Origin: a virus
IMG/VR virus record: IMGVR_UViG_3300047558_000137
Location: 310,859 to 374,314 of that record
Reading direction: 5' to 3' (one strand)
DNA: 63,456 bases
Position 1 is the first letter of the stretch, and the number at the start of each line of letters is the position of its first letter. The notes under the pieces were generated by a model. The model saw nothing but the letters and a program-made list of their open reading frames with translations, was not told the origin of the DNA and made no database searches. Positions 1 to 63,456 of the stretch are shown here, piece by piece. The position numbers were made by a program, and so were the translations under genes.

Positions 1-264
1 AGGAATTCTATCTAGAATACGCTGTGCTTGATCTTCTTCTACGTGTAGATCAAACATGATCATTGAGCGATAACTATAAGTCTTATACAGATCTGCGTCA
101 ATACAGTCTGATTTATAAAAATTATTTGCAATCAATATGTCAACAGCACCACTATAATCTGTATTTTTACGATACTGATAGTTGGTATTGTTTAGATCAA
201 AGAACCAACCATATTGATTCTTACGTGTGACTTTGTTGAAGTCTGGGTCTAGTATTGTTAGCAT
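1..264 (-). CDS. Hypothetical protein, 3'-truncated by window edge
   Basis: This reading frame is open from an ATG at 264 to the window edge (88 codons, no stop). I do not recognise the family. The product is a soluble, charged polypeptide rich in Asp, Asn and Tyr, without signal peptide or membrane segment. It starts 18 nt after the 3' end of tRNA-Trp. A perfect TATAAT lies exactly 6 nt upstream of the ATG, so the message is probably leaderless. No Shine-Dalgarno sequence is visible. The function is unknown; that it is a gene is supported by the open frame, the codon usage resembling its neighbours and the promoter placement. Confidence 0.6.
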   Translation of the reverse strand, partial: MLTILDPDFNKVTRKNQYGWFFDLNNTNYQYRKNTDYSGAVDILIANNFYKSDCIDADLYKTYSYRSMIMFDLHVEEDQAQRILDRIP

Positions 265-270
265 GTATAT

Positions 271-276
271 ATTATA
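271..276 (-). promoter_or_regulatory. sigma70 -10 element (TATAAT) 6 nt before ATG
   Basis: The minus strand reads TATAAT, then six bases, then the ATG at 264. A sigma70 start normally falls about 7 nt after the hexamer, i.e. on the A of the ATG. The -35 position falls inside the tRNA-Trp 3' end and is a poor match, so this may be weak. Confidence 0.4.
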
Positions 277-281
277 TATGG

Positions 282-355
282 CGACCCCGAATGGATTTGA
301 ACCACTGACATTTGGTTTTGGAGACCAACGTTCTGCCGGACTGAACTACGGAGCC
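282..355 (-). tRNA. tRNA-Trp (CCA anticodon)
   Basis: A cloverleaf can be drawn by hand. The acceptor stem GGCTCCG pairs with CGGGGTC (two G-U pairs), the D stem is GTTC/GAAC, the anticodon stem is TTGGT/ACCAA with loop CTCCAAA, and the T-loop is TTCAAAT. The anticodon CCA reads UGG. A 3' CCA is not fully encoded. Confidence 0.85.
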
Positions 356-384
356 ATATTAAATTTGTAAGTAGTGCTACCATC

Positions 385-390
385 ATTATA
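385..390 (-). promoter_or_regulatory. Possible -10 element for tRNA-Trp
   Basis: A perfect TATAAT lies about 30 nt upstream of tRNA-Trp on the minus strand. The hexamer 17 nt further upstream (TTACGT) matches the -35 consensus only partly, so the call rests on the -10 and its placement. Confidence 0.3.
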
Positions 391-425
391 AGCACCATTC
401 ACCCTTTACGTAAAGCCTAGGCTGG

Positions 426-481
426 GACTCGGTACGTTACTTGGGATTCATCCAGCCTGTGCGCCACTATGCACCCGAGTC
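426..481 (-). pseudogene. tRNA-like remnant lacking a T arm (GAA anticodon-like loop)
   Basis: On the minus strand a perfect 7-bp acceptor-like stem (GACTCGG/CCGAGTC) closes a 56-nt element. It contains a good D arm (GTGC, 8-nt loop with GTGG, GCAC) and an anticodon-like loop ATGAATC, which would present GAA (Phe). Only three base pairs support that loop, and there is no T arm. It looks like a decayed or reduced tRNA gene; a functional minimal tRNA is unlikely. Confidence 0.4.
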
Positions 482-491
482 TTCCGACCCG

Positions 492-508
492 TTGGGAATC
501 GAACCCAC
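492..508 (-). pseudogene. Isolated tRNA T-arm remnant
   Basis: The minus strand carries a classic T arm: a GTGGG stem, the loop TTCGATT, then CCCAA. No matching acceptor, D or anticodon arm can be folded at normal spacing on its 5' side. It lies just upstream (5' on the minus strand) of the T-arm-less tRNA-like element at 426-481. Confidence 0.4.
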
Positions 509-580
509 GACCTTTTACTGTTTAGGTAGTTCGAACATACCATTAACAGCGTGACTTCACTTGCTAACACTTACAAAACT

Positions 581-672
581 TGGCGGAAGGCGGAGGAGTC
601 GAACCCCATCCCCGTTAGGAGAACCTGGTTTTCAAGGCCAGTCGCAGGACCAACCCCGCTGCATCACCTTCC
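581..672 (-). tRNA. tRNA-Ser (TGA anticodon), CCA encoded
   Basis: Class II tRNA. The acceptor GGAAGGT pairs with GCCTTCC (one wobble or mismatch at the seventh pair), the anticodon loop CTTGAAAA region presents TGA, there is a long variable arm, the T-loop is TTCGACT, and the gene ends in an encoded CCA. The anticodon UGA reads UCN serine codons. Confidence 0.88.
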
Positions 673-832
673 ATAATAGATTTTCTGAGTGACCAGCTAT
701 CTTTCTCAAGGACTCACTGGCTTGTCTCGTAGAGGAGAGTTTAAACTACCCGATGTTGCTACTGGTGTGTCAGTCTCAAGAATAGGGACCTAGCGCACCG
801 GGGACTCAATCCAAACGTCTAACTCAGAAACT

Positions 833-905
833 TGGTGGATCAATGCGGGTTCGAACCGCTACTGAGACCCATAATGGCAATCCCAGTTACTCCTAGACTT
901 GACCC
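833..905 (-). pseudogene. tRNA-like element with encoded CCA, probably degenerate
   Basis: The acceptor GGGTCAA pairs with TTGATCC (one G-U), the D stem CTAG/CTGG folds, the T-loop is TTCGAAC, and the discriminator A plus CCA is intact. The anticodon stem is poor, with a mismatch next to the loop. Position 33 would be C instead of the near-universal U, leaving no clean anticodon (CAT can be read only in an enlarged loop). It lies directly upstream of the cluster's tRNA-Ser and downstream of tRNA-Met on the minus strand. Confidence 0.45.
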
Positions 906-911
906 ATAACT

Positions 912-986
912 TGGTGGAAGTAGCTAGATTCGAACTAGCGATAGTTACCGTATGAAGGTAGTGCATTACCACTTTGCTATACTTCC
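912..986 (-). tRNA. tRNA-Met (CAT anticodon), CCA encoded
   Basis: The acceptor GGAAGTA pairs perfectly with TACTTCC. The D arm contains GTGGTAA, the anticodon stem CTACC/GGTAA carries loop TTCATAC, the T arm is GCTAG/CTAGC with TTCGAAT, and CCA is encoded. The anticodon CAT could be elongator Met or, if lysidinylated, Ile2; sequence alone does not decide. Confidence 0.85.
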
Positions 987-1233
987 AGTATTCTAAAACA
1001 CATTAGTTGCCTAGCTTTGTCCCGGCAGTCGTTACCCGTCAAAAGGATAAAGAGCGTTTCATCTAATATGCTTTAGAATACCCTGCATTTCTGCAGGATA
1101 TGATAGGGTTGATACCCTACCCAGTTATTTGTACTCTGCCGTTATCGCCAGCATTTCATCCAACTGTCCGCCCGTTTGTGGCATGTTTTAAGTGCGCCAC
1201 CCAGTCCTCGTTACTGGTATCCTTCACACTACT
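987..1233. other. Noncoding spacer with small hairpins
   Basis: No convincing gene is seen on either strand. Two short hairpins stand out: CCTGCA/TGCAGG with a TTTC loop at 1082-1097, and TAGGG/CCCTA at 1104-1119, which on the minus strand resembles a T arm with loop TATCAAC. No promoter with a good -35 and -10 is seen. Confidence 0.4.
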
Positions 1234-1398
1234 CTACGGTTGTAAAGTACGTTCTTCCTGAACTTTTCTGGAACGATAGTGCCTTTCGGCCCGTTCCATC
1301 TTATCTTGGATCAACTTGTGTAGCTGTTCCTTAGTAAGAGTATGTTCAGTTGTGAACTTTACTTCTCGCATACGTTGTTTCAAATTCACTTGTTTCAT
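1234..1398 (-). CDS. Small basic hypothetical protein (54 aa)
   Basis: Lys/Arg-rich 54-residue protein, predicted helical, with no recognised family. I chose the ATG at 1398 over the in-frame ATG at 1416. The later one has a good ribosome-binding sequence (AGGA, 6 nt upstream), and the earlier one lies against the T-run of the terminator at 1419-1445. It is the first gene after that terminator, so it may be expressed by readthrough. The charge and helical pattern would fit a nucleic-acid-binding or host-takeover peptide, but that is only a guess. Confidence 0.55.
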   Translation of the reverse strand: MKQVNLKQRMREVKFTTEHTLTKEQLHKLIQDKMERAERHYRSRKVQEERTLQP

Positions 1399-1418
1399 TT
1401 TCTTTCCTACAAACAAAA

Positions 1419-1445
1419 AACCCTAGGGTTTTTAGTCCTAGGGTT
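1419..1445 (-). terminator. Intrinsic terminator
   Basis: A 9-bp perfect stem (AACCCTAGG/CCTAGGGTT) with a 9-nt loop is followed on the minus strand by a T-run. It closes the transcript of the 47-aa gene at 1476-1619, and possibly readthrough from the two tRNAs upstream of that gene. Confidence 0.75.
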
Positions 1446-1475
1446 CCTTTTAGTTTAGAATGTAAGTTTGTTTAC

Positions 1476-1619
1476 TTAACCATCCCATCCCTCTCGGAAC
1501 CCTGTTGTAATCTCTGGTGTGCGATCACTATTTGTATTCGCAAACAAAGACCAATAGGCTGACATGCCTAGTCCGGGCTGTTGTTGTTTAAGCGAATGAC
1601 AGAATGTGTGTTGCATCAT
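1476..1619 (-). CDS. Hypothetical 47-aa small protein
   Basis: A short frame of 48 codons including a TAA stop, starting with two consecutive ATGs. It sits in a complete transcription unit: a sigma70 promoter (TTGACA, 17 nt, TACAAT) ends 7 nt before the ATG, and an intrinsic terminator follows 30 bp after the stop. AGGA lies in the short leader. The protein begins MMQHTF, contains QQQPGLG and ends EGWDG. It has no membrane segment or signal and matches no family I recognise. Because the unit is so compact it could instead be a roughly 200-nt regulatory RNA, but the frame is intact and protein-like. Confidence 0.5.
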   Translation of the reverse strand: MMQHTFCHSLKQQQPGLGMSAYWSLFANTNSDRTPEITTGFREGWDG

Positions 1620-1626
1620 GTTTCCT

Positions 1627-1655
1627 ATTGTATTTTATTTATCTCTTTGTGTCAA
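1627..1655 (-). promoter_or_regulatory. sigma70 promoter TTGACA-17-TACAAT
   Basis: On the minus strand a perfect -35 (1655-1650) is separated by 17 nt from TACAAT (1632-1627). The predicted start falls on or next to the ATG of the 47-aa gene. Confidence 0.75.
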
Positions 1656-1674
1656 CCACTATATCAAATAGTGG
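1656..1674 (-). promoter_or_regulatory. Inverted repeat abutting the -35
   Basis: CCACTAT / ATAGTGG with a 5-nt loop lies immediately upstream of the TTGACA box. There is no T-run, so it is not a terminator. It could be an operator for a repressor or a processing hairpin at the 3' side of the tRNA transcript. Confidence 0.35.
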
Positions 1675-1689
1675 TAAAATTGTTCATTT

Positions 1690-1780
1690 TGGTAGGAGAG
1701 ACCGGAGTCGAACCGATATCAGCCAATTATCTGTTGCTACGGGGTATAAGCCCGCCGTTTTACCATTAAACTACTCTCCC
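1690..1780 (-). tRNA. Class II tRNA with TAT anticodon, CCA encoded
   Basis: The acceptor GGGAGAG pairs with CTCTCCT (one G-U), the D stem is GTTT/AAAC, the anticodon stem GCGGG/CCCGT carries loop CTTATAC, the T arm is ATCGG/CCGGT with TTCGACT, and CCA is encoded. The anticodon by position is TAT (AUA, Ile). The variable region is about 21 nt, as in Leu, Ser or Tyr tRNAs, which is unusual for an isoleucine tRNA. Amino-acid identity is therefore uncertain. Confidence 0.75.
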
Positions 1781-1788
1781 AGAAAATT

Positions 1789-1874
1789 TGGTGCGACTGG
1801 CCGGAATCGAACCGGCACGCCATTACAGCGGGAGATTTTAAGTCTCCTGTGGCTACCAATTACACCACAGTCGC
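1789..1874 (-). tRNA. tRNA-Leu (TAA anticodon), CCA encoded
   Basis: The acceptor GCGACTG/CAGTCGC is perfect. The anticodon stem GGAGA/TCTCC has loop CTTAAAA (TAA), followed by a long class II variable arm and T-loop TTCGATT; CCA is encoded. It is the first gene of a two-tRNA transcript; the next tRNA begins 8 nt downstream. Confidence 0.9.
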
Positions 1875-1939
1875 ATCTACGATCATAACAATCGTATTCG
1901 TAACTGGAATGTGTCTAAGGTAAGTTGTTTCATGATCTA

Positions 1940-1968
1940 ATTGTAATTTATTTATCTTTTACTGTCAA
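1940..1968 (-). promoter_or_regulatory. sigma70 promoter for the tRNA-Leu unit
   Basis: TTGACA (1968-1963), a 17-nt spacer, then TACAAT (1945-1940) on the minus strand. The -35 overlaps the last codons of the radical SAM gene. Confidence 0.7.
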
Positions 1969-2825
1969 ATGACTTTTGCATCTGTACAGCTCTTGCATAA
2001 ACTGCCGCTATTGTAGCAAGGTTCTGCATTCAGTGCAAGCAATTTGGTAAATTCAGGACCTGTAAACAAATCTTCATACTTTTGTGTTAAAAGATTGCCC
2101 AGCACATGCTTGGTATCGTAGTCCATACAGCATAATACTACATCTCCATTAGGCAACAAAACGTTTTGGTCATATAGACTTGTTTTACCGCAAACTACGG
2201 GCTTTTTGTGTTCTATAGTAAACACAACAGGTTGCTCTTTGATCTGCTCTTTGTTTAATGTACCTGCACGATCATGGGCCGCAATACTCCAATCATGACT
2301 GACGTATACCCCGGGTAAATGGCGAATTGCTGGATGCACTCCATGATCACTCATGGCCATTGCTTCGTAATGTATACCTGCTGCCTGTACAATTTCACGC
2401 ATACCAATGTAGGCGTATTCCCATTCTTCACTGAGCTTCCAACCCTTCATGTTACCTGCTTCGTCAGGAAAGTGTATCTTGAATATGTCAACTTGGCCTG
2501 CATGATTTAGTAACAGTTCGCCTACTCTATGTACTGTAGTTTCGTCCCAGTTGTATAGTGTAGTAAAGATGGCAACTTGCCTATCATTTTCTAGGGCATA
2601 CTCTAGCATGTCTGTACAGGCCGGATTAACCCAGGGTTCTGCCATGCCAGAAAAGTCAATACGACAATCCCATGGTAGTCGATCTACTACTGTTTTAAAT
2701 GTATCCAAGCTCATATACTTGGCATCTTCTTTACCATATGCATCACGTAGGTTGTCTTGTGGACAAAACGTACACATTAGGGGACAACCAATCATGGTTG
2801 TTATTTCCATTGTTTTGTGGCTCAT
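1965..2825 (-). CDS. Radical SAM enzyme with SPASM-type C-terminus
   Basis: 286 aa. The radical SAM cluster motif CxxxCxxC is at residues 14, 18 and 21 (C-P-L-M-C-T-F-C). It should bind a [4Fe-4S] cluster and cleave S-adenosylmethionine to a 5'-deoxyadenosyl radical. The C-terminal 75 residues hold seven cysteines (from residue 212), including a CC pair in a 'LPNGDVVLCC' context, typical of SPASM/twitch domains that bind auxiliary clusters. The substrate is unknown. Last gene of a minus-strand accessory operon that also carries a glycosyltransferase-like and a halogenase-like protein, so a role in modifying a glycan or small molecule is possible. It overlaps the preceding 80-aa gene by 4 bp, indicating translational coupling. 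Confidence 0.8.
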   Translation of the reverse strand: MSHKTMEITTMIGCPLMCTFCPQDNLRDAYGKEDAKYMSLDTFKTVVDRLPWDCRIDFSGMAEPWVNPACTDMLEYALENDRQVAIFTTLYNWDETTVHRVGELLLNHAGQVDIFKIHFPDEAGNMKGWKLSEEWEYAYIGMREIVQAAGIHYEAMAMSDHGVHPAIRHLPGVYVSHDWSIAAHDRAGTLNKEQIKEQPVVFTIEHKKPVVCGKTSLYDQNVLLPNGDVVLCCMDYDTKHVLGNLLTQKYEDLFTGPEFTKLLALNAEPCYNSGSLCKSCTDAKVI

Positions 2826-3064
2826 GACTTATTTAACTGTGCCCAAGCGAGCCAGGATCTAAAACTTTCATAGACCGCTTGCGCTTCTTTATCATCTTGA
2901 TCGATTCGTACTCCACGCACATAGAAACCATTATGGCTCACACGTAGCATTTCTTCTGAACCTGAATGAAAAATAATGCTATTTTTTGCCGCTTCAATTG
3001 CATCTACATCGATACTAAACAACTTTTTTGGGGGTTGTTCGTAGTTAAACTGAGAGGTGGTCAT
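2822..3064 (-). CDS. Conserved small phage protein (80 aa)
   Basis: 80 aa, no catalytic motif. The centre reads like a short phage protein type seen in many tailed phages (a pattern EMLRVSHNGFYVRGVRI followed by a helix with a conserved Trp). No function is known to me. Coupled to its neighbours by a 4-bp overlap downstream and a 20-bp overlap upstream. Confidence 0.6.
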   Translation of the reverse strand: MTTSQFNYEQPPKKLFSIDVDAIEAAKNSIIFHSGSEEMLRVSHNGFYVRGVRIDQDDKEAQAVYESFRSWLAWAQLNKS

Positions 3065-3401
3065 GCTTAATTTCCCTTACTGGATCGCCCAATGCTTCGG
3101 CTAGGTTGTTCTTAATTGTAACACGTATGTTATTATAATTACGAATTTCAACTGCTCTGCGCCCAATCTCCTCGTAGCCTAGGTTGTCTTCTAGTCCGCG
3201 ACGTAGATCGCTTTCCAATGCCCAAATGCTTAGATGCACAACTTCTAGTCGCTCAAGCAATGGCTGTACAGGTTCTAGATCAAATCTTTTGGCCTGTTCA
3301 GCATAGTAATCGTATTCAGCTTGGTTACCTAGACCTTTATCTAGTTTAATCTTGGCAATTACTAATCGATCTAATAGTTCTACTACTGGGAAAAATATCA
3401 T
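3045..3401 (-). CDS. Hypothetical helical protein next to glycosyltransferase
   Basis: 118 aa, almost entirely helical. A central H-x-x-x-W and a later IRNYNN-x-R segment recall small uncharacterised proteins often encoded beside polysaccharide or glycosyltransferase genes (DUF6165/DUF4254-like; resemblance by eye, not a verified match). The start overlaps the stop of the glycosyltransferase-like gene by 4 bp, so the two are probably made together. Confidence 0.6.
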   Translation of the reverse strand: MIFFPVVELLDRLVIAKIKLDKGLGNQAEYDYYAEQAKRFDLEPVQPLLERLEVVHLSIWALESDLRRGLEDNLGYEEIGRRAVEIRNYNNIRVTIKNNLAEALGDPVREIKHDHLSV

Positions 3402-4507
3402 ACGTACTTCTTAAATTGTTCTAATGTTAAGTCAGGAAGATTAATGTAATCTGTGTCTGCATATTGTGGCAGTGCATCAATTAAGATTTTATACAAATCA
3501 AAATAGACTTCTTCTGCTAAACGATACATAATCATTCTGTTATGCTGACGAATTTCTTGTGTTGGCTCAACAAGTTTTACATCAGATTTAACTAAGCGTT
3601 CAACTTCTGCGGCCACTGCACGTAGGCGCTCTCCTGGATACTCTAGACTATCGTAAGACTCATCTATTAGATCGCCAAACGTTTTAAACCCAAAGGCATG
3701 TAAGTGTCTAAGTGTATATTGCCCGCCTACTACAAGAAATGGATGCCCAACTAATAACGGCTTGTATGTTTTCTCTGTTACAAAGGTTTCGTTAGGTGCT
3801 GTTTCCAATGCTAGACTAAATTCTGTGTGCCAGTAATGCGGCGGATAGAAGTTTTCAAATCTAAAATCTTCATGGAAGTTTGCATTGGGCCAATCAATGA
3901 TTGGCTTAACATCTAGTTCAGTACGATCGGGAATTCTGTAATCAATGAAGCTGTGGATGCTTTGATTTAAGATATCTCGTTCAATCAGTTCCTTAAACAT
4001 TTCTTCTCTATTGTGTCGGCGTGTGCCATTTAAGAAAAGATATTTAAAAGTCTTTGGAAATGTGCTGATACCATCTGCGGTATATGCAAGTCTAGCACGA
4101 TTAAACTCTGTAGTTAGTCTATAGACAAAATACTTGTCTAGATTGTGTTCAACGAAACCATCAACTGCCCTATTGCCTTGCTTAACCAAGTGAATAGGTA
4201 TGCGTCTACGCACATAGTCCCTAGTGGGGTAATAACTACTGCTTAGTGTACTTTCACACTCACTTGGATAGTAGAAAATAATTGGAATGCCCAGGCTAGC
4301 ACAACGATCAATAATTTGCTTGGCATAGTCGCCATCGTTGCCCGGGACTTCTTCAACAAAGGCATCTGTTATTACAGCATCGCCTGTAATATCTTCTGGA
4401 TTTTTTACAATGGTGTAGGGTATGTTATACAGTTCCAGTACTGTAGTTAATAATCGATTTCTTGCACTACTAGGCCCAAGGGTCTGTCGAATTAAAAAAT
4501 TTATCAT
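3398..4507 (-). CDS. Glycosyltransferase-like protein (GT10/fucosyltransferase-like C-terminus)
   Basis: 369 aa from the ATG at 4507. Longer readings are rejected because they run through tRNA-Leu. The C-terminal part contains a TEKTYKPLLVGHPFLVVGG stretch (from about residue 244), like the nucleotide-sugar-binding motif of GT10-type fucosyltransferases. The protein at 50,779-51,765 has the same motif and layout, so the two are paralogues within this phage. Expected role: transfer of a sugar to a phage or host surface glycan. No signal peptide or membrane segment. The ATG lies 6 nt after the CCA of tRNA-Leu, without a Shine-Dalgarno sequence. Confidence 0.65.
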   Translation of the reverse strand: MINFLIRQTLGPSSARNRLLTTVLELYNIPYTIVKNPEDITGDAVITDAFVEEVPGNDGDYAKQIIDRCASLGIPIIFYYPSECESTLSSSYYPTRDYVRRRIPIHLVKQGNRAVDGFVEHNLDKYFVYRLTTEFNRARLAYTADGISTFPKTFKYLFLNGTRRHNREEMFKELIERDILNQSIHSFIDYRIPDRTELDVKPIIDWPNANFHEDFRFENFYPPHYWHTEFSLALETAPNETFVTEKTYKPLLVGHPFLVVGGQYTLRHLHAFGFKTFGDLIDESYDSLEYPGERLRAVAAEVERLVKSDVKLVEPTQEIRQHNRMIMYRLAEEVYFDLYKILIDALPQYADTDYINLPDLTLEQFKKYV

Positions 4508-4513
4508 GTTATA

Positions 4514-4590
4514 TGGTGCGGATGGTGGGACTCGAACCCACAAAATTTGGCTTCTAAGACCAACACGTATACCAATTCCATCACATCCGC
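4514..4590 (-). tRNA. tRNA-Leu (TAG anticodon), CCA encoded
   Basis: The acceptor GCGGATG/CATCCGC is perfect. The anticodon stem TTGGT/GCCAA has loop CTTAGAA (TAG) and the T arm GTGGG/CCCAC has TTCGAGT. The variable loop appears short for a leucine tRNA. It lies between the halogenase-like gene and the glycosyltransferase-like gene. Confidence 0.88.
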
Positions 4591-4601
4591 GTATGTGATC
4601 T

Positions 4602-4630
4602 AGTATAGTGTATATATCTTTATTTGTCAA
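4602..4630 (-). promoter_or_regulatory. sigma70 promoter for tRNA-Leu and downstream genes
   Basis: TTGACA (4630-4625), a 17-nt spacer, then TATACT (4607-4602) on the minus strand, 12 nt before tRNA-Leu. The -35 overlaps the end of the halogenase-like gene. Confidence 0.75.
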
Positions 4631-6224
4631 GCGGGTATAGCATTTTATAAAAATCTTTTGATGCAATACCTGTTAAACTTTGTTCTCTATACTTTTCACC
4701 CAGTTGATTAAAATACTCGATTGCCAGTGATTCAGTGTCCGAATCTAATTCTGTTAATAATCCCTCTGTCGGTATATCATAGTATGTAGCCTGCGATACC
4801 CAAACACTCCTAGACCATAGATACTTTTTATTTCTAGCATCAACAACATTTCTTCTACTTGTATTATTAATTAAATCATACAACATTTGAATCGAGTTTT
4901 GCTGCCTACCAACTTCTCTCATGTTTTCCCAATAAGGAGTATCCTTTTTGCAAAGATGAAAGGCAAAACGAATACGTAGTAGTGTATCTGCCATACGCAT
5001 ATTAACATACTCGTTGAAGTCTTCTTTCCATGTGCAGTCTAAATTTGTATCTGTTTTTAGATTGTCTACAACAAATTCAATTTTGCCTAGTGCAGTTGAA
5101 AAAGCATTAGCATCATACGCATCTACTAATCCATGACTTAGCCCTATTGTTATACAATTATTAACAAATGCTTTTTCTTGGTATCCAGGCTCCCATGAAA
5201 TTAATCTAAAGTCTACATCTGTTTTACCAGTTTTTTGGTAATACTCATCCTTTAGTGATTCAACATTGGTTGTATGGCGAGAATTGAATACATATCCCTC
5301 GCCACTACGAACATCCATTGCTACACTAAAATGCCAACCTTGATCCATTGCACGAATGTATGCATTGCTAGTTCGTTCGTTATCGTCGGTATATTTGTGT
5401 GGCCCAACAATGCATCTATCATTGAATGAATCATCTAGATGCTTAAACTTGTAGGGTAATTTTTTGCACAAAACTCTAGCGAAGCCAGTGCAGTCAAAAT
5501 ATAGATCTGCTGTTGCATGTGAGTCATCGTCTAATAGTAGATAATCAATATCGCCATTTTCTTTTAACACAACATCCTTAATTGCAATAGGTAACTCTTT
5601 AACACCGGCTGGCTTGCCTACCATATTATGAACCACTGCCCCAATTCGCATAGCATTAATATGATATCCAAATGTGCCACGTGGATGATTCCATTGCCCG
5701 GTTGTTATATTATAAGGTATTCTATCGTTACGCGAATACCAATAAGATTGGCTTGAATGTCCTGTATATAAATCCTTAGGAGTTCTATACTCTAATTGAT
5801 TTAGTAGGCCTTTATTTTTTAAGTACAACCATACATCGAGCATATCATATGGTGTTTGCGATTTATAAAAAGATGAATACTTTACTGCATCTATTCCACT
5901 CTCTTTAAAATCATTAAGTATTCCCATGTTAGGAACATCAGCATGATTTGTGTAGAAAACTGAATTGCTGTTATCCCAGTCCTGAAACCGAGACCCTACT
6001 CGAAATATCGATCCCGATTCTTTAATCCATTTAATATCTTTTTCAAACCCTAGCACCTTGTTCATAAAAGATGATGAGTTCCATTGTAGTGCTTCTCCTA
6101 CTCCCACCACTGGAGTTTTTGGATCGTATATAAGTGTTACGTCTAGATCTGGTCTATTACGCTTAATAGCAGATGATACAAAATTGCCGGCTGCGCCAGC
6201 GCCAACAACAATTATTTTTTTCAT
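4620..6224 (-). CDS. Tryptophan-halogenase-like flavoprotein
   Basis: 534 aa from ATG 6224; longer versions read into the tRNA. The N-terminal FAD-binding motif GxGxxG is at residues 8-13, followed by the VGVGEA motif (about 40-45) and a DQGWHF...GEGYVF segment corresponding to the substrate/flavin region of tryptophan 7-halogenases. Such enzymes use reduced FAD, oxygen and halide. The catalytic positions differ here: the usual Lys in the F-K-x-G motif is Arg75 (SIFRVG), and the loop that normally carries Glu-Ser-Thr reads D-A-N. A phage halogenase of this family (VirX1, from a cyanophage) has been described, so the family is known in phages. Activity here is uncertain. It follows a tRNA with an 8-nt gap and lacks a Shine-Dalgarno sequence. 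Confidence 0.75.
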   Translation of the reverse strand: MKKIIVVGAGAAGNFVSSAIKRNRPDLDVTLIYDPKTPVVGVGEALQWNSSSFMNKVLGFEKDIKWIKESGSIFRVGSRFQDWDNSNSVFYTNHADVPNMGILNDFKESGIDAVKYSSFYKSQTPYDMLDVWLYLKNKGLLNQLEYRTPKDLYTGHSSQSYWYSRNDRIPYNITTGQWNHPRGTFGYHINAMRIGAVVHNMVGKPAGVKELPIAIKDVVLKENGDIDYLLLDDDSHATADLYFDCTGFARVLCKKLPYKFKHLDDSFNDRCIVGPHKYTDDNERTSNAYIRAMDQGWHFSVAMDVRSGEGYVFNSRHTTNVESLKDEYYQKTGKTDVDFRLISWEPGYQEKAFVNNCITIGLSHGLVDAYDANAFSTALGKIEFVVDNLKTDTNLDCTWKEDFNEYVNMRMADTLLRIRFAFHLCKKDTPYWENMREVGRQQNSIQMLYDLINNTSRRNVVDARNKKYLWSRSVWVSQATYYDIPTEGLLTELDSDTESLAIEYFNQLGEKYREQSLTGIASKDFYKMLYPLDK

Positions 6225-6232
6225 AGATAAAA

Positions 6233-6309
6233 TGGTGCGCCCGGAGGGACTTGAACCCGCGACCAATGGATTATGAGTCCACTGCTCTAACCAACTGAGC
6301 TACAGGCGC
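6233..6309 (-). tRNA. tRNA-Met or tRNA-Ile2 (CAT anticodon), CCA encoded
   Basis: The acceptor GCGCCTG/CGGGCGC folds (one G-U), the D arm reads like the common GCTCAGTTGGTTAGAGC, the anticodon stem GTGGA/TCCAT has loop CTCATAA, and the T-loop is TTCAAGT. The body resembles bacterial elongator Met and Ile2 tRNAs. Together with 912-986 there are two CAT tRNAs, and one may be Ile2. Confidence 0.88.
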
Positions 6310-6320
6310 AACAAGTCTCT

Positions 6321-6349
6321 ATTATATAGCAGGCATCTTTTAATGTCAA
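6321..6349 (-). promoter_or_regulatory. Consensus sigma70 promoter (TTGACA-17-TATAAT)
   Basis: Both hexamers match consensus exactly on the minus strand (6349-6344 and 6326-6321) with optimal spacing. The predicted start is just upstream of the CAT tRNA. Transcripts would continue into the halogenase-like gene. Confidence 0.85.
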
Positions 6350-6357
6350 CTTGGTAT

Positions 6358-7110
6358 TTACCGACGCTCGATATCCTCTTCAATACAATCTGTGCCGTAC
6401 TGTATTTCTACAATTTTGCAAGGTGTATTAAACGGGTTAACTAAACGATGCCATCCGCCACGTGGGATGTGTATACTCATATGTTCGCTTAGTTCCTGTA
6501 CTGGCATGAAATATCCATTATCCATTTGCTGTTCGACAATGCATTGTCCTTCGCTAACGTGCCAGTATTCAGAACGTTTCCAGTGTCGTTGCATACTTAA
6601 ACTCTGCCCGGGATTTACTGTTAACTCTTTTACTTTAGTACCAGCAACTTCGTGTAGTACACGATAGTACCCCCATGCACGTTCAGTCTTAGGCGCTTTC
6701 CATTCTTCTAGGATCCAACTGCTACTGTTAGCTTTATTCTCTCCGCCAACACCAAATTTAAAGACTACATCTTTCTCAGTCATTTCTGGAATATTATCTA
6801 TTGTTCGGTCACCGCCGTTAGCAAAGATAATTTCATCGTTTGGATATAATTGTTTGACTAAACGAATAGCATTAGTAGAGCTACCATCATCGTCATTATA
6901 TGCAATTACATCATCCACCATTGATAAATTTTCAATAATAACAGAACGCTCAAACCATGGCATAAAAGCTCGCCCCTTTTTGCGCTCAAGCCAGTCATCG
7001 CTGTTAACTCCGACTACAAGACGATCGCCTAACTCTCTGGCGGCTTTAAAATAGGCAATATGCCCGCTGTGGATAGGATCAAATCCGCCTGTTACTAATA
7101 CTATTTTCAT
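6358..7110 (-). CDS. Nucleotidyltransferase-cupin fusion protein
   Basis: 250 aa with two domains. Residues 1-140 form a cytidylyltransferase-like Rossmann domain: GGFDPIHSGH gives the HxGH motif at 14-17 that binds the nucleotide phosphates. Residues about 150-245 form a cupin like the C-terminal half of type II mannose-6-phosphate isomerase/GDP-mannose pyrophosphorylase (PGQSLSMQRHWKRSEYWHV, then IPRGGWHRL). It probably activates or isomerises a sugar or alditol phosphate for glycan modification. It begins at the stop of the methyltransferase gene (TAATG overlap), so the pair is coupled. Confidence 0.75.
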   Translation of the reverse strand: MKIVLVTGGFDPIHSGHIAYFKAARELGDRLVVGVNSDDWLERKKGRAFMPWFERSVIIENLSMVDDVIAYNDDDGSSTNAIRLVKQLYPNDEIIFANGGDRTIDNIPEMTEKDVVFKFGVGGENKANSSSWILEEWKAPKTERAWGYYRVLHEVAGTKVKELTVNPGQSLSMQRHWKRSEYWHVSEGQCIVEQQMDNGYFMPVQELSEHMSIHIPRGGWHRLVNPFNTPCKIVEIQYGTDCIEEDIERR

Positions 7111-7865
7111 TAATTTGTAATCTTATAAAATTGTTTGTCTAGCCAACATACAACTAGATCATCTAAACGTGCGTATCCATATTTGTTTACACTGTTTACT
7201 AGACTATCATTGATTAAACCAGCATCGGCCAGGTCATACCAACTAGTATCAGGACTTAATGGTTCCATGTCCATTGCATAAACTGCTGCATATAACCAAG
7301 GACTGTTGTCTTTACGATAGAAGTACGCATCATTGCAATCAAATCCATTGATAGCCAACATGTAAATTAAGTTTAAGATATTATACCCAAACCGTTGCTT
7401 GTGATGACTTTCAATAACAATACGACCATTATATGCATAGGTCATTTGTGGAACTGCCAACATTAGCATTCCGTTAACATTTAAAGTCTGTTTCCATGCC
7501 TTTAAACATTCATAGGGATCTGTGGCTAACTGTAGACTGTTGTGGCTCCAAATTAAATCAACCTTAACCGGAAGGGTCCCGTATCGTTCAAAATTTCCCT
7601 CAACTGGGATTATATTTGGGTTATCTTTTAGTACGTCTGGATCTAGTCTACTAATGTCTTGGTCAACTGCATATACTCGATAGTTCCTTGGCTCAGGTGG
7701 ATCATCACGAGTATGTAGTGTTGCCCACCACGCAGTATCTAACCCGGCGCCACATCCCATATCGGCTATCGTAGTTAAGCTATCTAAAAAACTGTCATAG
7801 CCATAGATTAAATTTAGAACTTCTAAACTATGTTCATGACTATCGTATGAATTTTTAAACACCAT
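7110..7865 (-). CDS. SAM-dependent methyltransferase
   Basis: 251 aa class I methyltransferase fold. Motif I DMGCGAG is at residues 35-41, an acidic residue follows the second strand (AVDQD), and DLIWSHNSLQ corresponds to the post-motif region. Substrate unknown: the operon context (nucleotidyltransferase-cupin, glycosyltransferase-like) suggests a sugar or small molecule, but a nucleic-acid or protein target cannot be excluded. The 11-bp overlap with the upstream gene and TAATG overlap with the downstream gene indicate one operon. Confidence 0.75.
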   Translation of the reverse strand: MVFKNSYDSHEHSLEVLNLIYGYDSFLDSLTTIADMGCGAGLDTAWWATLHTRDDPPEPRNYRVYAVDQDISRLDPDVLKDNPNIIPVEGNFERYGTLPVKVDLIWSHNSLQLATDPYECLKAWKQTLNVNGMLMLAVPQMTYAYNGRIVIESHHKQRFGYNILNLIYMLAINGFDCNDAYFYRKDNSPWLYAAVYAMDMEPLSPDTSWYDLADAGLINDSLVNSVNKYGYARLDDLVVCWLDKQFYKITN

Positions 7866-8103
7866 GTCGTAATACTTCTATAACTATGTTTTCTTTTAAC
7901 TTTTTAAGTCTGGGCTCAAGTTGATAGTATGCTTCTGTTACTTCTGCATCTGACCCCCAGGCAATAAGATTGTTTAACTGCCCGGCCCATTTTTCGCAAG
8001 TATCTTTTTCTATCTGAAGTCCAATGGCATTATGTTTAGGTTTAGACCTAACGCAACGATAAAAATCGTCTACTAATTCTGCCGCTTGCTCTCTAGTGAT
8101 CAT
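7855..8103 (-). CDS. Hypothetical protein (82 aa)
   Basis: 82 aa, helical and charged; no recognised motif. The ATG overlaps the uvsY-like stop by 4 bp and the end overlaps the methyltransferase start by 11 bp, so it is part of the recombination operon. Confidence 0.6.
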   Translation of the reverse strand: MITREQAAELVDDFYRCVRSKPKHNAIGLQIEKDTCEKWAGQLNNLIAWGSDAEVTEAYYQLEPRLKKLKENIVIEVLRHGV

Positions 8104-8555
8104 GATACGGAAATGTCTTCCATTCCTGCTGTTCTTAGGCGAACAACGTGTCCTAACATAAAGTTTTTACTTTCAAGACCTTTCATTACCCCAAGCCATT
8201 TATTCCTTAGTAGAGCAACTTCGTTAATAATTGTTTCAAAGTCAACTACTTCATCTTCGGCTTCGGCATATTTTTCTGCATCCCTGCTAGTAAGAGCACG
8301 GGCATAGCCTTCGAGATACTTTTTGTAATGTTTTTGCCTAATCTTGCGTAACTGTATATTAAGGTAATTAAGCACCGCTTCAATCTCTTGTAATTGATTA
8401 AAACGGTGCTCAGTTATGCCTGGAAGATCGCTAAGTCCTTTCTCTACTTTACCACGAATAGATATTTCATACTTGGCCGTGGCCAACTCTTTATCGTAAT
8501 AATCAATAAAGTTTGGTATGTGACTTAGATCCGATACTACCTTATTATACCACAT
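8100..8555 (-). CDS. uvsY: UvsY-like recombination mediator
   Basis: 151 aa, close to T4 UvsY (137 aa). The helical C-terminal region with 'RNKWLGVMKGLESKNF' and 'RLRTAGMED' matches the pattern of T4-like cyanophage UvsY proteins. In T4, UvsY loads UvsX onto gp32-coated single-stranded DNA. Here uvsX lies directly upstream in the same operon, separated by one 77-aa gene, and gene 32 precedes it, so the three partners are clustered. Confidence 0.72.
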   Translation of the reverse strand: MWYNKVVSDLSHIPNFIDYYDKELATAKYEISIRGKVEKGLSDLPGITEHRFNQLQEIEAVLNYLNIQLRKIRQKHYKKYLEGYARALTSRDAEKYAEAEDEVVDFETIINEVALLRNKWLGVMKGLESKNFMLGHVVRLRTAGMEDISVS

Positions 8556-8557
8556 CG

Positions 8558-8791
8558 TTAATCTTCATATCCGGAATCATCGTCGTAATCTTCTTCGTAG
8601 TCGCTAGCATACTCTTTGTATGCTTTACTAAGAGCAGAATCTGTCCCCGAAAATTCTTTTAATTCAAGATCATTGAGCATGTCAACTAACATGCCCATAA
8701 TATTATCCGCAGCTTCTTGCCGATCTTTCTGCGGAATATATTGTTTTAGAGTAGTATATACTTCACTTAATACATCTACTTCAATACTCAT
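8558..8791 (-). CDS. Hypothetical acidic protein between uvsX and uvsY
   Basis: 77 aa with a strongly acidic tail of Asp, Glu and Tyr. No recognised family. The ATG overlaps the uvsX stop by 4 bp. The acidic tail could mimic DNA or bind a basic partner; this is inference only. Confidence 0.6.
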   Translation of the reverse strand: MSIEVDVLSEVYTTLKQYIPQKDRQEAADNIMGMLVDMLNDLELKEFSGTDSALSKAYKEYASDYEEDYDDDSGYED

Positions 8792-9867
8792 TCTGTTGCT
8801 TCCTCTTCAACTGGTTGTTCAATAGTCGGCGCATCTAACAAATGTGGATTAGCCATAATGTCTGCCATTACTTTGTCAAGGCTACCGTTGTCATTACGTT
8901 CCCATGCTTTACGGAATTGTTTGATGATTTCACCATCTTTAGTAGTGTAAACAAGACTGTTACCTTCTTTCTTCAACATGCCTTTGCCTTCAATTAAGTC
9001 AGTTAACCCTGAGTAAGGGTTCATGCCTGTTTCATAAGGAATCTTAACTTGAACACTTTCAAAAGGTTTAGCATAACGTGTTTTCATGATTTTACATGCG
9101 GCACGGATACCTTTAACTTCTGAAATCTTGTTACCGTCTTCATCTTCTTTAAGTTTTAACTTACGCATAGCAACAACAATACTTGATGCATAGATAAAGC
9201 CTTGACCACCAGAGATCTTATCATCTGGATCAAACATATCTTGACTAGCGTATGTATGATTAGTTGCAACCAATCCAATATTTAAGTCACCAAACATATT
9301 TACACAGTTACGAACAAGTGCTGTAAGTGCTTTAGGCTTACGGCCCATGTCGCCTTTGAGATCACCTGCTTGGAACTGATTAACGTCTGTGGGAGTCAAC
9401 AACATGCCTAATGAGTCAAGTACAAACAAGACCTTTGGGCGTTGATCTTCGGGTAGTGTTTTATATTCTGATACAAACTCACTGATCATTTTAGCCACAT
9501 CGTCGATCATGGCCATGTTGAGTTTAAGTAGTTTGTCCTCAGACGTATCAACTCCGAGGGCATGTAACCACGCTTCATCAAGAGCATTTTCAGTATCGAT
9601 AAGAATGACATAAATGCCTTGTTCTTGTGCATTTTTAACCAAGTTGCCCGAACAGATAAAGGATTTACCCGCACCAGATTCTCCAGCAAACACTGTAACC
9701 TTACCCATTGGTATACCACGGTTAAAGTCCCCACTAATAAGATAGTTAAGAGCGTAGTTGTTTGTTGAGATCCAGTCTGTTGGATCGTTGAAGCCGATGG
9801 AGATTCCATCAATGCTTTTAGTAATGCTTTTACGAAATTTGCTTACGTCGAATGGTTTAGTTGCCAT
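8788..9867 (-). CDS. uvsX: UvsX RecA-like recombinase
   Basis: 359 aa. Walker A GESGAGKS is at residues 62-69 and Walker B KVLFVLDSLG ends near residue 154. A SGGQGFIYASS segment corresponds to the L2/DNA-binding region. ATP-dependent strand exchange for recombination-dependent replication and repair, working with UvsY and gp32. Similar in length to T4 UvsX (about 390). A Shine-Dalgarno AAGGAA lies upstream of the ATG. The first gene after the 63-bp stem-loop that follows gene 32. Confidence 0.93.
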   Translation of the reverse strand: MATKPFDVSKFRKSITKSIDGISIGFNDPTDWISTNNYALNYLISGDFNRGIPMGKVTVFAGESGAGKSFICSGNLVKNAQEQGIYVILIDTENALDEAWLHALGVDTSEDKLLKLNMAMIDDVAKMISEFVSEYKTLPEDQRPKVLFVLDSLGMLLTPTDVNQFQAGDLKGDMGRKPKALTALVRNCVNMFGDLNIGLVATNHTYASQDMFDPDDKISGGQGFIYASSIVVAMRKLKLKEDEDGNKISEVKGIRAACKIMKTRYAKPFESVQVKIPYETGMNPYSGLTDLIEGKGMLKKEGNSLVYTTKDGEIIKQFRKAWERNDNGSLDKVMADIMANPHLLDAPTIEQPVEEEATE

Positions 9868-9891
9868 AAAATTATATTCCTTGAAATAGAA

Positions 9892-9954
9892 AAGCCAAGT
9901 ACGTGATCTGACGCAGTTTATCTTTCTGCCGATCTATATCTTCGTACTTGGCTT
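9892..9954 (-). promoter_or_regulatory. Large stem-loop between gene 32 and uvsX
   Basis: A perfect 12-bp inverted repeat (AAGCCAAGTACG/CGTACTTGGCTT) encloses 39 nt that can fold further (GATC/GATC and GCAG/CTGC). On the minus strand it ends in TTTTC. It may be an attenuator, an mRNA-stability element or an RNase processing site that separates gene 32 expression from uvsX. Confidence 0.65.
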
Positions 9955-9964
9955 AGGGGCCGTA

Positions 9965-10960
9965 TTATTGCTTACGGCTACGGATCATCGCTAGGATGTC
10001 TTCAGCACGTTGGCTGCTAGGTTTAGCAACTGGTGCTTCTGCTGCTTCTGCGGCATCATCTTCCCATGGAGCAGATTCTGCTACTGGAGCAGGTGCCGGT
10101 GTTGCTGGACGAGCTTGTGCTACTGGTGTAGGTGCTTGTGCAGGTGTTTCACCATCTGTGCCTGTACCTACATTCAAGCCAGCTGGCTTGTAGTAGTTGG
10201 CCCAACGATCTGGGTCATATGGTTGGCCATCGACAGATGCTTCAAACATCTCTTTGATAACTTTCAACTCAACATCACCTGGCTTCTTAGGTAAGAAGTC
10301 TGCCAAGTTATGAAGACCATATTGCTCAATTGCTGCCGCTTCATCTGCTGTTAGTGCAGACTCTTTACGTGCCCAGCTACTTGTGCTGTAGTCAGCATAG
10401 CCGCCTTTGCTTGTTTTCTTGATGCTGAAATCAAGACCAGACTGATAGTCAGTAGGCATACTGTCCATGTCAGGATCCATCAATGCATTCTTGATCAAGT
10501 TAAAGATTTGTGGGCTGATCACAAATCGACGGATTGGATTTTCTGGTGTCTTGTCGTCACCAACTGGGTTATCGCGAACAAAGCCTTGGAACAAGTAGCT
10601 TTTCTTTTTCCAATATTTGCGACCCATATCTTCGAGGTTAGGGTCCTTAAACCATGTGCGTACTTCTGCAAGTACCGGACATGCCTCGCCCCACATCTCA
10701 ACGCACGGTACTTGTACCATAACAGGCTTGCTGTCTGCTTGACCTTTGATGCCAGCAAAAGGCAACTTGATCATAAGTCTTTCGACCCAGAAAAAGTCAT
10801 TCTTTGTATTTGCATCAGGAAGGAATCTTACGCGAGCTGTTGTGTTTTCTGGAATGTTCCAGTGTGCGTAAATGGCGTTGTCGCCTTGTGGTCTGTTACC
10901 GCCACTGCGGTTCTCTTGTGCTTGTAGTTTAGCGCGAATTTCTGCCAATGTCATAGCCAT
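9965..10960 (-). CDS. 32: gp32-like single-stranded DNA-binding protein
   Basis: 331 aa (T4 gp32 is 301). The N-terminal ~20 residues are the basic cooperativity region. The OB-fold core carries C86 and C94 in a PCVEMWGEACP segment that matches the zinc-site region of T4-like gp32, although only two cysteines are present. The C-terminal third is a long Ala/Pro-rich linker with an acidic stretch, then a basic terminus. It coats ssDNA and recruits replication and recombination proteins. Shine-Dalgarno AAGGAG is 7 nt before the ATG, and a roughly 100-nt structured leader precedes it. Confidence 0.88.
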   Translation of the reverse strand: MAMTLAEIRAKLQAQENRSGGNRPQGDNAIYAHWNIPENTTARVRFLPDANTKNDFFWVERLMIKLPFAGIKGQADSKPVMVQVPCVEMWGEACPVLAEVRTWFKDPNLEDMGRKYWKKKSYLFQGFVRDNPVGDDKTPENPIRRFVISPQIFNLIKNALMDPDMDSMPTDYQSGLDFSIKKTSKGGYADYSTSSWARKESALTADEAAAIEQYGLHNLADFLPKKPGDVELKVIKEMFEASVDGQPYDPDRWANYYKPAGLNVGTGTDGETPAQAPTPVAQARPATPAPAPVAESAPWEDDAAEAAEAPVAKPSSQRAEDILAMIRSRKQ

Positions 10961-11058
10961 AATGTTTCTCCTTAATAAAATGTGCCATAATAAATGTGTT
11001 TAGCACACAACATGTATTGTGCGCTTTTGTATTTACCTTTGTCAAAGGTTTTTTAGAA
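10961..11058 (-). promoter_or_regulatory. Gene 32 leader with promoter-like and hairpin elements
   Basis: The minus strand holds TTGACA followed after 18 nt by CACAAT, a weaker sigma70-type promoter. Downstream is a GCACA/TGTGC hairpin whose 3' arm could alternatively pair with a second GCACA closer to the ribosome-binding site. T4 gp32 autoregulates its own translation through a structured leader; a similar arrangement here is inference. Confidence 0.4.
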
Positions 11059-12615
11059 TTATTTTGCCAAACCTGCTAAACGACGAATAAATGATAATGA
11101 ATCATTTTCGTTTACAACTGGTTCATCCATCGTAGTATTACCAGTTTGGTTTGCGTTGTTAGGTGGTTCCGGACTTACTTGTGCAGTAAAGTTATTTTGA
11201 TCTTGTGCATAGCTTGGTTCAGGCATAACAATGTCTGCTAACAACTCTGGTTGGTTTTGTTCAATCCAAGTTTTTACAATACCACGCACATCAGCATCAG
11301 GGCCTTGGCCGCGGTCACTTGCGTAGTTCTGCACTAGCCGTTGTAATGAATCTTGATTTGGTATTAGCTTTTCTAAAGTAGATGTAGCGTCGATGCCATT
11401 GATGCCACCAGGTTGTGCCTGTGCAAAGAAATCACTTAGTGATGCCGGTGCTTGTTCCATGTCTTCCAACATAGTCGATGCCCATTCATCTAACTCATAA
11501 CTTAATTTACTTGCCGCTTCATTTTGTTGTTGCTTGTATGCTCTATATACATAAGGCAATGCTTCGTCAAAACGGCTATCGTATACTTTCTTAACCCAAC
11601 GTTCTTTTAATGCTTCTACATCAACATCTTCTTCGATGTCGTTTGCTGCCACAAAGTTTTCTTTGTAGTCTTTAAAGTAACGTTCACTACGCAAATGACC
11701 AAGTGTTTTCTTTAGTTTCTCGTAGTGAGTAACTGCGGCACGGGTCATGTCGTTTGTTTCTTGGTCTTCAAACTCACGTAGTTTTTGGCTACGAACAAAG
11801 TGCTTCATTGCTGCCATCTCATGTACCATATTGTTGATATGGTTAGAGAAGTCATCATATAACGACCCGCCTTGTGTTAAATGTTCCGCAAGTGCATAGG
11901 CACCATTTAAATTTGTATGCTGTAATAGGAAACGTTCGCCAAGTTCAGTTTCTAAAAAGATGCTTTCAATTTGACGACTACGTGCGCCGCGAATTTCTTC
12001 ATCTACTTTGTTCTTGTGACGAACTAGAATCTTGCATTTGCCTTTGTCGGCAAAACTGTTATAAGGGCGGCCTGGTGTGCCATATAACTTGCTTTCAGTA
12101 ACAGGTGCTTCAGCTGAACTGAATGTATCATCTGTTTTGGCCTGTTGCTTAATATCTCTTATGTCTAGGTTACTCTTAGTAATATCACGTGTGTCAAAGC
12201 TCAATAGATTGCGCTTGGCAAACTGACGTAGATTACGCAGGAACTCGTACCAATTTTTACGTTGGTCTTCGTCCATGTCTCTAGTAATGTTTTGTGCAAA
12301 ATAAATCTTTACACTTGTTTCGTCAATCAAACTGATAGTAATTTTACCAAATCCTGTTTCAGCAGCAGGTTTAACTTTTGCATCTGGCATCTTGTTTAGT
12401 AACGAATCAAGTTTGCTATCAATGCTACCAAACTCACCTGCTAGATCTTCGTCGAGTCCATCAACTTTGTTATCCACATAGGTAAAGTTAAAAAAACGTG
12501 CTTTTTCTGGATCACTAGTGGCGTTGGCTTTTTCGTCGCCAAGTACTATGTTAGGGAAACGGCTACGTATTTTATCAAAAAGGGCTGCTGCTACTGATTC
12601 AATTTCTTTAGACAT
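11059..12615 (-). CDS. Hypothetical late protein, LAG-motif tail
   Basis: 518 aa, mostly helical and charged, without recognised domains. The C-terminus (SLSFIRRLAGLAK) ends in the short motif RLAGL. The same type of motif occurs in the scaffold gp22-like protein and in the 664-aa and 133-aa proteins of this window, suggesting a head-assembly connection. The ATG is 5 nt after a GCTAAATA late-promoter element, with no Shine-Dalgarno sequence, so late and leaderless expression is predicted. It directly follows the terminase gene. Confidence 0.7.
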   Translation of the reverse strand: MSKEIESVAAALFDKIRSRFPNIVLGDEKANATSDPEKARFFNFTYVDNKVDGLDEDLAGEFGSIDSKLDSLLNKMPDAKVKPAAETGFGKITISLIDETSVKIYFAQNITRDMDEDQRKNWYEFLRNLRQFAKRNLLSFDTRDITKSNLDIRDIKQQAKTDDTFSSAEAPVTESKLYGTPGRPYNSFADKGKCKILVRHKNKVDEEIRGARSRQIESIFLETELGERFLLQHTNLNGAYALAEHLTQGGSLYDDFSNHINNMVHEMAAMKHFVRSQKLREFEDQETNDMTRAAVTHYEKLKKTLGHLRSERYFKDYKENFVAANDIEEDVDVEALKERWVKKVYDSRFDEALPYVYRAYKQQQNEAASKLSYELDEWASTMLEDMEQAPASLSDFFAQAQPGGINGIDATSTLEKLIPNQDSLQRLVQNYASDRGQGPDADVRGIVKTWIEQNQPELLADIVMPEPSYAQDQNNFTAQVSPEPPNNANQTGNTTMDEPVVNENDSLSFIRRLAGLAK

Positions 12616-12620
12616 AATAC

Positions 12621-12627
12621 TATTTAG
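12621..12627 (-). promoter_or_regulatory. Late promoter CTAAATA, 5 nt before ATG
   Basis: The minus strand reads GCTAAATA GTATT ATG. It matches the T4 late-promoter core, and the spacing puts the predicted start on the A of the ATG at 12615. Confidence 0.65.
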
Positions 12628-12628
12628 C

Positions 12629-14188
12629 TCAAATCATTATGAACGGCATGGGTTCAATAAAGGTATCTGCACTGTCCCGTAGTTCTTCATCCATTCCAGA
12701 ATCATAACTTTGTAACATCTGAATCATGCGTATTGCCAGTAATGTAGACATAACTAAGTCATCGTGTTCGCCTATTTTGGCTGCATAACTAGTGCCCGCA
12801 GCCACAAACGTTTTAAGTTCTGAAATTAATAGCTTACTTGCAATAGCAATACGTTTGGTTTCTACTAGACTCTTTAACTTAGCACAGGCTGCTAATTTGG
12901 TTTTGTTTGTTGTAGTAAAACCTCTGCGCTGACGGCCTACCCCCATACGCTTTGGTTCTGTTAAGAATGTTCCTGGAATTGTTTCTTCGCCCAGTTCATT
13001 GATAGCAACTAATGCTGCTTCCCCAAGGGTGTTGTTTTCAACACTGTAATAAACGTTTGTTGGTCCTGCAATGTCTGCTAGGTATTGGCAAATTTCTTTC
13101 ATAATAACAACTTGCCGTTGCACCAGAGTTTTATTATGGCTCCATTCAGCAACTTGTTTTAAGCCAGGTAATTCGAATACCTGTATAGCAGCCGGATCCG
13201 ACCCAGTACCTAAACTTGGGTCGAGTGCAACTACGTAAGTACAATCCTTACTTGGTTTTTTGTACCAACGAATCTGCCCTTGTTTTTCAATTGGGTCTAT
13301 GCCAGCCATTTCAACTAGGTGCAAGGGATTAATTAGTGTTTCATCAAAGATAATGAATTCACATTCCATTTCACGACGGAAACGTTCGTCCCCTAGTTGG
13401 GCCCGCATTTCGTCTGCCCATTTTTCATCACGATCCGGATGCTCGCGCCAATCACTGCGGAACGCTTTAAATCCATTTTTGCCCAATGGGGTTTCGTTAC
13501 CATATTCATCAAATGTATTGTTGGCGCCGCGCCAAATTAAAGCAAATTGATCTTCGTCACTATTCGGAGTACTTGTAATAATACACTTACCACCAGTTGC
13601 TAGTGTAGGAGTAATAGCTGTCCAGAATTCGCTGGCAATGTTTGGTCTAACGAACGCAAACTCGTCACAGTATAGGAGAGAAATAGACATACCCCGTCCT
13701 GTGTTTTCTGTTGTAGTTTGGCTTACAATACGGCTACCGTTTTCAAAGTCCAGTGATCCTTTGTTGTAACTTGTAACACCAGCACGTATAAAGTCCGGGC
13801 AGTTCTCGTATGCGTAACGCACCCGTTGCATAATTTCTTGGGCGCCAATATACTTGTGCGCCGCAACCAAAATAGTCGAGTCTGGAACAAACATAGCATA
13901 CCAAAGTAAGTAGCCTGCGGCACTTGTCGATTTACCAGTTTGTCGAGGCATTAGACTGATACTGTACCTATATCCATGATAGCTATCAATTAGTCGTTCT
14001 TGGTACTCAAACGGGACATATTGAATACTACCCTTAGTTGGGTGCTGTATGTAAAAGTAGTTACTCATAAAGTAACGTGGCCCAGTTACTGGATCTGCAC
14101 ACTTAGCAATTTCAATAATCTGCTGTTCAGTGTAAGACATCTTTTGATAAGGTGTCTTAATAATTGCAGTTTCTAACGGTTTACTCAT
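12629..14188 (-). CDS. 17: Terminase large subunit (gp17)
   Basis: 519 aa. N-terminal ATPase: Walker A-like PRQTGKST at 81-88, Walker B LLYCDE with D175/E176. C-terminal RNase H-like nuclease: VVALDPSLGTGSD with the metal-binding Asp323. It cuts concatemeric DNA and powers packaging through the gp20 portal with gp16. Slightly shorter than T4 gp17 (610). The stop lies close to the late promoter of the 518-aa gene. The start has no clear Shine-Dalgarno sequence; a TTAAATA element lies about 27 nt upstream. Confidence 0.94.
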   Translation of the reverse strand: MSKPLETAIIKTPYQKMSYTEQQIIEIAKCADPVTGPRYFMSNYFYIQHPTKGSIQYVPFEYQERLIDSYHGYRYSISLMPRQTGKSTSAAGYLLWYAMFVPDSTILVAAHKYIGAQEIMQRVRYAYENCPDFIRAGVTSYNKGSLDFENGSRIVSQTTTENTGRGMSISLLYCDEFAFVRPNIASEFWTAITPTLATGGKCIITSTPNSDEDQFALIWRGANNTFDEYGNETPLGKNGFKAFRSDWREHPDRDEKWADEMRAQLGDERFRREMECEFIIFDETLINPLHLVEMAGIDPIEKQGQIRWYKKPSKDCTYVVALDPSLGTGSDPAAIQVFELPGLKQVAEWSHNKTLVQRQVVIMKEICQYLADIAGPTNVYYSVENNTLGEAALVAINELGEETIPGTFLTEPKRMGVGRQRRGFTTTNKTKLAACAKLKSLVETKRIAIASKLLISELKTFVAAGTSYAAKIGEHDDLVMSTLLAIRMIQMLQSYDSGMDEELRDSADTFIEPMPFIMI

Positions 14189-14208
14189 AAGTATTTTTCA
14201 TATATAAT
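14180..14208 (+). promoter_or_regulatory. sigma70-type promoter for the HNH gene
   Basis: TTTACT, 17 nt, then a perfect TATAAT on the plus strand, about 40 nt before the HNH start. The -35 matches 4 of 6. Confidence 0.5.
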
Positions 14209-14248
14209 ATAAGTATATTTAACTGTTATCAGTCAAAAAGAAATCAAA

Positions 14249-14833
14249 ATGTCAAATACTCTTTTACTCAATGCAAACTATGATCCAATTTCGATTCTGC
14301 CACTGAGCGTAATCAATTGGCAACATGCACTAAAGTTGTACTTCTTAGATCGTGTTACGATTATAGAATCCTACGACGATTGGGTAGTACGCAGTGAAAA
14401 GCTCACTATCAACGTGCCCAGCGTTTGCGTGACTAAAGAATACTTTAACTACAAAAGAGCAGTTAAGTTTAGTCGTGCCAACATGTATCTACGTGATTTG
14501 TATACTTGCCAATATTGTGGCGAAGTATTTCAAAGTACAGCACTAACCATCGACCACGTGATTCCACGTATGGCTGGCGGTAAGACTAACTTTGAAAACT
14601 GTGTAACTAGTTGCAAGCCATGTAACCATCGCAAGGGTAGCAAGCTGATGAAGCCACTGCGTGAGCCTTATAAGCCTGATTACTATAGTTTGGTTGCTAA
14701 ATGGAAGGATCGCAAGATCCATGTGCCAAAGGCATCATGGTATCAGTATCTAGGTATTAAGAATCCTGCCCTGGCAGAGGACGCTGTTGATACTGAGGGT
14801 GCTTATCTAGGTAACTTTCGATTTGACGTCTAA
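14249..14833 (+). CDS. HNH endonuclease
   Basis: 194 aa on the opposite strand to its neighbours. The HNH/treble-clef core is clear: C87xxC90, then IDHVIPR (H103), GGKTNFEN (N114/N117), then C122xxC125NHRKG. It should be a metal-dependent DNase, probably a mobile (homing-type) gene next to the terminase, a common place for such genes. The last 77 bp are antisense to the end of the 133-aa gene at 14,757-15,158. It has its own plus-strand promoter. Confidence 0.85.
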   Translation: MSNTLLLNANYDPISILPLSVINWQHALKLYFLDRVTIIESYDDWVVRSEKLTINVPSVCVTKEYFNYKRAVKFSRANMYLRDLYTCQYCGEVFQSTALTIDHVIPRMAGGKTNFENCVTSCKPCNHRKGSKLMKPLREPYKPDYYSLVAKWKDRKIHVPKASWYQYLGIKNPALAEDAVDTEGAYLGNFRFDV

Positions 14834-15158
14834 GATCTCTAGCGTCTGCAAAGTTAATTAAAAACCATAAATCCGTCCCGGTCTTGGCGTTGTATTCACG
14901 TTCAAGTTCGCGACGGGTTTTTTCTTTTGGATTCTCTATTGTTCCAACTGGACTGGCTACACCGTATTCTGTACTGTTAGGAACGTTGTCCATTAAGCCT
15001 GCTACTGCACCCTGTAGGCCACCCGGAACTGGTGCTGTTTCAACAATACCTGCTAATTTTTTAATTTCAGATAAGTCTGCGGCATCCATAACTGCATCTT
15101 GCTCACCTGTTTCTCCAGGCAGAACAAAGTTAGCACTTGTTATACGATACTGCTTCAT
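14757..15158 (-). CDS. Hypothetical protein with LAG motif (133 aa)
   Basis: 133 aa, no recognised domain. It contains DLSEIKKLAGI near residue 30, the same short motif as in the gp22-like and 518-aa proteins. The C-terminus is proline/glutamine-rich. The ATG overlaps the stop of the 131-aa gene by 4 bp (ATGA). Its 3' end is encoded antisense to the HNH gene, so both proteins constrain the same 77 bp. Confidence 0.6.
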   Translation of the reverse strand: MKQYRITSANFVLPGETGEQDAVMDAADLSEIKKLAGIVETAPVPGGLQGAVAGLMDNVPNSTEYGVASPVGTIENPKEKTRRELEREYNAKTGTDLWFLINFADARDLRRQIESYLDKHPQYQQRPLPGQDS

Positions 15159-15550
15159 TTCTTTTTAGATTTTAATTGAACTGGCCCGGGGTTGCGATGT
15201 GGACTATGTTTATGAGTATCTTCTGGCTCAGCACTTTTAGACCACGGTTGAATTTTTTTAACATCGCCCGGAATTGTTGCGTCTGCCTGACGAAACATGT
15301 TGTATTCTTCTTCTGTATAAGGATGTTCACTGTTATACTTCTCAATCCAACTATAAGCATCCATATCAACTGGCTTACTAGGATCTTTACCATCAGCCAT
15401 GGCAGTAGCCATCCATTTACGGTTAGCATAATTAACACGGTCATATCCGCCGTCGTCGCGACTAACAGTTATACTTTTTTGCACCGCTTTGTGTTCGGGC
15501 TTTACTGTTCCATGGATATTTTCTGTAATGATAATGTCAGTGATTTTCAT
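15155..15550 (-). CDS. Hypothetical late protein (131 aa)
   Basis: 131 aa, basic C-terminus (KSKKK), rich in Lys, His and Asp. No recognised family. The ATG lies exactly 5 nt after GCTAAATA, with no Shine-Dalgarno sequence, so late leaderless expression is predicted. Coupled to the 133-aa gene by a 4-bp overlap. Confidence 0.6.
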   Translation of the reverse strand: MKITDIIITENIHGTVKPEHKAVQKSITVSRDDGGYDRVNYANRKWMATAMADGKDPSKPVDMDAYSWIEKYNSEHPYTEEEYNMFRQADATIPGDVKKIQPWSKSAEPEDTHKHSPHRNPGPVQLKSKKK

Positions 15551-15555
15551 ATAAG

Positions 15556-15562
15556 TATTTAG
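15556..15562 (-). promoter_or_regulatory. Late promoter CTAAATA, 5 nt before ATG
   Basis: The minus strand reads GCTAAATA CTTAT ATG (start at 15550). It overlaps the stop codon region of the upstream SGNH-like gene. Confidence 0.65.
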
Positions 15563-16317
15563 CGTAATTTTCTTAAAAAATAATTAGCAATTGCCATATG
15601 AGATTCTATAGATAGCTGGGATATTTTTGTACCCTGAGATGGCAAGTACGTAAACATACCATCAATCGGTTCTCTATTTCTGTTAATGATCAGCTCATGC
15701 AGCTCTGAACCAATTGATTTAGCAGTTTGTGCTATTAGCAATTGATTTTTTCTATAGTTGTAGTTGTTACTTACCCAATCAATGTGGTCCCACCAATCAG
15801 TATAAGGGACTTCATTTATTTCTGAATATATACCGCCTTGAAATTTTTTACTAACAAACTCTCTAGTAGAAAATCCGGGCCACAATATGCAAACATGTTT
15901 TACTGCCCCATCTAATGCTAACATTGCTTTAGCTAAAATACGGGCCATTCCATCAGGACTTAAACTAGGTACACTTAAATTAACTACAGTTTCTGATCTT
16001 TGATTTTGTATAAGTGATGAAAATATATTATTAAACTCAACGCCTCGACCCATTCCATCACTGTCACTTATAACTAAAATTAATTCTTTTGTTTTTAAGT
16101 CATCTAAGATGTAATCAAAATTTGATCTGTACCCTAGGTTATTAAACGTATAGTTGATGCCCGCTTGTTCTAGTGTTATATCGTGTACATCTGGTCCTGT
16201 TAGTTGTATTCCATGGCGTGTCACAACTGCCCATGCAGGTGGAATTTCAGGTTTCCAATGTTCGTTAGGCAAGTGATCTTTGCCTAATAGCTGTTCTATT
16301 TGTTCTACTAGATCCAT
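15559..16317 (-). CDS. SGNH-hydrolase-like protein
   Basis: 252 aa. The layout resembles SGNH/GDSL esterase-like proteins: N-N-x-G-Y-R-S-N followed by a strand and ISDSDGMGRGVEFN, comparable to the GDSxTxG nucleophile block, then VVNLSVPS. The canonical GDS is changed to SDSDG and the C-terminal DxxH block is not obvious, so activity is doubtful. The phage encodes two clearer SGNH proteins near 50-52 kb. A TTAAATA element lies 4 nt before the ATG. Confidence 0.5.
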   Translation of the reverse strand: MDLVEQIEQLLGKDHLPNEHWKPEIPPAWAVVTRHGIQLTGPDVHDITLEQAGINYTFNNLGYRSNFDYILDDLKTKELILVISDSDGMGRGVEFNNIFSSLIQNQRSETVVNLSVPSLSPDGMARILAKAMLALDGAVKHVCILWPGFSTREFVSKKFQGGIYSEINEVPYTDWWDHIDWVSNNYNYRKNQLLIAQTAKSIGSELHELIINRNREPIDGMFTYLPSQGTKISQLSIESHMAIANYFLRKLR

Positions 16318-16321
16318 GGAG

Positions 16322-16328
16322 TATTTAA
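16322..16328 (-). promoter_or_regulatory. Late-promoter-like TTAAATA, 4 nt before ATG
   Basis: The minus strand reads TTAAATA CTCC ATG. One nucleotide closer than the 5-nt class. Confidence 0.45.
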
Positions 16329-16330
16329 GA

Positions 16331-16356
16331 AAAAAGCGAGCCCGGGCTCGCTTTTT
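16331..16356 (-). terminator. Strong bidirectional terminator
   Basis: A GC-rich perfect palindrome (GCGAGCCC/GGGCTCGC) is flanked by A5 and T5, so it would terminate on both strands. It closes the operon of the 664-aa gene. Confidence 0.85.
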
Positions 16357-16375
16357 ATTTGGGGCAAGTTAATAA

Positions 16376-18370
16376 TCAATTAACTTTTTTGATACTTTCG
16401 TATTCAGCAGCTAATGATGCTTCTAACGCTAGAATCGATTCGTCTGTTGAACGAACTGGTTTAGCTGGACGGTTTGGTTGCTGTGTCATACGGTTGTCAC
16501 CTGGGCCACCGTACATGCTCTTTTCACCTGCATCGCCTTCGCCAGGGCCCATTGTGCTAGCATCCATGCTGTAATAATCTTCTTCTGGCTCATTGGCAAA
16601 TTCTTCTTCGATGCCTTCGTCACCAATGCTTACCATTTCTGGTTCAGCTGGTTGAGACATAGCTTGATTGCTATCGCCAGCTAAGCCAGCAATCTTCAAC
16701 ATCTGCATTAGCTCGTCAACTGCACTGCCGTCTGCACTGATAGTAACATTCTTGTTACCGTCTGTACTTTGGTTTGTGTTAACAGAAATGTTGCCATCTT
16801 TTTCCATTCCTGGGACGCCTGGCATATCGCACTCATCCATTTCGTCGATGTCTACTTGTTTAACAGCATTGGTACCAGGAATCTTTTGACCGATTGCAAT
16901 GTCGTCATTTTCTAGACCACCAGTGAAACGGTTACCTTCTTCTACTTCATCAGTGTCAAAAGTTTGACCAAATGCGCTAAATTCGTCACGGCCTGCTTTT
17001 TCCGCGGCGTTATCTTGTTGGCTAATGTATTCACCACGACTAGCTTCGTCCATGTCTGCTTCATCAATGTCTCCACGTAGGCGATCAAAATCGGCTGCTG
17101 TTAATTTACCTTTTGGTTCTGCAACATCTAAACGATCTTGATTACCAGGTAAGTCGCGGCTTTCAGCAACATTCAATCCTGCTAAACGAGCTAGCTCATT
17201 TAGTTCAGCATCTTCCATTGTGCGCTTGTTCATAGTATGACGAGTTAATGCATCGCCTGTTGGGCCACCTAGTGCATCAATTGCCTTGTTAACACCACCA
17301 GCAACTGCGCCTGCAGCACGAGCAACAATACCAGGCTTGGCAGTAGGTGTTCTGAAGTCTGGGTTTAATGCCATAGCATCTTGACCAGCTGGGCCAGGTG
17401 GATATCCACGTGGGTTACCTACGCCGTCTGTAACAATCTTCTTACCATGATTGTGAATCTTTAAGAAGGCTTCTAGCTTGTCACTGCAATGACCTGTTTT
17501 CTTAAATGTGTTGATGTCTTGTTGTAGTTCAGACAACATTTCGCCAACAGTCATGTCAGTTTCTTTCATCATGTCAGCAAAGTTAATGCCTTCTTTGATG
17601 CTCTTAGCAATCTCATGCCCTTTAGAGACTACCTTCTTTGGTAAGTTATGTGCTGGCTTTGTGCCATAGCCTGCTTGCTTCTTAGCTGCTGCCATACCGA
17701 TTGCATATTTGTTTTTCGGTGCTTCGTTTACGCTTTCGCCCCAATGTCCTGCATCGCCGGAGTCATTATGAGGATCTGCTTTACCTTTGATTTTGCGACC
17801 TTCTTTGCCACTAGGTGGGGTATCAGGTGTACGACCAAATGGGTCATTACTCTTAGGGCCGGACATTGGCTTTTCATTTGTGTCTTCTTTGTCGCGGTAA
17901 CCATAGTCACCTTTGTGTACTTTACCTTCTTCCATGCTGTGCTCAGTACAAGTACCAGCTTCGCACATTGCACATTCTTCAACACTTTCGGCCCAACCTG
18001 CTGCTTGAGCTGCACGAGTCAATGAACCTTTGTCCATCTTAGAACCTTTAGCAATAGCTTGGTCAGCAACACTGGCTGCTGTTTGTGTTGTGTTTGGCTT
18101 CTTAGCCTGTGGCGCCATTGTAACTTTATTCATGTTGCGTGGATCTAAATCTGTTGCTACCTTGCTAGCCAATGCGCCAAAGCCTTCAGCAAATTGGTGT
18201 GCTAGTTTAGCTTCAATTTTATTAACACCTTCTAGTACGCTACCTTTGGCTTCTACGCTTTCACGTATTTGTTGCACCAGGGCATCATGCTTTTCTTGTG
18301 GAGTTGGCTTTAAAGATTCCAACTTGCCTAATATACTATAAATGTTGTCGTGGGGGAAATTTTTGCTCAT
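16376..18370 (-). CDS. Hypothetical low-complexity protein, probably head/core associated
   Basis: 664 aa, acidic, rich in Gly, Asp, Glu, Ala and Met, with many short linker-like stretches. No enzymatic domain is recognised. Two copies of the LAG-type motif are present (ELARLAGLNVAES mid-protein and MLKIAGLAG later), shared with the gp22-like scaffold. A Cys cluster (CAMCEAGTC) lies near residue 135. It lies between gp17 and gp16 in a morphogenesis block. A role as an internal head protein or core component is inference. Confidence 0.65.
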   Translation of the reverse strand: MSKNFPHDNIYSILGKLESLKPTPQEKHDALVQQIRESVEAKGSVLEGVNKIEAKLAHQFAEGFGALASKVATDLDPRNMNKVTMAPQAKKPNTTQTAASVADQAIAKGSKMDKGSLTRAAQAAGWAESVEECAMCEAGTCTEHSMEEGKVHKGDYGYRDKEDTNEKPMSGPKSNDPFGRTPDTPPSGKEGRKIKGKADPHNDSGDAGHWGESVNEAPKNKYAIGMAAAKKQAGYGTKPAHNLPKKVVSKGHEIAKSIKEGINFADMMKETDMTVGEMLSELQQDINTFKKTGHCSDKLEAFLKIHNHGKKIVTDGVGNPRGYPPGPAGQDAMALNPDFRTPTAKPGIVARAAGAVAGGVNKAIDALGGPTGDALTRHTMNKRTMEDAELNELARLAGLNVAESRDLPGNQDRLDVAEPKGKLTAADFDRLRGDIDEADMDEASRGEYISQQDNAAEKAGRDEFSAFGQTFDTDEVEEGNRFTGGLENDDIAIGQKIPGTNAVKQVDIDEMDECDMPGVPGMEKDGNISVNTNQSTDGNKNVTISADGSAVDELMQMLKIAGLAGDSNQAMSQPAEPEMVSIGDEGIEEEFANEPEEDYYSMDASTMGPGEGDAGEKSMYGGPGDNRMTQQPNRPAKPVRSTDESILALEASLAAEYESIKKVN

Positions 18371-18372
18371 GA

Positions 18373-18957
18373 TTAACCTCTAGGTTTACGATATACTGTA
18401 TTCTGTGTTGTGCCTACAGGACTTGTAGTACCGACACCTTCAGTCGACATTGCGCCAGACTTTTCACCTTCAGCAGCAAATTCAAATTTGCGGCTTTCTA
18501 ATTCTTTTAGTAGACTACCTACACGAACTTGTCCAGATAGTTCTTGTCCACCTTCTGTTGCTTTTAATTCAGCGTCAGTTAGAATAGCACCTGTGTTACC
18601 TTGTCCTAAACCTTCTGCTTCTTCTGTATCAACAGCTTCATTTAGATTACGTACACAAATCCAATCTGGATTTAACATTGCACGTTCTTTGATTGTTTGA
18701 CGTATTTGAACAGTGGTTGCAGGATATGTTACTTTAACATCAAACTGCCAGCACTCACATGCACCCCACTGTGGGAATTCTCTGTGTTCCATAATTGGAA
18801 GACTTTTAACTGGACTAACACTTTCTAGCTGATATGTTTCTAGTGCGTGTTTGATACGGTCCATTACTTCGCCTTTTGGCTCAATTGTTGCCAATTTGAT
18901 ACGAAACTCATATGGCTTGTTAAGCTCAAAAATGTATGACTGAAATGCTTTCATCAT
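18373..18957 (-). CDS. Conserved hypothetical structural-type protein (194 aa)
   Basis: 194 aa. The N-terminal half is a compact alpha/beta region (PYEFRIKLATIEP... WQFDVKVTYP) and the C-terminal half is low complexity. No recognised function. It begins after a CTAAATA late element with a 17-nt leader holding AGGA. It lies two bases upstream of the 664-aa gene and is probably co-expressed. Confidence 0.6.
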   Translation of the reverse strand: MMKAFQSYIFELNKPYEFRIKLATIEPKGEVMDRIKHALETYQLESVSPVKSLPIMEHREFPQWGACECWQFDVKVTYPATTVQIRQTIKERAMLNPDWICVRNLNEAVDTEEAEGLGQGNTGAILTDAELKATEGGQELSGQVRVGSLLKELESRKFEFAAEGEKSGAMSTEGVGTTSPVGTTQNTVYRKPRG

Positions 18958-18974
18958 TATAATCCTATATTCTA

Positions 18975-18981
18975 TATTTAG
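18975..18981 (-). promoter_or_regulatory. Late promoter CTAAATA with leader
   Basis: GCTAAATA on the minus strand, 17 nt before the ATG at 18957. Here a Shine-Dalgarno AGGA is present, unlike the 5-nt-spaced class. Confidence 0.55.
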
Positions 18982-18991
18982 CCAGAAAGGC

Positions 18992-19486
18992 TCATTTATC
19001 TTTCTTGCCTAGTATCTGTTTTAGTAGTTCATTGCGATCAAGCACAACGCCCTGCCCATCAATTGGTTCTTCTGGGTCGGCTGCACCCGTTTTTGCATCT
19101 TTTTTAATTTGGTGATCTAGTCTAGCTTTGGCTAGTTGCAGGTTGATCATACGCAACTTCTTGTCCATTTTGGCTGTTTTAGCTGTAATGGCGTGCCCTA
19201 ATAGTGTACCTGCTGTTTGAAATATAACGCCACCAAAACGTGGGTCAACATTCATACCTAAATCAAGTAGGTCTTCGGCTTTGCTTTTTGCCAGCTCTGC
19301 TAGTTCATCTAGATCGGAATCGCTTGAGTCCAGATCTGATACTAAAGGCAGTGCTGCATCAATTTTATCAATTGCTAGATCTACTTCGGCAATAATTGCT
19401 TTGTTTTCTTCAACAGTAGCTTTGGCTTCTTCTGTTGTAATTGAAGCTTCGGGTAGATTAAATAGTTCTTCGAGTTTTTTGGTCAT
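18992..19486 (-). CDS. 16: Terminase small subunit (gp16)
   Basis: 164 aa, the size of T4 gp16. The central helical region 'SDLDELAELAKSKAEDLLDLGMNVDPRFGG' followed by a Lys-rich helix (AKTAKMDKKLRMINLQLAKARL) matches the T4-like gp16 pattern. It recognises packaging sites and stimulates gp17 ATPase. The start is 5 nt after ATAAATA and has no Shine-Dalgarno sequence. Confidence 0.75.
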   Translation of the reverse strand: MTKKLEELFNLPEASITTEEAKATVEENKAIIAEVDLAIDKIDAALPLVSDLDSSDSDLDELAELAKSKAEDLLDLGMNVDPRFGGVIFQTAGTLLGHAITAKTAKMDKKLRMINLQLAKARLDHQIKKDAKTGAADPEEPIDGQGVVLDRNELLKQILGKKDK

Positions 19487-19491
19487 ACCAA

Positions 19492-19498
19492 TATTTAT
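19492..19498 (-). promoter_or_regulatory. Late promoter ATAAATA, 5 nt before ATG
   Basis: The minus strand reads AAATAAATA TTGGT ATG (start at 19486). Confidence 0.65.
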
Positions 19499-19932
19499 TT
19501 GGCACGGCCCTGGTGGAAAATATCGTTTTCGGTAACAACTCTAAACTTTAGTCCCTGTGCCGCACACCAAGCACGGGCCGCTTCCCATTTTGCCATATTT
19601 AGAACTGCGGCCGCTTGGGCACGTGGACTACGTCCAGCTTCTTGTAAACTGGTTTCTTTTGTTGGTTTTACTTCTATTACTTCAGCATGTTGTTTGCCCG
19701 CGGCATCTACGTAGACCATTAAAAAGTCTGGTACATAGATGGTCATTTTATTTGTAAATGGATTGCGGTAACTAATATGTATTGCTTCACTGGCCCATTG
19801 TGTAACTGCTGGATTGTTATCACAAAAGGTCATAAACGTATGTTCCCACCCTGAGCGATAAGTTGGTGCTTTGTTCCCTACATACTTCGCTGGATTTTGT
19901 ATTTGATATTTGCCTTGGGCGTATTTGCTCAT
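19495..19932 (-). CDS. 4: Head completion protein gp4
   Basis: 145 aa (T4 gp4 is 150). The pattern YRSGWEHTFMTFCDNNP, then YVPDFLMVY and EVIEVKP is that of the TnsA/restriction-like nuclease fold of gp4 (acidic residues in PDF and ExK). In T4, gp4 (gene 50/65) acts on the packaged DNA end so the neck can attach. It overlaps the upstream 130-aa gene by 4 bp. Confidence 0.82.
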   Translation of the reverse strand: MSKYAQGKYQIQNPAKYVGNKAPTYRSGWEHTFMTFCDNNPAVTQWASEAIHISYRNPFTNKMTIYVPDFLMVYVDAAGKQHAEVIEVKPTKETSLQEAGRSPRAQAAAVLNMAKWEAARAWCAAQGLKFRVVTENDIFHQGRAK

Positions 19933-20321
19933 AATAGAATTGTTCTAGCAACGTAAGGACTAGTCTTTGTAGTTCCTCTGATTCCCAACGTACTTGTTGG
20001 TGCTCTGTTGATATTTAAAAAAGCAATTAGATAATTGTTTAATTGACCTTTAGGCAAACGCTGGAATTCGCTTAATACATTTAACGGATTTATATTCTGT
20101 GCCATTGCTGTATATAAAACTGCTGCCGCTAAATTTTTTGCAGCCATTTTATTACTAGTATACTGTTCAAAGAATCCTAGAATAGCTGCATCAGTATCCG
20201 ACGAAACATTAAACGGAATAGAATAAAAATTGTTAAAATATTTTCTTGCATCTAATTTATCTGTTGCTAGGCTAATGTCTGGACCCGATAAATTTGTTGC
20301 TGTAGTTATCTGTGTAGTCAT
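19929..20321 (-). CDS. Conserved T4-like cyanophage-type hypothetical protein
   Basis: 130 aa. It resembles a small protein found beside gp4 in T4-like cyanophages (ARKYFNNFYSIPF, an NLAAAVLYTA helix, and the ending ARTIL). No biochemical function known; a virion or baseplate role is likely from position. ATGA overlap with gene 4. Confidence 0.55.
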   Translation of the reverse strand: MTTQITTATNLSGPDISLATDKLDARKYFNNFYSIPFNVSSDTDAAILGFFEQYTSNKMAAKNLAAAVLYTAMAQNINPLNVLSEFQRLPKGQLNNYLIAFLNINRAPTSTLGIRGTTKTSPYVARTILL

Positions 20322-20328
20322 AATTTAA

Positions 20329-21825
20329 TTACTCGTAATAGCCACTGGAGAATACATCAAAAGACATACCAGATGGTGCGTTAAACAGATAATCAGAGTA
20401 TATATTGGAAGATACTGCACCAGAGAATAGCTCACTTGCTGGTTTTGCAATATTCTCAGATACAAAACCTCCAATACTGTTAGAAATCTGATCAGATACT
20501 TTACCTACGTAGGCATTAATTGCAGTTGATGCATAACCTATTGCATATTGTGTTGCCATGTTTTGTACTGTTGCTAATGCAGCCTTAGGATTAGCAATAA
20601 CTGATGCAGCCATACCAACAATAGATTGACCATTACTGCCAAGGCCCTTAGCAATGCCGCCAATAACCCCGTTAGCCAATGAACTAGCGGCATTATTAAC
20701 AATTCCATAGCCTGCTGCCTGAAGTTGTTGGCCAACACTTTGACTGCTACTTACGCCCCTGGCTAGGCTACCAAAACTAGGAACTGCAATACCACCATTG
20801 TTAACAACCGACCCGGCAGCAAATAATGTACTTTGATTAAACACTGAACTAAATGTAGTTGCACCGGTAAATGTTGCTGAAGATGTTGTGCCAGCAACAT
20901 AGTAATAAGGGTTTCTTGTAGCAGGACTATCTGCTAAGTCCGTAATAGTGTCCGGTACTTGTTGTGTAGTTCTAGAACTGTTATCATAATGTAAATCAAT
21001 GAACCCGCCAACGTTGTTTTCTGTAACATACCCTGTTAGATATTTTACTGTTTCATATTGCACAGTCATGTCGTGTTGCATGAGATTGTTTTCTCCCATG
21101 GTATGATCGCCATGCTTGAAACTTGTAATGATTGGATTTATTAATTCGTATTCGCTAAACTGTCCTTGATACAAACTATAAATTCTAATAGCTTGTATGT
21201 ATTGATATTCTTGATAACTGTTAGTTGAAGTGTAATAACTGCCAACTGGCATTGGGCGAGGAGTATATCCCCATTCGAAATTTGTACGGCTTTGATATTT
21301 GTGAGGTGCAGAATATGTTACATCATTATAATCTGGATCTCTATAAAAGTAACTGTAGTAGTCATACCAAAAATTTCTCACGTTATCTGCCTGGTCGTCG
21401 TGAAATGAAATTGTTACTGGATCGTAATTAATTTTATTCTGTGTAATATTTTTACGATTGTAGGCATTGTGAATTTTTGTATCGATGCTAAACTTTGGTA
21501 GTGTAACGCTCTTAACAATTACACCAAGTTCTTGTGCTGCGTGATTGCTAACTGTACTAATCAATGGATTAAAATCAAATTCTACATAAAATAGAAATCC
21601 ATATTTAGGACTTAGTCTAAATTGACTGTCTGTAAATATTCTAGCAGCGTGTTTGTAATCATGAAGTATTTCTTCTCTAGGGGCCGCGGCTATTGTCGTT
21701 TTTGCTGTGCTAGGATAATTATCTATACCTGTCAAAATTCGCTGAGGAGAGGAAGTTAAGTCGGCTTTAACACCTTTTGCATAGTTGTTAAGTCCAAAGA
21801 CAGGGTTTAATACTTGGTCGGCCAT
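20329..21825 (-). CDS. Tail-tube-related baseplate protein (gp48/gp54-like)
   Basis: 498 aa from the ATG at 21825, chosen because ATAAATA ends exactly 5 nt before it. The first 280 residues look like a gp19-type tube fold (YGFLFYVEFDFNP, LPKFSIDTKIHNAYNRK, YDPVTISFHDD), as in the tube initiator and cap proteins gp54/gp48 that join baseplate and tube. The remaining 200 residues are Gly/Ala/Ser-rich with possible hydrophobic helices. Which of the two T4 proteins it replaces cannot be decided here. Confidence 0.6.
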   Translation of the reverse strand: MADQVLNPVFGLNNYAKGVKADLTSSPQRILTGIDNYPSTAKTTIAAAPREEILHDYKHAARIFTDSQFRLSPKYGFLFYVEFDFNPLISTVSNHAAQELGVIVKSVTLPKFSIDTKIHNAYNRKNITQNKINYDPVTISFHDDQADNVRNFWYDYYSYFYRDPDYNDVTYSAPHKYQSRTNFEWGYTPRPMPVGSYYTSTNSYQEYQYIQAIRIYSLYQGQFSEYELINPIITSFKHGDHTMGENNLMQHDMTVQYETVKYLTGYVTENNVGGFIDLHYDNSSRTTQQVPDTITDLADSPATRNPYYYVAGTTSSATFTGATTFSSVFNQSTLFAAGSVVNNGGIAVPSFGSLARGVSSSQSVGQQLQAAGYGIVNNAASSLANGVIGGIAKGLGSNGQSIVGMAASVIANPKAALATVQNMATQYAIGYASTAINAYVGKVSDQISNSIGGFVSENIAKPASELFSGAVSSNIYSDYLFNAPSGMSFDVFSSGYYE

Positions 21826-21830
21826 AACAA

Positions 21831-21837
21831 TATTTAT
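21831..21837 (-). promoter_or_regulatory. Late promoter ATAAATA, 5 nt before ATG
   Basis: The minus strand reads GATAAATA TTGTT ATG. This fixes the start at 21825, not the upstream in-frame ATG at 21840. Confidence 0.65.
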
Positions 21838-21841
21838 CAAT

Positions 21842-21869
21842 AAAAAACCCGGCGTTTTACTGCCGGGTT
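21842..21869 (-). terminator. Intrinsic terminator after gp19
   Basis: AACCCGGC/GCCGGGTT with an 8-nt loop, then T6 on the minus strand. It ends the sheath-tube transcript. Confidence 0.82.
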
Positions 21870-21894
21870 AAATTTTTCATTATTCTTTCGAATA

Positions 21895-22512
21895 TTAGTT
21901 AATTGCTGATCCAGGTGTCTTTGTAACAACTGTACGGCTACCAACCCCACCGCCAACTGATTGAACTGCGTTATCAAACTTAATTGTTAATGCAATCTGC
22001 ACAGGGTCGTTACTGTTGTATGCCATATCGCCCCAATCAACTTGGCTTAAGAAGCAACCATATAGGTCCCATGCTTCAAGTACGATTGGAGTACTAGCGC
22101 CGTTACCGCCGTCTAACACTTCATAGCTCATTTGGAATTTGTAGTTAATACCAGATGCTGCACTAGCTTGTTCTAAGAAATCGTATTGCTTTTGAACTTG
22201 CTCTGCAACAATCTTGCTAACTGCACCAGTAGAATCATCGCGTAAGTTTACGGTTGTTTCTTGCCATTCTGGTTTACCTTGTAGATATACTTTGCTGTTG
22301 TAAACATCAATTGTAATTGGGTTGAAGTTTACGTTCGGGCGCTTAATATCCACAACTTGTTTAGTTAACTCGTTCGTTTCGTTTGATACACCAAAATTAG
22401 TAAATGTTGCACGAAAACGATACTTTAATTTTGGCATCAACAAACCCTGGCTCTCTGAGCTTTGGTTATTTGCTAGAGGCACTGTAAATTTGCTTAATGA
22501 TCCTGTTGCCAT
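21895..22512 (-). CDS. 19: Tail tube protein gp19
   Basis: 205 aa (T4 gp19 is 163). N-terminal LKYRFRATFTNFG, DIKRPNVNFNPITIDVYNSKVYLQGKP and ETTVNLRDD match the gp19/Hcp-type tube fold. It forms the inner tube inside the gp18 sheath. Good Shine-Dalgarno (AGGAG) and a late promoter upstream; the adjacent terminator suggests very high expression. Confidence 0.85.
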   Translation of the reverse strand: MATGSLSKFTVPLANNQSSESQGLLMPKLKYRFRATFTNFGVSNETNELTKQVVDIKRPNVNFNPITIDVYNSKVYLQGKPEWQETTVNLRDDSTGAVSKIVAEQVQKQYDFLEQASAASGINYKFQMSYEVLDGGNGASTPIVLEAWDLYGCFLSQVDWGDMAYNSNDPVQIALTIKFDNAVQSVGGGVGSRTVVTKTPGSAIN

Positions 22513-22533
22513 TTGTTATTCTCCTGTTACTCT

Positions 22534-22540
22534 TATTTAT
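22534..22540 (-). promoter_or_regulatory. Late promoter ATAAATA for gp19
   Basis: GATAAATA on the minus strand, 21 nt before the ATG, with AGGAG in the leader. This gives gp19 its own promoter below gp18. Confidence 0.6.
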
Positions 22541-22549
22541 CCAAACTTC

Positions 22550-25500
22550 TTAGGTAGAAGCTGCCCCTAAATTAGCGATTGTTCCAGGATTGTACAAGGC
22601 TATAGGAATGTAAATAAACTCAACATCACGCATTGGCTCAACAGCAACGTCAACATATAGTTGATTGTTTGCAATTGCGCTAGATGTGTTATTGTTAGAG
22701 TCACAAATTACTAAGAAGTCATATAGACCGCGCTTGCTTAGAACATCGTGTAACGCACTTTCAATTTGACGTGCAATAGTTTTTCTTGTTACAACGTCAT
22801 TTGGTTCAAACAAGAAACCATTGCTGATTGTCTTGAAGACTGTGCGTAGATAGTTTTCTAGACGTACAACATTAATCTTGTTTCTAGAAGTTGTGTCGCC
22901 ACTACGTGTTTCTTGACCCCAGATTACTAAACCTGTACCAGGCAATTGTGTAATTGGGTTAATATTTAATGAATATAGTGAATCACGTAGACCTTGGTTA
23001 ATACCGTTGTGTACAAATGCACCAGTAGTTTTATTAATATAACCAATGTCACTGATGTTGCTTACTAGACCACGATGTACACCAGCTGGTGCAAACCATT
23101 GATAGCTAACATTATCGTTGTACAAGAATGTACGTAGTACTGCATGACTTGCTGGTACTGCAACTGTATTTCCTGCTAGGTCGTTTGTTAAACCAGCTGG
23201 GTAATACACACCTAGGTATGGGCTAGCTGTTGCTAGGCCGTCACCATTGGTATTGTTGCTCCAATTTGTAATGTCAGTGGTAGATGGTGCTAATGTCATT
23301 GGTGTGTCACCAATGATAAAACCAGTATTACCACGATCATTGTTTAACGTTACTAAGTTGTCAATTAGCTCTGGATAACCAGGTGCAACTAGCAAGTTAA
23401 AGTTGTAAGTTTCTTCACGAACGTCAATGTTACTATCAACTGCTGACTGTAAAGCTGCTACAACAATAGCACGTTGAGCTGCTGAACCTGCCTTCATAAC
23501 ACCGTTCTCATCTAATCCGCTATCGCTAACCCAAGAGTCAGTAATAGTTGGTGTGCTTGTTGGCAAACCTAATGTGTTAGAACCAGCTGGGAAACTTGCG
23601 GCGTTAAAATAGTCTGCTACAAATTTCTTAACGTTATAACCGCTGCGGCGTGTGTTAAACAACAAGATACCACGTGGATATAGTTTGTAGTTAGGTGCAT
23701 CTAGATCTAGATAATCGCTAGTTAGCATATCAACTGTAGATGGGATGCCTTCATTGATTGGATCCACTGCGCCGTCTGCACTCCAACGTGCGTCAGCAAA
23801 AATGATACCATTTGAGCTTACGTGATCGGTGTTGTCTATTGCTACCCATGCGCTACCGTTATAACGATATAGACTTGGATAGTTTACTAAATCACTGCTG
23901 TCTAACCAAATATCGCCAGCTGCTAAAGCAGTACTGTCGCTTTGGCTTGTTGGCTGACTTGCGCTTACGATAACACCCATTGGGTCAGTGTTTCCTAATA
24001 CATAACCGCGACTATCTGTGCCGGCACCTTGGTAGCCTTTCCAACCAGAACTAGTATTAACCATAATATCTACTTCGCTTGGATTGCTGTAATACCACAA
24101 AGTTCCGTCAACTGGGTTGCTAGTTGGGGCGCTCGCTTGGTATGATATAAAGCGGTTTTGTCCTGTAAAATTACCAATATTTACAACATCGGTAATAGGG
24201 TTTACAGTGTATCCTACACGTTGGTATGGTACTAAACTTGTGTTATCTACTACAAATCCTGCATCTTGCAATGGTGTATCACTTACGTTTGTTAAAGTAA
24301 CTTGGCCACCTAGTGCATGGCTGATAGTAATAGTTCCATTGCTATTAACCTCTGCAGATACATAAGGAACGTTGGCCGCTAAAATTGCTGTAACAAAATC
24401 TTCAGCTGACCCGCTGCTTAATGCAGGGATAGTTGCACTATTTGTTACGCCGCCTATTCCTGTTGCGCCAATAGTAAATGATCCAGTGATATCTGTCGGT
24501 GTATCACCTGTTCCAGATGAAGACACATTATCTGTTGATCCACCTTGTACAGAGAATGTCAACGCATTATATGTAGTATCACCTACTAGATATGTTGCAA
24601 CTGTTGTACCGTGCGGAATATTTTGGCCACCACCAGCTGGGTCTAAGTTAGCAATTGCGCTAACAAAACCAGTATACATAGAAACGCCAACTGAAGCCCA
24701 GCTGTCAGTTGATGCGTTGTATTTCTTCAATGAAGGATTAAAACCGCCACCTGTTGATGTAGTTTTCCACCATACACTTCCTGATGGGCGAGGTTGAGAA
24801 TCTGATGCGTACCAGCCACCTGTTGGCTGTTGAGCATAAGTGCCGTAGAAGAAATATGGGCAGTAGTAAGGGTTGCCTGAACCTACTGTAATTCCACAAT
24901 TGTCCAACGGTGTATTTGTTGAATCAGATTCAACAAGAATTAGTTTACCGTCGGCTGATCCACCTGTACTTGCAGCTGAACTTGTTACATAGAATGACAA
25001 ATAGCCGTCATTTACTTTTGCCTTAACACCAGTAATTGCTGCTGCGTTAACTGCCGCAGCCAACGCTGCTACTGTACCAGTGTTAAATGTAACTGTTGTA
25101 CCGTTAACAGAAATAGTGCTAGCACCAGCTGTTAATGTTAGTGTTGGGTTAGCAACTGTACCTGTTGCAACTGGCAATGATAACTGCCACTCTGGGCTAC
25201 CAACTTGTACCCAAACGTTAGGGCCTGGACCACCTGAGCCTGTTACAACTGCACTTGAACCAGTTTTGGAAAATAAACGAATGTAACCTAGTGGTTTAAC
25301 GCTAGTATCTACTGCAACTAATGCATAGTCACCTGGCTTACCAATTGATGCAACTGGGGTAGCTACATCTGTTGTGCCGTTATATGTGCTATATGTAACC
25401 TTGTTACTATCTGTAACTACAATAGGATTAATATGAGTAAATCCTGGTGTTGCAGAAGTATTATCTAACTCATACAAACCAAATTCAGTATTTGCTGTGT

Positions 25501-25906
25501 CTAGCCATAAATCGCCGTCGGCTACACGTCCAGCTGGACGAACTGATGTGCCTGCTAATTGTGCTAAATCAACATCTGCACGGATAGCATACAATTGATT
25601 GCCTAAACCCAATGCGCTATATGCTGATAATAGGCCGTATTCGTTACGTTCGTCGCCGTTAATTGGTGTACCAGCTGAGCTCAATTGGAAGCCCGGTGTG
25701 CCCATAGCTGTTACCAAATCACGTTGACTTGTAAACGATAATAATTTGCCAGCATTTGCTTTACTTGTGCCTACTGCTGGGCTATTGTTATATGTTTTGT
25801 CTTGTGCTGTTGCTAATAGTACCAATGGGACAGAGCCAACATTTGAATTTACATATTGGCTTTGGTCATTAATGGAAATTTGAATTCCTGGTGAAACTAG
25901 TGCCAT
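22550..25906 (-). CDS. 18: Tail sheath protein gp18, enlarged
   Basis: 1118 aa versus 659 in T4. The N-terminus (SPGIQISINDQSQYV) and the C-terminal ~250 residues (ENYLRTVFKTISNGFLFEPND, then VEPMRDVEFIYIPIALYNPG) are typical gp18 and form the contractile core. The extra mass lies in the middle. It holds four fibre-type modules with G-(D/T/S)-(L/I/V)-W-(L/Y/W) and Y-N-x-S-x-W signatures, and two Thr/Ser-rich beta regions. These should project from the sheath surface. Late promoter plus AAAGGA ribosome-binding site upstream. Confidence 0.9.
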   Translation of the reverse strand: MALVSPGIQISINDQSQYVNSNVGSVPLVLLATAQDKTYNNSPAVGTSKANAGKLLSFTSQRDLVTAMGTPGFQLSSAGTPINGDERNEYGLLSAYSALGLGNQLYAIRADVDLAQLAGTSVRPAGRVADGDLWLDTANTEFGLYELDNTSATPGFTHINPIVVTDSNKVTYSTYNGTTDVATPVASIGKPGDYALVAVDTSVKPLGYIRLFSKTGSSAVVTGSGGPGPNVWVQVGSPEWQLSLPVATGTVANPTLTLTAGASTISVNGTTVTFNTGTVAALAAAVNAAAITGVKAKVNDGYLSFYVTSSAASTGGSADGKLILVESDSTNTPLDNCGITVGSGNPYYCPYFFYGTYAQQPTGGWYASDSQPRPSGSVWWKTTSTGGGFNPSLKKYNASTDSWASVGVSMYTGFVSAIANLDPAGGGQNIPHGTTVATYLVGDTTYNALTFSVQGGSTDNVSSSGTGDTPTDITGSFTIGATGIGGVTNSATIPALSSGSAEDFVTAILAANVPYVSAEVNSNGTITISHALGGQVTLTNVSDTPLQDAGFVVDNTSLVPYQRVGYTVNPITDVVNIGNFTGQNRFISYQASAPTSNPVDGTLWYYSNPSEVDIMVNTSSGWKGYQGAGTDSRGYVLGNTDPMGVIVSASQPTSQSDSTALAAGDIWLDSSDLVNYPSLYRYNGSAWVAIDNTDHVSSNGIIFADARWSADGAVDPINEGIPSTVDMLTSDYLDLDAPNYKLYPRGILLFNTRRSGYNVKKFVADYFNAASFPAGSNTLGLPTSTPTITDSWVSDSGLDENGVMKAGSAAQRAIVVAALQSAVDSNIDVREETYNFNLLVAPGYPELIDNLVTLNNDRGNTGFIIGDTPMTLAPSTTDITNWSNNTNGDGLATASPYLGVYYPAGLTNDLAGNTVAVPASHAVLRTFLYNDNVSYQWFAPAGVHRGLVSNISDIGYINKTTGAFVHNGINQGLRDSLYSLNINPITQLPGTGLVIWGQETRSGDTTSRNKINVVRLENYLRTVFKTISNGFLFEPNDVVTRKTIARQIESALHDVLSKRGLYDFLVICDSNNNTSSAIANNQLYVDVAVEPMRDVEFIYIPIALYNPGTIANLGAAST

Positions 25907-25937
25907 GGTTATATTCCTTTATAATACATGTTATGAA

Positions 25938-25944
25938 TATTTAG
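25938..25944 (-). promoter_or_regulatory. Late promoter CTAAATA for gp18
   Basis: ACTAAATA on the minus strand, 31 nt before the gp18 ATG, with a leader containing AAAGGA. Confidence 0.6.
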
Positions 25945-25952
25945 TTTAAAAA

Positions 25953-25980
25953 GGAAAAAAGGCACTACTACAGGTGCCTT
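25953..25980 (-). terminator. Intrinsic terminator upstream of gp18
   Basis: AAGGCAC/GTGCCTT with an 8-nt loop followed on the minus strand by T6. It would stop transcription from the gp13/kinase operon before the gp18 promoter. Confidence 0.7.
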
Positions 25981-25995
25981 GGCAAAGGTTTTGCA

Positions 25996-26002
25996 ATAAA
26001 TA
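25996..26002 (+). promoter_or_regulatory. Plus-strand late promoter ATAAATA, 5 nt before ATG
   Basis: AATAAATA GGTAT ATG on the plus strand, the same 5-nt spacing as on the minus strand. Confidence 0.6.
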
Positions 26003-26007
26003 GGTAT

Positions 26008-26358
26008 ATGCTAGAACGTAAATTATGTCCTGTATGCCATACTAATCCGGTTGCTGTTAACTATGTTAAAGATGGTGTTACCCATTATCGAAATAGTTGT
26101 GCTAGCTGTATCCGAAAAGGGCGTAAATTAAAGCCGACCCCGCCGGCTTGGGCAAGATCGGGCTATAAGAAAAAAGCAAACTGCGAGAAATGCAATTTCA
26201 AATTTAAGTTTCCAGAACAGAGTGTTGTGTTCAATGTAGACGGAAACTTAAAGAATAATAACTGGGCCAATTTAAAAACGGTTTGCCTTAATTGCCAACA
26301 AGAAATTTATAAAAGCAAACTGGGGTGGAAGGCTAGCCCTATTGTGCCAGATTTTTAA
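26008..26358 (+). CDS. HNH-like zinc-finger protein, possibly inactive
   Basis: 116 aa. CxxC pairs at the N-terminus (C7xxC10, then CASC) and a second half NCEKC ... VFNVDGNLKNNNWANLKTVCLNCQ that follows the HNH spacing (h-x-H-x-D-G-N ... N ... N-L-x-x-x-C-x-x-C-H). The usual catalytic His is Asn (FNVDGN) and the last His is Gln, so nuclease activity may be lost. Located on the plus strand between two minus operons, overlapping the kinase gene tail by 20 bp. Related small proteins occur in T4-like cyanophages. Confidence 0.65.
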   Translation: MLERKLCPVCHTNPVAVNYVKDGVTHYRNSCASCIRKGRKLKPTPPAWARSGYKKKANCEKCNFKFKFPEQSVVFNVDGNLKNNNWANLKTVCLNCQQEIYKSKLGWKASPIVPDF

Positions 26359-26950
26359 GTTGGGTATACAACTGTTCGATGCTGCCGTTATTGTCAATTA
26401 TCGCATCAAACTCTGTTCCAGCCCAACTGTATTCGCTAGCATGAATACCTAGTTCTTTTAGTTTAGTCTGTGCAAGTAAGTCACCAGCATTGGCGTTTGC
26501 AGCCATAACATACCAGCTAGGTTGTTCGCCACGCTGTATCCAAACAATCTTTGCCCCACGCTGTTTTAGAACTTTAATTTCATTTGGAAATCGGCAATCT
26601 GTAATAACAATGCTGTCTTTACTGGTGCGTAGTTTGTTTTCCAAACTAGCAATCCACATATCATCGTGGAATTCTTCACGTATAACTTCTGTGCCCCATT
26701 GCTGTAGTACATAACGTGGTGTAATAGGCTTGCCCAGTCGTTCACTCCACCAGGCATCAGGTTGCTCTCGCCATTCGCGGCTTTCTTTAGTACGACCTTC
26801 TAGCATTTCCCTGTCCCACCCGAATACTGAGCTCACAGCATCTTTAAGACTATTAGCAAAACTCTCACGTCTGAACTCGTGGAAGTTTACAAGATAATCT
26901 GCCGCTGTATCTTTACCGCTACCAATTAAACCGCAAATGCCAATGATCAT
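26339..26950 (-). CDS. 1: Deoxynucleoside monophosphate kinase (T4 gp1-like)
   Basis: 203 aa. The P-loop GLIGSGKDT is at residues 7-15. A lid-like RTKESREWRE region and VITDCRFPNE (Walker B-like strand) follow the pattern of T4 gene 1 dNMP kinase and related phage kinases. It phosphorylates dNMPs (in T4 including a modified dCMP) to supply replication. The ATG lies directly after the T-run of a terminator, so expression may rely on readthrough. Confidence 0.75.
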   Translation of the reverse strand: MIIGICGLIGSGKDTAADYLVNFHEFRRESFANSLKDAVSSVFGWDREMLEGRTKESREWREQPDAWWSERLGKPITPRYVLQQWGTEVIREEFHDDMWIASLENKLRTSKDSIVITDCRFPNEIKVLKQRGAKIVWIQRGEQPSWYVMAANANAGDLLAQTKLKELGIHASEYSWAGTEFDAIIDNNGSIEQLYTQLKNLAQ

Positions 26951-26976
26951 AAAAAATGCCCCTTTCGGAGCATTTT
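26951..26976 (-). terminator. Intrinsic terminator between gp13 and the kinase gene
   Basis: A 10-bp stem (AAAATGCTCC/GGGGCATTTT, one G-U) with a GAAA loop is followed by T's that run into the ATG of the kinase gene on the minus strand. Confidence 0.75.
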
Positions 26977-26980
26977 AACA

Positions 26981-27892
26981 TTAACCTGTAATCCAAGTCA
27001 ACGGTTGTGAGCCATCAACATAGGTTTTTAGATCCTCTTCTAGTTTAATCATTTCTTCTTTGGCTTCTGCTACCATACTGGCACCGTTTAGACTTGCGCC
27101 ACCTTGAGGGCCGGCAATAGTGCTGAACTTGCTGTATGCTTGTCCTAACAACATCTTACTGAAGCTGTATGCATACTCCTGTAACCACGGAAATGCGTAA
27201 GTATCATTAAAGATCATTTGATCTGGTTTGGTGTTATAAATCCATAACAAGACATCTTCTTGCTGATCTAACGGGGGGTTTGCGCCTTGATAAGGCATCT
27301 TACGCACAACAACCAGCTTTTTAGTAACTGGGTTGAATGTAAAGTTCATAAAGCCACCGAACATACGCATAGCCAACTTCTGATAGTCAACAAATAGTTC
27401 ATAGTTAGTCAGGCCACCCACACGACCTGCTGTTAGCATATAAGTGTTTAAATAGCCCGAAGCAAAGGGTTCAAATTGACTTGCTGTTGTGCCTGTTACG
27501 CTACCAATACCTCGACGATAAATTGCACGTACTGTTTGTACTTCTTTAGGCAATATGTATTCTTGTGTTTCGGGCAATAGCTTTAAGTGTGCATAGCTTT
27601 CTTCAACGCTGTTTTGAGCACGTTGGCGGTACTTAACTAGGGCCTGTGTAATAGCCATTTCATAATGCTCTTTTTCCAACTCAACATCAACAATGCCATC
27701 ACCTAAACGCATACGAACGTAGTCAGTTATAGCCGCACGTTGTGCATCAGATGAAGTATAGTCAGTCGGGTCGTAGGCAATGTGTCCTGCGCCCGATCCT
27801 GTGTTTGCATTGAAAAGGCTAGCAGTTTCTATGTTCTGATGTGCGTCAAAACCCGATTCTGCTGTTGGGGTATTTGGATATGGTGTTGGCAT
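26981..27892 (-). CDS. 13: Neck protein gp13
   Basis: 303 aa (T4 gp13 is 309). Start set at ATG 27892, preceded by AGGA at 6 nt; the upstream in-frame TTG is rejected. N-terminal RAAITDYVRMRLGDGIVDVELEKEHYEMAITQAL is the gp13-type helical region. It closes the filled head and, with gp14, joins head to tail. Late ATAAATA promoter just upstream. Confidence 0.78.
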   Translation of the reverse strand: MPTPYPNTPTAESGFDAHQNIETASLFNANTGSGAGHIAYDPTDYTSSDAQRAAITDYVRMRLGDGIVDVELEKEHYEMAITQALVKYRQRAQNSVEESYAHLKLLPETQEYILPKEVQTVRAIYRRGIGSVTGTTASQFEPFASGYLNTYMLTAGRVGGLTNYELFVDYQKLAMRMFGGFMNFTFNPVTKKLVVVRKMPYQGANPPLDQQEDVLLWIYNTKPDQMIFNDTYAFPWLQEYAYSFSKMLLGQAYSKFSTIAGPQGGASLNGASMVAEAKEEMIKLEEDLKTYVDGSQPLTWITG

Positions 27893-27910
27893 CGCTGTTC
27901 CTATATCCAA

Positions 27911-27917
27911 TATTTAT
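27911..27917 (-). promoter_or_regulatory. Late promoter ATAAATA for gp13
   Basis: GCATAAATA on the minus strand, 18 nt upstream of the chosen gp13 ATG. Confidence 0.55.
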
Positions 27918-27918
27918 G

Positions 27919-28167
27919 CTAATCCCGAAGCAGATCCCAAATCCCATACTTCTCGTAATTGGCCCATTCGGGACCTTTGTATGCTAGTTCAAGCTCGCTT
28001 CTACGTAATTGATACTCTAGATCACGTATCTCTGCTATAGCACCTGGCTTGTACGGCAGTTTTTTAGCGCGAACTTGACCAATCTTGTTACGGATCCATT
28101 CTTGTTCGCGCTGTAATCTACCGACATACTCAGGCTTTGTGTTAGGCGGTTCTAAGTAATACGACAT
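27919..28167 (-). CDS. Hypothetical small protein (82 aa)
   Basis: About 82 aa from ATG 28167 (a GTG two codons upstream is also possible). Positively charged and helical, with LQREQEWIRNKIGQ and RRSELELAYKGPEW; probably a coiled coil. No recognised family. It overlaps the end of the 388-aa gene. Confidence 0.55.
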   Translation of the reverse strand: MSYYLEPPNTKPEYVGRLQREQEWIRNKIGQVRAKKLPYKPGAIAEIRDLEYQLRRSELELAYKGPEWANYEKYGIWDLLRD

Positions 28168-29308
28168 CTTCACTAATCCTACCGTTTAATTTGGTTTCTG
28201 TAGCTTTGATATCTTCGATAAACTTACGCAACTGCACTTTACCAGCTTTGGCAAACTCTTTTAGCTTTTCATCTGGCTTGCGTAGGGTTTTACTGATTGA
28301 CTTGTCAGTATCAAATCCAATAATTGTGGTCCCTTTGATTCCCAGGGTTTGATAGCTTGCAGACACATATTTTCCCAGCTTGCGAGTTTTAATGTTATAG
28401 ACCCAGAGCTCTGCGGCTCCAATAATGTCTGCAGGATTGATTGACACGATCTTAAGAGCGGCATCTGTTTTACAATATTTGAGCTTGGCAACCAGTTTTT
28501 CTTTACTTGGAGCCTTCTTAACTCGTGCTTTCTTAGTAGCTTTTTTAACGCCTCTGTACTGCTCAACTGCACCAAGTAGGTCATCGATCCAACCAATGAT
28601 GCGTTTGAAGTCAGCGGTTTTAAGATAACTGTAAGCCTCTTTAAGTTGTTCATCCTTTTTACCTTGTGCTTCTTCAAGTTCTGCTTTGCGCTTTTTGTAA
28701 ACAGCTTCATACTTGCTCAATTGGCTCTGTACAACGCTGTTAGACTGCAACCAGTCGTAGGGCTTGAACTTATCTGCTGTATTTGCGACAACATCATCAA
28801 ACAGGCCTTCAAGTTCGCCGATCAACTCGCTTGTTTTTTCGTTAAGGCGATCCTGGATAGTTGGCACGTATGCTTTAGGCTTGTCGTCCTCAGCAGTCTC
28901 AACAACTTCCGGCTCAGCTTTTTCAATAACTTCAAGGATACACTTGTCAATAAACTCAATGTGGTTGCCACGGAACTGCATACCTTTGCGGTGTGCCATA
29001 ATCAAACTGCATACGGTCATCGGTAGCAGGCGATCGCTAGCACGGATAAAGGCTCGTACTTCATCTTTAGTAAACTCGCTGTTGCCTTGCATCCACTCTA
29101 CAACATGCTTTTTACAGTCTTTTTGGCTGTAGTAGTAATTGTAGTAATAAAAGCTCTTACGCAAGCGGTTATCAAAACGCTCTTGGTCCCACTCTTTAGC
29201 TTCTTCGGGCCATTCAGGCTCAGCACCTGTGTACTTTTCATCTGCAAATGCAGCCAAACGCACTTTGGGCTGTTTGGTTTTAATCTTGATACCAGCAACT
29301 GTTGCCAT
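28142..29308 (-). CDS. Conserved hypothetical phage protein (388 aa)
   Basis: 388 aa from ATG 29308, preceded by CGGAG; the stop of the upstream gene overlaps it (TAATG). N-terminal half acidic with FYYYNYYYSQKDCKKHVVEWMQ. The middle is Lys-rich coiled coil and the C-terminal third has ELWVYNIKTRKLGKYV, a small beta domain. T4-like cyanophages carry similar proteins of unknown function. I cannot assign a role. Confidence 0.6.
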   Translation of the reverse strand: MATVAGIKIKTKQPKVRLAAFADEKYTGAEPEWPEEAKEWDQERFDNRLRKSFYYYNYYYSQKDCKKHVVEWMQGNSEFTKDEVRAFIRASDRLLPMTVCSLIMAHRKGMQFRGNHIEFIDKCILEVIEKAEPEVVETAEDDKPKAYVPTIQDRLNEKTSELIGELEGLFDDVVANTADKFKPYDWLQSNSVVQSQLSKYEAVYKKRKAELEEAQGKKDEQLKEAYSYLKTADFKRIIGWIDDLLGAVEQYRGVKKATKKARVKKAPSKEKLVAKLKYCKTDAALKIVSINPADIIGAAELWVYNIKTRKLGKYVSASYQTLGIKGTTIIGFDTDKSISKTLRKPDEKLKEFAKAGKVQLRKFIEDIKATETKLNGRISEDVVLLRTA

Positions 29309-29535
29309 TAGATTCTCCGTTTTTTCCAATCATATGTGTTACCGTCGGGCAACACGCCTTCTTTAATACTGTCCACGCCTTGTTTGCCCACTAGGTTAGG
29401 GTTCTCTGTTGCAATAACAACAAAGGTGCCGCCGGCATCACGGGCGTCTTTGGCCACGTTCAATGCTTCGCCTAGTTCTGTTCGGAACAAACTGTGTTCG
29501 CGACCAATTTTGTCTGTCCAGTATATTTTATGCAT
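29308..29535 (-). CDS. Hypothetical small protein (75 aa)
   Basis: 75 aa with SLFRTELGEALNVAKDARDAGG followed by VVIATENPNLVGKQGV, a compact alpha/beta protein. Function unknown. Translation appears coupled to the next gene through TAATG. Confidence 0.6.
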   Translation of the reverse strand: MHKIYWTDKIGREHSLFRTELGEALNVAKDARDAGGTFVVIATENPNLVGKQGVDSIKEGVLPDGNTYDWKKRRI

Positions 29536-29986
29536 TTTCTAATATTTTGTAAAATAATTGTTCGAATTTTACAGTGAGCAGTTTTTCTCGGCTCCATGCC
29601 TCACGTTCCCATGGGCGGTCCCAATACTCTGCGTTGACCTGTTTGCCTAACCAAAAATGTGTGTCACCGTCATACTCGTCAACAAAGAACCAGTAGTGCC
29701 CTTTGACCATTTGCTTAACATGAATCATTTCATGTGCTAGTACTTGAATCAATGAGTCAAACTTCAATGAGCTGTCTACAAATATCACAATCTGCTTACG
29801 GCCCTTAACAGGATCGTCCATTTGGCACATGCCCCGGGCACCTTGATCTTTAATCAAACCCTTGACAGAGTATACATAAAGATCAAATTTGTTGTTTAAC
29901 AACTTGAGTTCTTCTGCATAGAATGGCACAGCCATGTCAATGATCTGAAACAAACGATTAGTTTTTGCGCGGATGTGTAAGTTCAT
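29528..29986 (-). CDS. Zinc metalloprotease-like protein (HExxH)
   Basis: 152 aa. The zinc motif HEMIH is at residues 85-89 inside a helix following a hydrophobic strand, and a downstream WEREAW could supply the third ligand Glu. SprT/WSS1-like or M48-like small zincins look similar. Substrate unknown. A TATAAT lies exactly 6 nt before the ATG, with an extended TGC in front, so it is probably an early gene with leaderless mRNA. Confidence 0.65.
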   Translation of the reverse strand: MNLHIRAKTNRLFQIIDMAVPFYAEELKLLNNKFDLYVYSVKGLIKDQGARGMCQMDDPVKGRKQIVIFVDSSLKFDSLIQVLAHEMIHVKQMVKGHYWFFVDEYDGDTHFWLGKQVNAEYWDRPWEREAWSREKLLTVKFEQLFYKILENA

Positions 29987-29992
29987 AGCTTA

Positions 29993-29998
29993 ATTATA
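29993..29998 (-). promoter_or_regulatory. Extended -10 (TGCTATAAT), 6 nt before ATG
   Basis: The minus strand reads TGC TATAAT TAAGCT ATG. No good -35, but the extended -10 compensates. Confidence 0.55.
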
Positions 29999-30011
29999 GC
30001 ACAGTTTTGGA

Positions 30012-30278
30012 TTAGCTGTATGTTAGCACAGCAATTAAACTATATTGCTGGAAATGTTTAATACTTTCGTTAAACTTTTCCTCAATTTCCCGGTATTTTG
30101 TTGTAAAAACGCCACGGCGCCTGCAGGCAATCATTTCTGTGTCTAGCTCTGCCCAGTACTTTCGTACTACATTGTAGAACTTCCACATTGCACTTTTAGC
30201 ACGTATATCAGATATTGACTGTAGTGCTGTTAAACACTCGTCCAATTTAAGGTGATTTTGGTGGTGGTGCGCTTGCAT
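30012..30278 (-). CDS. Hypothetical protein (88 aa)
   Basis: 88 aa, His-rich N-terminus (MQAHHHQNH) and helical body. No family recognised. It is driven by a near-consensus sigma70 promoter whose predicted start coincides with its ATG, and it precedes the metalloprotease gene. Probably an early host-takeover type gene, by position and promoter only. Confidence 0.6.
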   Translation of the reverse strand: MQAHHHQNHLKLDECLTALQSISDIRAKSAMWKFYNVVRKYWAELDTEMIACRRRGVFTTKYREIEEKFNESIKHFQQYSLIAVLTYS

Positions 30279-30284
30279 GTCAGC

Positions 30285-30313
30285 ATTATACGATAAAATG
30301 GATAAACTGCCAA
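30285..30313 (-). promoter_or_regulatory. sigma70 promoter TTGGCA-17-TATAAT, 6 nt before ATG
   Basis: -35 TTGGCA (30313-30308), 17-nt spacer, perfect -10 (30290-30285), then six bases to the ATG at 30278 on the minus strand. It lies back to back with the plus-strand late promoter. Confidence 0.8.
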
Positions 30314-30316
30314 GCC

Positions 30317-30324
30317 CATAAATA
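30317..30324 (+). promoter_or_regulatory. Late promoter CATAAATA for gp14-gp15
   Basis: On the plus strand 18 nt before the gp14 ATG, with AGGGA as ribosome-binding site in the leader. Confidence 0.6.
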
Positions 30325-30342
30325 CAACATTAGGGACTAAAC

Positions 30343-31518
30343 ATGGCAAGATTAAGTCTTTGGAAAGACGGTCGTCACAGTAACGATTATAAATTTATTG
30401 ATCGCAGAATTAGCGAGATGTTTACCATTGGCGGTACAGGCATTTTGGTTAACAAATATCTAGGACCAGTAGAACAAACTGGTAGCACAGATCCTACGAA
30501 ACCCGATTATACAAATCAAAGCGAATTAAACATTCAAGACTTGCTTTGGATAGAAAACCGAGATCGCAAATATGATCCGGATGTTTATAAAATGCGTGGC
30601 ATCTATCAACGTGCCGACAGTGACTTTGATTTAAGTCAGTTTGGACTGTTTTTACAAACTGGTACACTGTTTATGGTGTTTCATTTGCGAGACATGGTAG
30701 ATATTTTAGGTCGCAAACTAATGTCAGGTGACGTATTAGAACTACAACACTTGAAAGATTACGACTCTTTGGATCAGGACGTTCCAGCAGCACTAAAACG
30801 TTACTATGTTGTTGCTGATACTAGCTTTGCTAGCGAAGGTTTTAGTCCGACTTGGTGGCCACACTTGTGGCGTGTTAAGCTGAATCCGTTAGTGGATAGC
30901 CAAGAATACAAAGACATTATTGATAATATTGCTGCCGGTCCCAACACTACTACTCCAGTTGGTCAGATTTTAAGTACATTAGACAAATACCAAGCAATTA
31001 ATGATGCTATTGTGGCACAGGCCGAACTAGATGTTCCAAAGTCTGGCTATAGCACAGAGCCATTCTATACATTGCCTACTACAGAAGATTCTGCTAATCC
31101 AATTGGTCCAATAATTAGCGCAGATACATTGGCAATTACTGCCGACAACACCGGCACAACTGTTAATTCAGGTGTATCTAGTCCTTTGGACAAGATAAAA
31201 GGATACCTAACAGGCGATGGTATTGCACCAAATGGTTTAGTTACCGGATCAGGTATATCATTTCCTCCTGATGCTAACCAAGGTGATTATTTCCTACGCT
31301 TAGATTATCTACCTAATCGACTATTTAGATTTAACGGCACACGCTGGTCTAAAGTAGAAGATGTACAACGCACTAACTTAACACCTGGTGCAACAAATAA
31401 CACCACACAACGTAGCGGCTATGTTAACAATTCAAACACATATACTGACGCTCAAGGTAATACATATAATGAATTACAACCGTTAAGCAGTATATTAAAT
31501 CCTAAGGCAGACAATTAA
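30343..31518 (+). CDS. 14: Neck protein gp14
   Basis: 391 aa (T4 gp14 is 256). The N-terminal 190 residues match T4-like cyanophage gp14: NDYKFIDRRISEMFTIGGTG, a DLSQFGLFLQTGTLFMVFH stretch and SPTWWPHLWRVK. It forms the neck with gp13 and joins gp15. The C-terminal half is an extension ending in a fibre-type module (GDYFLRLDYLPNRLFRFNG, TRW). Plus strand, unlike gp13; start of a gp14-gp15-Nudix operon with TAATG coupling. Confidence 0.8.
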   Translation: MARLSLWKDGRHSNDYKFIDRRISEMFTIGGTGILVNKYLGPVEQTGSTDPTKPDYTNQSELNIQDLLWIENRDRKYDPDVYKMRGIYQRADSDFDLSQFGLFLQTGTLFMVFHLRDMVDILGRKLMSGDVLELQHLKDYDSLDQDVPAALKRYYVVADTSFASEGFSPTWWPHLWRVKLNPLVDSQEYKDIIDNIAAGPNTTTPVGQILSTLDKYQAINDAIVAQAELDVPKSGYSTEPFYTLPTTEDSANPIGPIISADTLAITADNTGTTVNSGVSSPLDKIKGYLTGDGIAPNGLVTGSGISFPPDANQGDYFLRLDYLPNRLFRFNGTRWSKVEDVQRTNLTPGATNNTTQRSGYVNNSNTYTDAQGNTYNELQPLSSILNPKADN

Positions 31519-32897
31519 TGGCAGCGGTACAGTTTACATACGACGGACAACTGCGTCGATTCGTGACACAATTTATTAGAATGGTGTCAAACTTTCAAGT
31601 TGAGTTTGGAAAAGATGCACAAGGCAATAGAACATTACAAACTGTTCCTGTCTATTATGGAGATGCAAGTCGTCAAGCATCAATGATCCTACGCAACAAC
31701 AGCGAAAACATGATGAATGCTGTTCCTGCTATGGCTGCATACATATCATCACTAGATTATGATCGTGAACGTATGCAAAATCCATACCACGAAAGTGTAA
31801 TGCGTGTTAGAGAACGTAGTTTCGATACAGTCAATCATGAATTTACTACAACACAAGACGGAATCTACACTGTAGAACGTTTAATGCCGGCGCCATACAA
31901 ACTAACAATGAAGTTAGATATATGGACTAGTAACACAGAACAGAAGCATCAATTGATTGAACAGATGATTCCTTTGTTTAATCCTGGATTTGAAATACAA
32001 AGTACAGATAACTATCTTGATTGGGCCAGTTTAAGTGTAGCATTGTTAACCAATGTACAATATACCAGCAGAACAGTACCAATGGGTGCAGACGAAAGCA
32101 TTGATATTGCAACCCTAACGTTTGAATTACCAATTTGGATAACACTACCTGCTAAGGTTAAGAAGATGGGCGTTGTTGCACAGATCCTTGCAAACATTTA
32201 CGATGCAAATGGTGATCTAAGCGAAGACTTTATTACTGCATCACAAGGATTAATTAGCCAACAACGCTTTACACCAATGAATTACAAAGTATTGTATATC
32301 GGAAATACATTAACATTGTATAAGAGTTCGGCAACAGATGCAGGTGGCGTAGTACACGGCAACAAAGTTCGTTGGAGAGACATGGCTAACCTATACGGAA
32401 CCATTGTTAATGGTATAAGCCAAGTTCGTTTAACGTTTGATTATCCAGACGGTCCACACGAAATTGTAGGAACCGTTGCATTTGATCCTAGTGATGATAG
32501 TAAATTGCTGTACACGCCGATACCAGCAACACTTCCTGCAAACACAATGTCGCCAGTTGATGCCATCATTGATCCACAGAACATTAGTAATGACAATCTC
32601 GGACTATTATCTCCAAGTACAGGCACACGTTATTTGATACTAAATCCAATCGGTGCAGCAAATAGCGAGTCGGCAGTGGCCTGGGCAGGAACAGCGGGAA
32701 CTAACTTAATTGCTAACGCCAATGATATTATCCAATGGAACGGAAATTACTGGACTGTCTCTTTTGATTCTAGAGAATCTAGTGTACAATATGTAACAAA
32801 CTTAAATACAACCACACAATATCGTTGGACCGGTAATGAATGGGTTAAGAGTTACGAAGGTCTATACGATTCAGGCTACTGGAGCCTAGTAATATAA
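31518..32897 (+). CDS. 15: Tail sheath stabiliser gp15, extended
   Basis: 459 aa versus 272 in T4. The N-terminal 240 residues match gp15: YDGQLRRFVTQFIRMVSNFQV, VPVYYGDASRQASMI, MPAPYKLTMKLDIWTSN and the FELPIWITLPAKVKK strand. It caps the tail tube and sheath and docks on the neck. The C-terminal ~200 residues are extra, with IIQWNGNYWTV and YRWTGNEWVK repeats like those in the fibre proteins. It starts at the gp14 stop. Confidence 0.8.
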   Translation: MAAVQFTYDGQLRRFVTQFIRMVSNFQVEFGKDAQGNRTLQTVPVYYGDASRQASMILRNNSENMMNAVPAMAAYISSLDYDRERMQNPYHESVMRVRERSFDTVNHEFTTTQDGIYTVERLMPAPYKLTMKLDIWTSNTEQKHQLIEQMIPLFNPGFEIQSTDNYLDWASLSVALLTNVQYTSRTVPMGADESIDIATLTFELPIWITLPAKVKKMGVVAQILANIYDANGDLSEDFITASQGLISQQRFTPMNYKVLYIGNTLTLYKSSATDAGGVVHGNKVRWRDMANLYGTIVNGISQVRLTFDYPDGPHEIVGTVAFDPSDDSKLLYTPIPATLPANTMSPVDAIIDPQNISNDNLGLLSPSTGTRYLILNPIGAANSESAVAWAGTAGTNLIANANDIIQWNGNYWTVSFDSRESSVQYVTNLNTTTQYRWTGNEWVKSYEGLYDSGYWSLVI

Positions 32898-32898
32898 A

Positions 32899-33324
32899 AT
32901 GGAACACACAGAAGGCGTTGGTGCATTAGTCTATGCACAGTCAACCAACCGTTACTTATTCTTGTTACGGAATAAAAGCAAACATGCAGGTGTTTGGGGC
33001 ATCGTGGGCGGCAAAGTTGATGCCGGGGAAACAGTAATACAAGGGCTTGTTAGAGAAATACAAGAAGAAATCGATCGAGATTTCTCTCATAAGAAATTTA
33101 TTCCATTAGAAACATTTACTGCCGATAATCAGAAGTTTGTTTACTACACATTTCTAGTAAGTGTAGACGATGAGTTTATTCCTAAACTCAATGATGAGCA
33201 TCGTGGATATTGCTGGGTAGAACTAAATGATCATCCAAAGCCCTTACATCCGGGCCTTTGGAGAAGTTTTAACTTTGAAATAGTTAAAAAGAAAATTAAG
33301 ACTTTAGAAAATATTCTTAATTAG
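32899..33324 (+). CDS. Nudix hydrolase
   Basis: 141 aa. The Nudix box G38-x5-E44-x7-R52-E53-x2-E56-E57 is intact (the final G is Asp). It hydrolyses a nucleoside diphosphate linked to another moiety. T4 NudE cleaves ADP-ribose and Ap3A, but the substrate here is unknown. The unusual position behind gp15 gives late expression. The 3' end overlaps the convergent 246-aa gene by 4 bp. Confidence 0.85.
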   Translation: MEHTEGVGALVYAQSTNRYLFLLRNKSKHAGVWGIVGGKVDAGETVIQGLVREIQEEIDRDFSHKKFIPLETFTADNQKFVYYTFLVSVDDEFIPKLNDEHRGYCWVELNDHPKPLHPGLWRSFNFEIVKKKIKTLENILN

Positions 33325-34061
33325 CCAATATCAGCTTCAACTACAAATTCTCTAGTGTCAATTTGACGGAAGTTTGGTAACGCTTGTAATTCCGTTGGTA
33401 ACCAATATTCCTTAGTTGGCATAACCCTAACAAAATCAACTGCTGGGTAAGTTTTTATCACTTCTATTAATGTCATTGCCCAGAATTTTGTATTATCCTG
33501 CATTTCTGCAGATGATGCATATCCTCTAGTATCTTTGTATATATTATTTGTCGGTTCAACGCCATGGTTAAAGTCGTAGCCTAGTAAATAAACTTTTGTG
33601 TGACCGTCAAAACAAGCTAGATAGGCTGCAATAGCACCAGCATTATAAGATGGATTCTGTGGAATTAAATAGAATTTATCAGGATAATCAATGATATGTT
33701 GACCATTGGTATAGACAATGTGTGATACACAATATCCTGATTCGGCAAGTTCTTGCACCATGCTGCTAGTGGCAACTAAAAAATCTGGAGGGAATTCACG
33801 ATATAATGCATTGCATCCATAACTCTGCAATTTATCAGCACCAAGAATACCTCCGCGGTGTCTTGCAATAAGATTTAAATCAAACCCTAACCGGCTTTCT
33901 CCATTGCCAATACAAACAGCTTGACTAGTGGTGTGAGTGTTAAAAACTCTGTTTGGAACGTGTTCTGTTACTGGATCCCAGTTATTGTCACTAAGAGTCA
34001 AACTAGTAACTACGTTTTCCCCGGCGTATGTTTCGCGATAGATTTGTTTTAGTTTATGCAT
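33321..34061 (-). CDS. Hypothetical protein, glycosyltransferase/DUF115-like pattern
   Basis: 246 aa. AVCIGNGESRLGFDL resembles the GNGPSL motif at the start of DUF115 and sialyltransferase-type Rossmann domains, and VYLLGYDFN follows late, as in such proteins. This is a weak by-eye assignment. A late promoter (ATAAATA) and AGGA precede the ATG. It lies at the head of the fibre region, where glycan-modifying genes are plausible. Confidence 0.45.
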   Translation of the reverse strand: MHKLKQIYRETYAGENVVTSLTLSDNNWDPVTEHVPNRVFNTHTTSQAVCIGNGESRLGFDLNLIARHRGGILGADKLQSYGCNALYREFPPDFLVATSSMVQELAESGYCVSHIVYTNGQHIIDYPDKFYLIPQNPSYNAGAIAAYLACFDGHTKVYLLGYDFNHGVEPTNNIYKDTRGYASSAEMQDNTKFWAMTLIEVIKTYPAVDFVRVMPTKEYWLPTELQALPNFRQIDTREFVVEADIG

Positions 34062-34078
34062 ACCATTATCCTATAGCG

Positions 34079-34085
34079 TATTTAT
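34079..34085 (-). promoter_or_regulatory. Late promoter ATAAATA
   Basis: On the minus strand, 17 nt before the ATG at 34061, with AGGA in the leader. Confidence 0.55.
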
Positions 34086-34097
34086 GGACTTTTTCTA

Positions 34098-35408
34098 TTA
34101 GAATCGCCCAACTACTACTTCGATGATTGCAAATTCGTTATCTGCAACTTCTCCCAATGACTTACCAAGAATACAGCCAGGTTGGTATAAATTTTTGTTT
34201 ATACGTTCTGCATATTCTGTATATGCGCTTGTTACCAGTACATCACCTTTTGTTACAGGGCCGTGTACTTTACAAGGAACACGACCTGTAAATGCCACCG
34301 GCATGCCTTTTGCTTCACTATTCATCAAATAAGCAGGATTTGTAGATATAACACCGGCTACTCTAGTGTCATGGGTTTTATTTGTTGATGTAATTTCTTT
34401 TGTACCGCCAAATATTACCACAGTCCCGGGCTCATACACTCGGTCCGATTCATATATTTCTGCCAAGTCCGCATATTGTGCTGTTGTTGCCTTAGCAAAC
34501 ACGGTGTTAAATGCTGCACCAGTAGCACCAATATTACCGGTGCCAGTTGTACCACCATTGGCAATAGCAACTGTCTGGTTTTGTATGCCTACAGTAAATA
34601 CACCTAGGTTATTGAAACTACCAAGTACTGTGCTATTCGATTCATTGATGTTTGCAACAAAACGTAAAGTAGATGATGCTGCATCAATACCAAAATTTTG
34701 ATTGTTTGCATAATAAAAGTTTACACCCGGGCTATCTGTAGTACCATTGTCAAAGTTAACTTCACCTTGTGCAGTCGCAGACCCTTTTAAGAAGGTACCG
34801 GTGCCGTGTTGTGTTTGTCCACCAATGCGTAAGTTACCAGCAATACCGGCGCCGCCAGATACAACTAATGCACCGGTTGTTGTGCTTGTGCTAGTAGTTG
34901 TGTTAGAAACTGTTAACGAACCAGCTTTTACAGCATCGTAAATAATACCTGCATCGGACCAGTTAATTGTAGCCGCCGGCTCTGATTGTACGTTACTAAA
35001 GAATGTCCAAGTACCTGTAGAATAATTTCTAACAGCACCATGGTGAGCGTAGACGTTAGCTGGGCCACCAATACTGTCACTAAACAAACCAGTATCATAG
35101 TTCCATGGGTATAGTGTATTGGATACCAAATAGACCATTGGGTCTGTGATAGTTAACTGTGAAGTAGAAGATGCAATTAAGTTTGCAGTATAGATATTTC
35201 CACCAACACGCAAATCGCCGGTGATCCCTGTACCGCCCTGAACTACTAAAGCACCTGTGGTTGTACTTGTACTTGTAACTGTTCCGTTGCCGATAACAAT
35301 ATTACCACCTACAGTTCGAGTCCAAGCGTTGTTAGCAGTTGAATAGATGTAGGCAATGTTATTAACTGTTACAACTTGATTATTCGTTGGACTTGCCGGG
35401 AATGCCAT
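34098..35408 (-). CDS. Tail fibre protein with TTGALVV repeats
   Basis: 436 aa. The N-terminus is a short adaptor (MAFPASPTNNQVVTVNN). Two copies of the STSTTTGALVV-x-GG-x-GI-x-G repeat follow. The last ~110 residues (QYADLAEIYESD ... VAGVISTNPAYLMN ... GRVPCKVHGPVTKGDVLV) form a conserved terminal domain also present in the 364-aa protein at 39,306-40,400. The domain recalls phage fibre tips and Peptidase G2-like chaperone domains; the identity is not certain. Probably a trimeric distal fibre. Own late promoter and Shine-Dalgarno AAGGAA. Confidence 0.7.
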   Translation of the reverse strand: MAFPASPTNNQVVTVNNIAYIYSTANNAWTRTVGGNIVIGNGTVTSTSTTTGALVVQGGTGITGDLRVGGNIYTANLIASSTSQLTITDPMVYLVSNTLYPWNYDTGLFSDSIGGPANVYAHHGAVRNYSTGTWTFFSNVQSEPAATINWSDAGIIYDAVKAGSLTVSNTTTSTSTTTGALVVSGGAGIAGNLRIGGQTQHGTGTFLKGSATAQGEVNFDNGTTDSPGVNFYYANNQNFGIDAASSTLRFVANINESNSTVLGSFNNLGVFTVGIQNQTVAIANGGTTGTGNIGATGAAFNTVFAKATTAQYADLAEIYESDRVYEPGTVVIFGGTKEITSTNKTHDTRVAGVISTNPAYLMNSEAKGMPVAFTGRVPCKVHGPVTKGDVLVTSAYTEYAERINKNLYQPGCILGKSLGEVADNEFAIIEVVVGRF

Positions 35409-35426
35409 TATTTGTTCCTTATGCTA

Positions 35427-35433
35427 TATTTAT
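35427..35433 (-). promoter_or_regulatory. Late promoter ATAAATA
   Basis: On the minus strand, 18 nt before the ATG at 35408, overlapping the stop region of the 919-aa gene. Confidence 0.55.
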
Positions 35434-38189
35434 TGGCCCTGGAAAGCCGACGTAGGAGGCGTAAAGTTTGCTGTGTATCGTGCAAAACCTTTAGTTATCC
35501 TTATGTCATCTAGATATCCACTGAAATAACTAGATGAGGCGTTAGTATCTCGACCAACATAAAGAGAATATGGAACACTATAATTTCTACTATCTGAGTA
35601 TGTAGAACCTACCTGTGTACCGTTGACAAACAATTTAGAACTACCCGAAGCTCTAGACAACGCTATGTGATACCAAGTTCCTGTGCTAGGAGTTGCGGGA
35701 CCAGAAATAGCGGCAGCAACAGTCGGTGAAATATAATAGGTAAAATTACCAGCAACTTGATTCCATAGAATACCCATACGGTCAGTTGCGGCATTTGTAG
35801 TAGATAACCAAAGTAGGTCTTGTCTACCCGTGGTACTGTTAAAGTTGACCCAAAACTCAACAGTAAAGTCTCCAGTTCCAAACGCATACAACGGAGTAGA
35901 TGCCAAATTAGTAAGATAATCAGTAGTGCCATTGAAACTCATACTGGCAGTGCCAAATTTTGTAGTTGCTGTACTTAATTTTGCACTACCTACTGTTACT
36001 ATGTCGCCTGAAGCGTGTGCATCAACAATACCACCGTTGGTCATATTCATAAGCAGACCGGTTCCTGCCACTGCTGTTAGCGGAGCAGTAGGGGGTGTAA
36101 ATGCTGCCGTATATAATGCTGTTCCTTTAACTACTCTGGCATCAGTGACATAGCCTTGAGTTGAAGTATTTGTTTCGCCCGGCGATAGTCCTAAATTAAA
36201 TGTGCCAGTATTACTAAACGAAGACGAATTAGTGTAGGTATAAGTTTGAGTACCATTTAAGAATATCCTATTAGTAGATCCACTACGGCTAAATGCAAAG
36301 TGATACCATTGCCCTGCTGTAATACCAGATGCAACAGTAGTAGCATTGATAATATCCCAACTACCATTGTTAGAACTAGAATACATTGTAATAGTAGTGG
36401 TCCCGCCACTAGCTGCACCAGTCCAGAACAGATACGGAACGTATGGGGTAGTGCTGCTACGTTGTGTAAAAATAATCTGCTGACTGTTTGTTAAACTTGT
36501 GAGATAAAACCAAGCTTCAACAGTAAAATCTCCCGGTAATGTTGCCCAAGCAGCGTTATTAGCCACTGAAGTGTAGTCAGTGCCAGCGCCGTTATAATAT
36601 GCACTGCCACCATTAGTTGCAGGTGCATAAGAGTTTGCGGGTGCAAATGGACTAAATGCCTGTGCCGAAATACTACCAGTTGGAGTAATTGCAAAATTGT
36701 TTGTTGAATTATCTATTAATCTATTAGATTGTAGCCCTAAGAACACTGTGTTTGCAATTGCCGTTAATGGCCCAGTTGGCGGAGTAAAGTTGGCTGTTAC
36801 GGTGTTCGAGCCACTGTATAGAGCCGTTCCCCTAACAATACGAAAATTAGATATGGATCCTCCGCTAAATGGGTAGCCTGTACTATAGTATGCCCCAATA
36901 GACAAATAAGTTGTAGATGTATAGTTGGTAGTGTCGGCTGCAGAATATATCTGAATACCGTTGATATAGGTCTTAAAGGTGCTACCCGATTTAACCATTG
37001 CAAAATGATACCACTGATTTATTGCAGGGGTGGTGCCAATCCCACTGGGATCACCACTATTTCCTTGAAAAAGGTGCCATAAATTATTATACGTTGACAA
37101 TGCTACTGCATTAGTAGAGTTACTTGGTAGATATCCACCAGATGATATTTGAAAGATACCATTATTGCTACCTATAACACTAAACATTACCCAGCCTTCT
37201 ATTGTAAAATCTCCCGCTCCGAGCCCGCCGGTTATAGATGCATTTAAGTATGATGTAGTAGAAGGAGTATAATATTGACTCCATCCTGTGGCACTGAATG
37301 GACTAAATGTTCCTTGTGTTGCACTTCCTGCACGAGTAACTGTTAAGTTATTTGTGCTACTATCTAAGAAAGTATTGTTAGTTGCAGCATTGGCAGTATT
37401 ATTACCAGTGTCGCCGTTTAACAAAAGTGTGGTATAATTAAACTGTGGGTCAGATACTGCAACAGTCCAAGTAATAGTTTGCTGTGTAGCCTGCCCTTCT
37501 TGGTCAGTTGCAATAAGAACAATTGTACCTGTTGTATTTGCAACATATCCTGTTGGTGTACCGCTTAAATAACCGGCACTTACTAAGCTGATTCCAGTGG
37601 GCAATGTACTACCTGCCTGTAGTGTATACGTTAACGTGCTATCACTTGATGCTACCAATGAAACGTTACCTGCTGCCCCGTTTTGAAAACTTACTGCGGC
37701 TGTGGTCCAACTCGGAACACCAGAATACCGTACACCGTTTGTGGTAATTGTTCCAACGTTGGTTGGCGAAAAAATCATCAAATTAACGTTACCTGCACTT
37801 GCTGCGGGACAAATAGCACGTATCTGAGATGAGCTAATAAATGTGTTTGATACCAGAGTATTATTAATATAGACATTACTATTGGCAACAAAGTTAGTGC
37901 CATTAATTAATATATTTCCGCCTGCTGTGCTCACCGCAATATAGCCAACAATAACAGCATTGTTAGAGTCTAAATACTGAACGTTAGCAATAGTTGGGCC
38001 ACTTGCAACTGTAACCGTTGAAACTGAAGCACTAGTGCCCGGAGCCACTACTCCCAAATTAATTGTTGACGAAGCATTTATCTTAGCTCCAGACACCGAA
38101 ATACCAGTAGGCGTGTAGATATCTACTGTTTGCCCACTAATAGCACTAGCAGCCTGTGTTCTACGTGTACTAGATGCTCGAACACCCAT
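35430..38189 (-). CDS. Large adhesin with TIG-like and three LamG-like domains
   Basis: 919 aa. Residues about 60-160 look like an IPT/TIG or Ig-like domain (GGNILINGTNFV), followed by a putative-Ig segment (LPTGISLVSAGYLSGTP). Three concanavalin/LamG-type domains follow, each with the pattern GDFT(I/V)E-x-W, then WYHFA-x-x-(K/R)-SGS and F-x-NG-x-Q, with about 200-residue spacing. Such domains bind carbohydrates or proteins on the host surface. The start overlaps the stop of the 109-aa gene (TAATG). Confidence 0.75.
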   Translation of the reverse strand: MGVRASSTRRTQAASAISGQTVDIYTPTGISVSGAKINASSTINLGVVAPGTSASVSTVTVASGPTIANVQYLDSNNAVIVGYIAVSTAGGNILINGTNFVANSNVYINNTLVSNTFISSSQIRAICPAASAGNVNLMIFSPTNVGTITTNGVRYSGVPSWTTAAVSFQNGAAGNVSLVASSDSTLTYTLQAGSTLPTGISLVSAGYLSGTPTGYVANTTGTIVLIATDQEGQATQQTITWTVAVSDPQFNYTTLLLNGDTGNNTANAATNNTFLDSSTNNLTVTRAGSATQGTFSPFSATGWSQYYTPSTTSYLNASITGGLGAGDFTIEGWVMFSVIGSNNGIFQISSGGYLPSNSTNAVALSTYNNLWHLFQGNSGDPSGIGTTPAINQWYHFAMVKSGSTFKTYINGIQIYSAADTTNYTSTTYLSIGAYYSTGYPFSGGSISNFRIVRGTALYSGSNTVTANFTPPTGPLTAIANTVFLGLQSNRLIDNSTNNFAITPTGSISAQAFSPFAPANSYAPATNGGSAYYNGAGTDYTSVANNAAWATLPGDFTVEAWFYLTSLTNSQQIIFTQRSSTTPYVPYLFWTGAASGGTTTITMYSSSNNGSWDIINATTVASGITAGQWYHFAFSRSGSTNRIFLNGTQTYTYTNSSSFSNTGTFNLGLSPGETNTSTQGYVTDARVVKGTALYTAAFTPPTAPLTAVAGTGLLMNMTNGGIVDAHASGDIVTVGSAKLSTATTKFGTASMSFNGTTDYLTNLASTPLYAFGTGDFTVEFWVNFNSTTGRQDLLWLSTTNAATDRMGILWNQVAGNFTYYISPTVAAAISGPATPSTGTWYHIALSRASGSSKLFVNGTQVGSTYSDSRNYSVPYSLYVGRDTNASSSYFSGYLDDIRITKGFARYTANFTPPTSAFQGQ

Positions 38190-38518
38190 TATGACAACTC
38201 GCTTCCAAATGCACTTATTGATACATTACCAATACCAGCGTTTGCACTCAATACATCAGTATTACCTAGAGTCATACCAATGGTCAGCGTAATTGTATCG
38301 TTGCCTGGCAAAGGAGTATTGTAGTTAATATAGTGTTTGCTTGAGATAGCAGCATTTCCTGGCTGTACTGCTATACTAAATGTTGTTGCGTTGGCGCTTT
38401 GATTACATACTGCAATGGTACTAATCACTGTTTGTGTTGCCGCGGGTACTGTATATACCGTAGTTAATATGTTTGCCGTTGGGTTAATCTGTCCCAGTAC
38501 TTTATATGTTGTTGCCAT
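38189..38518 (-). CDS. Small beta-rich virion protein
   Basis: 109 aa, predicted all-beta with Asn/Thr/Ala-rich composition and no enzymatic motif. It shares the layout of the 104-aa protein at 47,270-47,584 (a start of short strands followed by a C/N-rich middle). Likely a fibre-associated or decoration protein. Translated with the 919-aa adhesin. Confidence 0.55.
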   Translation of the reverse strand: MATTYKVLGQINPTANILTTVYTVPAATQTVISTIAVCNQSANATTFSIAVQPGNAAISSKHYINYNTPLPGNDTITLTIGMTLGNTDVLSANAGIGNVSISAFGSELS

Positions 38519-38526
38519 TTTCTTCC

Positions 38527-39231
38527 TTATGTCCCCATTAACAAGAATGGGCTAAGTACATCCCCGCCGGGTATAGTAACTGTTCCGCTACTTATAGTTG
38601 GGCTTGTTATATCAACCCAAAAACTACCAGTACTAACGTTTTGATATTCATACAAAATATCACCTGTTGTGTAATACCATTGATCTCCGGTCTTTGGACT
38701 TGTTGGTGCTGTTGTTGATGCAGTATATGTAATGCCACTGCCGCCGCCACTGCCACTACTATAAGGACTGCCGTTAGCCCAATATACGCCACTGGTAGTC
38801 ACTAGATTAGCAACTGTAGTAGTTGTGCCTGCTGTGTTAGCATATATGTTACCACCAAACGTTACTGTATTAACATTGGCGGCTAAGTTAGCTAACATCT
38901 GAACGTTACCATAGCTACTGCTTACAAACGGAGTACCATTTGCAAAATAGAAAGCATTGGCACTGATATTTCCCACAGTGACGTTTGCGTAGCTAGTTGC
39001 TGATACATTAGTATTAGTTACGCCGGCATTGTTTGTATAGGCTACAACCATGCTTTGAGCACTCTCGCTCCAGTATAGTGCTACATTGCTAACTAGACCA
39101 TTTGCTCGATTAAACAAGAATCCAACGTCGACGTTGGCACTGGTTGCACCTTGATGCAGAACTGTAATTGGGTCAGTAAATCCAATTATACTTGTGTCAA
39201 TATCCTTAATTTTTGGTCTTGTTAATGCCAT
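38527..39231 (-). CDS. Fibre-type structural protein (234 aa)
   Basis: 234 aa. N-terminal RPKIKDIDTSIIGFTDPITVLHQG looks like a fibre attachment segment, followed by N/T/S-rich beta repeats and a module with TGDQWYYTTG and LYEYQNV, FWVDI, like modules in the sheath and other fibres. Late CTAAATA promoter and GGA upstream. Confidence 0.6.
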   Translation of the reverse strand: MALTRPKIKDIDTSIIGFTDPITVLHQGATSANVDVGFLFNRANGLVSNVALYWSESAQSMVVAYTNNAGVTNTNVSATSYANVTVGNISANAFYFANGTPFVSSSYGNVQMLANLAANVNTVTFGGNIYANTAGTTTTVANLVTTSGVYWANGSPYSSGSGGGSGITYTASTTAPTSPKTGDQWYYTTGDILYEYQNVSTGSFWVDITSPTISSGTVTIPGGDVLSPFLLMGT

Positions 39232-39252
39232 AGCTTATCCACTAATACTCAG

Positions 39253-39259
39253 TATTTAG
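39253..39259 (-). promoter_or_regulatory. Late promoter CTAAATA
   Basis: ACTAAATA on the minus strand, 21 nt before the ATG at 39231, immediately after a terminator. Confidence 0.6.
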
Positions 39260-39261
39260 TT

Positions 39262-39285
39262 AAAAAGAAAAGGGCCGAAGCCCTT
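39262..39285 (-). terminator. Intrinsic terminator
   Basis: AAGGGC/GCCCTT with tetraloop (TTCG on the minus strand), followed by TTCTTTTT. It ends the 364-aa fibre gene. Confidence 0.78.
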
Positions 39286-39305
39286 CATCTTTTAGTATGA
39301 GTTGT

Positions 39306-40400
39306 TTATACTCTTCCGATAACTACTTCGATTTGGCCTTTTGCGCCACCAAAATCTGCAAGTGCTTTACCGATAACTTGTCCAATTTGGGCATTGTTAT
39401 TTGTTTTAGCGTAACCAAATCCTGCACTAACCATTAAGTCACCTTTGGCAACTGGGCCAATTACATTACATGGTACACGACCTGTTAGAGCCAATGGAAC
39501 TACGTTTGTACCTTGTAAGCCACCATTCATCAAGTGAGCAGGGTTTGTAGATACAACACCAGCTACTCGCTTTGTATCCGGTGTTGCTAATGTAACTTCT
39601 GCTGTACCGCCAAATTCAAGTACCTGTCCTGCGGCATATTGAGCATCAGCTTGATAGTTTTCTGCCAAGTCAGCATATTTGGCCTGGGTAGCAATACCAT
39701 AGAATGTATTCCACCAAGTAGTAGATGATCCTAAGTTATAGGTTACGTTAGCACCAGGTAAAATGTGTCCTGCTTTAATTGTGTCCCAAACTAAACCTGC
39801 GTCAGACCAGTTAACTGTGCCTGTTGGTTCACTTGCCACGTTGCTAAAAAAGTTCCAGGTATTACTAGAGAAAGCTCGTACAACACCAGTGTGTTGGTAA
39901 ATGTTTGACCCACCGCCAACAAAGTGACTGTACATACCAATATCAAAGTTATATGGATATGCGTTGGCTGCTAAGTAAACCAATGGTGCAGTAACGTTTA
40001 ATTGAGAAGAACTTACAGTGTTCAAACTTGCTGCATATAAGTTGCCGCCAACACGCAAATCACCCCCAATACCTGCACCGCCGGCAACTACTAAAGCACC
40101 TGTAGTGGTACTTGATGTTGCTGTTGTTGATGCTGCTACAACGTTACCTGATACTGTTGCTATACCACCTATGTTTACTGCTCCGGATACACCAGCACCA
40201 CCAACTACTACTAAAGCACCTGTAGTTGTACTCGAACTGGTTGTGCCCGATCCTGCTACTAAGTTTGCTGATCCAATTACTGTTGGACTTGTACTAGTAG
40301 AAGTTATCGGGCCTGATGTACTTAAACTGCCATCTGTTGCGCTAATTGTCAACGCACCTACTTGAAGTCCGTTTTGTACTACGAAATTACCATTTGCCAT
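39306..40400 (-). CDS. Tail fibre protein paralogue (364 aa)
   Basis: 364 aa, a paralogue of the 436-aa fibre. It has two TTGALVV repeats near residues 50-110, a central DPMVYL-like segment (APLVYLAANAYPYNFDIGMYS), and the same terminal domain (QAKYADLAENYQAD, VAGVVSTNPAHLMN, GRVPCNVIGPVAKGDLMV). Probably forms distal fibre parts with the 1565-aa protein encoded just upstream. Confidence 0.7.
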   Translation of the reverse strand: MANGNFVVQNGLQVGALTISATDGSLSTSGPITSTSTSPTVIGSANLVAGSGTTSSSTTTGALVVVGGAGVSGAVNIGGIATVSGNVVAASTTATSSTTTGALVVAGGAGIGGDLRVGGNLYAASLNTVSSSQLNVTAPLVYLAANAYPYNFDIGMYSHFVGGGSNIYQHTGVVRAFSSNTWNFFSNVASEPTGTVNWSDAGLVWDTIKAGHILPGANVTYNLGSSTTWWNTFYGIATQAKYADLAENYQADAQYAAGQVLEFGGTAEVTLATPDTKRVAGVVSTNPAHLMNGGLQGTNVVPLALTGRVPCNVIGPVAKGDLMVSAGFGYAKTNNNAQIGQVIGKALADFGGAKGQIEVVIGRV

Positions 40401-40439
40401 TTTTTATTTTCCTTCGGTTCCATATTCCCCGTTAAAGGT

Positions 40440-43400
40440 TTAGATTGCTATATAATCTTTCTGGATTCTTACTGTGTTAGTTGCATTAGTTGCAATAAAG
40501 CTCAACGTTGTTGTTGACCCAGATTGCGATGCAGCAACTACACCTAAGTTTCCGCTTGTCTGTACCACAGCGTATGTTACTTGTGTGGCTGTTGTTCCGT
40601 CTGTTACAACTAGAACTTCTTGTGCTTGATAGTTTGCACCATTCTTAACTTGAATAATGTACTTAGCAGTTCTATAACTGTTGCTGCTAAAGCTGTCAAG
40701 TGTAGTTACGGTATTTGCACTAGCAACACTTACGTTGGCTATAGCACTAACTTGTCCACCTGTGGTATCCCAGTACGTTGTTGCTGTAGTACTAGAACTA
40801 CCTGTGTATACGTATGCACCATTGTTATCAACTTGGAACTGCATGTAACCGTTAACACTAGCAATACCAGTCACGGTTTGTGTAGTTGTTAATCTACGTA
40901 CATCGATTGTGTCACCTATTGATGGAGCTTCTGTAAATGTTAATGTTGCACCACTTACACTATATGCAACAGTAGGTTGTTGTAACACACCGTTGATTGC
41001 AACCATAACTGCGGCAGTAGTAGAACTACCTGCCATAGTAAAGGCCACTGTGCTACCATCGCCTGTAAATGTATCAACTGCAATAACAGTAAACTGACTA
41101 CTTACCAAGTTCCATCCAGGGGTAGATCCACCGTAGTATTCGATTGCACCTAGTGTAGTGTTATAACGGAACATACCAACTGTATCTGTTCCGCCGGCAC
41201 TACCAGGACGCTGAGCACTTGTACCTGTTGGTAGCAAGATTGAGTCTGTTGTGTTGATCTGTAATTTTGCACCAGTTACAAACGTACTTGCTGTTGCACT
41301 GTTACCGATTAAAACTTGATCGTAAGTTGCGCTTGGACGAGCCCATAACAGCGTAGTATCGTTCTTACCTCGGATAATAGTATCGTACCCAGCAGTTTGA
41401 CTGCCGTTTAGTACGGTTGCACCACCGTGATATGTGTTACCACTTATACTTGTGCCACCCCATACTTGGAACGCACCAGTATTGGCTGTATTAGTATTGT
41501 TTGTTGGCAATTTAACAACAAATGTACCACTGTTGCTTGAGTTGCCATGGAAACGTGCAACTTCTGCGTTGGCGTGGAATGATCCGGAACCAATTACAAT
41601 GTCTTTGTAACTACCAAAATCACTAGTACTAATTACTAAGTTGCCGCCATATGAATTATCAGTTGGCTTAGTAAACAAATAACCATCATGTGGTTTAGTA
41701 ATTGTATAGTTGCCGTCGTTAAATCCAGAACCAGCAACACCCATGTCAACCCAACCACCGGCGTCTGTACCAATGTCAGAGTAGGCAGCATAGTCTGAAG
41801 AACCATAACTGTTAGTGTTCTTTAATGCAATTTGAGCATAGTTAACACCGTTGTCTGTTGCAATAATTGTTGGAGTGCCAACATTTACGTTATAAGAAGC
41901 AGAACCAATGTATAGGTTGTTACCAATGTATGCGTTACCTGCAATGCTTGCACCACCAGCAGATACAACTAATGCACCAATACCAATACCAGTGTTCTCT
42001 GTTGCACTTGCGGCAACTAGGTTACCATTGAATACGCCAGTCTGCGTGAATGTTGCAGCTTGAGCTACACTTAATGTAGAATTTAATGTAGTTGTACCAG
42101 TAACTGTTAGAGTATTACCTACTAATACTTCTTTACCAGTAACAATGTTACCGCTAACACCGATGCCACCTTTAACAACTAATGCACCTGTTGTATCACT
42201 GGTACTAGCTGTTCCGCTGACTGCAACAATATTGCCACCGGAGATAAATGTACCGCTTGATGTTAATGTAGTAAATGCACCAGATTCTGGAGTAACGTTA
42301 CCAATTACACCTTGGATACCACCACCAACGTTTAACGCACCAGCAATTCCGGTGCCACCTGATACTACTAACGCACCCGATGAAGTACTTGTTGATACTG
42401 TTGTGTTGGCTGCTATAAATTGGCCAGTTTTTATTGTACCATATGTGCCGGTGATAATGTTACCATTTTCACCAGTTACTGGACTAACAAATTCATACCA
42501 TTCAAAGTGGCCAGTGTCTGCTGTACGACCAAAGAACGCAGATGACTCATCACTGATTGCCGGATTCCAGAAATGCACTCTCATACCAGAATCAAAGAAT
42601 TTCACATTGCTGGCTATGGCTGCGCCGTTGGCTCCAGTATTCAATTCAATAATCGGATCTTGAATTGTTACCTTTGTACTATTAATATGCGTACCCACGC
42701 CATTGACATATAAGTTACCACCGATTACTGCTGTGCCGCCAGCATTAATTGCACCAGATACACCAATGCCACCTGATACTACTAGGGCACCTGTTGTAGT
42801 GCCACCGCTAGCTGTGCCGCTGGCTGCAACAATGTTACCGCCTGTTTGTAAAACACCGCCGATGCCAACACCACCTGTTACTACTAATGCACCTGTAGTT
42901 GTGCTTGTGCTTGCAGTGCTGTTACTAAATGATGCGCCTGTACCAATTAATTGTTTGTTTAGGTTCCAACTGTCTGTTGCAGAAGTATATAACAATGTAG
43001 CACTTGCGCCATCAACTGTTAGCCCTGCGCCGTTTGCAGCGGCAGCACTCGCTGCACCTTTGGCTACTGTAATATTCAAGTCCGTTACATCAAGTGTAGT
43101 AGATTGAATAGCAGTCATTGTACCTTGAACTGTTAGGTTACCTGCAATAATTGCATTGCCACCGACGTTCAAGTTTTTAGTAATGCCAGCACCACCGGAA
43201 ACAATTAATGCACCATTGGAACTAGTAGTCGATTCAGTTGCGTTAGTTACTGAGGCTACGCCTCCTACATTAATTGCACCGGATATGCCTGCCCCGCCAA
43301 CTACTACTAAAGCGCCTGTAGTTGTGTTTGTACTTGCCGTACCACTGGCTGCTACAACGTTTCCACTTAGTGTGGATATGCCAGTTACGCCTAGTGTTGA

Positions 43401-45137
43401 TTGTAATGTCGCGGCTCCTGCTACGTTAATAACGCCGCCGATATATGCGGCTCCTGCTACACCTATACCACCAGTTGATACAATTGCTCCCGTGGTTGTA
43501 CTTGAACTACTTGTTCCGCTGGCAGCAACAATATTACCAGTGCTGGTAAATGAACTGCTAGCAGTTAATGTTGTAAATGCACCAGTGCTTGCTGTACTAG
43601 ACCCAATTGGTGTATTTTGAATACTACCGGCATAAATTGCACCACTAACACCGGCGCCGCCTGCAACTACTAATGCACCTGTGGTTGTATTTGTACTTGC
43701 TGTACCACTGGCTGCTACAACGTTACCACTAGCAGTTATGGTAGAACCAAATGTTGCAGCACCAGTCTGTGAACTAGTACCACCGACGTTTAATGCGCCA
43801 CTAATGCCAGCTCCACCTGCAACTACTAATGCACCTGTAGTTGTACTTGAACTAGTTGTGCCACTTGCTGCCACAATGTTGCCAGCGGCATTAATTATTC
43901 CGCCTGTGTATAATGCGCCCGATATACCAGCGCCTCCAGTGACACGCAATGCACCAGTTGTTGAACTAGTTGCTGCTGTAGTTTGCTTTAATATTAAATA
44001 ACCGCCATTACTTACGTTGCCATGGAAACGTGCAACTTCGGCGTTTGAGAAAAATGATCCTACACTAATTGCAATATCGTTATAGCTACCTGCTTCGCTG
44101 GTACCGATTACTAAATTACCGCCGTATGTGCTGCTTAACGGACGAGTAATTAAATATCCGTCTTGTGGTGCTGTAATTGTATAGTTGCCATCGCTAAATG
44201 TTGATCCGGCTATACCAACATCAACCCAGCCCCCAGAATCAGTTCCGTTATCAGCATAGGCTGCAAAGTCAGATGATCCTGATCCTGCACTGTTAACCAT
44301 TGCTATTTGAGCGTATGTTGACCCGTTGTCAACTGCAATAATAGCCGGAGCAGTTAAGTTTTTACTAAATGATGTACTACCAATATACATGTTGTTGCCA
44401 ACATATAAATTACTTGCAATAGATGCACCGCCGGTGCCAGTAATTATTAATGCGCCAGTGGTTGCACTTGTTGTATCTACACTACTTGAAAGTATTACGT
44501 TACCACCCAAGTTTGTTCTTCCGGCTACACCCATGCCACCAACTACTACTAGCGCACCAGTAGTAGAACTTGTGCTTACTGCACTGCTTGCAGCAACAAT
44601 ATTACCTGTGCCTGTTAACACACCGGAAATATTTGTTGTATCCAAAGTAGATGTGCCAGTTACACCTAGTGTTGTGCCAACCGTTAAACTATTTGTTACT
44701 GTACCAGAAACTACTGTTGTATTACCAAGTTTTGCGTTAGCAAATCCAGTGTTATTAATAGCACCAGCGGTTGTGCCAGTTTCAGTGGTCATTATGGCTT
44801 CAAACGCTGCATCTGCTTCTTTCCATACCCATGCTGCGTTTACAGAACCATATGGCGCTAAACTGCTTAGGTTACGGTTAACCAACATACCAATATCGTA
44901 TGTTGGAGACCCAGCATAATTGTTGTTAAACACAACAATCGGGTCATTAATGTAGGTGTTAATTGAGTTTAGCTGTGCAAAGCTATTTGCCACAGTTAAG
45001 TTACCAAGGATAGTAACGTTTGAGTTTAATGTTAGGTTTGCATTAAATACAGATCCAACTAAGGTACCCGGTGCCAATTTGACATAGGTAATTGTTGAGT
45101 CTGTAATCTGATTATTCTTAATTCTGGTAACGGCCAT
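40440..45137 (-). CDS. Giant tail fibre with about 14 TTGALVV repeats
   Basis: 1565 aa from ATG 45137 (an in-frame TTG five codons upstream is rejected). The N-terminal VTRIKNNQITDSTITYVKLAPGT is a fibre attachment segment. Residues about 190-1350 hold roughly 14 copies of a 25-32 residue unit, (S/T)-rich then TTGALVV-x-GG-x-G(I/V)-x-G-x-x-x-x-GG, separated by variable beta segments and two similar SDFAAYADNGTDSGGWVD-type inserts. The C-terminus carries the RPGSAGG...FRYN, TGDGSTVAFT and NGVLQQP modules shared with the 537-aa and 140-aa proteins. A long, probably trimeric fibre. Confidence 0.75.
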   Translation of the reverse strand: MAVTRIKNNQITDSTITYVKLAPGTLVGSVFNANLTLNSNVTILGNLTVANSFAQLNSINTYINDPIVVFNNNYAGSPTYDIGMLVNRNLSSLAPYGSVNAAWVWKEADAAFEAIMTTETGTTAGAINNTGFANAKLGNTTVVSGTVTNSLTVGTTLGVTGTSTLDTTNISGVLTGTGNIVAASSAVSTSSTTGALVVVGGMGVAGRTNLGGNVILSSSVDTTSATTGALIITGTGGASIASNLYVGNNMYIGSTSFSKNLTAPAIIAVDNGSTYAQIAMVNSAGSGSSDFAAYADNGTDSGGWVDVGIAGSTFSDGNYTITAPQDGYLITRPLSSTYGGNLVIGTSEAGSYNDIAISVGSFFSNAEVARFHGNVSNGGYLILKQTTAATSSTTGALRVTGGAGISGALYTGGIINAAGNIVAASGTTSSSTTTGALVVAGGAGISGALNVGGTSSQTGAATFGSTITASGNVVAASGTASTNTTTGALVVAGGAGVSGAIYAGSIQNTPIGSSTASTGAFTTLTASSSFTSTGNIVAASGTSSSSTTTGAIVSTGGIGVAGAAYIGGVINVAGAATLQSTLGVTGISTLSGNVVAASGTASTNTTTGALVVVGGAGISGAINVGGVASVTNATESTTSSNGALIVSGGAGITKNLNVGGNAIIAGNLTVQGTMTAIQSTTLDVTDLNITVAKGAASAAAANGAGLTVDGASATLLYTSATDSWNLNKQLIGTGASFSNSTASTSTTTGALVVTGGVGIGGVLQTGGNIVAASGTASGGTTTGALVVSGGIGVSGAINAGGTAVIGGNLYVNGVGTHINSTKVTIQDPIIELNTGANGAAIASNVKFFDSGMRVHFWNPAISDESSAFFGRTADTGHFEWYEFVSPVTGENGNIITGTYGTIKTGQFIAANTTVSTSTSSGALVVSGGTGIAGALNVGGGIQGVIGNVTPESGAFTTLTSSGTFISGGNIVAVSGTASTSDTTGALVVKGGIGVSGNIVTGKEVLVGNTLTVTGTTTLNSTLSVAQAATFTQTGVFNGNLVAASATENTGIGIGALVVSAGGASIAGNAYIGNNLYIGSASYNVNVGTPTIIATDNGVNYAQIALKNTNSYGSSDYAAYSDIGTDAGGWVDMGVAGSGFNDGNYTITKPHDGYLFTKPTDNSYGGNLVISTSDFGSYKDIVIGSGSFHANAEVARFHGNSSNSGTFVVKLPTNNTNTANTGAFQVWGGTSISGNTYHGGATVLNGSQTAGYDTIIRGKNDTTLLWARPSATYDQVLIGNSATASTFVTGAKLQINTTDSILLPTGTSAQRPGSAGGTDTVGMFRYNTTLGAIEYYGGSTPGWNLVSSQFTVIAVDTFTGDGSTVAFTMAGSSTTAAVMVAINGVLQQPTVAYSVSGATLTFTEAPSIGDTIDVRRLTTTQTVTGIASVNGYMQFQVDNNGAYVYTGSSSTTATTYWDTTGGQVSAIANVSVASANTVTTLDSFSSNSYRTAKYIIQVKNGANYQAQEVLVVTDGTTATQVTYAVVQTSGNLGVVAASQSGSTTTLSFIATNATNTVRIQKDYIAI
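41440..44580 (-). repeat. Degenerate DNA repeats encoding TTGALVV units
   Basis: The ~14 protein repeats are also visible as recurring DNA blocks on the plus-strand text, such as 'actactaatgcacctgta' and 'gttgtacttg'. The flanking fibre genes at 34,098-35,408 and 39,306-40,400 carry related copies, so recombination among them is possible. Limits are approximate. Confidence 0.6.
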
Positions 45138-45160
45138 TTCCCACTGCTCCAATTATAGTG

Positions 45161-45167
45161 TATTTAG
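45161..45167 (-). promoter_or_regulatory. Late promoter CTAAATA for the giant fibre
   Basis: GCTAAATA on the minus strand, 23 nt before ATG 45137, with GGAG 8 nt before the start. Confidence 0.6.
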
Positions 45168-45180
45168 CCAAAAGGAAAGG

Positions 45181-45202
45181 TTTATAGCTTGCGGGCTATA
45201 AA
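45181..45202 (-). terminator. Weak terminator-like hairpin
   Basis: TTTATAGC/GCTATAAA with a 6-nt loop; only a short mixed T tract follows on the minus strand. It sits between the 537-aa and giant fibre genes. Confidence 0.4.
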
Positions 45203-45221
45203 ATAATTAAGTTGATTGATT

Positions 45222-46835
45222 TTAGTAGCCGCCAGTTAACGGGCTACGTTTCCATGTATTTGTAGCTGTACAAACATAGATATAATTAGCATCCCAGCAA
45301 ATTTGTCCCGTTGTGCCAGGTGCTGTGCTTGTTTTTGTTGCTTGTGGTGCCGATAATATACCACTAAGTGTAATATTACCTGATACTGTTAAATCATCAG
45401 ACAATGTTGTATTCATACTTACAACACCACCTAAGAATCTAATGTCAATTACGTCAGTTGATGTTGGTACTTCAGCAAAAGTAATTTGTGTTCCACTAAC
45501 TGTATAAGCCACACCGGGCTGTTGTATAGTACCGTTAATGCTTACTAGAATACTAGTATTTGTAGCTGTTTGATCTAACGTGAATACATTATTTGTGTCG
45601 TCGCCGGTAATTGTTTGATCTGTTACGGTGTTTGTAACTGATATCCACACACTACCGTTGTAATACTCAACTGTTGAATTATCTGTGTTAAATCTAGTAT
45701 ATCCTGGTACCCCTGAAGGTCTATGTGCAGTATCTCCCACTGGTAACTTAATTGCACTTGATCCAACAAAACTAACAGATGATGTTACATTAGATCCAAT
45801 ATAATCAGTATGCAAGTTGCCGCTTAACATTACATTACCGGCATTGATATTTCCGTTGAATATTGTTAGATAACTAGCAACGTTTGCGTTTGAATATACC
45901 TGTGTTTGTAATGTTGCGATTGCTGCGTTGGCTGCAGAGACGTTAGCATTTAATAAATTAATACTAGTTGCCTGTGTAGCAGCATTACTAAACAATGTAG
46001 TAATGTTTGTTGTTGCTGTGCCCAGGTTAGCATCTAAATTACCTAACCACGTGGCCTGTACTGCGGCATTACTAAACAATGTTGAAACATTTGATTGTAA
46101 TGTTGATATTGCAGAATTAGCTGCTGTTACATTGGCATCGATATTATTAATTGCAGTAGCCTGCGTGGCTGCATTACTAAACAATGTAGTAATGTTTGTA
46201 GTAGTTGTACCTAGGTTTGCATCTAAGTTACCTAGCCATGTTGTATGTACTGCGGTTGTTGCTTGTAAGGCGCTTACGTTAGAGGCTGTTGAACTTAAAT
46301 TGCTGTAAACATCAACGCCGTTTACTGTTGCAGATGCAACATGAATAGTTGTACCAGAGCTGTCGGTAATATTACCTAGCAGTTCATTTAATCCTGCAAT
46401 AGCATCAGTAATCTTTGTTGTTGTAGTAAATGTTAATGCATTACTAAAAGAACCTGTTGTGTTAGTTCCTAAGGGGATATTATCGCCCTCAAATCCTTCA
46501 AGGTTTGTTAGAGTTTGTAAGTTACCCCAACTTAAATTACCGTTACCATCTGTATATACAATATCATACGCATTACCGCCAGTGACAATTACATTACTAA
46601 TTGATCCTAGTCCTACTTTACCAGTATTACTAGTAATTGTATTACCAAGTATTATAAGGTTAGCAAGTTTAACATTACCGGGACTATCAAAACTATAGGC
46701 AGGGCTAGAATTATTAATGCCAACACGACGTGAAGACACATCAGCATATATTAAATTCCCGTCAATAGCAAGATTAACACCCTGGCGTTCCAGGTTGCTA
46801 AACAACATTGGTCCGGTAATGCGCCCTATTGCCAT
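45222..46835 (-). CDS. Coiled-coil fibre protein with tandem repeats
   Basis: 537 aa. N-terminal attachment domain (MAIGRITGPMLFSNLERQG). Residues about 200-320 carry a tandem repeat of about 60 residues (TTWLGNLDANLGT, NITTLFSNAATQA, ANVTAANSAISTLQ) with the heptad spacing of trimeric coiled-coil fibres. The C-terminus holds the RPSGVPGYTRFN, YYNGSVWISV and NGTIQQPGVAY modules shared with other fibres here. It follows the 140-aa gene closely with AAGGAG as ribosome-binding site. Confidence 0.7.
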   Translation of the reverse strand: MAIGRITGPMLFSNLERQGVNLAIDGNLIYADVSSRRVGINNSSPAYSFDSPGNVKLANLIILGNTITSNTGKVGLGSISNVIVTGGNAYDIVYTDGNGNLSWGNLQTLTNLEGFEGDNIPLGTNTTGSFSNALTFTTTTKITDAIAGLNELLGNITDSSGTTIHVASATVNGVDVYSNLSSTASNVSALQATTAVHTTWLGNLDANLGTTTTNITTLFSNAATQATAINNIDANVTAANSAISTLQSNVSTLFSNAAVQATWLGNLDANLGTATTNITTLFSNAATQATSINLLNANVSAANAAIATLQTQVYSNANVASYLTIFNGNINAGNVMLSGNLHTDYIGSNVTSSVSFVGSSAIKLPVGDTAHRPSGVPGYTRFNTDNSTVEYYNGSVWISVTNTVTDQTITGDDTNNVFTLDQTATNTSILVSINGTIQQPGVAYTVSGTQITFAEVPTSTDVIDIRFLGGVVSMNTTLSDDLTVSGNITLSGILSAPQATKTSTAPGTTGQICWDANYIYVCTATNTWKRSPLTGGY

Positions 46836-46844
46836 TTACACTCC

Positions 46845-47267
46845 TTATGCAGCATCAGTGCTGTTAATATTGTGTATAATGGTAATGCGGTTTGGGTTTA
46901 CTCCTGGGGCCGGCGGTGGGCTTGTGAATGTTATGTTAGTTGTGCCGTTAACATTGTAGTTAGTAACCGGCTGTTGATATACACCACCAATGAATACTGC
47001 AATTGCACTAGCATCTGACTCAGCTTGTGCCATAGTAAAGTCAACAGAGCTTCCGTCTCCAGTTAAGTCATCAACAACTAGCTGTACTGTACCAATCTTG
47101 GCAATTTGATTCCATGATCCGTTGTAATAAAATTCAACCTTATTGTTAGTTTGGTTAAATCGAACCACTCCATCTACTGGTGCATCACCTAGAGCAGATG
47201 TTGCAATAGGAAGTCTAACACCAAGTACACCTGGGGTGATGTCTGGGTTTTTAAGTAGTCGTCCCAT
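46845..47267 (-). CDS. Short fibre-module protein (140 aa)
   Basis: 140 aa, essentially a stand-alone copy of the C-terminal fibre module (VVRFNQTNNKVEFYYNGSW, LTGDGSSVDFTMA, GGVYQQPVTNYNVNGT). It may form a small tip or cap, or pair with the longer fibres. N-terminal GVRLPIATSALGDAP matches the same region in the larger proteins. Confidence 0.65.
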   Translation of the reverse strand: MGRLLKNPDITPGVLGVRLPIATSALGDAPVDGVVRFNQTNNKVEFYYNGSWNQIAKIGTVQLVVDDLTGDGSSVDFTMAQAESDASAIAVFIGGVYQQPVTNYNVNGTTNITFTSPPPAPGVNPNRITIIHNINSTDAA

Positions 47268-47269
47268 TA

Positions 47270-47584
47270 TTAAATTCCAATCGAACTTACTGTTGCTGTT
47301 ACACTGTCACCTGCGCTACAATTTGCACGAATGCTATCACCGTTTGCTAAAATAAATTTTTCAGCGTAAATGATGTATGTATTTTGTGCTGTGATACTTA
47401 CGTTGGTGTAAATGGCATTGTTAGCGTTAGCAATAACGCCAGACCCTGTTACCATGTATACGTTGCAGGTCACTGTTGCACCTGTTGTATTGCACAAATG
47501 AATTGTTGTAATTGCACTGCTACCAGAGCTAGCATAAATGTTAGCTGCGGTTCCGCTTGTTAATCTGGTATTTTGTATAGCCAT
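47270..47584 (-). CDS. Small beta-rich virion protein (104 aa)
   Basis: 104 aa, predicted all beta, no catalytic motif. It resembles the 109-aa protein at 38,189-38,518 in size, composition and position between fibre genes. Three bases separate it from the next gene. AAGGT serves as a ribosome-binding site. Confidence 0.55.
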   Translation of the reverse strand: MAIQNTRLTSGTAANIYASSGSSAITTIHLCNTTGATVTCNVYMVTGSGVIANANNAIYTNVSITAQNTYIIYAEKFILANGDSIRANCSAGDSVTATVSSIGI

Positions 47585-47594
47585 TTAATTTACC

Positions 47595-48167
47595 TTATCC
47601 AAAAATAATACTGTACTTAATTGCTGCGGCCTGCGTGGCCAACTCTTGTGCAGCCAATGTTGTGTTTGTTACATATAGTCCCGAACCGCCGCCGCCCGGT
47701 GTCTGACTATAAACTACGTTGTATCCACTTACTGCTGTGGGAACAACTGCGGTGTTTTGTATAGCAAGATTGCTGTCAACGGTTACATTGGCTGCGGTTG
47801 ATGAATATAATGTGTACCCTAACATATCTAGGTTAGAGTTTAATGTTAACCCGCCAGTTGAGCTAGATGTAGCGATATTAGCAAATGTTGATCCATCTGT
47901 AGTTAACTGCCATTGATCATATGCTTCATTCCATCTAATAGATGTTGTAGCAGATGACCCCCTGTCAATTTCAATACCCGAGTATACCGCAGTAACTCCG
48001 GCGCCCGTTTCGCCTTTGTTCAGTGTAATAATGTTATCATCTACAGACGTATTTGTACTGGCCACAGTGGTCTGTGTCCCTGTAACTGTCAAGTTACCAA
48101 CAATAGTGACATTTCCACCAATACTTTGTATTGTGTAATCACCTGCGACTTTTTTGTACGTTGCCAT
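47595..48167 (-). CDS. Fibre-type structural protein (190 aa)
   Basis: 190 aa. GGNVTIVGNLTVTGTQTTVASTNTSVDDNI is the typical phage fibre stretch seen also in the giant fibre (GNLTVQGTMTAIQSTTLDVTD). A SIRWNEAYDQWQLTTDG segment follows. First gene of a four-gene fibre cluster; late CTAAATA promoter upstream. Confidence 0.65.
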   Translation of the reverse strand: MATYKKVAGDYTIQSIGGNVTIVGNLTVTGTQTTVASTNTSVDDNIITLNKGETGAGVTAVYSGIEIDRGSSATTSIRWNEAYDQWQLTTDGSTFANIATSSSTGGLTLNSNLDMLGYTLYSSTAANVTVDSNLAIQNTAVVPTAVSGYNVVYSQTPGGGGSGLYVTNTTLAAQELATQAAAIKYSIIFG

Positions 48168-48188
48168 TCTGAAAACCCTGTTTTAGTA

Positions 48189-48195
48189 TATTTAG
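48189..48195 (-). promoter_or_regulatory. Late promoter CTAAATA
   Basis: GCTAAATA on the minus strand, 21 nt before the ATG at 48167, just after a terminator. Confidence 0.6.
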
Positions 48196-48219
48196 CCCAA
48201 ACAAACAGAATAAAATTTC

Positions 48220-48248
48220 AAAAAAATAGCAGCCGAAGCTGCTATTTT
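48220..48248 (-). terminator. Intrinsic terminator
   Basis: An 11-bp stem (AAAATAGCAGC/GCTGCTATTTT) with a tetraloop and T7 on the minus strand. It closes the PA14-type gene. Confidence 0.85.
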
Positions 48249-48267
48249 GATTTTACAGTTTAAACGA

Positions 48268-49350
48268 TTAGAAACCGCCCGTTGCTGTGTTATAAGCCCA
48301 TGTTAGTTCGCTACCTGCAAACTTGGCGCCGTTGGCACCTTGTGCATATACTTGTGCTTTACATCCGCCAGTGTGTTCACTGAACCAAATACGAACTGGA
48401 TACCATTGACCTGCTGTTAGTGTTACAGAGTTAGCACCGTATACACCCGATGTGGCTGCATTGCTGGGCATTGACTTGTTGTTGCTGCCTAACAAACGTG
48501 TGGCGTTAGCCGGTGTTCCGGTTGCGGCTGTGCCAATCCACATAGCTATATGATCGTCTGATTCGGCGTAGAAGTTATAGTTTTGTGTAGTTGGAACTTG
48601 CACATACCCTTTCCATTCCATACTGAACAAACTTTCGCCTAGGCCCGGACCGTCTGATTGTTGTCCCCAACTTACATAGGTATCAGCGATAGATTTGATT
48701 GCTGTTGCTGTATCAAAGAAACTATAGTTCCATGTTGCTGGAAGTGAGTTACTTGCGGCAGTAAAGTTACCATCATATTTGGTTCTCCACAATCCCGATG
48801 CAGAGTTAGATACACTCGCAACGTTTCCACCTGGGTTGTATGGTGTACCAATGTTTGCGTATGTAACACCTGATAAGGCGGCTGCACCAAGTTGATATGG
48901 CGTATCGCCGGATCCGGGGACTGGGTAGTCACCGTTTATGTCATCACCTTCTAAATCAGTGGCACTTGCCATTGCAGAGTTAGTACCAGCTTCTTCAACT
49001 TGCCAATACCCGTCAGTGGTACTTGTGCTAAAGTTCCATGGGAAACTTTGGCGGCTTCCACCATATACTACCGTAATACGATGACGGTTAATTTTTGTTG
49101 CTTGTTGAACTGTGCCATCATCATATTTAAACGAAATAGACATTTCACCTGGTTGCAAGTCTGCACTTGCTTTGTCTTTTAAATAGCAAACGGCAGTATT
49201 ACCGTTGGTGTCGATACACTTAAATCTCTTAGAGCCTGTCTGCTCAAGAATATAACCTTTCACGCTGGCTGTACCGTTGTGAAATTGTACTTTAAGGTTA
49301 TTACCTGAATCTGCACCGAATAATTGTTGTTTACTTAAAGGGCGTCCCAT
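48268..49350 (-). CDS. Virion protein with PA14-like domain
   Basis: 360 aa. N-terminal ~100 residues share a domain with the 157-aa protein upstream (SVKGYILEQTGSKRFKC, LQPGEMSISF). The C-terminal 150 residues follow the PA14/GLEYA pattern: MEWKGYVQVPTTQNYNFYAES, DDHIAMWIG and LTAGQWYPVRIWFSEHTGG. PA14 domains bind carbohydrate, so this is a likely adhesin. AAGGAG precedes the start. Confidence 0.72.
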   Translation of the reverse strand: MGRPLSKQQLFGADSGNNLKVQFHNGTASVKGYILEQTGSKRFKCIDTNGNTAVCYLKDKASADLQPGEMSISFKYDDGTVQQATKINRHRITVVYGGSRQSFPWNFSTSTTDGYWQVEEAGTNSAMASATDLEGDDINGDYPVPGSGDTPYQLGAAALSGVTYANIGTPYNPGGNVASVSNSASGLWRTKYDGNFTAASNSLPATWNYSFFDTATAIKSIADTYVSWGQQSDGPGLGESLFSMEWKGYVQVPTTQNYNFYAESDDHIAMWIGTAATGTPANATRLLGSNNKSMPSNAATSGVYGANSVTLTAGQWYPVRIWFSEHTGGCKAQVYAQGANGAKFAGSELTWAYNTATGGF

Positions 49351-49361
49351 TCTTAGACTCC

Positions 49362-49835
49362 TTAAGCGTATGCTACTTGTACAAAACCAGTTGTACCGGC
49401 GGCGTAATCTGTAACATATTTGTTACTAGTTGTTGCTGCGGCTAGGTGATAACGATATTTGTTACCAGACCAGTCCCATACAAATTTGTTAGTGATACGT
49501 GCTGCATAGAAAGTGCTTGCATCGGCCAATGTAACTAAAATGTACATTTGACCTGCGGCCAATGTACCAGAGTTAACTAGTTGACATTGTCCTGTACGTG
49601 TACCATCGGTTACTAAGAAATCTTTGCGACCTTTTTGTGCTTTAATAGAACCGTTACCAGATGATCCGCCAGTTAGAAAAACCTGTGGTTGAATCTGACG
49701 GCCAGTTTGGCTAGTTAGACCACCTGTACCACCTACGTAAGTACCAGCTGGAATTTGTGTTGGCATAACATAACGGTCATGCATCTGCCCGTTTGCAGAT
49801 TCTGTTTTTGTAATTTTTAATGCGCCTCTTGCCAT
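49362..49835 (-). CDS. Conserved virion-type protein (157 aa)
   Basis: 157 aa. The GSIKAQKGRKDFLVTDG, TAAGQMYI and ARITNKFVWD segments align by eye with the N-terminal domain of the PA14-type protein next to it, so the two probably assemble together. AAGGAG ribosome-binding site. It is preceded by a structured leader and a GTAAATA element. Confidence 0.6.
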   Translation of the reverse strand: MARGALKITKTESANGQMHDRYVMPTQIPAGTYVGGTGGLTSQTGRQIQPQVFLTGGSSGNGSIKAQKGRKDFLVTDGTRTGQCQLVNSGTLAAGQMYILVTLADASTFYAARITNKFVWDWSGNKYRYHLAAATTSNKYVTDYAAGTTGFVQVAYA

Positions 49836-49867
49836 TTTATTTCTCCTTAAGTTGGCGTTCTAGGCCT

Positions 49868-49917
49868 ACGCAGTGGCGCTGCGTAAACTCTCAATTAAGA
49901 GCGAACATTATATTTAC
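49868..49917 (-). promoter_or_regulatory. Late promoter and structured leader of the 157-aa gene
   Basis: GTAAATA at 49917-49911 is followed by a leader of about 75 nt containing a 6-bp hairpin (ACGCAG/CTGCGT, 49868-49884) upstream of AAGGAG. Confidence 0.5.
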
Positions 49918-50786
49918 CGTAATTTGGAGAAAAGATAGTCGGCCCAAAGTGCGTGTCCTGCAGAGTTAGGATGGCAGGTGCTGCCTTTGAGGTTGTATTC
50001 GCTAGTGCCCAGAAAGTTCCAACGTGTGCCCACACGATCCATGATATCTAAGAACTCAGCTTTACGAGTTACATCATCTTTAATAAACTTTTCAGTCAGA
50101 GGAGTAATGCTCATTTGCCCAATAAACGGCACAGGCTTTTGATAGTTGTCAAAGTCAACCCGATCCTGTATCACATCGCACCAGGTTTTATCTAATAGAA
50201 ATAGTTTAGGATTTTCTGCCCAACTATCTGTAAACGCCCTACTTACATACCAATCGATCATTGGATGTCTATTAAATATTGCTTCTAGATTGTTAAACAA
50301 GTATTGTTCAACTTGCACTAGAAATTGTTTGAGGCTGTTGCTTGAATCCCAGAATTTTGTATATTGCGGTGTTAGGTCTACTACACGGTTGTAAGTGGCT
50401 TCGCGTAGATCTTCTGTTAAGGTAATAACAACATGAACTTCTTTATAGTCGTAAAGATATGGTTCTATTGCTCCTAGCTGTTCTAGCATCCAATAGTTGC
50501 TACAGCCGGGTTTAGCAATATTAACCCAACTTGCGCCCATTTGATCTGCTAACTTACGCCCGAATATTTGTGTAAGGCGAACAGGATCGTCACTTGCCCG
50601 TTCCCAGTCGATGCAACCTAGGTGGTCTCCCCAGGTCCAGCTATCGCCTATTGTAATTAGTAATTTATCATTATGTATATCTTCGTGATACCATCGACGA
50701 TAGGTATACGGGTTAGCAGGGTCATAGTCTTTCTGTCGATGATCTATGGCCTGTTCAGGAGTCAACGATTGATAAAATTTATACAT
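49914..50786 (-). CDS. SGNH/GDSL hydrolase-like protein
   Basis: 290 aa. The nucleophile block GDSWTWG is at residues 47-53 (Ser49). A Gly block (KPGCSN), an ITLTED strand and a C-terminal HPNSAGH (His) complete the SGNH layout; the usual DxxH Asp is replaced (CHPNSAGH). Probably an esterase or acyl-/acetyl-transferase acting on glycans. It overlaps the next upstream gene by 8 bp. Confidence 0.68.
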   Translation of the reverse strand: MYKFYQSLTPEQAIDHRQKDYDPANPYTYRRWYHEDIHNDKLLITIGDSWTWGDHLGCIDWERASDDPVRLTQIFGRKLADQMGASWVNIAKPGCSNYWMLEQLGAIEPYLYDYKEVHVVITLTEDLREATYNRVVDLTPQYTKFWDSSNSLKQFLVQVEQYLFNNLEAIFNRHPMIDWYVSRAFTDSWAENPKLFLLDKTWCDVIQDRVDFDNYQKPVPFIGQMSITPLTEKFIKDDVTRKAEFLDIMDRVGTRWNFLGTSEYNLKGSTCHPNSAGHALWADYLFSKLR

Positions 50787-51765
50787 TGAATATTTTTTTT
50801 ATTCTATTGTCGTAAGGTATAACATTCAAACATCTTTGATTGTATATAAAGATATCTTGATAGTCATTATATAGTTTAGGAATGTCTAGTGTCAACAGTC
50901 TATTAAATTCTCTAGTTAATGCCGAGAATCTTTCGGCCGGATCTTCTATAGTATCAAAACTGTAATTAACAAATGGTGCTAGTTCAAAGCCTAGTTCTCG
51001 CACACGCTGTACACTACCAGGGTTAGCAAATGGTAAAATTATATGCCCTTTTACTAATGGATCGAATGTTTTTTCCGTTATGTGTATTAAATCTGATTCT
51101 ACACAATTACTTTCTACGTAGATACTTATGTAACTATCTAGATAAAAATGATTAGGCACTGGACTAAACGCACCAACTACACTTTCAGGTTCTAGAAACT
51201 TTCCTTGGCTGCGATTAGAAACGTAGCCATCTAGATCTTTTACAAAGTTATATAATTCTTTTCGCCAGCCGTATTCTCTACCTAGCAAACTCATGAACAT
51301 CTTAGATCTAGTGTTAATAAAATCTAAGTCAGGTAAGCGATAGCCTTGATATTTGTAGTGATGAAGATATAAGTTCTCTGGTACAGACTCTGTGTAATAG
51401 GCTTTAAATCTATTCCACATAAAATCCCATGCAATAACTTTTACGCCGTCTATTGCAAAATCAGGACTTTGATTTACAGTCAAATAATATTTGTTTGGAT
51501 GCTTAAACTCTGAAACAAATTTATAAAATCTTCTATGATCGTAATCACTTATATTAACTAGGTCGTAAAACACAACAGCACGAGATTCATCTGCTAAATG
51601 TGCGGCTGTAGTTTCCCATATTAACTTGTGTGTATTGTAATGGTCCACTAGTGGATAAAAGTACACATCGTTGGGTAGATTGTTTACGTCTAGTCCAAGT
51701 ATTTGTAAATGATAAGGTAGGTCGTCGCCTTCAATACCTTGTGTAACGTTCGGTATATAATGCAT
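50779..51765 (-). CDS. Glycosyltransferase-like protein, paralogue of 3,398-4,507
   Basis: 328 aa. ITEKTFDPLVKGHIILPFANPG (residues 229-250) with the following helix repeats the TEKT...PL...GH...P motif of the 369-aa protein at 3,398-4,507. The arrangement resembles the donor-binding half of GT10-type fucosyltransferases. It is sandwiched between two SGNH hydrolase genes with 8- and 35-bp overlaps, so the three products probably act on one glycan. Confidence 0.62.
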   Translation of the reverse strand: MHYIPNVTQGIEGDDLPYHLQILGLDVNNLPNDVYFYPLVDHYNTHKLIWETTAAHLADESRAVVFYDLVNISDYDHRRFYKFVSEFKHPNKYYLTVNQSPDFAIDGVKVIAWDFMWNRFKAYYTESVPENLYLHHYKYQGYRLPDLDFINTRSKMFMSLLGREYGWRKELYNFVKDLDGYVSNRSQGKFLEPESVVGAFSPVPNHFYLDSYISIYVESNCVESDLIHITEKTFDPLVKGHIILPFANPGSVQRVRELGFELAPFVNYSFDTIEDPAERFSALTREFNRLLTLDIPKLYNDYQDIFIYNQRCLNVIPYDNRIKKIFNV

Positions 51766-52441
51766 TGAGAATGTCTGCTATCTGTATGTGCCCTTGTTGA
51801 TTAGGGTGAAATAATTTGCCTAGAAAAAATTGATTAGTTGTTATATCGGGTAAACGGTATTCTTGTCCTGTTAGTAAGTATGTTATTGTGTCCCTAATAA
51901 CTGTACGCATACTAACAATGTCAATATATTTGCTCAAATCCACTGATTCAAAGTAACTAAAGAATAAACAGTCAATGTCGTTATTTTCACAATAGTTTTG
52001 AAATGCAAATATTGTTTGTGCTGCAACAAAACTATTATATTCATTGCACTCGACCATACGATACATTTCGCCGGCTAGAGTATTAAAATCTCTAACTACC
52101 TCCGGTGGTCTGCCTGACTGATGTATGTCGCCGGTGCGGTAATTTGCTTCAGGAGTAATATTAACAAATTCGTTTAATCTGTTGCTATAGGTTAGATATC
52201 GGGTGGGGCCAGACAATCCTACCATGAATATTTTTTTAGTATCTTGATACTGTTCTGCCTGTTGTATGTAGTCAAACAATTGAACTGTTAAATGCCCAAC
52301 ACCGCTAGCAGGACAACTTAAATTTAATGTTTCTGCGTTACGTTTTCTGCCTAGATGTGCTAACCAATTTTGTTCGTCGGGTCTATCTAGTTCTGATCCA
52401 AAAGTCCAACTATCGCCGAACCCTACTATTAGAGTTTTCAT
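51731..52441 (-). CDS. SGNH/GDSL hydrolase
   Basis: 236 aa. A clear GFGDSWTFG nucleophile block (Ser11), CPASGVGH (Gly/oxyanion block), GLSGPTR strand and C-terminal HPNQQGH. Likely removes or transfers acyl groups on a polysaccharide. The start follows CTAAGTA by 5 nt, with no ribosome-binding sequence, and lies just past the gp23 terminator. Confidence 0.72.
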   Translation of the reverse strand: MKTLIVGFGDSWTFGSELDRPDEQNWLAHLGRKRNAETLNLSCPASGVGHLTVQLFDYIQQAEQYQDTKKIFMVGLSGPTRYLTYSNRLNEFVNITPEANYRTGDIHQSGRPPEVVRDFNTLAGEMYRMVECNEYNSFVAAQTIFAFQNYCENNDIDCLFFSYFESVDLSKYIDIVSMRTVIRDTITYLLTGQEYRLPDITTNQFFLGKLFHPNQQGHIQIADILNALYTERYTRY

Positions 52442-52446
52442 AACAT

Positions 52447-52453
52447 TACTTAG
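52447..52453 (-). promoter_or_regulatory. Late-promoter variant CTAAGTA, 5 nt before ATG
   Basis: The minus strand reads GGCTAAGTA ATGTT ATG. One base differs from CTAAATA but the spacing is the same. Confidence 0.45.
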
Positions 52454-52459
52454 CCAACA

Positions 52460-52483
52460 AAAAAGGCTCCGAAGAGCCTTTTT
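52460..52483 (-). terminator. Strong terminator after gp23
   Basis: A 10-bp stem (AAAAAGGCTC/GAGCCTTTTT) with a tetraloop; T-runs on both strands. It isolates the capsid transcript. Confidence 0.85.
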
Positions 52484-52515
52484 GTCCTTCCCATCCCTTG
52501 GGTTGGTATTCCGAA

Positions 52516-53694
52516 TTACTGGAATGATAGGTTAGATACAGTGATCTCACCAACGTAGTCGCCAGCGTTACCTAGAGACGATGCTGTGTTTGTCAACTCA
52601 ACATAGCCGTAACGTGTCATGAACGATACTACTGGTTCGAATGTTGTTGGATCTAAAACAACACCAGAACTCATCAATGGGATGTATGGGCAATAGAATG
52701 CCGCTGCATCAGCTTCAGAAGAGCCTTTGTAACCAACTAGAACTGGTTGGCTGTCACCAGCGTAACCGTCTACATAAATCTTCATTGCACCGTTCAATGT
52801 ACCAACAAACTTAGTGTTTGTAGGTGCTTCGAATGTACCTTCTGTTGTACGAGCAAATGCAGAAGTAGTTGCAGATTGCAATACTGTCAATGCAGCTGGA
52901 CTTACAACTGCCCAGTTACCTGCGCCACGACGTGTACGTTGTGCGATCAAGTTAGCTGTACGGTTGATCAATACTGCTAGAGCAGCGTGTTCATCACCAA
53001 CGAATGTTGCTGTACCAGAAACGGCAGCTTGGTCGTATGCGTAGTCTGTAGCAGCCAACGCACGTAGAGAACCTAGGATCTCTTGGTCGATTTCAACTGT
53101 GATTTCTTGTGCCAAAGCAGCCATAATTTCAGCTTCAACGTCTAGACCGTGCATAGATTGTGCATCTTGTGCAGCTTCAAATGTCCAACGTGCTGACAAC
53201 TTACGTGTCTTAGCTTCAACAACTTGTTTCAAGATTTGAACGTTGATACGGTTACCTGCAACGCCTTCTAGGGCTGCGGTAGAAGTAGCTTGTCCAGTTG
53301 TGTTGCTACCAGAGTATGCAACAGCAATCTTGAATGGGCTCAATGCCTCGTCACCGGCTGTAGTACTTGTACCATAGCCGCTACCGTCAGCTACGCTATC
53401 AGCGTAACGAACACGTAGAGTGTGAATTTGTGCTACTGGGCCAGTCATTGGCTGAACGCCAACGATTTCGTTAGCAATAACAGTAGGCATAACACGACGG
53501 ATAACTGGTAGAATTACACGGTTAAGTGTAGCTACGTTACCTGCTTGAGTTGCGCCGCCTGATGCATTTTCTGCCAACATCTTGCGTGTGTTTTCTAAGA
53601 TCACACCCATAGTAGTGCGCTTAGATCCGTTTAAGCCTTCTAACAGGGCTTCTTTTGTTTCGCCCCAACGGCTTTCTAATAATGCTTGTGTCAT
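52516..53694 (-). CDS. 23: Major capsid protein gp23
   Basis: 392 aa, shorter than T4 gp23 (521). Recognisable by position after gp22 and by conserved stretches: NRVILPVIRRVMPTVIANE, VGVQPMTGPVAQI, ARWTFEAAQDAQSMHGLD and the terminal RYGYVELTN. An N-terminal pro-region probably ends at L40-A41-E42, matching the gp21 L/I-x-E cleavage rule. It builds the hexameric shell. CTAAATA promoter overlapping AGGAG, plus its own terminator, consistent with the highest expression in the phage. Confidence 0.92.
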   Translation of the reverse strand: MTQALLESRWGETKEALLEGLNGSKRTTMGVILENTRKMLAENASGGATQAGNVATLNRVILPVIRRVMPTVIANEIVGVQPMTGPVAQIHTLRVRYADSVADGSGYGTSTTAGDEALSPFKIAVAYSGSNTTGQATSTAALEGVAGNRINVQILKQVVEAKTRKLSARWTFEAAQDAQSMHGLDVEAEIMAALAQEITVEIDQEILGSLRALAATDYAYDQAAVSGTATFVGDEHAALAVLINRTANLIAQRTRRGAGNWAVVSPAALTVLQSATTSAFARTTEGTFEAPTNTKFVGTLNGAMKIYVDGYAGDSQPVLVGYKGSSEADAAAFYCPYIPLMSSGVVLDPTTFEPVVSFMTRYGYVELTNTASSLGNAGDYVGEITVSNLSFQ

Positions 53695-53709
53695 AATACC
53701 TTTTTCTCC

Positions 53710-53716
53710 TATTTAG
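53710..53716 (-). promoter_or_regulatory. Late promoter CTAAATA for gp23
   Basis: The minus strand reads CCTAAATA immediately followed by GGAGAAAAAGG and the ATG 15 nt downstream. A second TTAAATA lies 11 nt further upstream. Confidence 0.65.
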
Positions 53717-53719
53717 GGT

Positions 53720-54841
53720 TTATTTAAGCCCTGCTAAACGTTTGATTTCAAACACATTGTCTTGCGACTCTGTTTTTGCAACTTCAACGGCAGTTTTAGC
53801 AGTTTTATCACCAGTAACTTCTACTACACGACTTTCTGTCAACATAGCTGCTTTAGGGGCAGACTCTTTAACAGTAGTTGTATTATTTAGAACTGCTGGT
53901 AGATACTTTTCGTATGCACTCTGTAATTTATCAGTTTGCACACTTTCTAGTAAATCACGCATAACAGTGGCTTTTTCCTTGTTCAATGGCTTCAACATTT
54001 CTGCAAGTTTTTCCTTGCGTTCTGCTGATTCCTTGATAATGCGGATTTCTTTCTCTTTACTCTCAACTACGGCTTGTTTGCTTTCAATTACCTGAACTGC
54101 TTCAGACAATTTGTTAGTTACTTTAGCTACAGTAGCTTGTAACTCACGGATTTGCTTGTTCTCATTTAGATGAGTACCAGCGAATTCGCTTGCAAACGCT
54201 TCAAATAGACGACGACCAAACATGTTCTCACGAGCAACTTGGATGTCTTCTTTTAGTTGAGTCAACTCTGACTCTAACGAACTGGATACGGCCTCTTTAA
54301 CAGCCTGTGCAGATTGAGTAATGAACTTGCTTTGTAGTTCAGCTAGTTTAGCCTTACCTTCAGCAACAAGTTTAACCTTAGCTTCCACTACGGCACGCTT
54401 GTCTGATTCAAACTCTTTAATTTCTTCTGCCAGAGCGCGGATTACAAATTGTTCTAATTTGCCAACTGCATTTTCGTAAGTTTTACGATCTGCACGTAGT
54501 TCTTTGATTTCTTCGGCTAGTTTAGTAACCATGAAACTGTTGAACTTTTCTGCGCTTTCATTCATGTGTGACTTGAATTTCACACGATCTTCTGCTAATT
54601 TTTTCTTTTCGTCTGCGAACTCAGAAAGTTCAGCAGTGAGAGACTCAGTAACCATTTTGTCTAGAGCTTCAACCATAACTTGTTTGTCATGTTGGTAACG
54701 TTGTGCGAATTCTTCACGTAGCTCAGCACGTACAGATTCTTTAGCTTCGGCAATACGAGATTCCCAAGCCTCAGCAATAGCTGTGCGTGTGTCTTCGTTA
54801 ATAATTCCGTTATCCAACAATGGTTTGATAGCATCTAACAT
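53720..54841 (-). CDS. 22: Prohead scaffold protein gp22
   Basis: 373 aa (T4 gp22 is 269), nearly all helical, coiled coil, very rich in Glu/Lys/Ala, as expected for the prohead core. Between gp21 and gp23 as in T4. The C-terminus ends VFEIKRLAGLK, a motif shared with the 518-, 664- and 133-aa proteins. Several L-x-E sites would let gp21 degrade it during maturation. Confidence 0.82.
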   Translation of the reverse strand: MLDAIKPLLDNGIINEDTRTAIAEAWESRIAEAKESVRAELREEFAQRYQHDKQVMVEALDKMVTESLTAELSEFADEKKKLAEDRVKFKSHMNESAEKFNSFMVTKLAEEIKELRADRKTYENAVGKLEQFVIRALAEEIKEFESDKRAVVEAKVKLVAEGKAKLAELQSKFITQSAQAVKEAVSSSLESELTQLKEDIQVARENMFGRRLFEAFASEFAGTHLNENKQIRELQATVAKVTNKLSEAVQVIESKQAVVESKEKEIRIIKESAERKEKLAEMLKPLNKEKATVMRDLLESVQTDKLQSAYEKYLPAVLNNTTTVKESAPKAAMLTESRVVEVTGDKTAKTAVEVAKTESQDNVFEIKRLAGLK

Positions 54842-54855
54842 CTGGATATTTCTCC

Positions 54856-55494
54856 TTAAATTTTTAGGTCTTTGATGAGGCGTTTAACTTCCTCTTGCAA
54901 GTACTTTTGTACTCTTTGATTTTCCTTGGCTTCACGTGCCATTTCAAAAACCTGTTGCCCACCGCGCATATTCATTAAGCCCTCATAGATTGCTTTTGGA
55001 TATGCATTCGGAGCACTAGGTTGTGCTACGATGTCCACAGTAATGATTTCAAAATCACTAACGTGGCCTGATCCTTCATTAACATTACCTGATCCACGTG
55101 AACTTACACCTAGCTTAACACCGCTTGTTAGCATTGCTTCAACTAGATTGCCCATCGGAGTAGGTAATACTTTTAATTTTCCAAAACCACAAGGACCGTC
55201 CATCCACATTTTTTCAATCATGTGGCTAACACGGTCCAAGTTAATCTTTAAATCGTCTGGATGATCTAACTCACCCAATACGCTATAGCCCTCAGAAAGT
55301 TGGCTATTGATTGCGGTAACAGCTCGTTCAATTTCATGAACGGGATACACCCTTTGGTTAGCGTTCTTCACGCCACCTTGGATGAATATCCCTTCCATTT
55401 TAAGCGTCTTACCTTTTCCGTCAGCAGAGTCTTCGGATAAGACCTTAATCCCTGCCCGGTCAAAAGTTAAGTGCTCTTTTAGGTACAAAGCCAT
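54856..55494 (-). CDS. 21: Prohead protease gp21
   Basis: 212 aa, T4 gp21 size. GELDHPDD (H78) and LGVSSRGSG (S131/S132) carry the catalytic His and Ser of the herpesvirus-assemblin-type prohead proteases, and FEIITVDIVAQPSAPNAY follows as usual. It cleaves scaffold and capsid after L/I-x-E. AGGAAC ribosome-binding site and GTAAATA upstream. Confidence 0.9.
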   Translation of the reverse strand: MALYLKEHLTFDRAGIKVLSEDSADGKGKTLKMEGIFIQGGVKNANQRVYPVHEIERAVTAINSQLSEGYSVLGELDHPDDLKINLDRVSHMIEKMWMDGPCGFGKLKVLPTPMGNLVEAMLTSGVKLGVSSRGSGNVNEGSGHVSDFEIITVDIVAQPSAPNAYPKAIYEGLMNMRGGQQVFEMAREAKENQRVQKYLQEEVKRLIKDLKI

Positions 55495-55506
55495 TATCGT
55501 TCCTAA

Positions 55507-56562
55507 TTATTTACGGCCTGTGTTCTGTACTTGTACAGACTTCTTGGCTACTGGTACGCTACCGCTTGTAGTTTGGCCTTCTTTACCATGTTCAGTGCTA
55601 TATTCACCTTCTTTAGTTTTGAAAGCACCACCAGCTTTACCACCTGGAACGTTGATGTTACCAGATTTGATTTCGCCTTGGCCTTTTGTATATTCGTTGT
55701 TTGGTTTTGGTGTTGGCTTACCGTCAGCAGCTTCTTCGTTACCCTTACCGTTAACGATGTTACCGTTGTCACCACCAAAGTCAGCACCTGGGCCATTAGG
55801 AGATTTGCCGTTAATAGGAGCCTTCTTACCGGCTGCACCAACTGCATCACCTTCGCTAGCACCTGTTAGATTCATGTCTTGAATCTTGTCTACGTATTCG
55901 CGCATTAATTCTGCTGTAGACTTACGGCCTTCCATTTTACCGGAACCGCTCTTGCCAGATTGTGCAGAACCAGACTTACCTGATTGTGCGCTACCAGCTT
56001 TACCGCTAGCTGCTGATCCAGACTTGCCAGAACCTTTAGCAAATGGGTTTTCACCTTCTGCAATTGGATTTTCTTCACCAGCTGGCTCTTCTTCGCCACC
56101 GAATGGGTTTCCACCTTCTTCGCCACCTTGATCTGGCTCAACGTCACCAGCATTTAGCTCGTCGTCTCCACCTAGGATGCTGTCGAACTTAGCTAGCAAT
56201 TCGTCAACTTTGTCTTCGATTGTGCTAACTTTAGATTCTAGATCTTGTTCGCCGCCCATGTCGCCACCTGCGTCCATGCCGTGTTCACCATCAGCTGGGA
56301 AATCACCAGAAGCTTCGCCGTCATCGCCGGCTGCATCTAGATCAAATTCGCCTTCGCCTTCGCCCATAGCTTCTTCGTCAGCTAGTTGGTTGTTTAGGTC
56401 TTGTACTTGTGCGCCATGGATGTTTTCTTCCATAGACTCTTCGTCCATGATAGATTCATAAATGTCGCGGCTCTTTTCTACAACGATGTTATGGAAAAGC
56501 TCGCGAGCTTTTTCGTTTTCATCATTGATGATGTATTCAATTAGTTTTTCAAACTTGTTCAT
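55507..56562 (-). CDS. Prohead core-like acidic protein
   Basis: 351 aa. The N-terminal 40 residues (FEKLIEYIINDENEKARELFHNIVVEKSRDIYESIM) match a protein found between gp20 and gp21 in T4-like cyanophages, in the position of T4 core proteins gp67/gp68. The middle is very acidic and Gly-rich, followed by a Ser/Gly/Lys repeat tract (SGKSGSAQ repeats near residues 175-205) and a basic tail. Probably an internal core protein cleaved by gp21. Confidence 0.65.
   Translation of the reverse strand: MNKFEKLIEYIINDENEKARELFHNIVVEKSRDIYESIMDEESMEENIHGAQVQDLNNQLADEEAMGEGEGEFDLDAAGDDGEASGDFPADGEHGMDAGGDMGGEQDLESKVSTIEDKVDELLAKFDSILGGDDELNAGDVEPDQGGEEGGNPFGGEEEPAGEENPIAEGENPFAKGSGKSGSAASGKAGSAQSGKSGSAQSGKSGSGKMEGRKSTAELMREYVDKIQDMNLTGASEGDAVGAAGKKAPINGKSPNGPGADFGGDNGNIVNGKGNEEAADGKPTPKPNNEYTKGQGEIKSGNINVPGGKAGGAFKTKEGEYSTEHGKEGQTTSGSVPVAKKSVQVQNTGRK
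55508..55514 (-). promoter_or_regulatory. Late-promoter-like GTAAATA for gp21
   Basis: On the minus strand, 13 nt before the ATG at 55494, overlapping the stop of the core-like gene. Confidence 0.45.
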
Positions 56563-56595
56563 AAGAACTCCTTAATATGTTTGGCTTTGTAAAGT

Positions 56596-56602
56596 TATTT
56601 AC
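56596..56602 (-). promoter_or_regulatory. Late-promoter-like GTAAATA in a small inverted repeat
   Basis: TTTGTAAA ... TTTACAAA surrounds the element, 33 nt before the ATG at 56562. AAGGAG lies in the leader. Confidence 0.45.
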
Positions 56603-56659
56603 AAAACTATGTATATTTCGGGGTTAAATGGGTGTTTTTTGAAGGATTTTGCGGAATAA

Positions 56660-56893
56660 TTATAGAACGCCCGGTGCAGCACCTGGTTCTGGAGCAGGTG
56701 TGTATTGATTTGCAACGTCTTTTAATTTCTTCTCGTGCTCAAGTTTACGCACGTCATGACTGATTCGTAACTGGTGCAGGTGCCCTAGAGTAATACGGTT
56801 AGTACGGCTATCCGTGGGTTTCTTTACACTTTGGTCAGCTTTTTGGTCTTGATAACCATATGGTGCCGGATCAAATAATTCAGTTACAAACAT
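56660..56893 (-). CDS. Small head-region protein (77 aa)
   Basis: 77 aa, starting MFVTELFDP and with a basic helix (ITLGHLHQLRISHDVRKLEHEKKL). A similar small protein lies between gp20 and the core genes in T4-like cyanophages, a position corresponding to T4 gp67. The start is 5 nt after TTAAATA, with no Shine-Dalgarno sequence. Confidence 0.62.
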   Translation of the reverse strand: MFVTELFDPAPYGYQDQKADQSVKKPTDSRTNRITLGHLHQLRISHDVRKLEHEKKLKDVANQYTPAPEPGAAPGVL

Positions 56894-56898
56894 AATAC

Positions 56899-56905
56899 TA
56901 TTTAA
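56899..56905 (-). promoter_or_regulatory. Late promoter TTAAATA, 5 nt before ATG
   Basis: The minus strand reads TTAAATA GTATT ATG (start at 56893), the same GTATT spacer as at 12615. Confidence 0.6.
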
Positions 56906-56913
56906 CCTTTTGG

Positions 56914-58623
56914 TTATAAAACTGGGCCAGCGCCAGCTGGTGCTACTGCACCTGGCATTCCGCCCATTCCTGGAGCACCTTGTCCCATATCTGCGCCCGG
57001 AGGTCCTGCAGGAGTTTCTGGACCCAATGCTTCCATATCGCTTTGGATACCACCTGGGCTAATTCCTACACTACGCAAGCCCGGGCTTTCAACTGGTGCT
57101 GTCTCAACATTACCACGTTCTTCGTTCCATGCTGTTTCGTTTTCACTAATCTCCTGCTCAGTCATACCTAAATAACGCTTCATTAAGAAACGCTTACTTA
57201 GATAAGGGATAGGTTCTAGCTGTGTAAATGTAGCAATACGTGCAGAGTCAATGTCTGCTTGACGGTATTGTGCAAAGTTTTGTGGCTCATTAAACGTTAG
57301 ATCAAACAGACTTCCATCAATATTAAAGCCTCTCCAGCGCATAAACAGCTTGAATTCGTTGTCTAATTTGTCTGCAACCATGGACTGTAGACGTTGGCAA
57401 TACTGGTTAAAGCGCCATTCTTGGATAAGTGCTGTACCTACACGGCCGTCTGTATATGCTTGACTACCGTCATCTGCTGTAGTAGGCAAATAGCTACTAG
57501 GAATACGCAAACCACGGAATAACTTGTTAGTAAAGAAGCGCAAATCAGTAATTTCGCCTAGGTTTGCGCCGCCAGGCAATACATCTACGCTAGACCCACG
57601 ACCGTCTGCTGTAGTAGGGAAGAAGTAATCTTCGTTTGTGCTTAATGGATTATATGTAGCATCCATCATGTTTTGTGCGCCCGCACCAGTTTGTGTAGGA
57701 ATACGGCGCTGATGAATTTCGTTTTTAATACGTTCAACAAATGCCATAGCCATGTGACTTGGCATGTTACCTACGTCAATCTTAAAGATTCTACGCTCCG
57801 GAGCACGTTGTACACGATAGATAATAATACTATCTTCTAGCAGTTCTTTCTGCTTAAAGACCTTAAAAATGTTCTCTAATACACTGTTACCGAAAGGCCA
57901 AAATACGTCCAGACCCTCTGTTAAACTCAGGTGTAAAATGTGTTCTGCGGCAATTGCAGCTTCGTTTTTAGCATGAGTAAAGCGACTTCCGCCACCGTAC
58001 GGTGCTTGTGGCTGCACGTATGCACCCGACGGACCACCCGTTTGTGGGTGGTTAGTATAGGTATCTGTAGTAGCCACAGCGGTCATTGTTAGGTTTTGGA
58101 AGTTAGGATTTAGGTCCTTAATTAAGTATTGCTCGGGCTTTTTGCCTTCACCTTCGTTAACAATAACCTTGGTAACCTTACTCATTTCGGTCCACATTAA
58201 CTTAAAGTTTTCTGGATCACGAATAAAAACTTGGTCCCCGTACTTGATAGTATTACGGAAGATTTTGAAGATACGCTTGTTAAAATCATTAAGTGCTACC
58301 CATTGTTGTAGCTGTTCTTTAATGATTTTTACTTCGTTATCACTTGGTTGTTCTTTATACTTGATAGTAAATGCTGTGTGATTTTCTTGGTTCTTTTGTG
58401 TACAGAACTCAGCTAAAATATCTAGAGCCGCGTTAACTTCACTATCCATATCCATTTGTTCGTATTGGTTGTAACGCTCAACACGGTTAGGGTGCCCAAT
58501 ATATACTTCAGGCAACTGGCTTTGATAGTTACGGAATCCAGGATCTGGTGCGCGGCCATTGCCCAGTGTACTCACGTTACTAGGTAAATTACTGGTCTTA
58601 AAATACTTTTTCCATCCGGCCAT
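56914..58623 (-). CDS. 20: Portal protein gp20
   Basis: 569 aa (T4 gp20 is 524). Conserved stretches include RYNQYEQMDMDSEVNAALDILAEF, FKVFKQKELLEDSIIIYRVQRAPERR, FKIDVGNMP, and DLRFFTNKLFRGLRIPSSYL, with a Pro/Gly/Met-rich C-terminal tail. It forms the dodecameric ring at the head vertex for packaging and tail joining. A late element lies 20 nt upstream. Confidence 0.93.
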   Translation of the reverse strand: MAGWKKYFKTSNLPSNVSTLGNGRAPDPGFRNYQSQLPEVYIGHPNRVERYNQYEQMDMDSEVNAALDILAEFCTQKNQENHTAFTIKYKEQPSDNEVKIIKEQLQQWVALNDFNKRIFKIFRNTIKYGDQVFIRDPENFKLMWTEMSKVTKVIVNEGEGKKPEQYLIKDLNPNFQNLTMTAVATTDTYTNHPQTGGPSGAYVQPQAPYGGGSRFTHAKNEAAIAAEHILHLSLTEGLDVFWPFGNSVLENIFKVFKQKELLEDSIIIYRVQRAPERRIFKIDVGNMPSHMAMAFVERIKNEIHQRRIPTQTGAGAQNMMDATYNPLSTNEDYFFPTTADGRGSSVDVLPGGANLGEITDLRFFTNKLFRGLRIPSSYLPTTADDGSQAYTDGRVGTALIQEWRFNQYCQRLQSMVADKLDNEFKLFMRWRGFNIDGSLFDLTFNEPQNFAQYRQADIDSARIATFTQLEPIPYLSKRFLMKRYLGMTEQEISENETAWNEERGNVETAPVESPGLRSVGISPGGIQSDMEALGPETPAGPPGADMGQGAPGMGGMPGAVAPAGAGPVL

Positions 58624-58643
58624 ATATGTTCTCTTTTATGCTA

Positions 58644-58650
58644 TATTTAC
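58644..58650 (-). promoter_or_regulatory. Late-promoter-like GTAAATA for gp20
   Basis: On the minus strand, 20 nt before the ATG at 58623, with AAAGAG in the leader. Confidence 0.5.
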
Positions 58651-58654
58651 CGCA

Positions 58655-61153
58655 TTATGCGCTTACACGATATATCTTCTCTAGTTCGCTAGCTTGGTCT
58701 TTGTTTACTTTTACTAGTTCTTCCATCTTTTCAATCATGGTTGCAAACAGCCTTGCAGTTTCATTTACACCTGTGACTTGTGCTGGTCCACTGATTAGTT
58801 CTGCACCTGCTTCACCAACAATCCCTAATTCCCCGGCACCTAATCTTCCGCCTTTTTTCATTAGCTCAACGTGTACATGCTCACCATTTCCGCTAGCGTT
58901 AGGATGTGCTTCTGCTTTAGCTAACCCATTTAATATTTGATTAATAGCTGCTAATGTTGCATCCCGGGTACGTGGATCATTAAATTCAGCAATGTTAAGA
59001 TCCGCAGCTTTACCTTGTGTGTGCTTACTATTTTTATTATTATCTTGATGCCATTTATCATTTAATGCATTAATTGCATTAATGTGTAGGCCCGGCATAC
59101 TACGTATCCTTTTAACAACTTCTACTAGTCGTTGTTCTGCGGCACCGCCGGCTGTAGCTTCACCAGGCTTACTTCCACGTAGTAAATCTGTTAGTCCTTC
59201 GTAATTGGTAGTCATACTTCCCAATGGACTAAGTTCTGCTACTTCTAACGGCTTAGTGCTGCCGGCCATTTTTTGCGCGGCTTCCTTTTTACGTGCTTCT
59301 CTATATGCTCTAGCTTCGTTAGCCAATGCTTCATCTTGTTCTCGACGTGCTTTTGCTTTTCTTGCCGCAGCTTCTCTTTGTGCCGCTGGATCGGGCCCAG
59401 CAACCGTAGCGGCATCTTGTGCTGCTCTTACTTCTTGATTTGCCAATCGTGTTCGTTCAGCTGCACGTATTTCTTCGGCTGTTTGTGGCTTCTTGCCAGT
59501 TAATTTTTCTACTAGCTCTAGAATAACTCCAGAAAATTTATCAACAGCATCACCGAATGTTGGGCCAAATTTAGTAACTAATGTTTCATTGAAGTCTACC
59601 ATCCTGGTAGCAATATTAGCCATCTTAGGTAAACTCTCGACTGTAATTTCGTCCATACGCTTTTTAAACTTTTGTATAGACTCTAATAGAGCATCGTATT
59701 CAGTTGTTGCTTTATCTGTACCAGACTTACGCTTTTTATCTTGTTCAGCTAGTTCCTTTAAGGTACTTCCTTCAAGGTTAACACGCTTGTCTGTTGCTGA
59801 TACAATTTGAGATGTATTTTTGTTTAATCTAGAAACATACTCGTTTTGCGTAGCAAATGCTAATCTTGATACGTTAGCACCTTGATCTGTAAATTGCTTT
59901 AATGCACTTTCGTTGCCTTTTAATACTTCTGCAGTTGATTGATAAAACTGTTCTTTAGTATTACGTGTGGCAGCAACCATTTCTTGTGCCATTTTTACAA
60001 ATAAGCCATTACTCTGTGCATTTGCTTCTAAGCCAGCTTGACTAATTACAGTACCGTTAACTGCAATTTCTTCAACAATATCAGCAAAATCATCGCCCAT
60101 CATTGATTTAGCAATTAGAATTTGATTCTTAAGATTTTCTGCATAGTTAGTGCCATTTCTAGCATCCTCTGCTGATAGACGATTAATAGTGGCCTGTGTT
60201 GCAGCATGTTTTAACCGTTCTTCTATTTCTTTCTTCTGTTGTGCCGCGGTCATGCCAGTTATGGCTGTCATTTCCTTAAGAGTTACTAGATAAGCGCCGG
60301 ATCCTTTTTCTAAGAACTGGTAATTCTTAACCGTATCTATACCAGCTTTTGCGGCCAGCTCTGCATATTGTGCCGCAGCTCCGTTAACAGCTTCAAACGA
60401 GCCATACATAACCAGCAGGCCTTTTTCATTATTTCTTGCTTCTCGGCCCATGGCCATAACTCTGTTGGTAGCTTGTTGTATAGTGCCGCCTAGTGTAGAT
60501 AGCCCTTCAACGTTTTCTGTAACAAATTTACTATATTGAGCTATAGACATGCCACCGGCGTGTGCAGCTTTACCCATTTCTGTTAAGTTGCCGCCAAAGG
60601 TGACACCAACTTTGCTTAGATTATTGTAATTGTCGACAAGAGCCTGGCTGTTCTCCATCATCATCTTGCCAACTTGTAGACTCATGTCTATAGCAACAGA
60701 TGTGATTTTATCTACGCCAGCAATAGCTGCACCAAGGAAAGGAATACCCGAGAACATTGAGCTTAATGCGCCAGTTATAGACTTAATTGCATTTCCAAGC
60801 AAATTCATTGTAGGAATTACAGAAGTAAATGCCTTGTCGGAAGTATATATAGCCTGTGACGAATCTATAGCACCGCTAGCAAATTGATGTAATCCGCCTA
60901 ATACTTTCTTAATACCCTCGGCAATGGCCTTTTCACGATCTTCTTCGTATTTTTGCTGTTTCTTTTGAGTTTCGATTAAATCAAGTTTGGCTTTAATTTC
61001 CTGCTCGGAAACTTTGTGTAACTGGGCCAGCTTCTTAATAAAGGCTTCTTCTTGTAGCTGAGCCTTTGCCATCATGCGGGCTTGGCTTTCATAGCCAGAG
61101 TTAACCGTTCCTAAAATCGAATCAAGTTTGTCTAATCTATCTTCTACAGCCAT
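58655..61153 (-). CDS. Tape-measure-like tail protein with M15-type motif
   Basis: 832 aa. Long helical, Ala/Lys/Glu-rich protein with a central hydrophobic stretch (GIPFLGAAIAGVDKI near 135), as in tape measures. Near the C-terminus a zinc-peptidase signature of the M15/VanY type is visible: S-K-H-T-Q-G-K-A-A-D (H711, D718) and H-V-H-V-E (H759/H761). The end reads GELGIVGEAGAELI, the usual tape-measure terminal motif. It would set tail length, and the peptidase could trim peptidoglycan during injection. Position next to gp26 supports a tail role. It replaces T4 gp29 by inference. Confidence 0.7.
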   Translation of the reverse strand: MAVEDRLDKLDSILGTVNSGYESQARMMAKAQLQEEAFIKKLAQLHKVSEQEIKAKLDLIETQKKQQKYEEDREKAIAEGIKKVLGGLHQFASGAIDSSQAIYTSDKAFTSVIPTMNLLGNAIKSITGALSSMFSGIPFLGAAIAGVDKITSVAIDMSLQVGKMMMENSQALVDNYNNLSKVGVTFGGNLTEMGKAAHAGGMSIAQYSKFVTENVEGLSTLGGTIQQATNRVMAMGREARNNEKGLLVMYGSFEAVNGAAAQYAELAAKAGIDTVKNYQFLEKGSGAYLVTLKEMTAITGMTAAQQKKEIEERLKHAATQATINRLSAEDARNGTNYAENLKNQILIAKSMMGDDFADIVEEIAVNGTVISQAGLEANAQSNGLFVKMAQEMVAATRNTKEQFYQSTAEVLKGNESALKQFTDQGANVSRLAFATQNEYVSRLNKNTSQIVSATDKRVNLEGSTLKELAEQDKKRKSGTDKATTEYDALLESIQKFKKRMDEITVESLPKMANIATRMVDFNETLVTKFGPTFGDAVDKFSGVILELVEKLTGKKPQTAEEIRAAERTRLANQEVRAAQDAATVAGPDPAAQREAAARKAKARREQDEALANEARAYREARKKEAAQKMAGSTKPLEVAELSPLGSMTTNYEGLTDLLRGSKPGEATAGGAAEQRLVEVVKRIRSMPGLHINAINALNDKWHQDNNKNSKHTQGKAADLNIAEFNDPRTRDATLAAINQILNGLAKAEAHPNASGNGEHVHVELMKKGGRLGAGELGIVGEAGAELISGPAQVTGVNETARLFATMIEKMEELVKVNKDQASELEKIYRVSA

Positions 61154-61195
61154 TTAAAATACCCAGTTAATTATGTGATAAGTACATATATCAAT

Positions 61196-61202
61196 TATTT
61201 AT
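61196..61202 (-). promoter_or_regulatory. Late promoter ATAAATA for the tape measure
   Basis: On the minus strand, 42 nt before the ATG at 61153, in the divergent spacer with the gp26 gene. Confidence 0.45.
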
Positions 61203-61214
61203 GGAGTACTTTAT

Positions 61215-62060
61215 ATGAGTAGTTTATCCCCTAATCCATTGGCCAAACATTTTAGACAGCCTGCACTTTATATCAAACTTCCTAGCCACGGGCGCTGGTA
61301 TCCTGAGGGCGAAATTGACATTAGTGCAACTAACGAAATCCCTGTTTACCCAATGACTGCCCGGGATGAGATCATGATGAAAACTCCCGATGCATTAATG
61401 AATGGTGCTAGCACAACACAGGTTATTAAAAGTTGCTGCCCAAGCATTAAAAACCCCGAAAATATGCCTATTGTAGATTTAGATGCAGTATTGCTAGGCA
61501 TACGTCTGGCTACATATGGCCCAGAAATGGAATTTACAACGGCATGCCCTCACTGCAATACAAAAGCAGAAAAAGCCCTCAATGTATCTATTCTACTAGA
61601 TAAAATTGTTTCCGGCGACTGGACGTATCCTATAAAGTATAACGGATTGGAAATTACATTAAAGCCGCAAACATATAAAGACTTCAACGACAATAACCTA
61701 ATGAACTTTGATGAGCAACGTCTATTGCAAGTAATGCAAAACGATACAATGGATGAAGATGAAAAAGTTAAAAAATTCGACGAGATGTTTGCTAAACTAG
61801 TTGCAACCGGGATTAGTCAAGTTAGCAAAAACATTGCAAGTATTAAAACTGCTGAAGGGGTTATAGTTGACAACCCGGACTTTATCAGAGAATTCTTAGA
61901 TAATTGTGAAAAAGGCGTTTGGAATGCTATCAAAGAACGTTTAGATGCTATTAGACGTGAAAACAATTACAACGAAATAGCATTAACCTGTGAAAATGAA
62001 CAATGCGGCAAAGACTTTATTGCGCCGTTTGTATTCGAGCAATCAAATTTTTTCGTATAA
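61215..62060 (+). CDS. 26: Baseplate hub/tail assembly protein gp26-like
   Basis: 281 aa. N-terminal LPSHGRWYPEGEI..., then EIPVYPMTARDEIMMKTPDALMNG, is the T4-like cyanophage gp26 pattern. Two Cys pairs (ACPHC and CENEQC) probably bind zinc. Divergent from the tape-measure gene, like lambda gpG next to gpH. The stop is preceded by a slippery A-rich/T-rich run and the -1 frame is open downstream for a further 75 codons. GGAG precedes the ATG. Confidence 0.75.
   Translation: MSSLSPNPLAKHFRQPALYIKLPSHGRWYPEGEIDISATNEIPVYPMTARDEIMMKTPDALMNGASTTQVIKSCCPSIKNPENMPIVDLDAVLLGIRLATYGPEMEFTTACPHCNTKAEKALNVSILLDKIVSGDWTYPIKYNGLEITLKPQTYKDFNDNNLMNFDEQRLLQVMQNDTMDEDEKVKKFDEMFAKLVATGISQVSKNIASIKTAEGVIVDNPDFIREFLDNCEKGVWNAIKERLDAIRRENNYNEIALTCENEQCGKDFIAPFVFEQSNFFV
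62045..62054 (+). other. Predicted -1 ribosomal frameshift site
   Basis: AAATTTTTTC in the frame A AAT TTT TTC gives two overlapping X-XXY-YYZ heptamers (A AAT TTT and T TTT TTC) just two codons before the gp26 stop. A -1 slip moves ribosomes into the frame that continues to 62284. Confidence 0.6.
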
Positions 62061-62065
62061 GGCTT

Positions 62066-62284
62066 TTGACATTAAGCAATCAAGAGATCGTTGAATTAAT
62101 TGATTCAATGAGTAAAGATGCAAAAGCCATTAAAGAAGAGCTCTTAACATTATGCTGGTATATGAGGGGCAGTGTTAGTTATGACGATTCTATGATGTTA
62201 TCTCCCGAAGAAAGAGATATTATTAACAGCATTATTAAAAAGAACTTAGAAGCCACTAAGGAAACAGGATTACCATTCTTTTAA
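62066..62284 (+). CDS. Downstream half of tail assembly protein (frameshift product or 72-aa protein)
   Basis: In the -1 frame relative to gp26. It contains NQEIVELIDSMSKDAKAIKEELLTLCWYMRG and ends EATKETGLPFF, a pattern seen downstream of gp26 in T4-like cyanophages. If translated alone, the best start is TTG 62066 with AAGG close upstream; the next Met in frame is at residue 16 or so. If fused, gp26 gains about 75 residues, giving a G/G-T type chaperone pair. Confidence 0.65.
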   Translation: MTLSNQEIVELIDSMSKDAKAIKEELLTLCWYMRGSVSYDDSMMLSPEERDIINSIIKKNLEATKETGLPFF

Positions 62285-62709
62285 GATCACTACGTGATCT
62301 GTTGTTTCACTTCGTTCACAACATTTATTTTATTATTACAAGAGCGAAGCGATGTAGTATTCATCTAGATTAAGTGGTCACACTTTGCCCGCACAGGGCA
62401 AAAAATGACTTCATCTGAGTTGCACAGTCACTTAGCGTTACATCAATTACAGAGGCGGTTGTCCGGTACCTCGAGATGCGTCTTATCACAACGGCGGGCT
62501 AATATCTATACGCTAACATACATATTAACCGTGCTCAATCACTTGAGCGTCTTTTTAGCTTTTATTACTCTATTCAAATAACCAAACCGTAGCATTTACG
62601 ATCGACGTCCTGTTAAGGATGGTGGTTAAGCACTCTAGTCAGCATAGAGATTTCCGTCCCCCTTTTTATCGGGTTGTCACTAGGCACCTGAACTTAGCCG
62701 GTGCGAGCC
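62285..62709. other. 425-nt noncoding region with hairpins
   Basis: No protein gene is seen on either strand. It begins with a perfect hairpin (GATCAC/GTGATC, 62285-62299), has TTTGCCC/GGGCAAA near 62395, and on the minus strand GCACC/GGTGC near 62690. A plus-strand terminator lies inside. No tRNA cloverleaf could be folded by hand. It may hold an untranslated RNA. Confidence 0.4.
62533..62557 (+). terminator. Intrinsic terminator on plus strand
   Basis: GCTCAA/TTGAGC with a 4-nt loop followed by GTCTTTTT. It lies 250 bp after the last plus-strand codon, so the gp26 transcript has a long 3' tail or a separate RNA ends here. Confidence 0.65.
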
Positions 62710-63144
62710 TTAAACTGATAACTTGTTTATAATGTGGGAGCCATGGACACGGACTGATATTTGTCCGTTATAGTAATCTGTTGATTCCAAAACTTTGTGT
62801 GTAAATTGTTCTCGAGCCTCAACGTAGCTACATTCTGCTTTACTTTTACATAGGTATAGTATTTCCCGTGTAAATTTGTCAGCACCTAATGCTTCTACAT
62901 CTTTGTTTAATTGATCATTTGAGCCATAATATTCGCGCCAATCAGAGTCCACTTTGCTGCGGATTTTCTTTTTCTTTTTGGTGCCGTTTTTTAATTTTAC
63001 TGTTTTGGTAGATGTTTTACTAAATTTTGCTAGTTTTTTGCCTATGTATTTGCGCCCTGATACAAGGTTTGTGATTAGATAGACAAAGCCCACACAGTCT
63101 TCTGGTAATTCATTGATTGTGTTGCCTTGATAAATCCATGTCAT
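62710..63144 (-). CDS. GIY-YIG endonuclease-like protein
   Basis: 144 aa. G-F-V-Y-L-I-T-N-L ... R-K-Y-I-G-K-K has the two halves of a GIY-YIG core (VYL and YIG), followed by a Lys-rich insert and SDWREYYGSND...E-I-L. Homing endonucleases and repair nucleases carry this fold. In phages of this group it is usually a mobile or DNA-processing nuclease. Flanked by noncoding DNA on its 3' side. Confidence 0.68.
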   Translation of the reverse strand: MTWIYQGNTINELPEDCVGFVYLITNLVSGRKYIGKKLAKFSKTSTKTVKLKNGTKKKKKIRSKVDSDWREYYGSNDQLNKDVEALGADKFTREILYLCKSKAECSYVEAREQFTHKVLESTDYYNGQISVRVHGSHIINKLSV

Positions 63145-63164
63145 TGTACACTAATTTAGTCCTA

Positions 63165-63456
63165 TCACCACTCAGTGGCATATGAATCTGAAATTACTGC
63201 ACTGTTACATTTGGTTTGGCATTCCTGCCAGCGGAAAGTTTGAAACTCTCCTGTCCAAAATGGATCCTCTAATACTTCTTGTACGGTTCTTGTTTTTAAA
63301 TTAAATTTTTGAGCCAGGGTTTGCCATTCGTTGTTATGGTTATAACGGTTAGCTACCCAACAGCAAGGGAATAATAATCCCTGACTATTGATGTATAAAC
63401 CTTTGTTACCAATACCACATAAGGGCACTATGGAGCCATGATTTTTGAATTTTTTA
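63165..63456 (-). CDS. Radical SAM/SPASM C-terminal part, 5'-truncated by window edge
   Basis: At least 96 codons, open to the window end (the frame continues upstream of a GTG). PLCGIGNKGLYINSQGLLFPCC followed by three further Cys (CQTKC) is the auxiliary-cluster region of SPASM-type radical SAM proteins. The catalytic CxxxCxxC lies outside the window. A second radical SAM protein of this phage is at 1,965-2,825. Substrate unknown. Confidence 0.65.
   Translation of the reverse strand, partial: KKFKNHGSIVPLCGIGNKGLYINSQGLLFPCCWVANRYNHNNEWQTLAQKFNLKTRTVQEVLEDPFWTGEFQTFRWQECQTKCNSAVISDSYATEW

Follow-up and report, generated by a model that had tools for sequence, protein, structure and literature searches.

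A single gp26-like gene in the genome of a T4-like jumbo phage is very probably decoded by programmed −1 ribosomal frameshifting (we put the probability at about 0.9 on the sequence evidence), which would yield two predicted proteins of 281 and 356 amino acids. The sequences themselves carry the slip site, an open −1 frame under selection, the conservation of both and one such gene per genome. Most ribosomes would finish the 0 frame at AAT TTT TTC GTA TAA and release the 281-residue gp26-like short form. We infer that a fraction, presumably a minority, would slip back by one base with tRNA-Phe on TTT and TTC (T_TTT_TTC to TTT_TTT), pass the stop codon in the −1 frame and add 76 mostly helical residues, giving the 356-residue long form.

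The stretch of DNA analysed here (the window; 63,456 nucleotides) covers positions 310,859–374,314 of the IMG/VR record IMGVR_UViG_3300047558_000137 and forms the end of this 374-kb virus record. The first-pass annotation looked to T4-like cyanophages for comparison; the genome belongs instead to a jumbo T4-like phage, whose closest cultured relatives are the jumbo phages Phosso, Atu_ph07, BF, 121Q and PA5oct-like phages, all at less than 60% identity. Six tRNA genes (Trp, Met, Ile, Leu(taa), Leu(tag) and Met) lie on the minus strand at window positions 279–6309.

Profile searches matched the 0-frame protein to PF12322 (T4_baseplate; E = 1.1e-13), and it also matched phrog_150 (E = 6.7e-17). 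The gene is the only one with PF12322 in the 374-kb record, and a single PF12322 gene is found in each of 14 single-gene records. Its open reading frame (ORF) ends in TCA AAT TTT TTC GTA TAA, and the two overlapping in-phase heptamers that the first-pass annotation had read in this run are indeed present (Table 1), T_TTT_TTC being the only one conserved. The −1 frame is open from position 62000 to a TAA at 62282–62284, again as had been claimed; it holds 76 codons after the slip, the earlier figure of 72 being a count from the TTG at 62066. The long form is composed of 280 0-frame residues and the 76 −1 residues.

As a check on chance, 66 ORFs of at least 100 amino acids were called mechanically in the window. 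A heptamer falls within the last 15 codons of five of these and a long −1 frame is open in 20, and the two features are combined only in the gp26-like gene and in one other ORF, near position 15561 on the minus strand. Because a second ORF of the window also combines them, the signal from a single sequence is mildly unusual, and the strength of the case comes from conservation. The second ORF (252 amino acids; window 15155–16317, minus strand) ends near T_TTT_TTA with an open −1 frame; it was rejected as a chance case because the gene that follows carries an ATG of its own.

Table 1. Features of the gp26-like gene and its −1 extension (window coordinates)
Feature	Position	Strand	Remarks
0-frame gene for the gp26-like short form (N part of the putative tail assembly chaperone)	61215..62060	+	281 aa; PF12322
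Overlapping heptamer A_AAT_TTT	62045..62051	+	In phase, unconserved, probably incidental; from sequence
Slippery heptamer T_TTT_TTC, 0-frame Phe-Phe codons	62048..62054	+	Right phase for −1 slip
−1 frame extension, 76 residues + TAA	62054..62284	+	Open frame and alignment
0-frame stop TAA	62058..62060	+	One codon past the heptamer; from sequence
Nucleotide motif TRAGGCTTTTG	62058..62068	+	Just 3′ of the slip; overlaps the stop

Conservation of the slip site and the −1 frame

In a first set of relatives, NNT TTT TTC near the stop codon and a homologous −1 frame were found in all 13 IMG/VR relatives and in six phages. The slip site is also present in the cyanophages P-SSM2 and S-PM2 and in KVP40, Aeh1, ZPAH1, S13, phiW-14 and OLIVR5, and it takes the form T_TTT_TTT in phiM12 and HTVC008M, in which the T run is seven or eight long. 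An in-phase heptamer occurs at 213 of 217 loci; L004, L144, L150 and L202 were left unscored because of upstream frame breaks or contig ends. Removal of exact duplicates and of a single spurious heptamer, from a contig with a broken frame, left 181 non-redundant relatives from the T4-like superfamily, 173 with T_TTT_TTC, six with T_TTT_TTT and two with A_AAT_TTT (T_TTT_TTY in 179), and the −1 frame is open in all 181; these are counts over related sequences, uncorrected for phylogeny, and not independent events. The 85 non-redundant members of the window clade without exception combine an in-phase NNT TTT TTC with an open −1 frame, and neither the slippery run nor the openness of the −1 frame has been lost in any close relative scored.

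The first Phe codon is TTT in 179 of the 179 relatives with a T run, as against a usage elsewhere of 71–75% (36% in the small 'other' group). The codon ahead of the run always ends in T, whatever the amino acid encoded, and is AAT in only 57 of the 85 window-clade members. These third bases of the slip site are kept even between proteins as low as 27% identical. The gap from heptamer to stop is one codon in 65/85 of the window clade.

A few loci depart from this pattern. A_AAT_TTT replaces T_TTT_TTC in two cyanophage-type contigs (L139 and L140) that retain the SD-like element and the open −1 frame, a natural swap of the slip site. Another cyanophage-type record (L097; IMGVR_UViG_3300049043_000112) has lost the slip site and joins the two parts in one frame; it represents either a genuine gene for the long form alone or an error in the sequence. 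The distant Sphingomonas phage PAU (L045) has a single PF12322 gene without T_TTT_TTC, and the ORF after it, in the +1 frame, has a ribosome site and an ATG of its own.

The −1 frame is under protein-level selection before any possible start codon. Position 3 of the −1 frame, right after the two Phe residues, is Arg in 84 of 85 window-clade members, with all four CGN codons in use, and the bases that encode this Arg give varied residues in the 0 frame. Position 5 is likewise Arg in 73 of the 85, through AGG, CGC or CGG, and both residues lie upstream of the commonest candidate start, a TTG at position 7. An alignment of the −1 domain from 45 members has F1, F2, R3, W37, M39 and R40 invariant. 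No ATG, GTG or TTG is found within the first 16 −1 codons of 21 of the 85 window-clade members, and an early start codon is lacking in 7 of 88 cyanophage-type relatives and in 4 of 8 others. An SD interaction of −4 kcal/mol or lower accompanies 0–2% of candidate −1 starts in the two large groups and one of four in the small group. The first-pass annotation had allowed for a downstream frame that starts at its own TTG or ATG; because 21 of the 85 members have no early start codon and the two Arg residues are conserved ahead of the TTG, a separate start for the −1 domain appears unlikely.

Stimulators and other readings of the junction

In the cyanophage type, a strong SD-like sequence precedes the slip by 5–11 nt in 99% of cases, and the Glu codon of this element is GAG in 80 of 86, as compared with a background of 25%. 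A 3′ hairpin in the same group exceeds that of synonymous-codon shuffles, with a mean z of −2.88 (−0.03 for the next 42 nt, which served as the control). The cyanophage branch thus resembles Escherichia coli dnaX, which has an SD-like element 5′ of the slip and a 3′ hairpin; dnaX differs in its heptamer, and the window clade differs from it in having no SD element (8% only). Folding excess after the slip is small in the window clade (mean z of −0.96; control, +0.27). The window's own downstream fold is weak relative to shuffles (−6.8 kcal/mol; z of −0.5), and z is −1.5 in the near-identical L001. An Rfam scan of positions 60000–63456 found no frameshift element. Its sole match (79.8 bits; 62576–62709, minus strand) was to the Polynucleobacter-1 RNA (RF01718), an RNA family of unknown function, which sits between the end of the −1 frame and a gene for a SegE-type GIY-YIG endonuclease (62710–63144, minus strand).

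The motif TRAGGCTTTTG spans the −1 codons Arg-Leu-Leu and a TTG. Either TAAGGCTTTTG or TGAGGCTTTTG is present in 39 of the 85 window-clade members, and the codons chosen are AGG in 61/73, CTT in 56/75 and TTG in 55/74, against backgrounds of 5–16%. The motif could be a stimulator of frameshifting, or it could be a restart site, for which its spacing is too short.

Restarting belongs to an alternative account of the junction, coupled re-initiation, in which ribosomes that have terminated at TAA would resume at the TTG at 62066, or at an ATG in relatives, so that the product of ~72 residues is a separate chain, with no fusion. This account draws on the UAAGG that overlaps the stop directly ahead of the TTG, on a choice of AGG-CTT-TTG codons conserved far over background and on the two-gene annotation of several relatives, in which the genes overlap at ATGA or TAATG. 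However, only 3 nt separate UAAGG from the TTG, which is too short for SD pairing, SD potential at the candidate starts is weak, and near-identical L001 has UAAGU. Moreover, re-initiation conflicts with the startless members and with the Arg residues conserved upstream of the TTG, and it leaves the constraint on NNT TTT TTC unexplained. We therefore regard it as an improbable replacement for frameshifting; separate translation of the small domain through a TTG restart could take place in addition to frameshifting.

Transcriptional slippage would instead generate frame-shifted mRNAs on the T run, which has six consecutive Ts in the window and is longer in phiM12 and HTVC008M. Six Ts followed by a C are nonetheless short for slippage by RNA polymerase, the X_XXY_YYZ codon phase of the run is preserved, A_AAT_TTT stands in its place in two relatives, and the SD-plus-hairpin arrangement of the cyanophage branch is of the ribosome type, all of which makes this origin highly improbable. 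The in-frame fusion without a slip site in L097 is what could be cited for a sequencing or assembly error, or for a decayed in-frame fusion, with the real gene being one ORF. The same frame break, however, recurs across many lineages, in metagenome contigs as well as complete phage genomes, with the reading intact on either side, and this conservation across independent genomes refutes an error or decay, the chance of which we consider negligible.

Relation to gp26 and gp51 of T4

Both gp26 and gp51 of T4 belong to PF12322, and gp51 has an extra C terminus; both have been classed as chaperones of hub assembly, and gp51 is required although the particle does not contain it (PMC3004832). For the cyanophage, KVP40 and Aeh1 types, a −1 domain profile matches gp51 residues ~197–251 (E = 4e-14 to 5e-6). 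The gp51 C terminus was matched in all seven two-gene phages tested, with the match beginning at the slip junction, and the profile found no match in gp26 of the two-gene phages. On this profile evidence, the −1 domain of the cyanophage, vibriophage and Aeromonas relatives is homologous to the C terminus of T4 gp51. For the −1 domain of the window clade, homology to the gp51 C terminus is no more than suggestive, with a weak hhalign probability of 61% against gp51 and of 4.5% against T4 gp51 alone.

T4-type phages obtain the equivalent short and long pair from two paralogous genes, gp26 without a slip site and gp51 as an in-frame fusion, whereas the window has one gene; common to both arrangements are PF12322 and an N part shared by the short and long forms. 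T_TTT_TTY is absent from the end of gp26 in six two-gene phages, and T4 has TTC TTT there. A tree groups the gp26 and gp51 proteins of the two-gene phages on the same side of a branch (support 98/94), beside KVP40, Aeh1, S13 and ZPAH1. The simplest reading, with the root of the tree assumed, is that one duplication within the Straboviridae gave the gp26/gp51 pair. A broader scheme, to which we give somewhat less than even odds, is that the −1 slip was ancestral for T4-like gp26/gp51, that the Straboviridae duplication replaced it and that the jumbo clade would have its own stimulator, TRAGGCTTTTG, instead of the SD-plus-hairpin of the cyanophages.

An AlphaFold model of the 0-frame protein (pLDDT 87.8) matched viral baseplate hub and T4-like hub assembly proteins in BFVD, with a best E of 2.9e-24. 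A Foldseek search of the N part against the PDB, which may miss likeness so distant, gave no match at E ≤ 0.001 and found no solved tail assembly chaperone. The −1 domain was modelled as a confident helical structure (pLDDT 90.9), and Foldseek against viral models returned nothing significant for it. Sequence searches of the PDB gave nothing credible for gp51, for the N part or for the −1 domain.

A putative pair of tail assembly chaperones

By homology to T4 gp26/gp51 and by analogy with lambda gpG/gpGT, the two products of programmed −1 frameshifting would be a short and a long tail assembly chaperone (TAC). Binding of the tape measure protein would fall to the part common to both forms, and the extra domain of the minority long form would recruit tail subunits; both forms would leave before the tail is completed. 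The first-pass annotation had likewise drawn the analogy to tail chaperones, and the gp26/gp51 homology supports it, as do citations of the work of Vladimirov et al. Vladimirov, Gautam and Davidson (2022; Virology 566:9–15) reportedly identified the TACs of T4-like phages together with polyT slip signals. The earlier remark that no established case was known in T4-like phages appears out of date, judging from the papers that cite this work. As for the gene's position beside a tape-measure gene, the neighbour (58655–61153; 832 amino acids) does adjoin, and its syntenic counterpart in BF, which is weakly similar to it (E = 8e-5), matches tape-measure PHROGs weakly at 2.7e-6; the neighbour lies on the opposite strand and has no family match of its own. 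The 832-residue protein may be the tape measure protein.

Lambda gpG and gpGT act as chaperones of the tape measure protein (PMC5009743). The arrangement proposed for the window is like that of lambda, and also of P2 E/E+E′ and Mu-like phages, in that one gene gives, by a −1 slip close to the 3′ end, a minority form that is extended at its C terminus. It is unlike lambda in its heptamer (T_TTT_TTC versus G_GGA_AAG) and in the divergence of its likely tape-measure neighbour, and the window protein matches known chaperones, including those of the lambda/HK97 type, neither in sequence nor in solved structure. PMC12846349 refers to polyT sequences in the TAC-N genes of T4-like phages as known −1 signals. 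The TAC locus of the Vandenendeviridae/Andersonviridae (Pseudomonas phage Adele; PMC12846349) also has a conserved polyT slip motif and, as in the window, a −1 extension that is usually annotated as a separate hypothetical gene; its motif is GTTTTT and its phage family is another. According to PMC10885494, some T4-like phages do not frameshift and carry a short gene together with a long one that is fused.

This kind of frameshift is, as far as the citing papers tell, already known in T4-like phages, and novelty is limited. Since part of the case already appears to be in Vladimirov et al. (2022), the value of the present analysis lies in extension, quantification and better annotation rather than in a new principle. 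It adds a distant jumbo-phage clade, quantified conservation, the SD-plus-hairpin stimulators of the cyanophages and the clade motif TRAGGCTTTTG.

In genome records the extension appears as a gene of its own, labelled hypothetical or hub catalyst, or it is left out. Sullivan et al. (2010) described gp51 of cyanophages and marine vibriophages as lacking the first ~200 residues, and Aeh1 as lacking gp51 (PMC3037559). These truncations and absences would be explained because the missing residues are those of gp26, joined to the extension by the slip; this account is also an addition, unless Vladimirov et al. (2022) already gives it. A 2016 review named T4 as the exception to an otherwise widespread frameshift in tail-chaperone genes (PMC5009743). 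On the pattern seen here, the exception is T4's own branch, and nearly every scored single-gene relative keeps the slip site.
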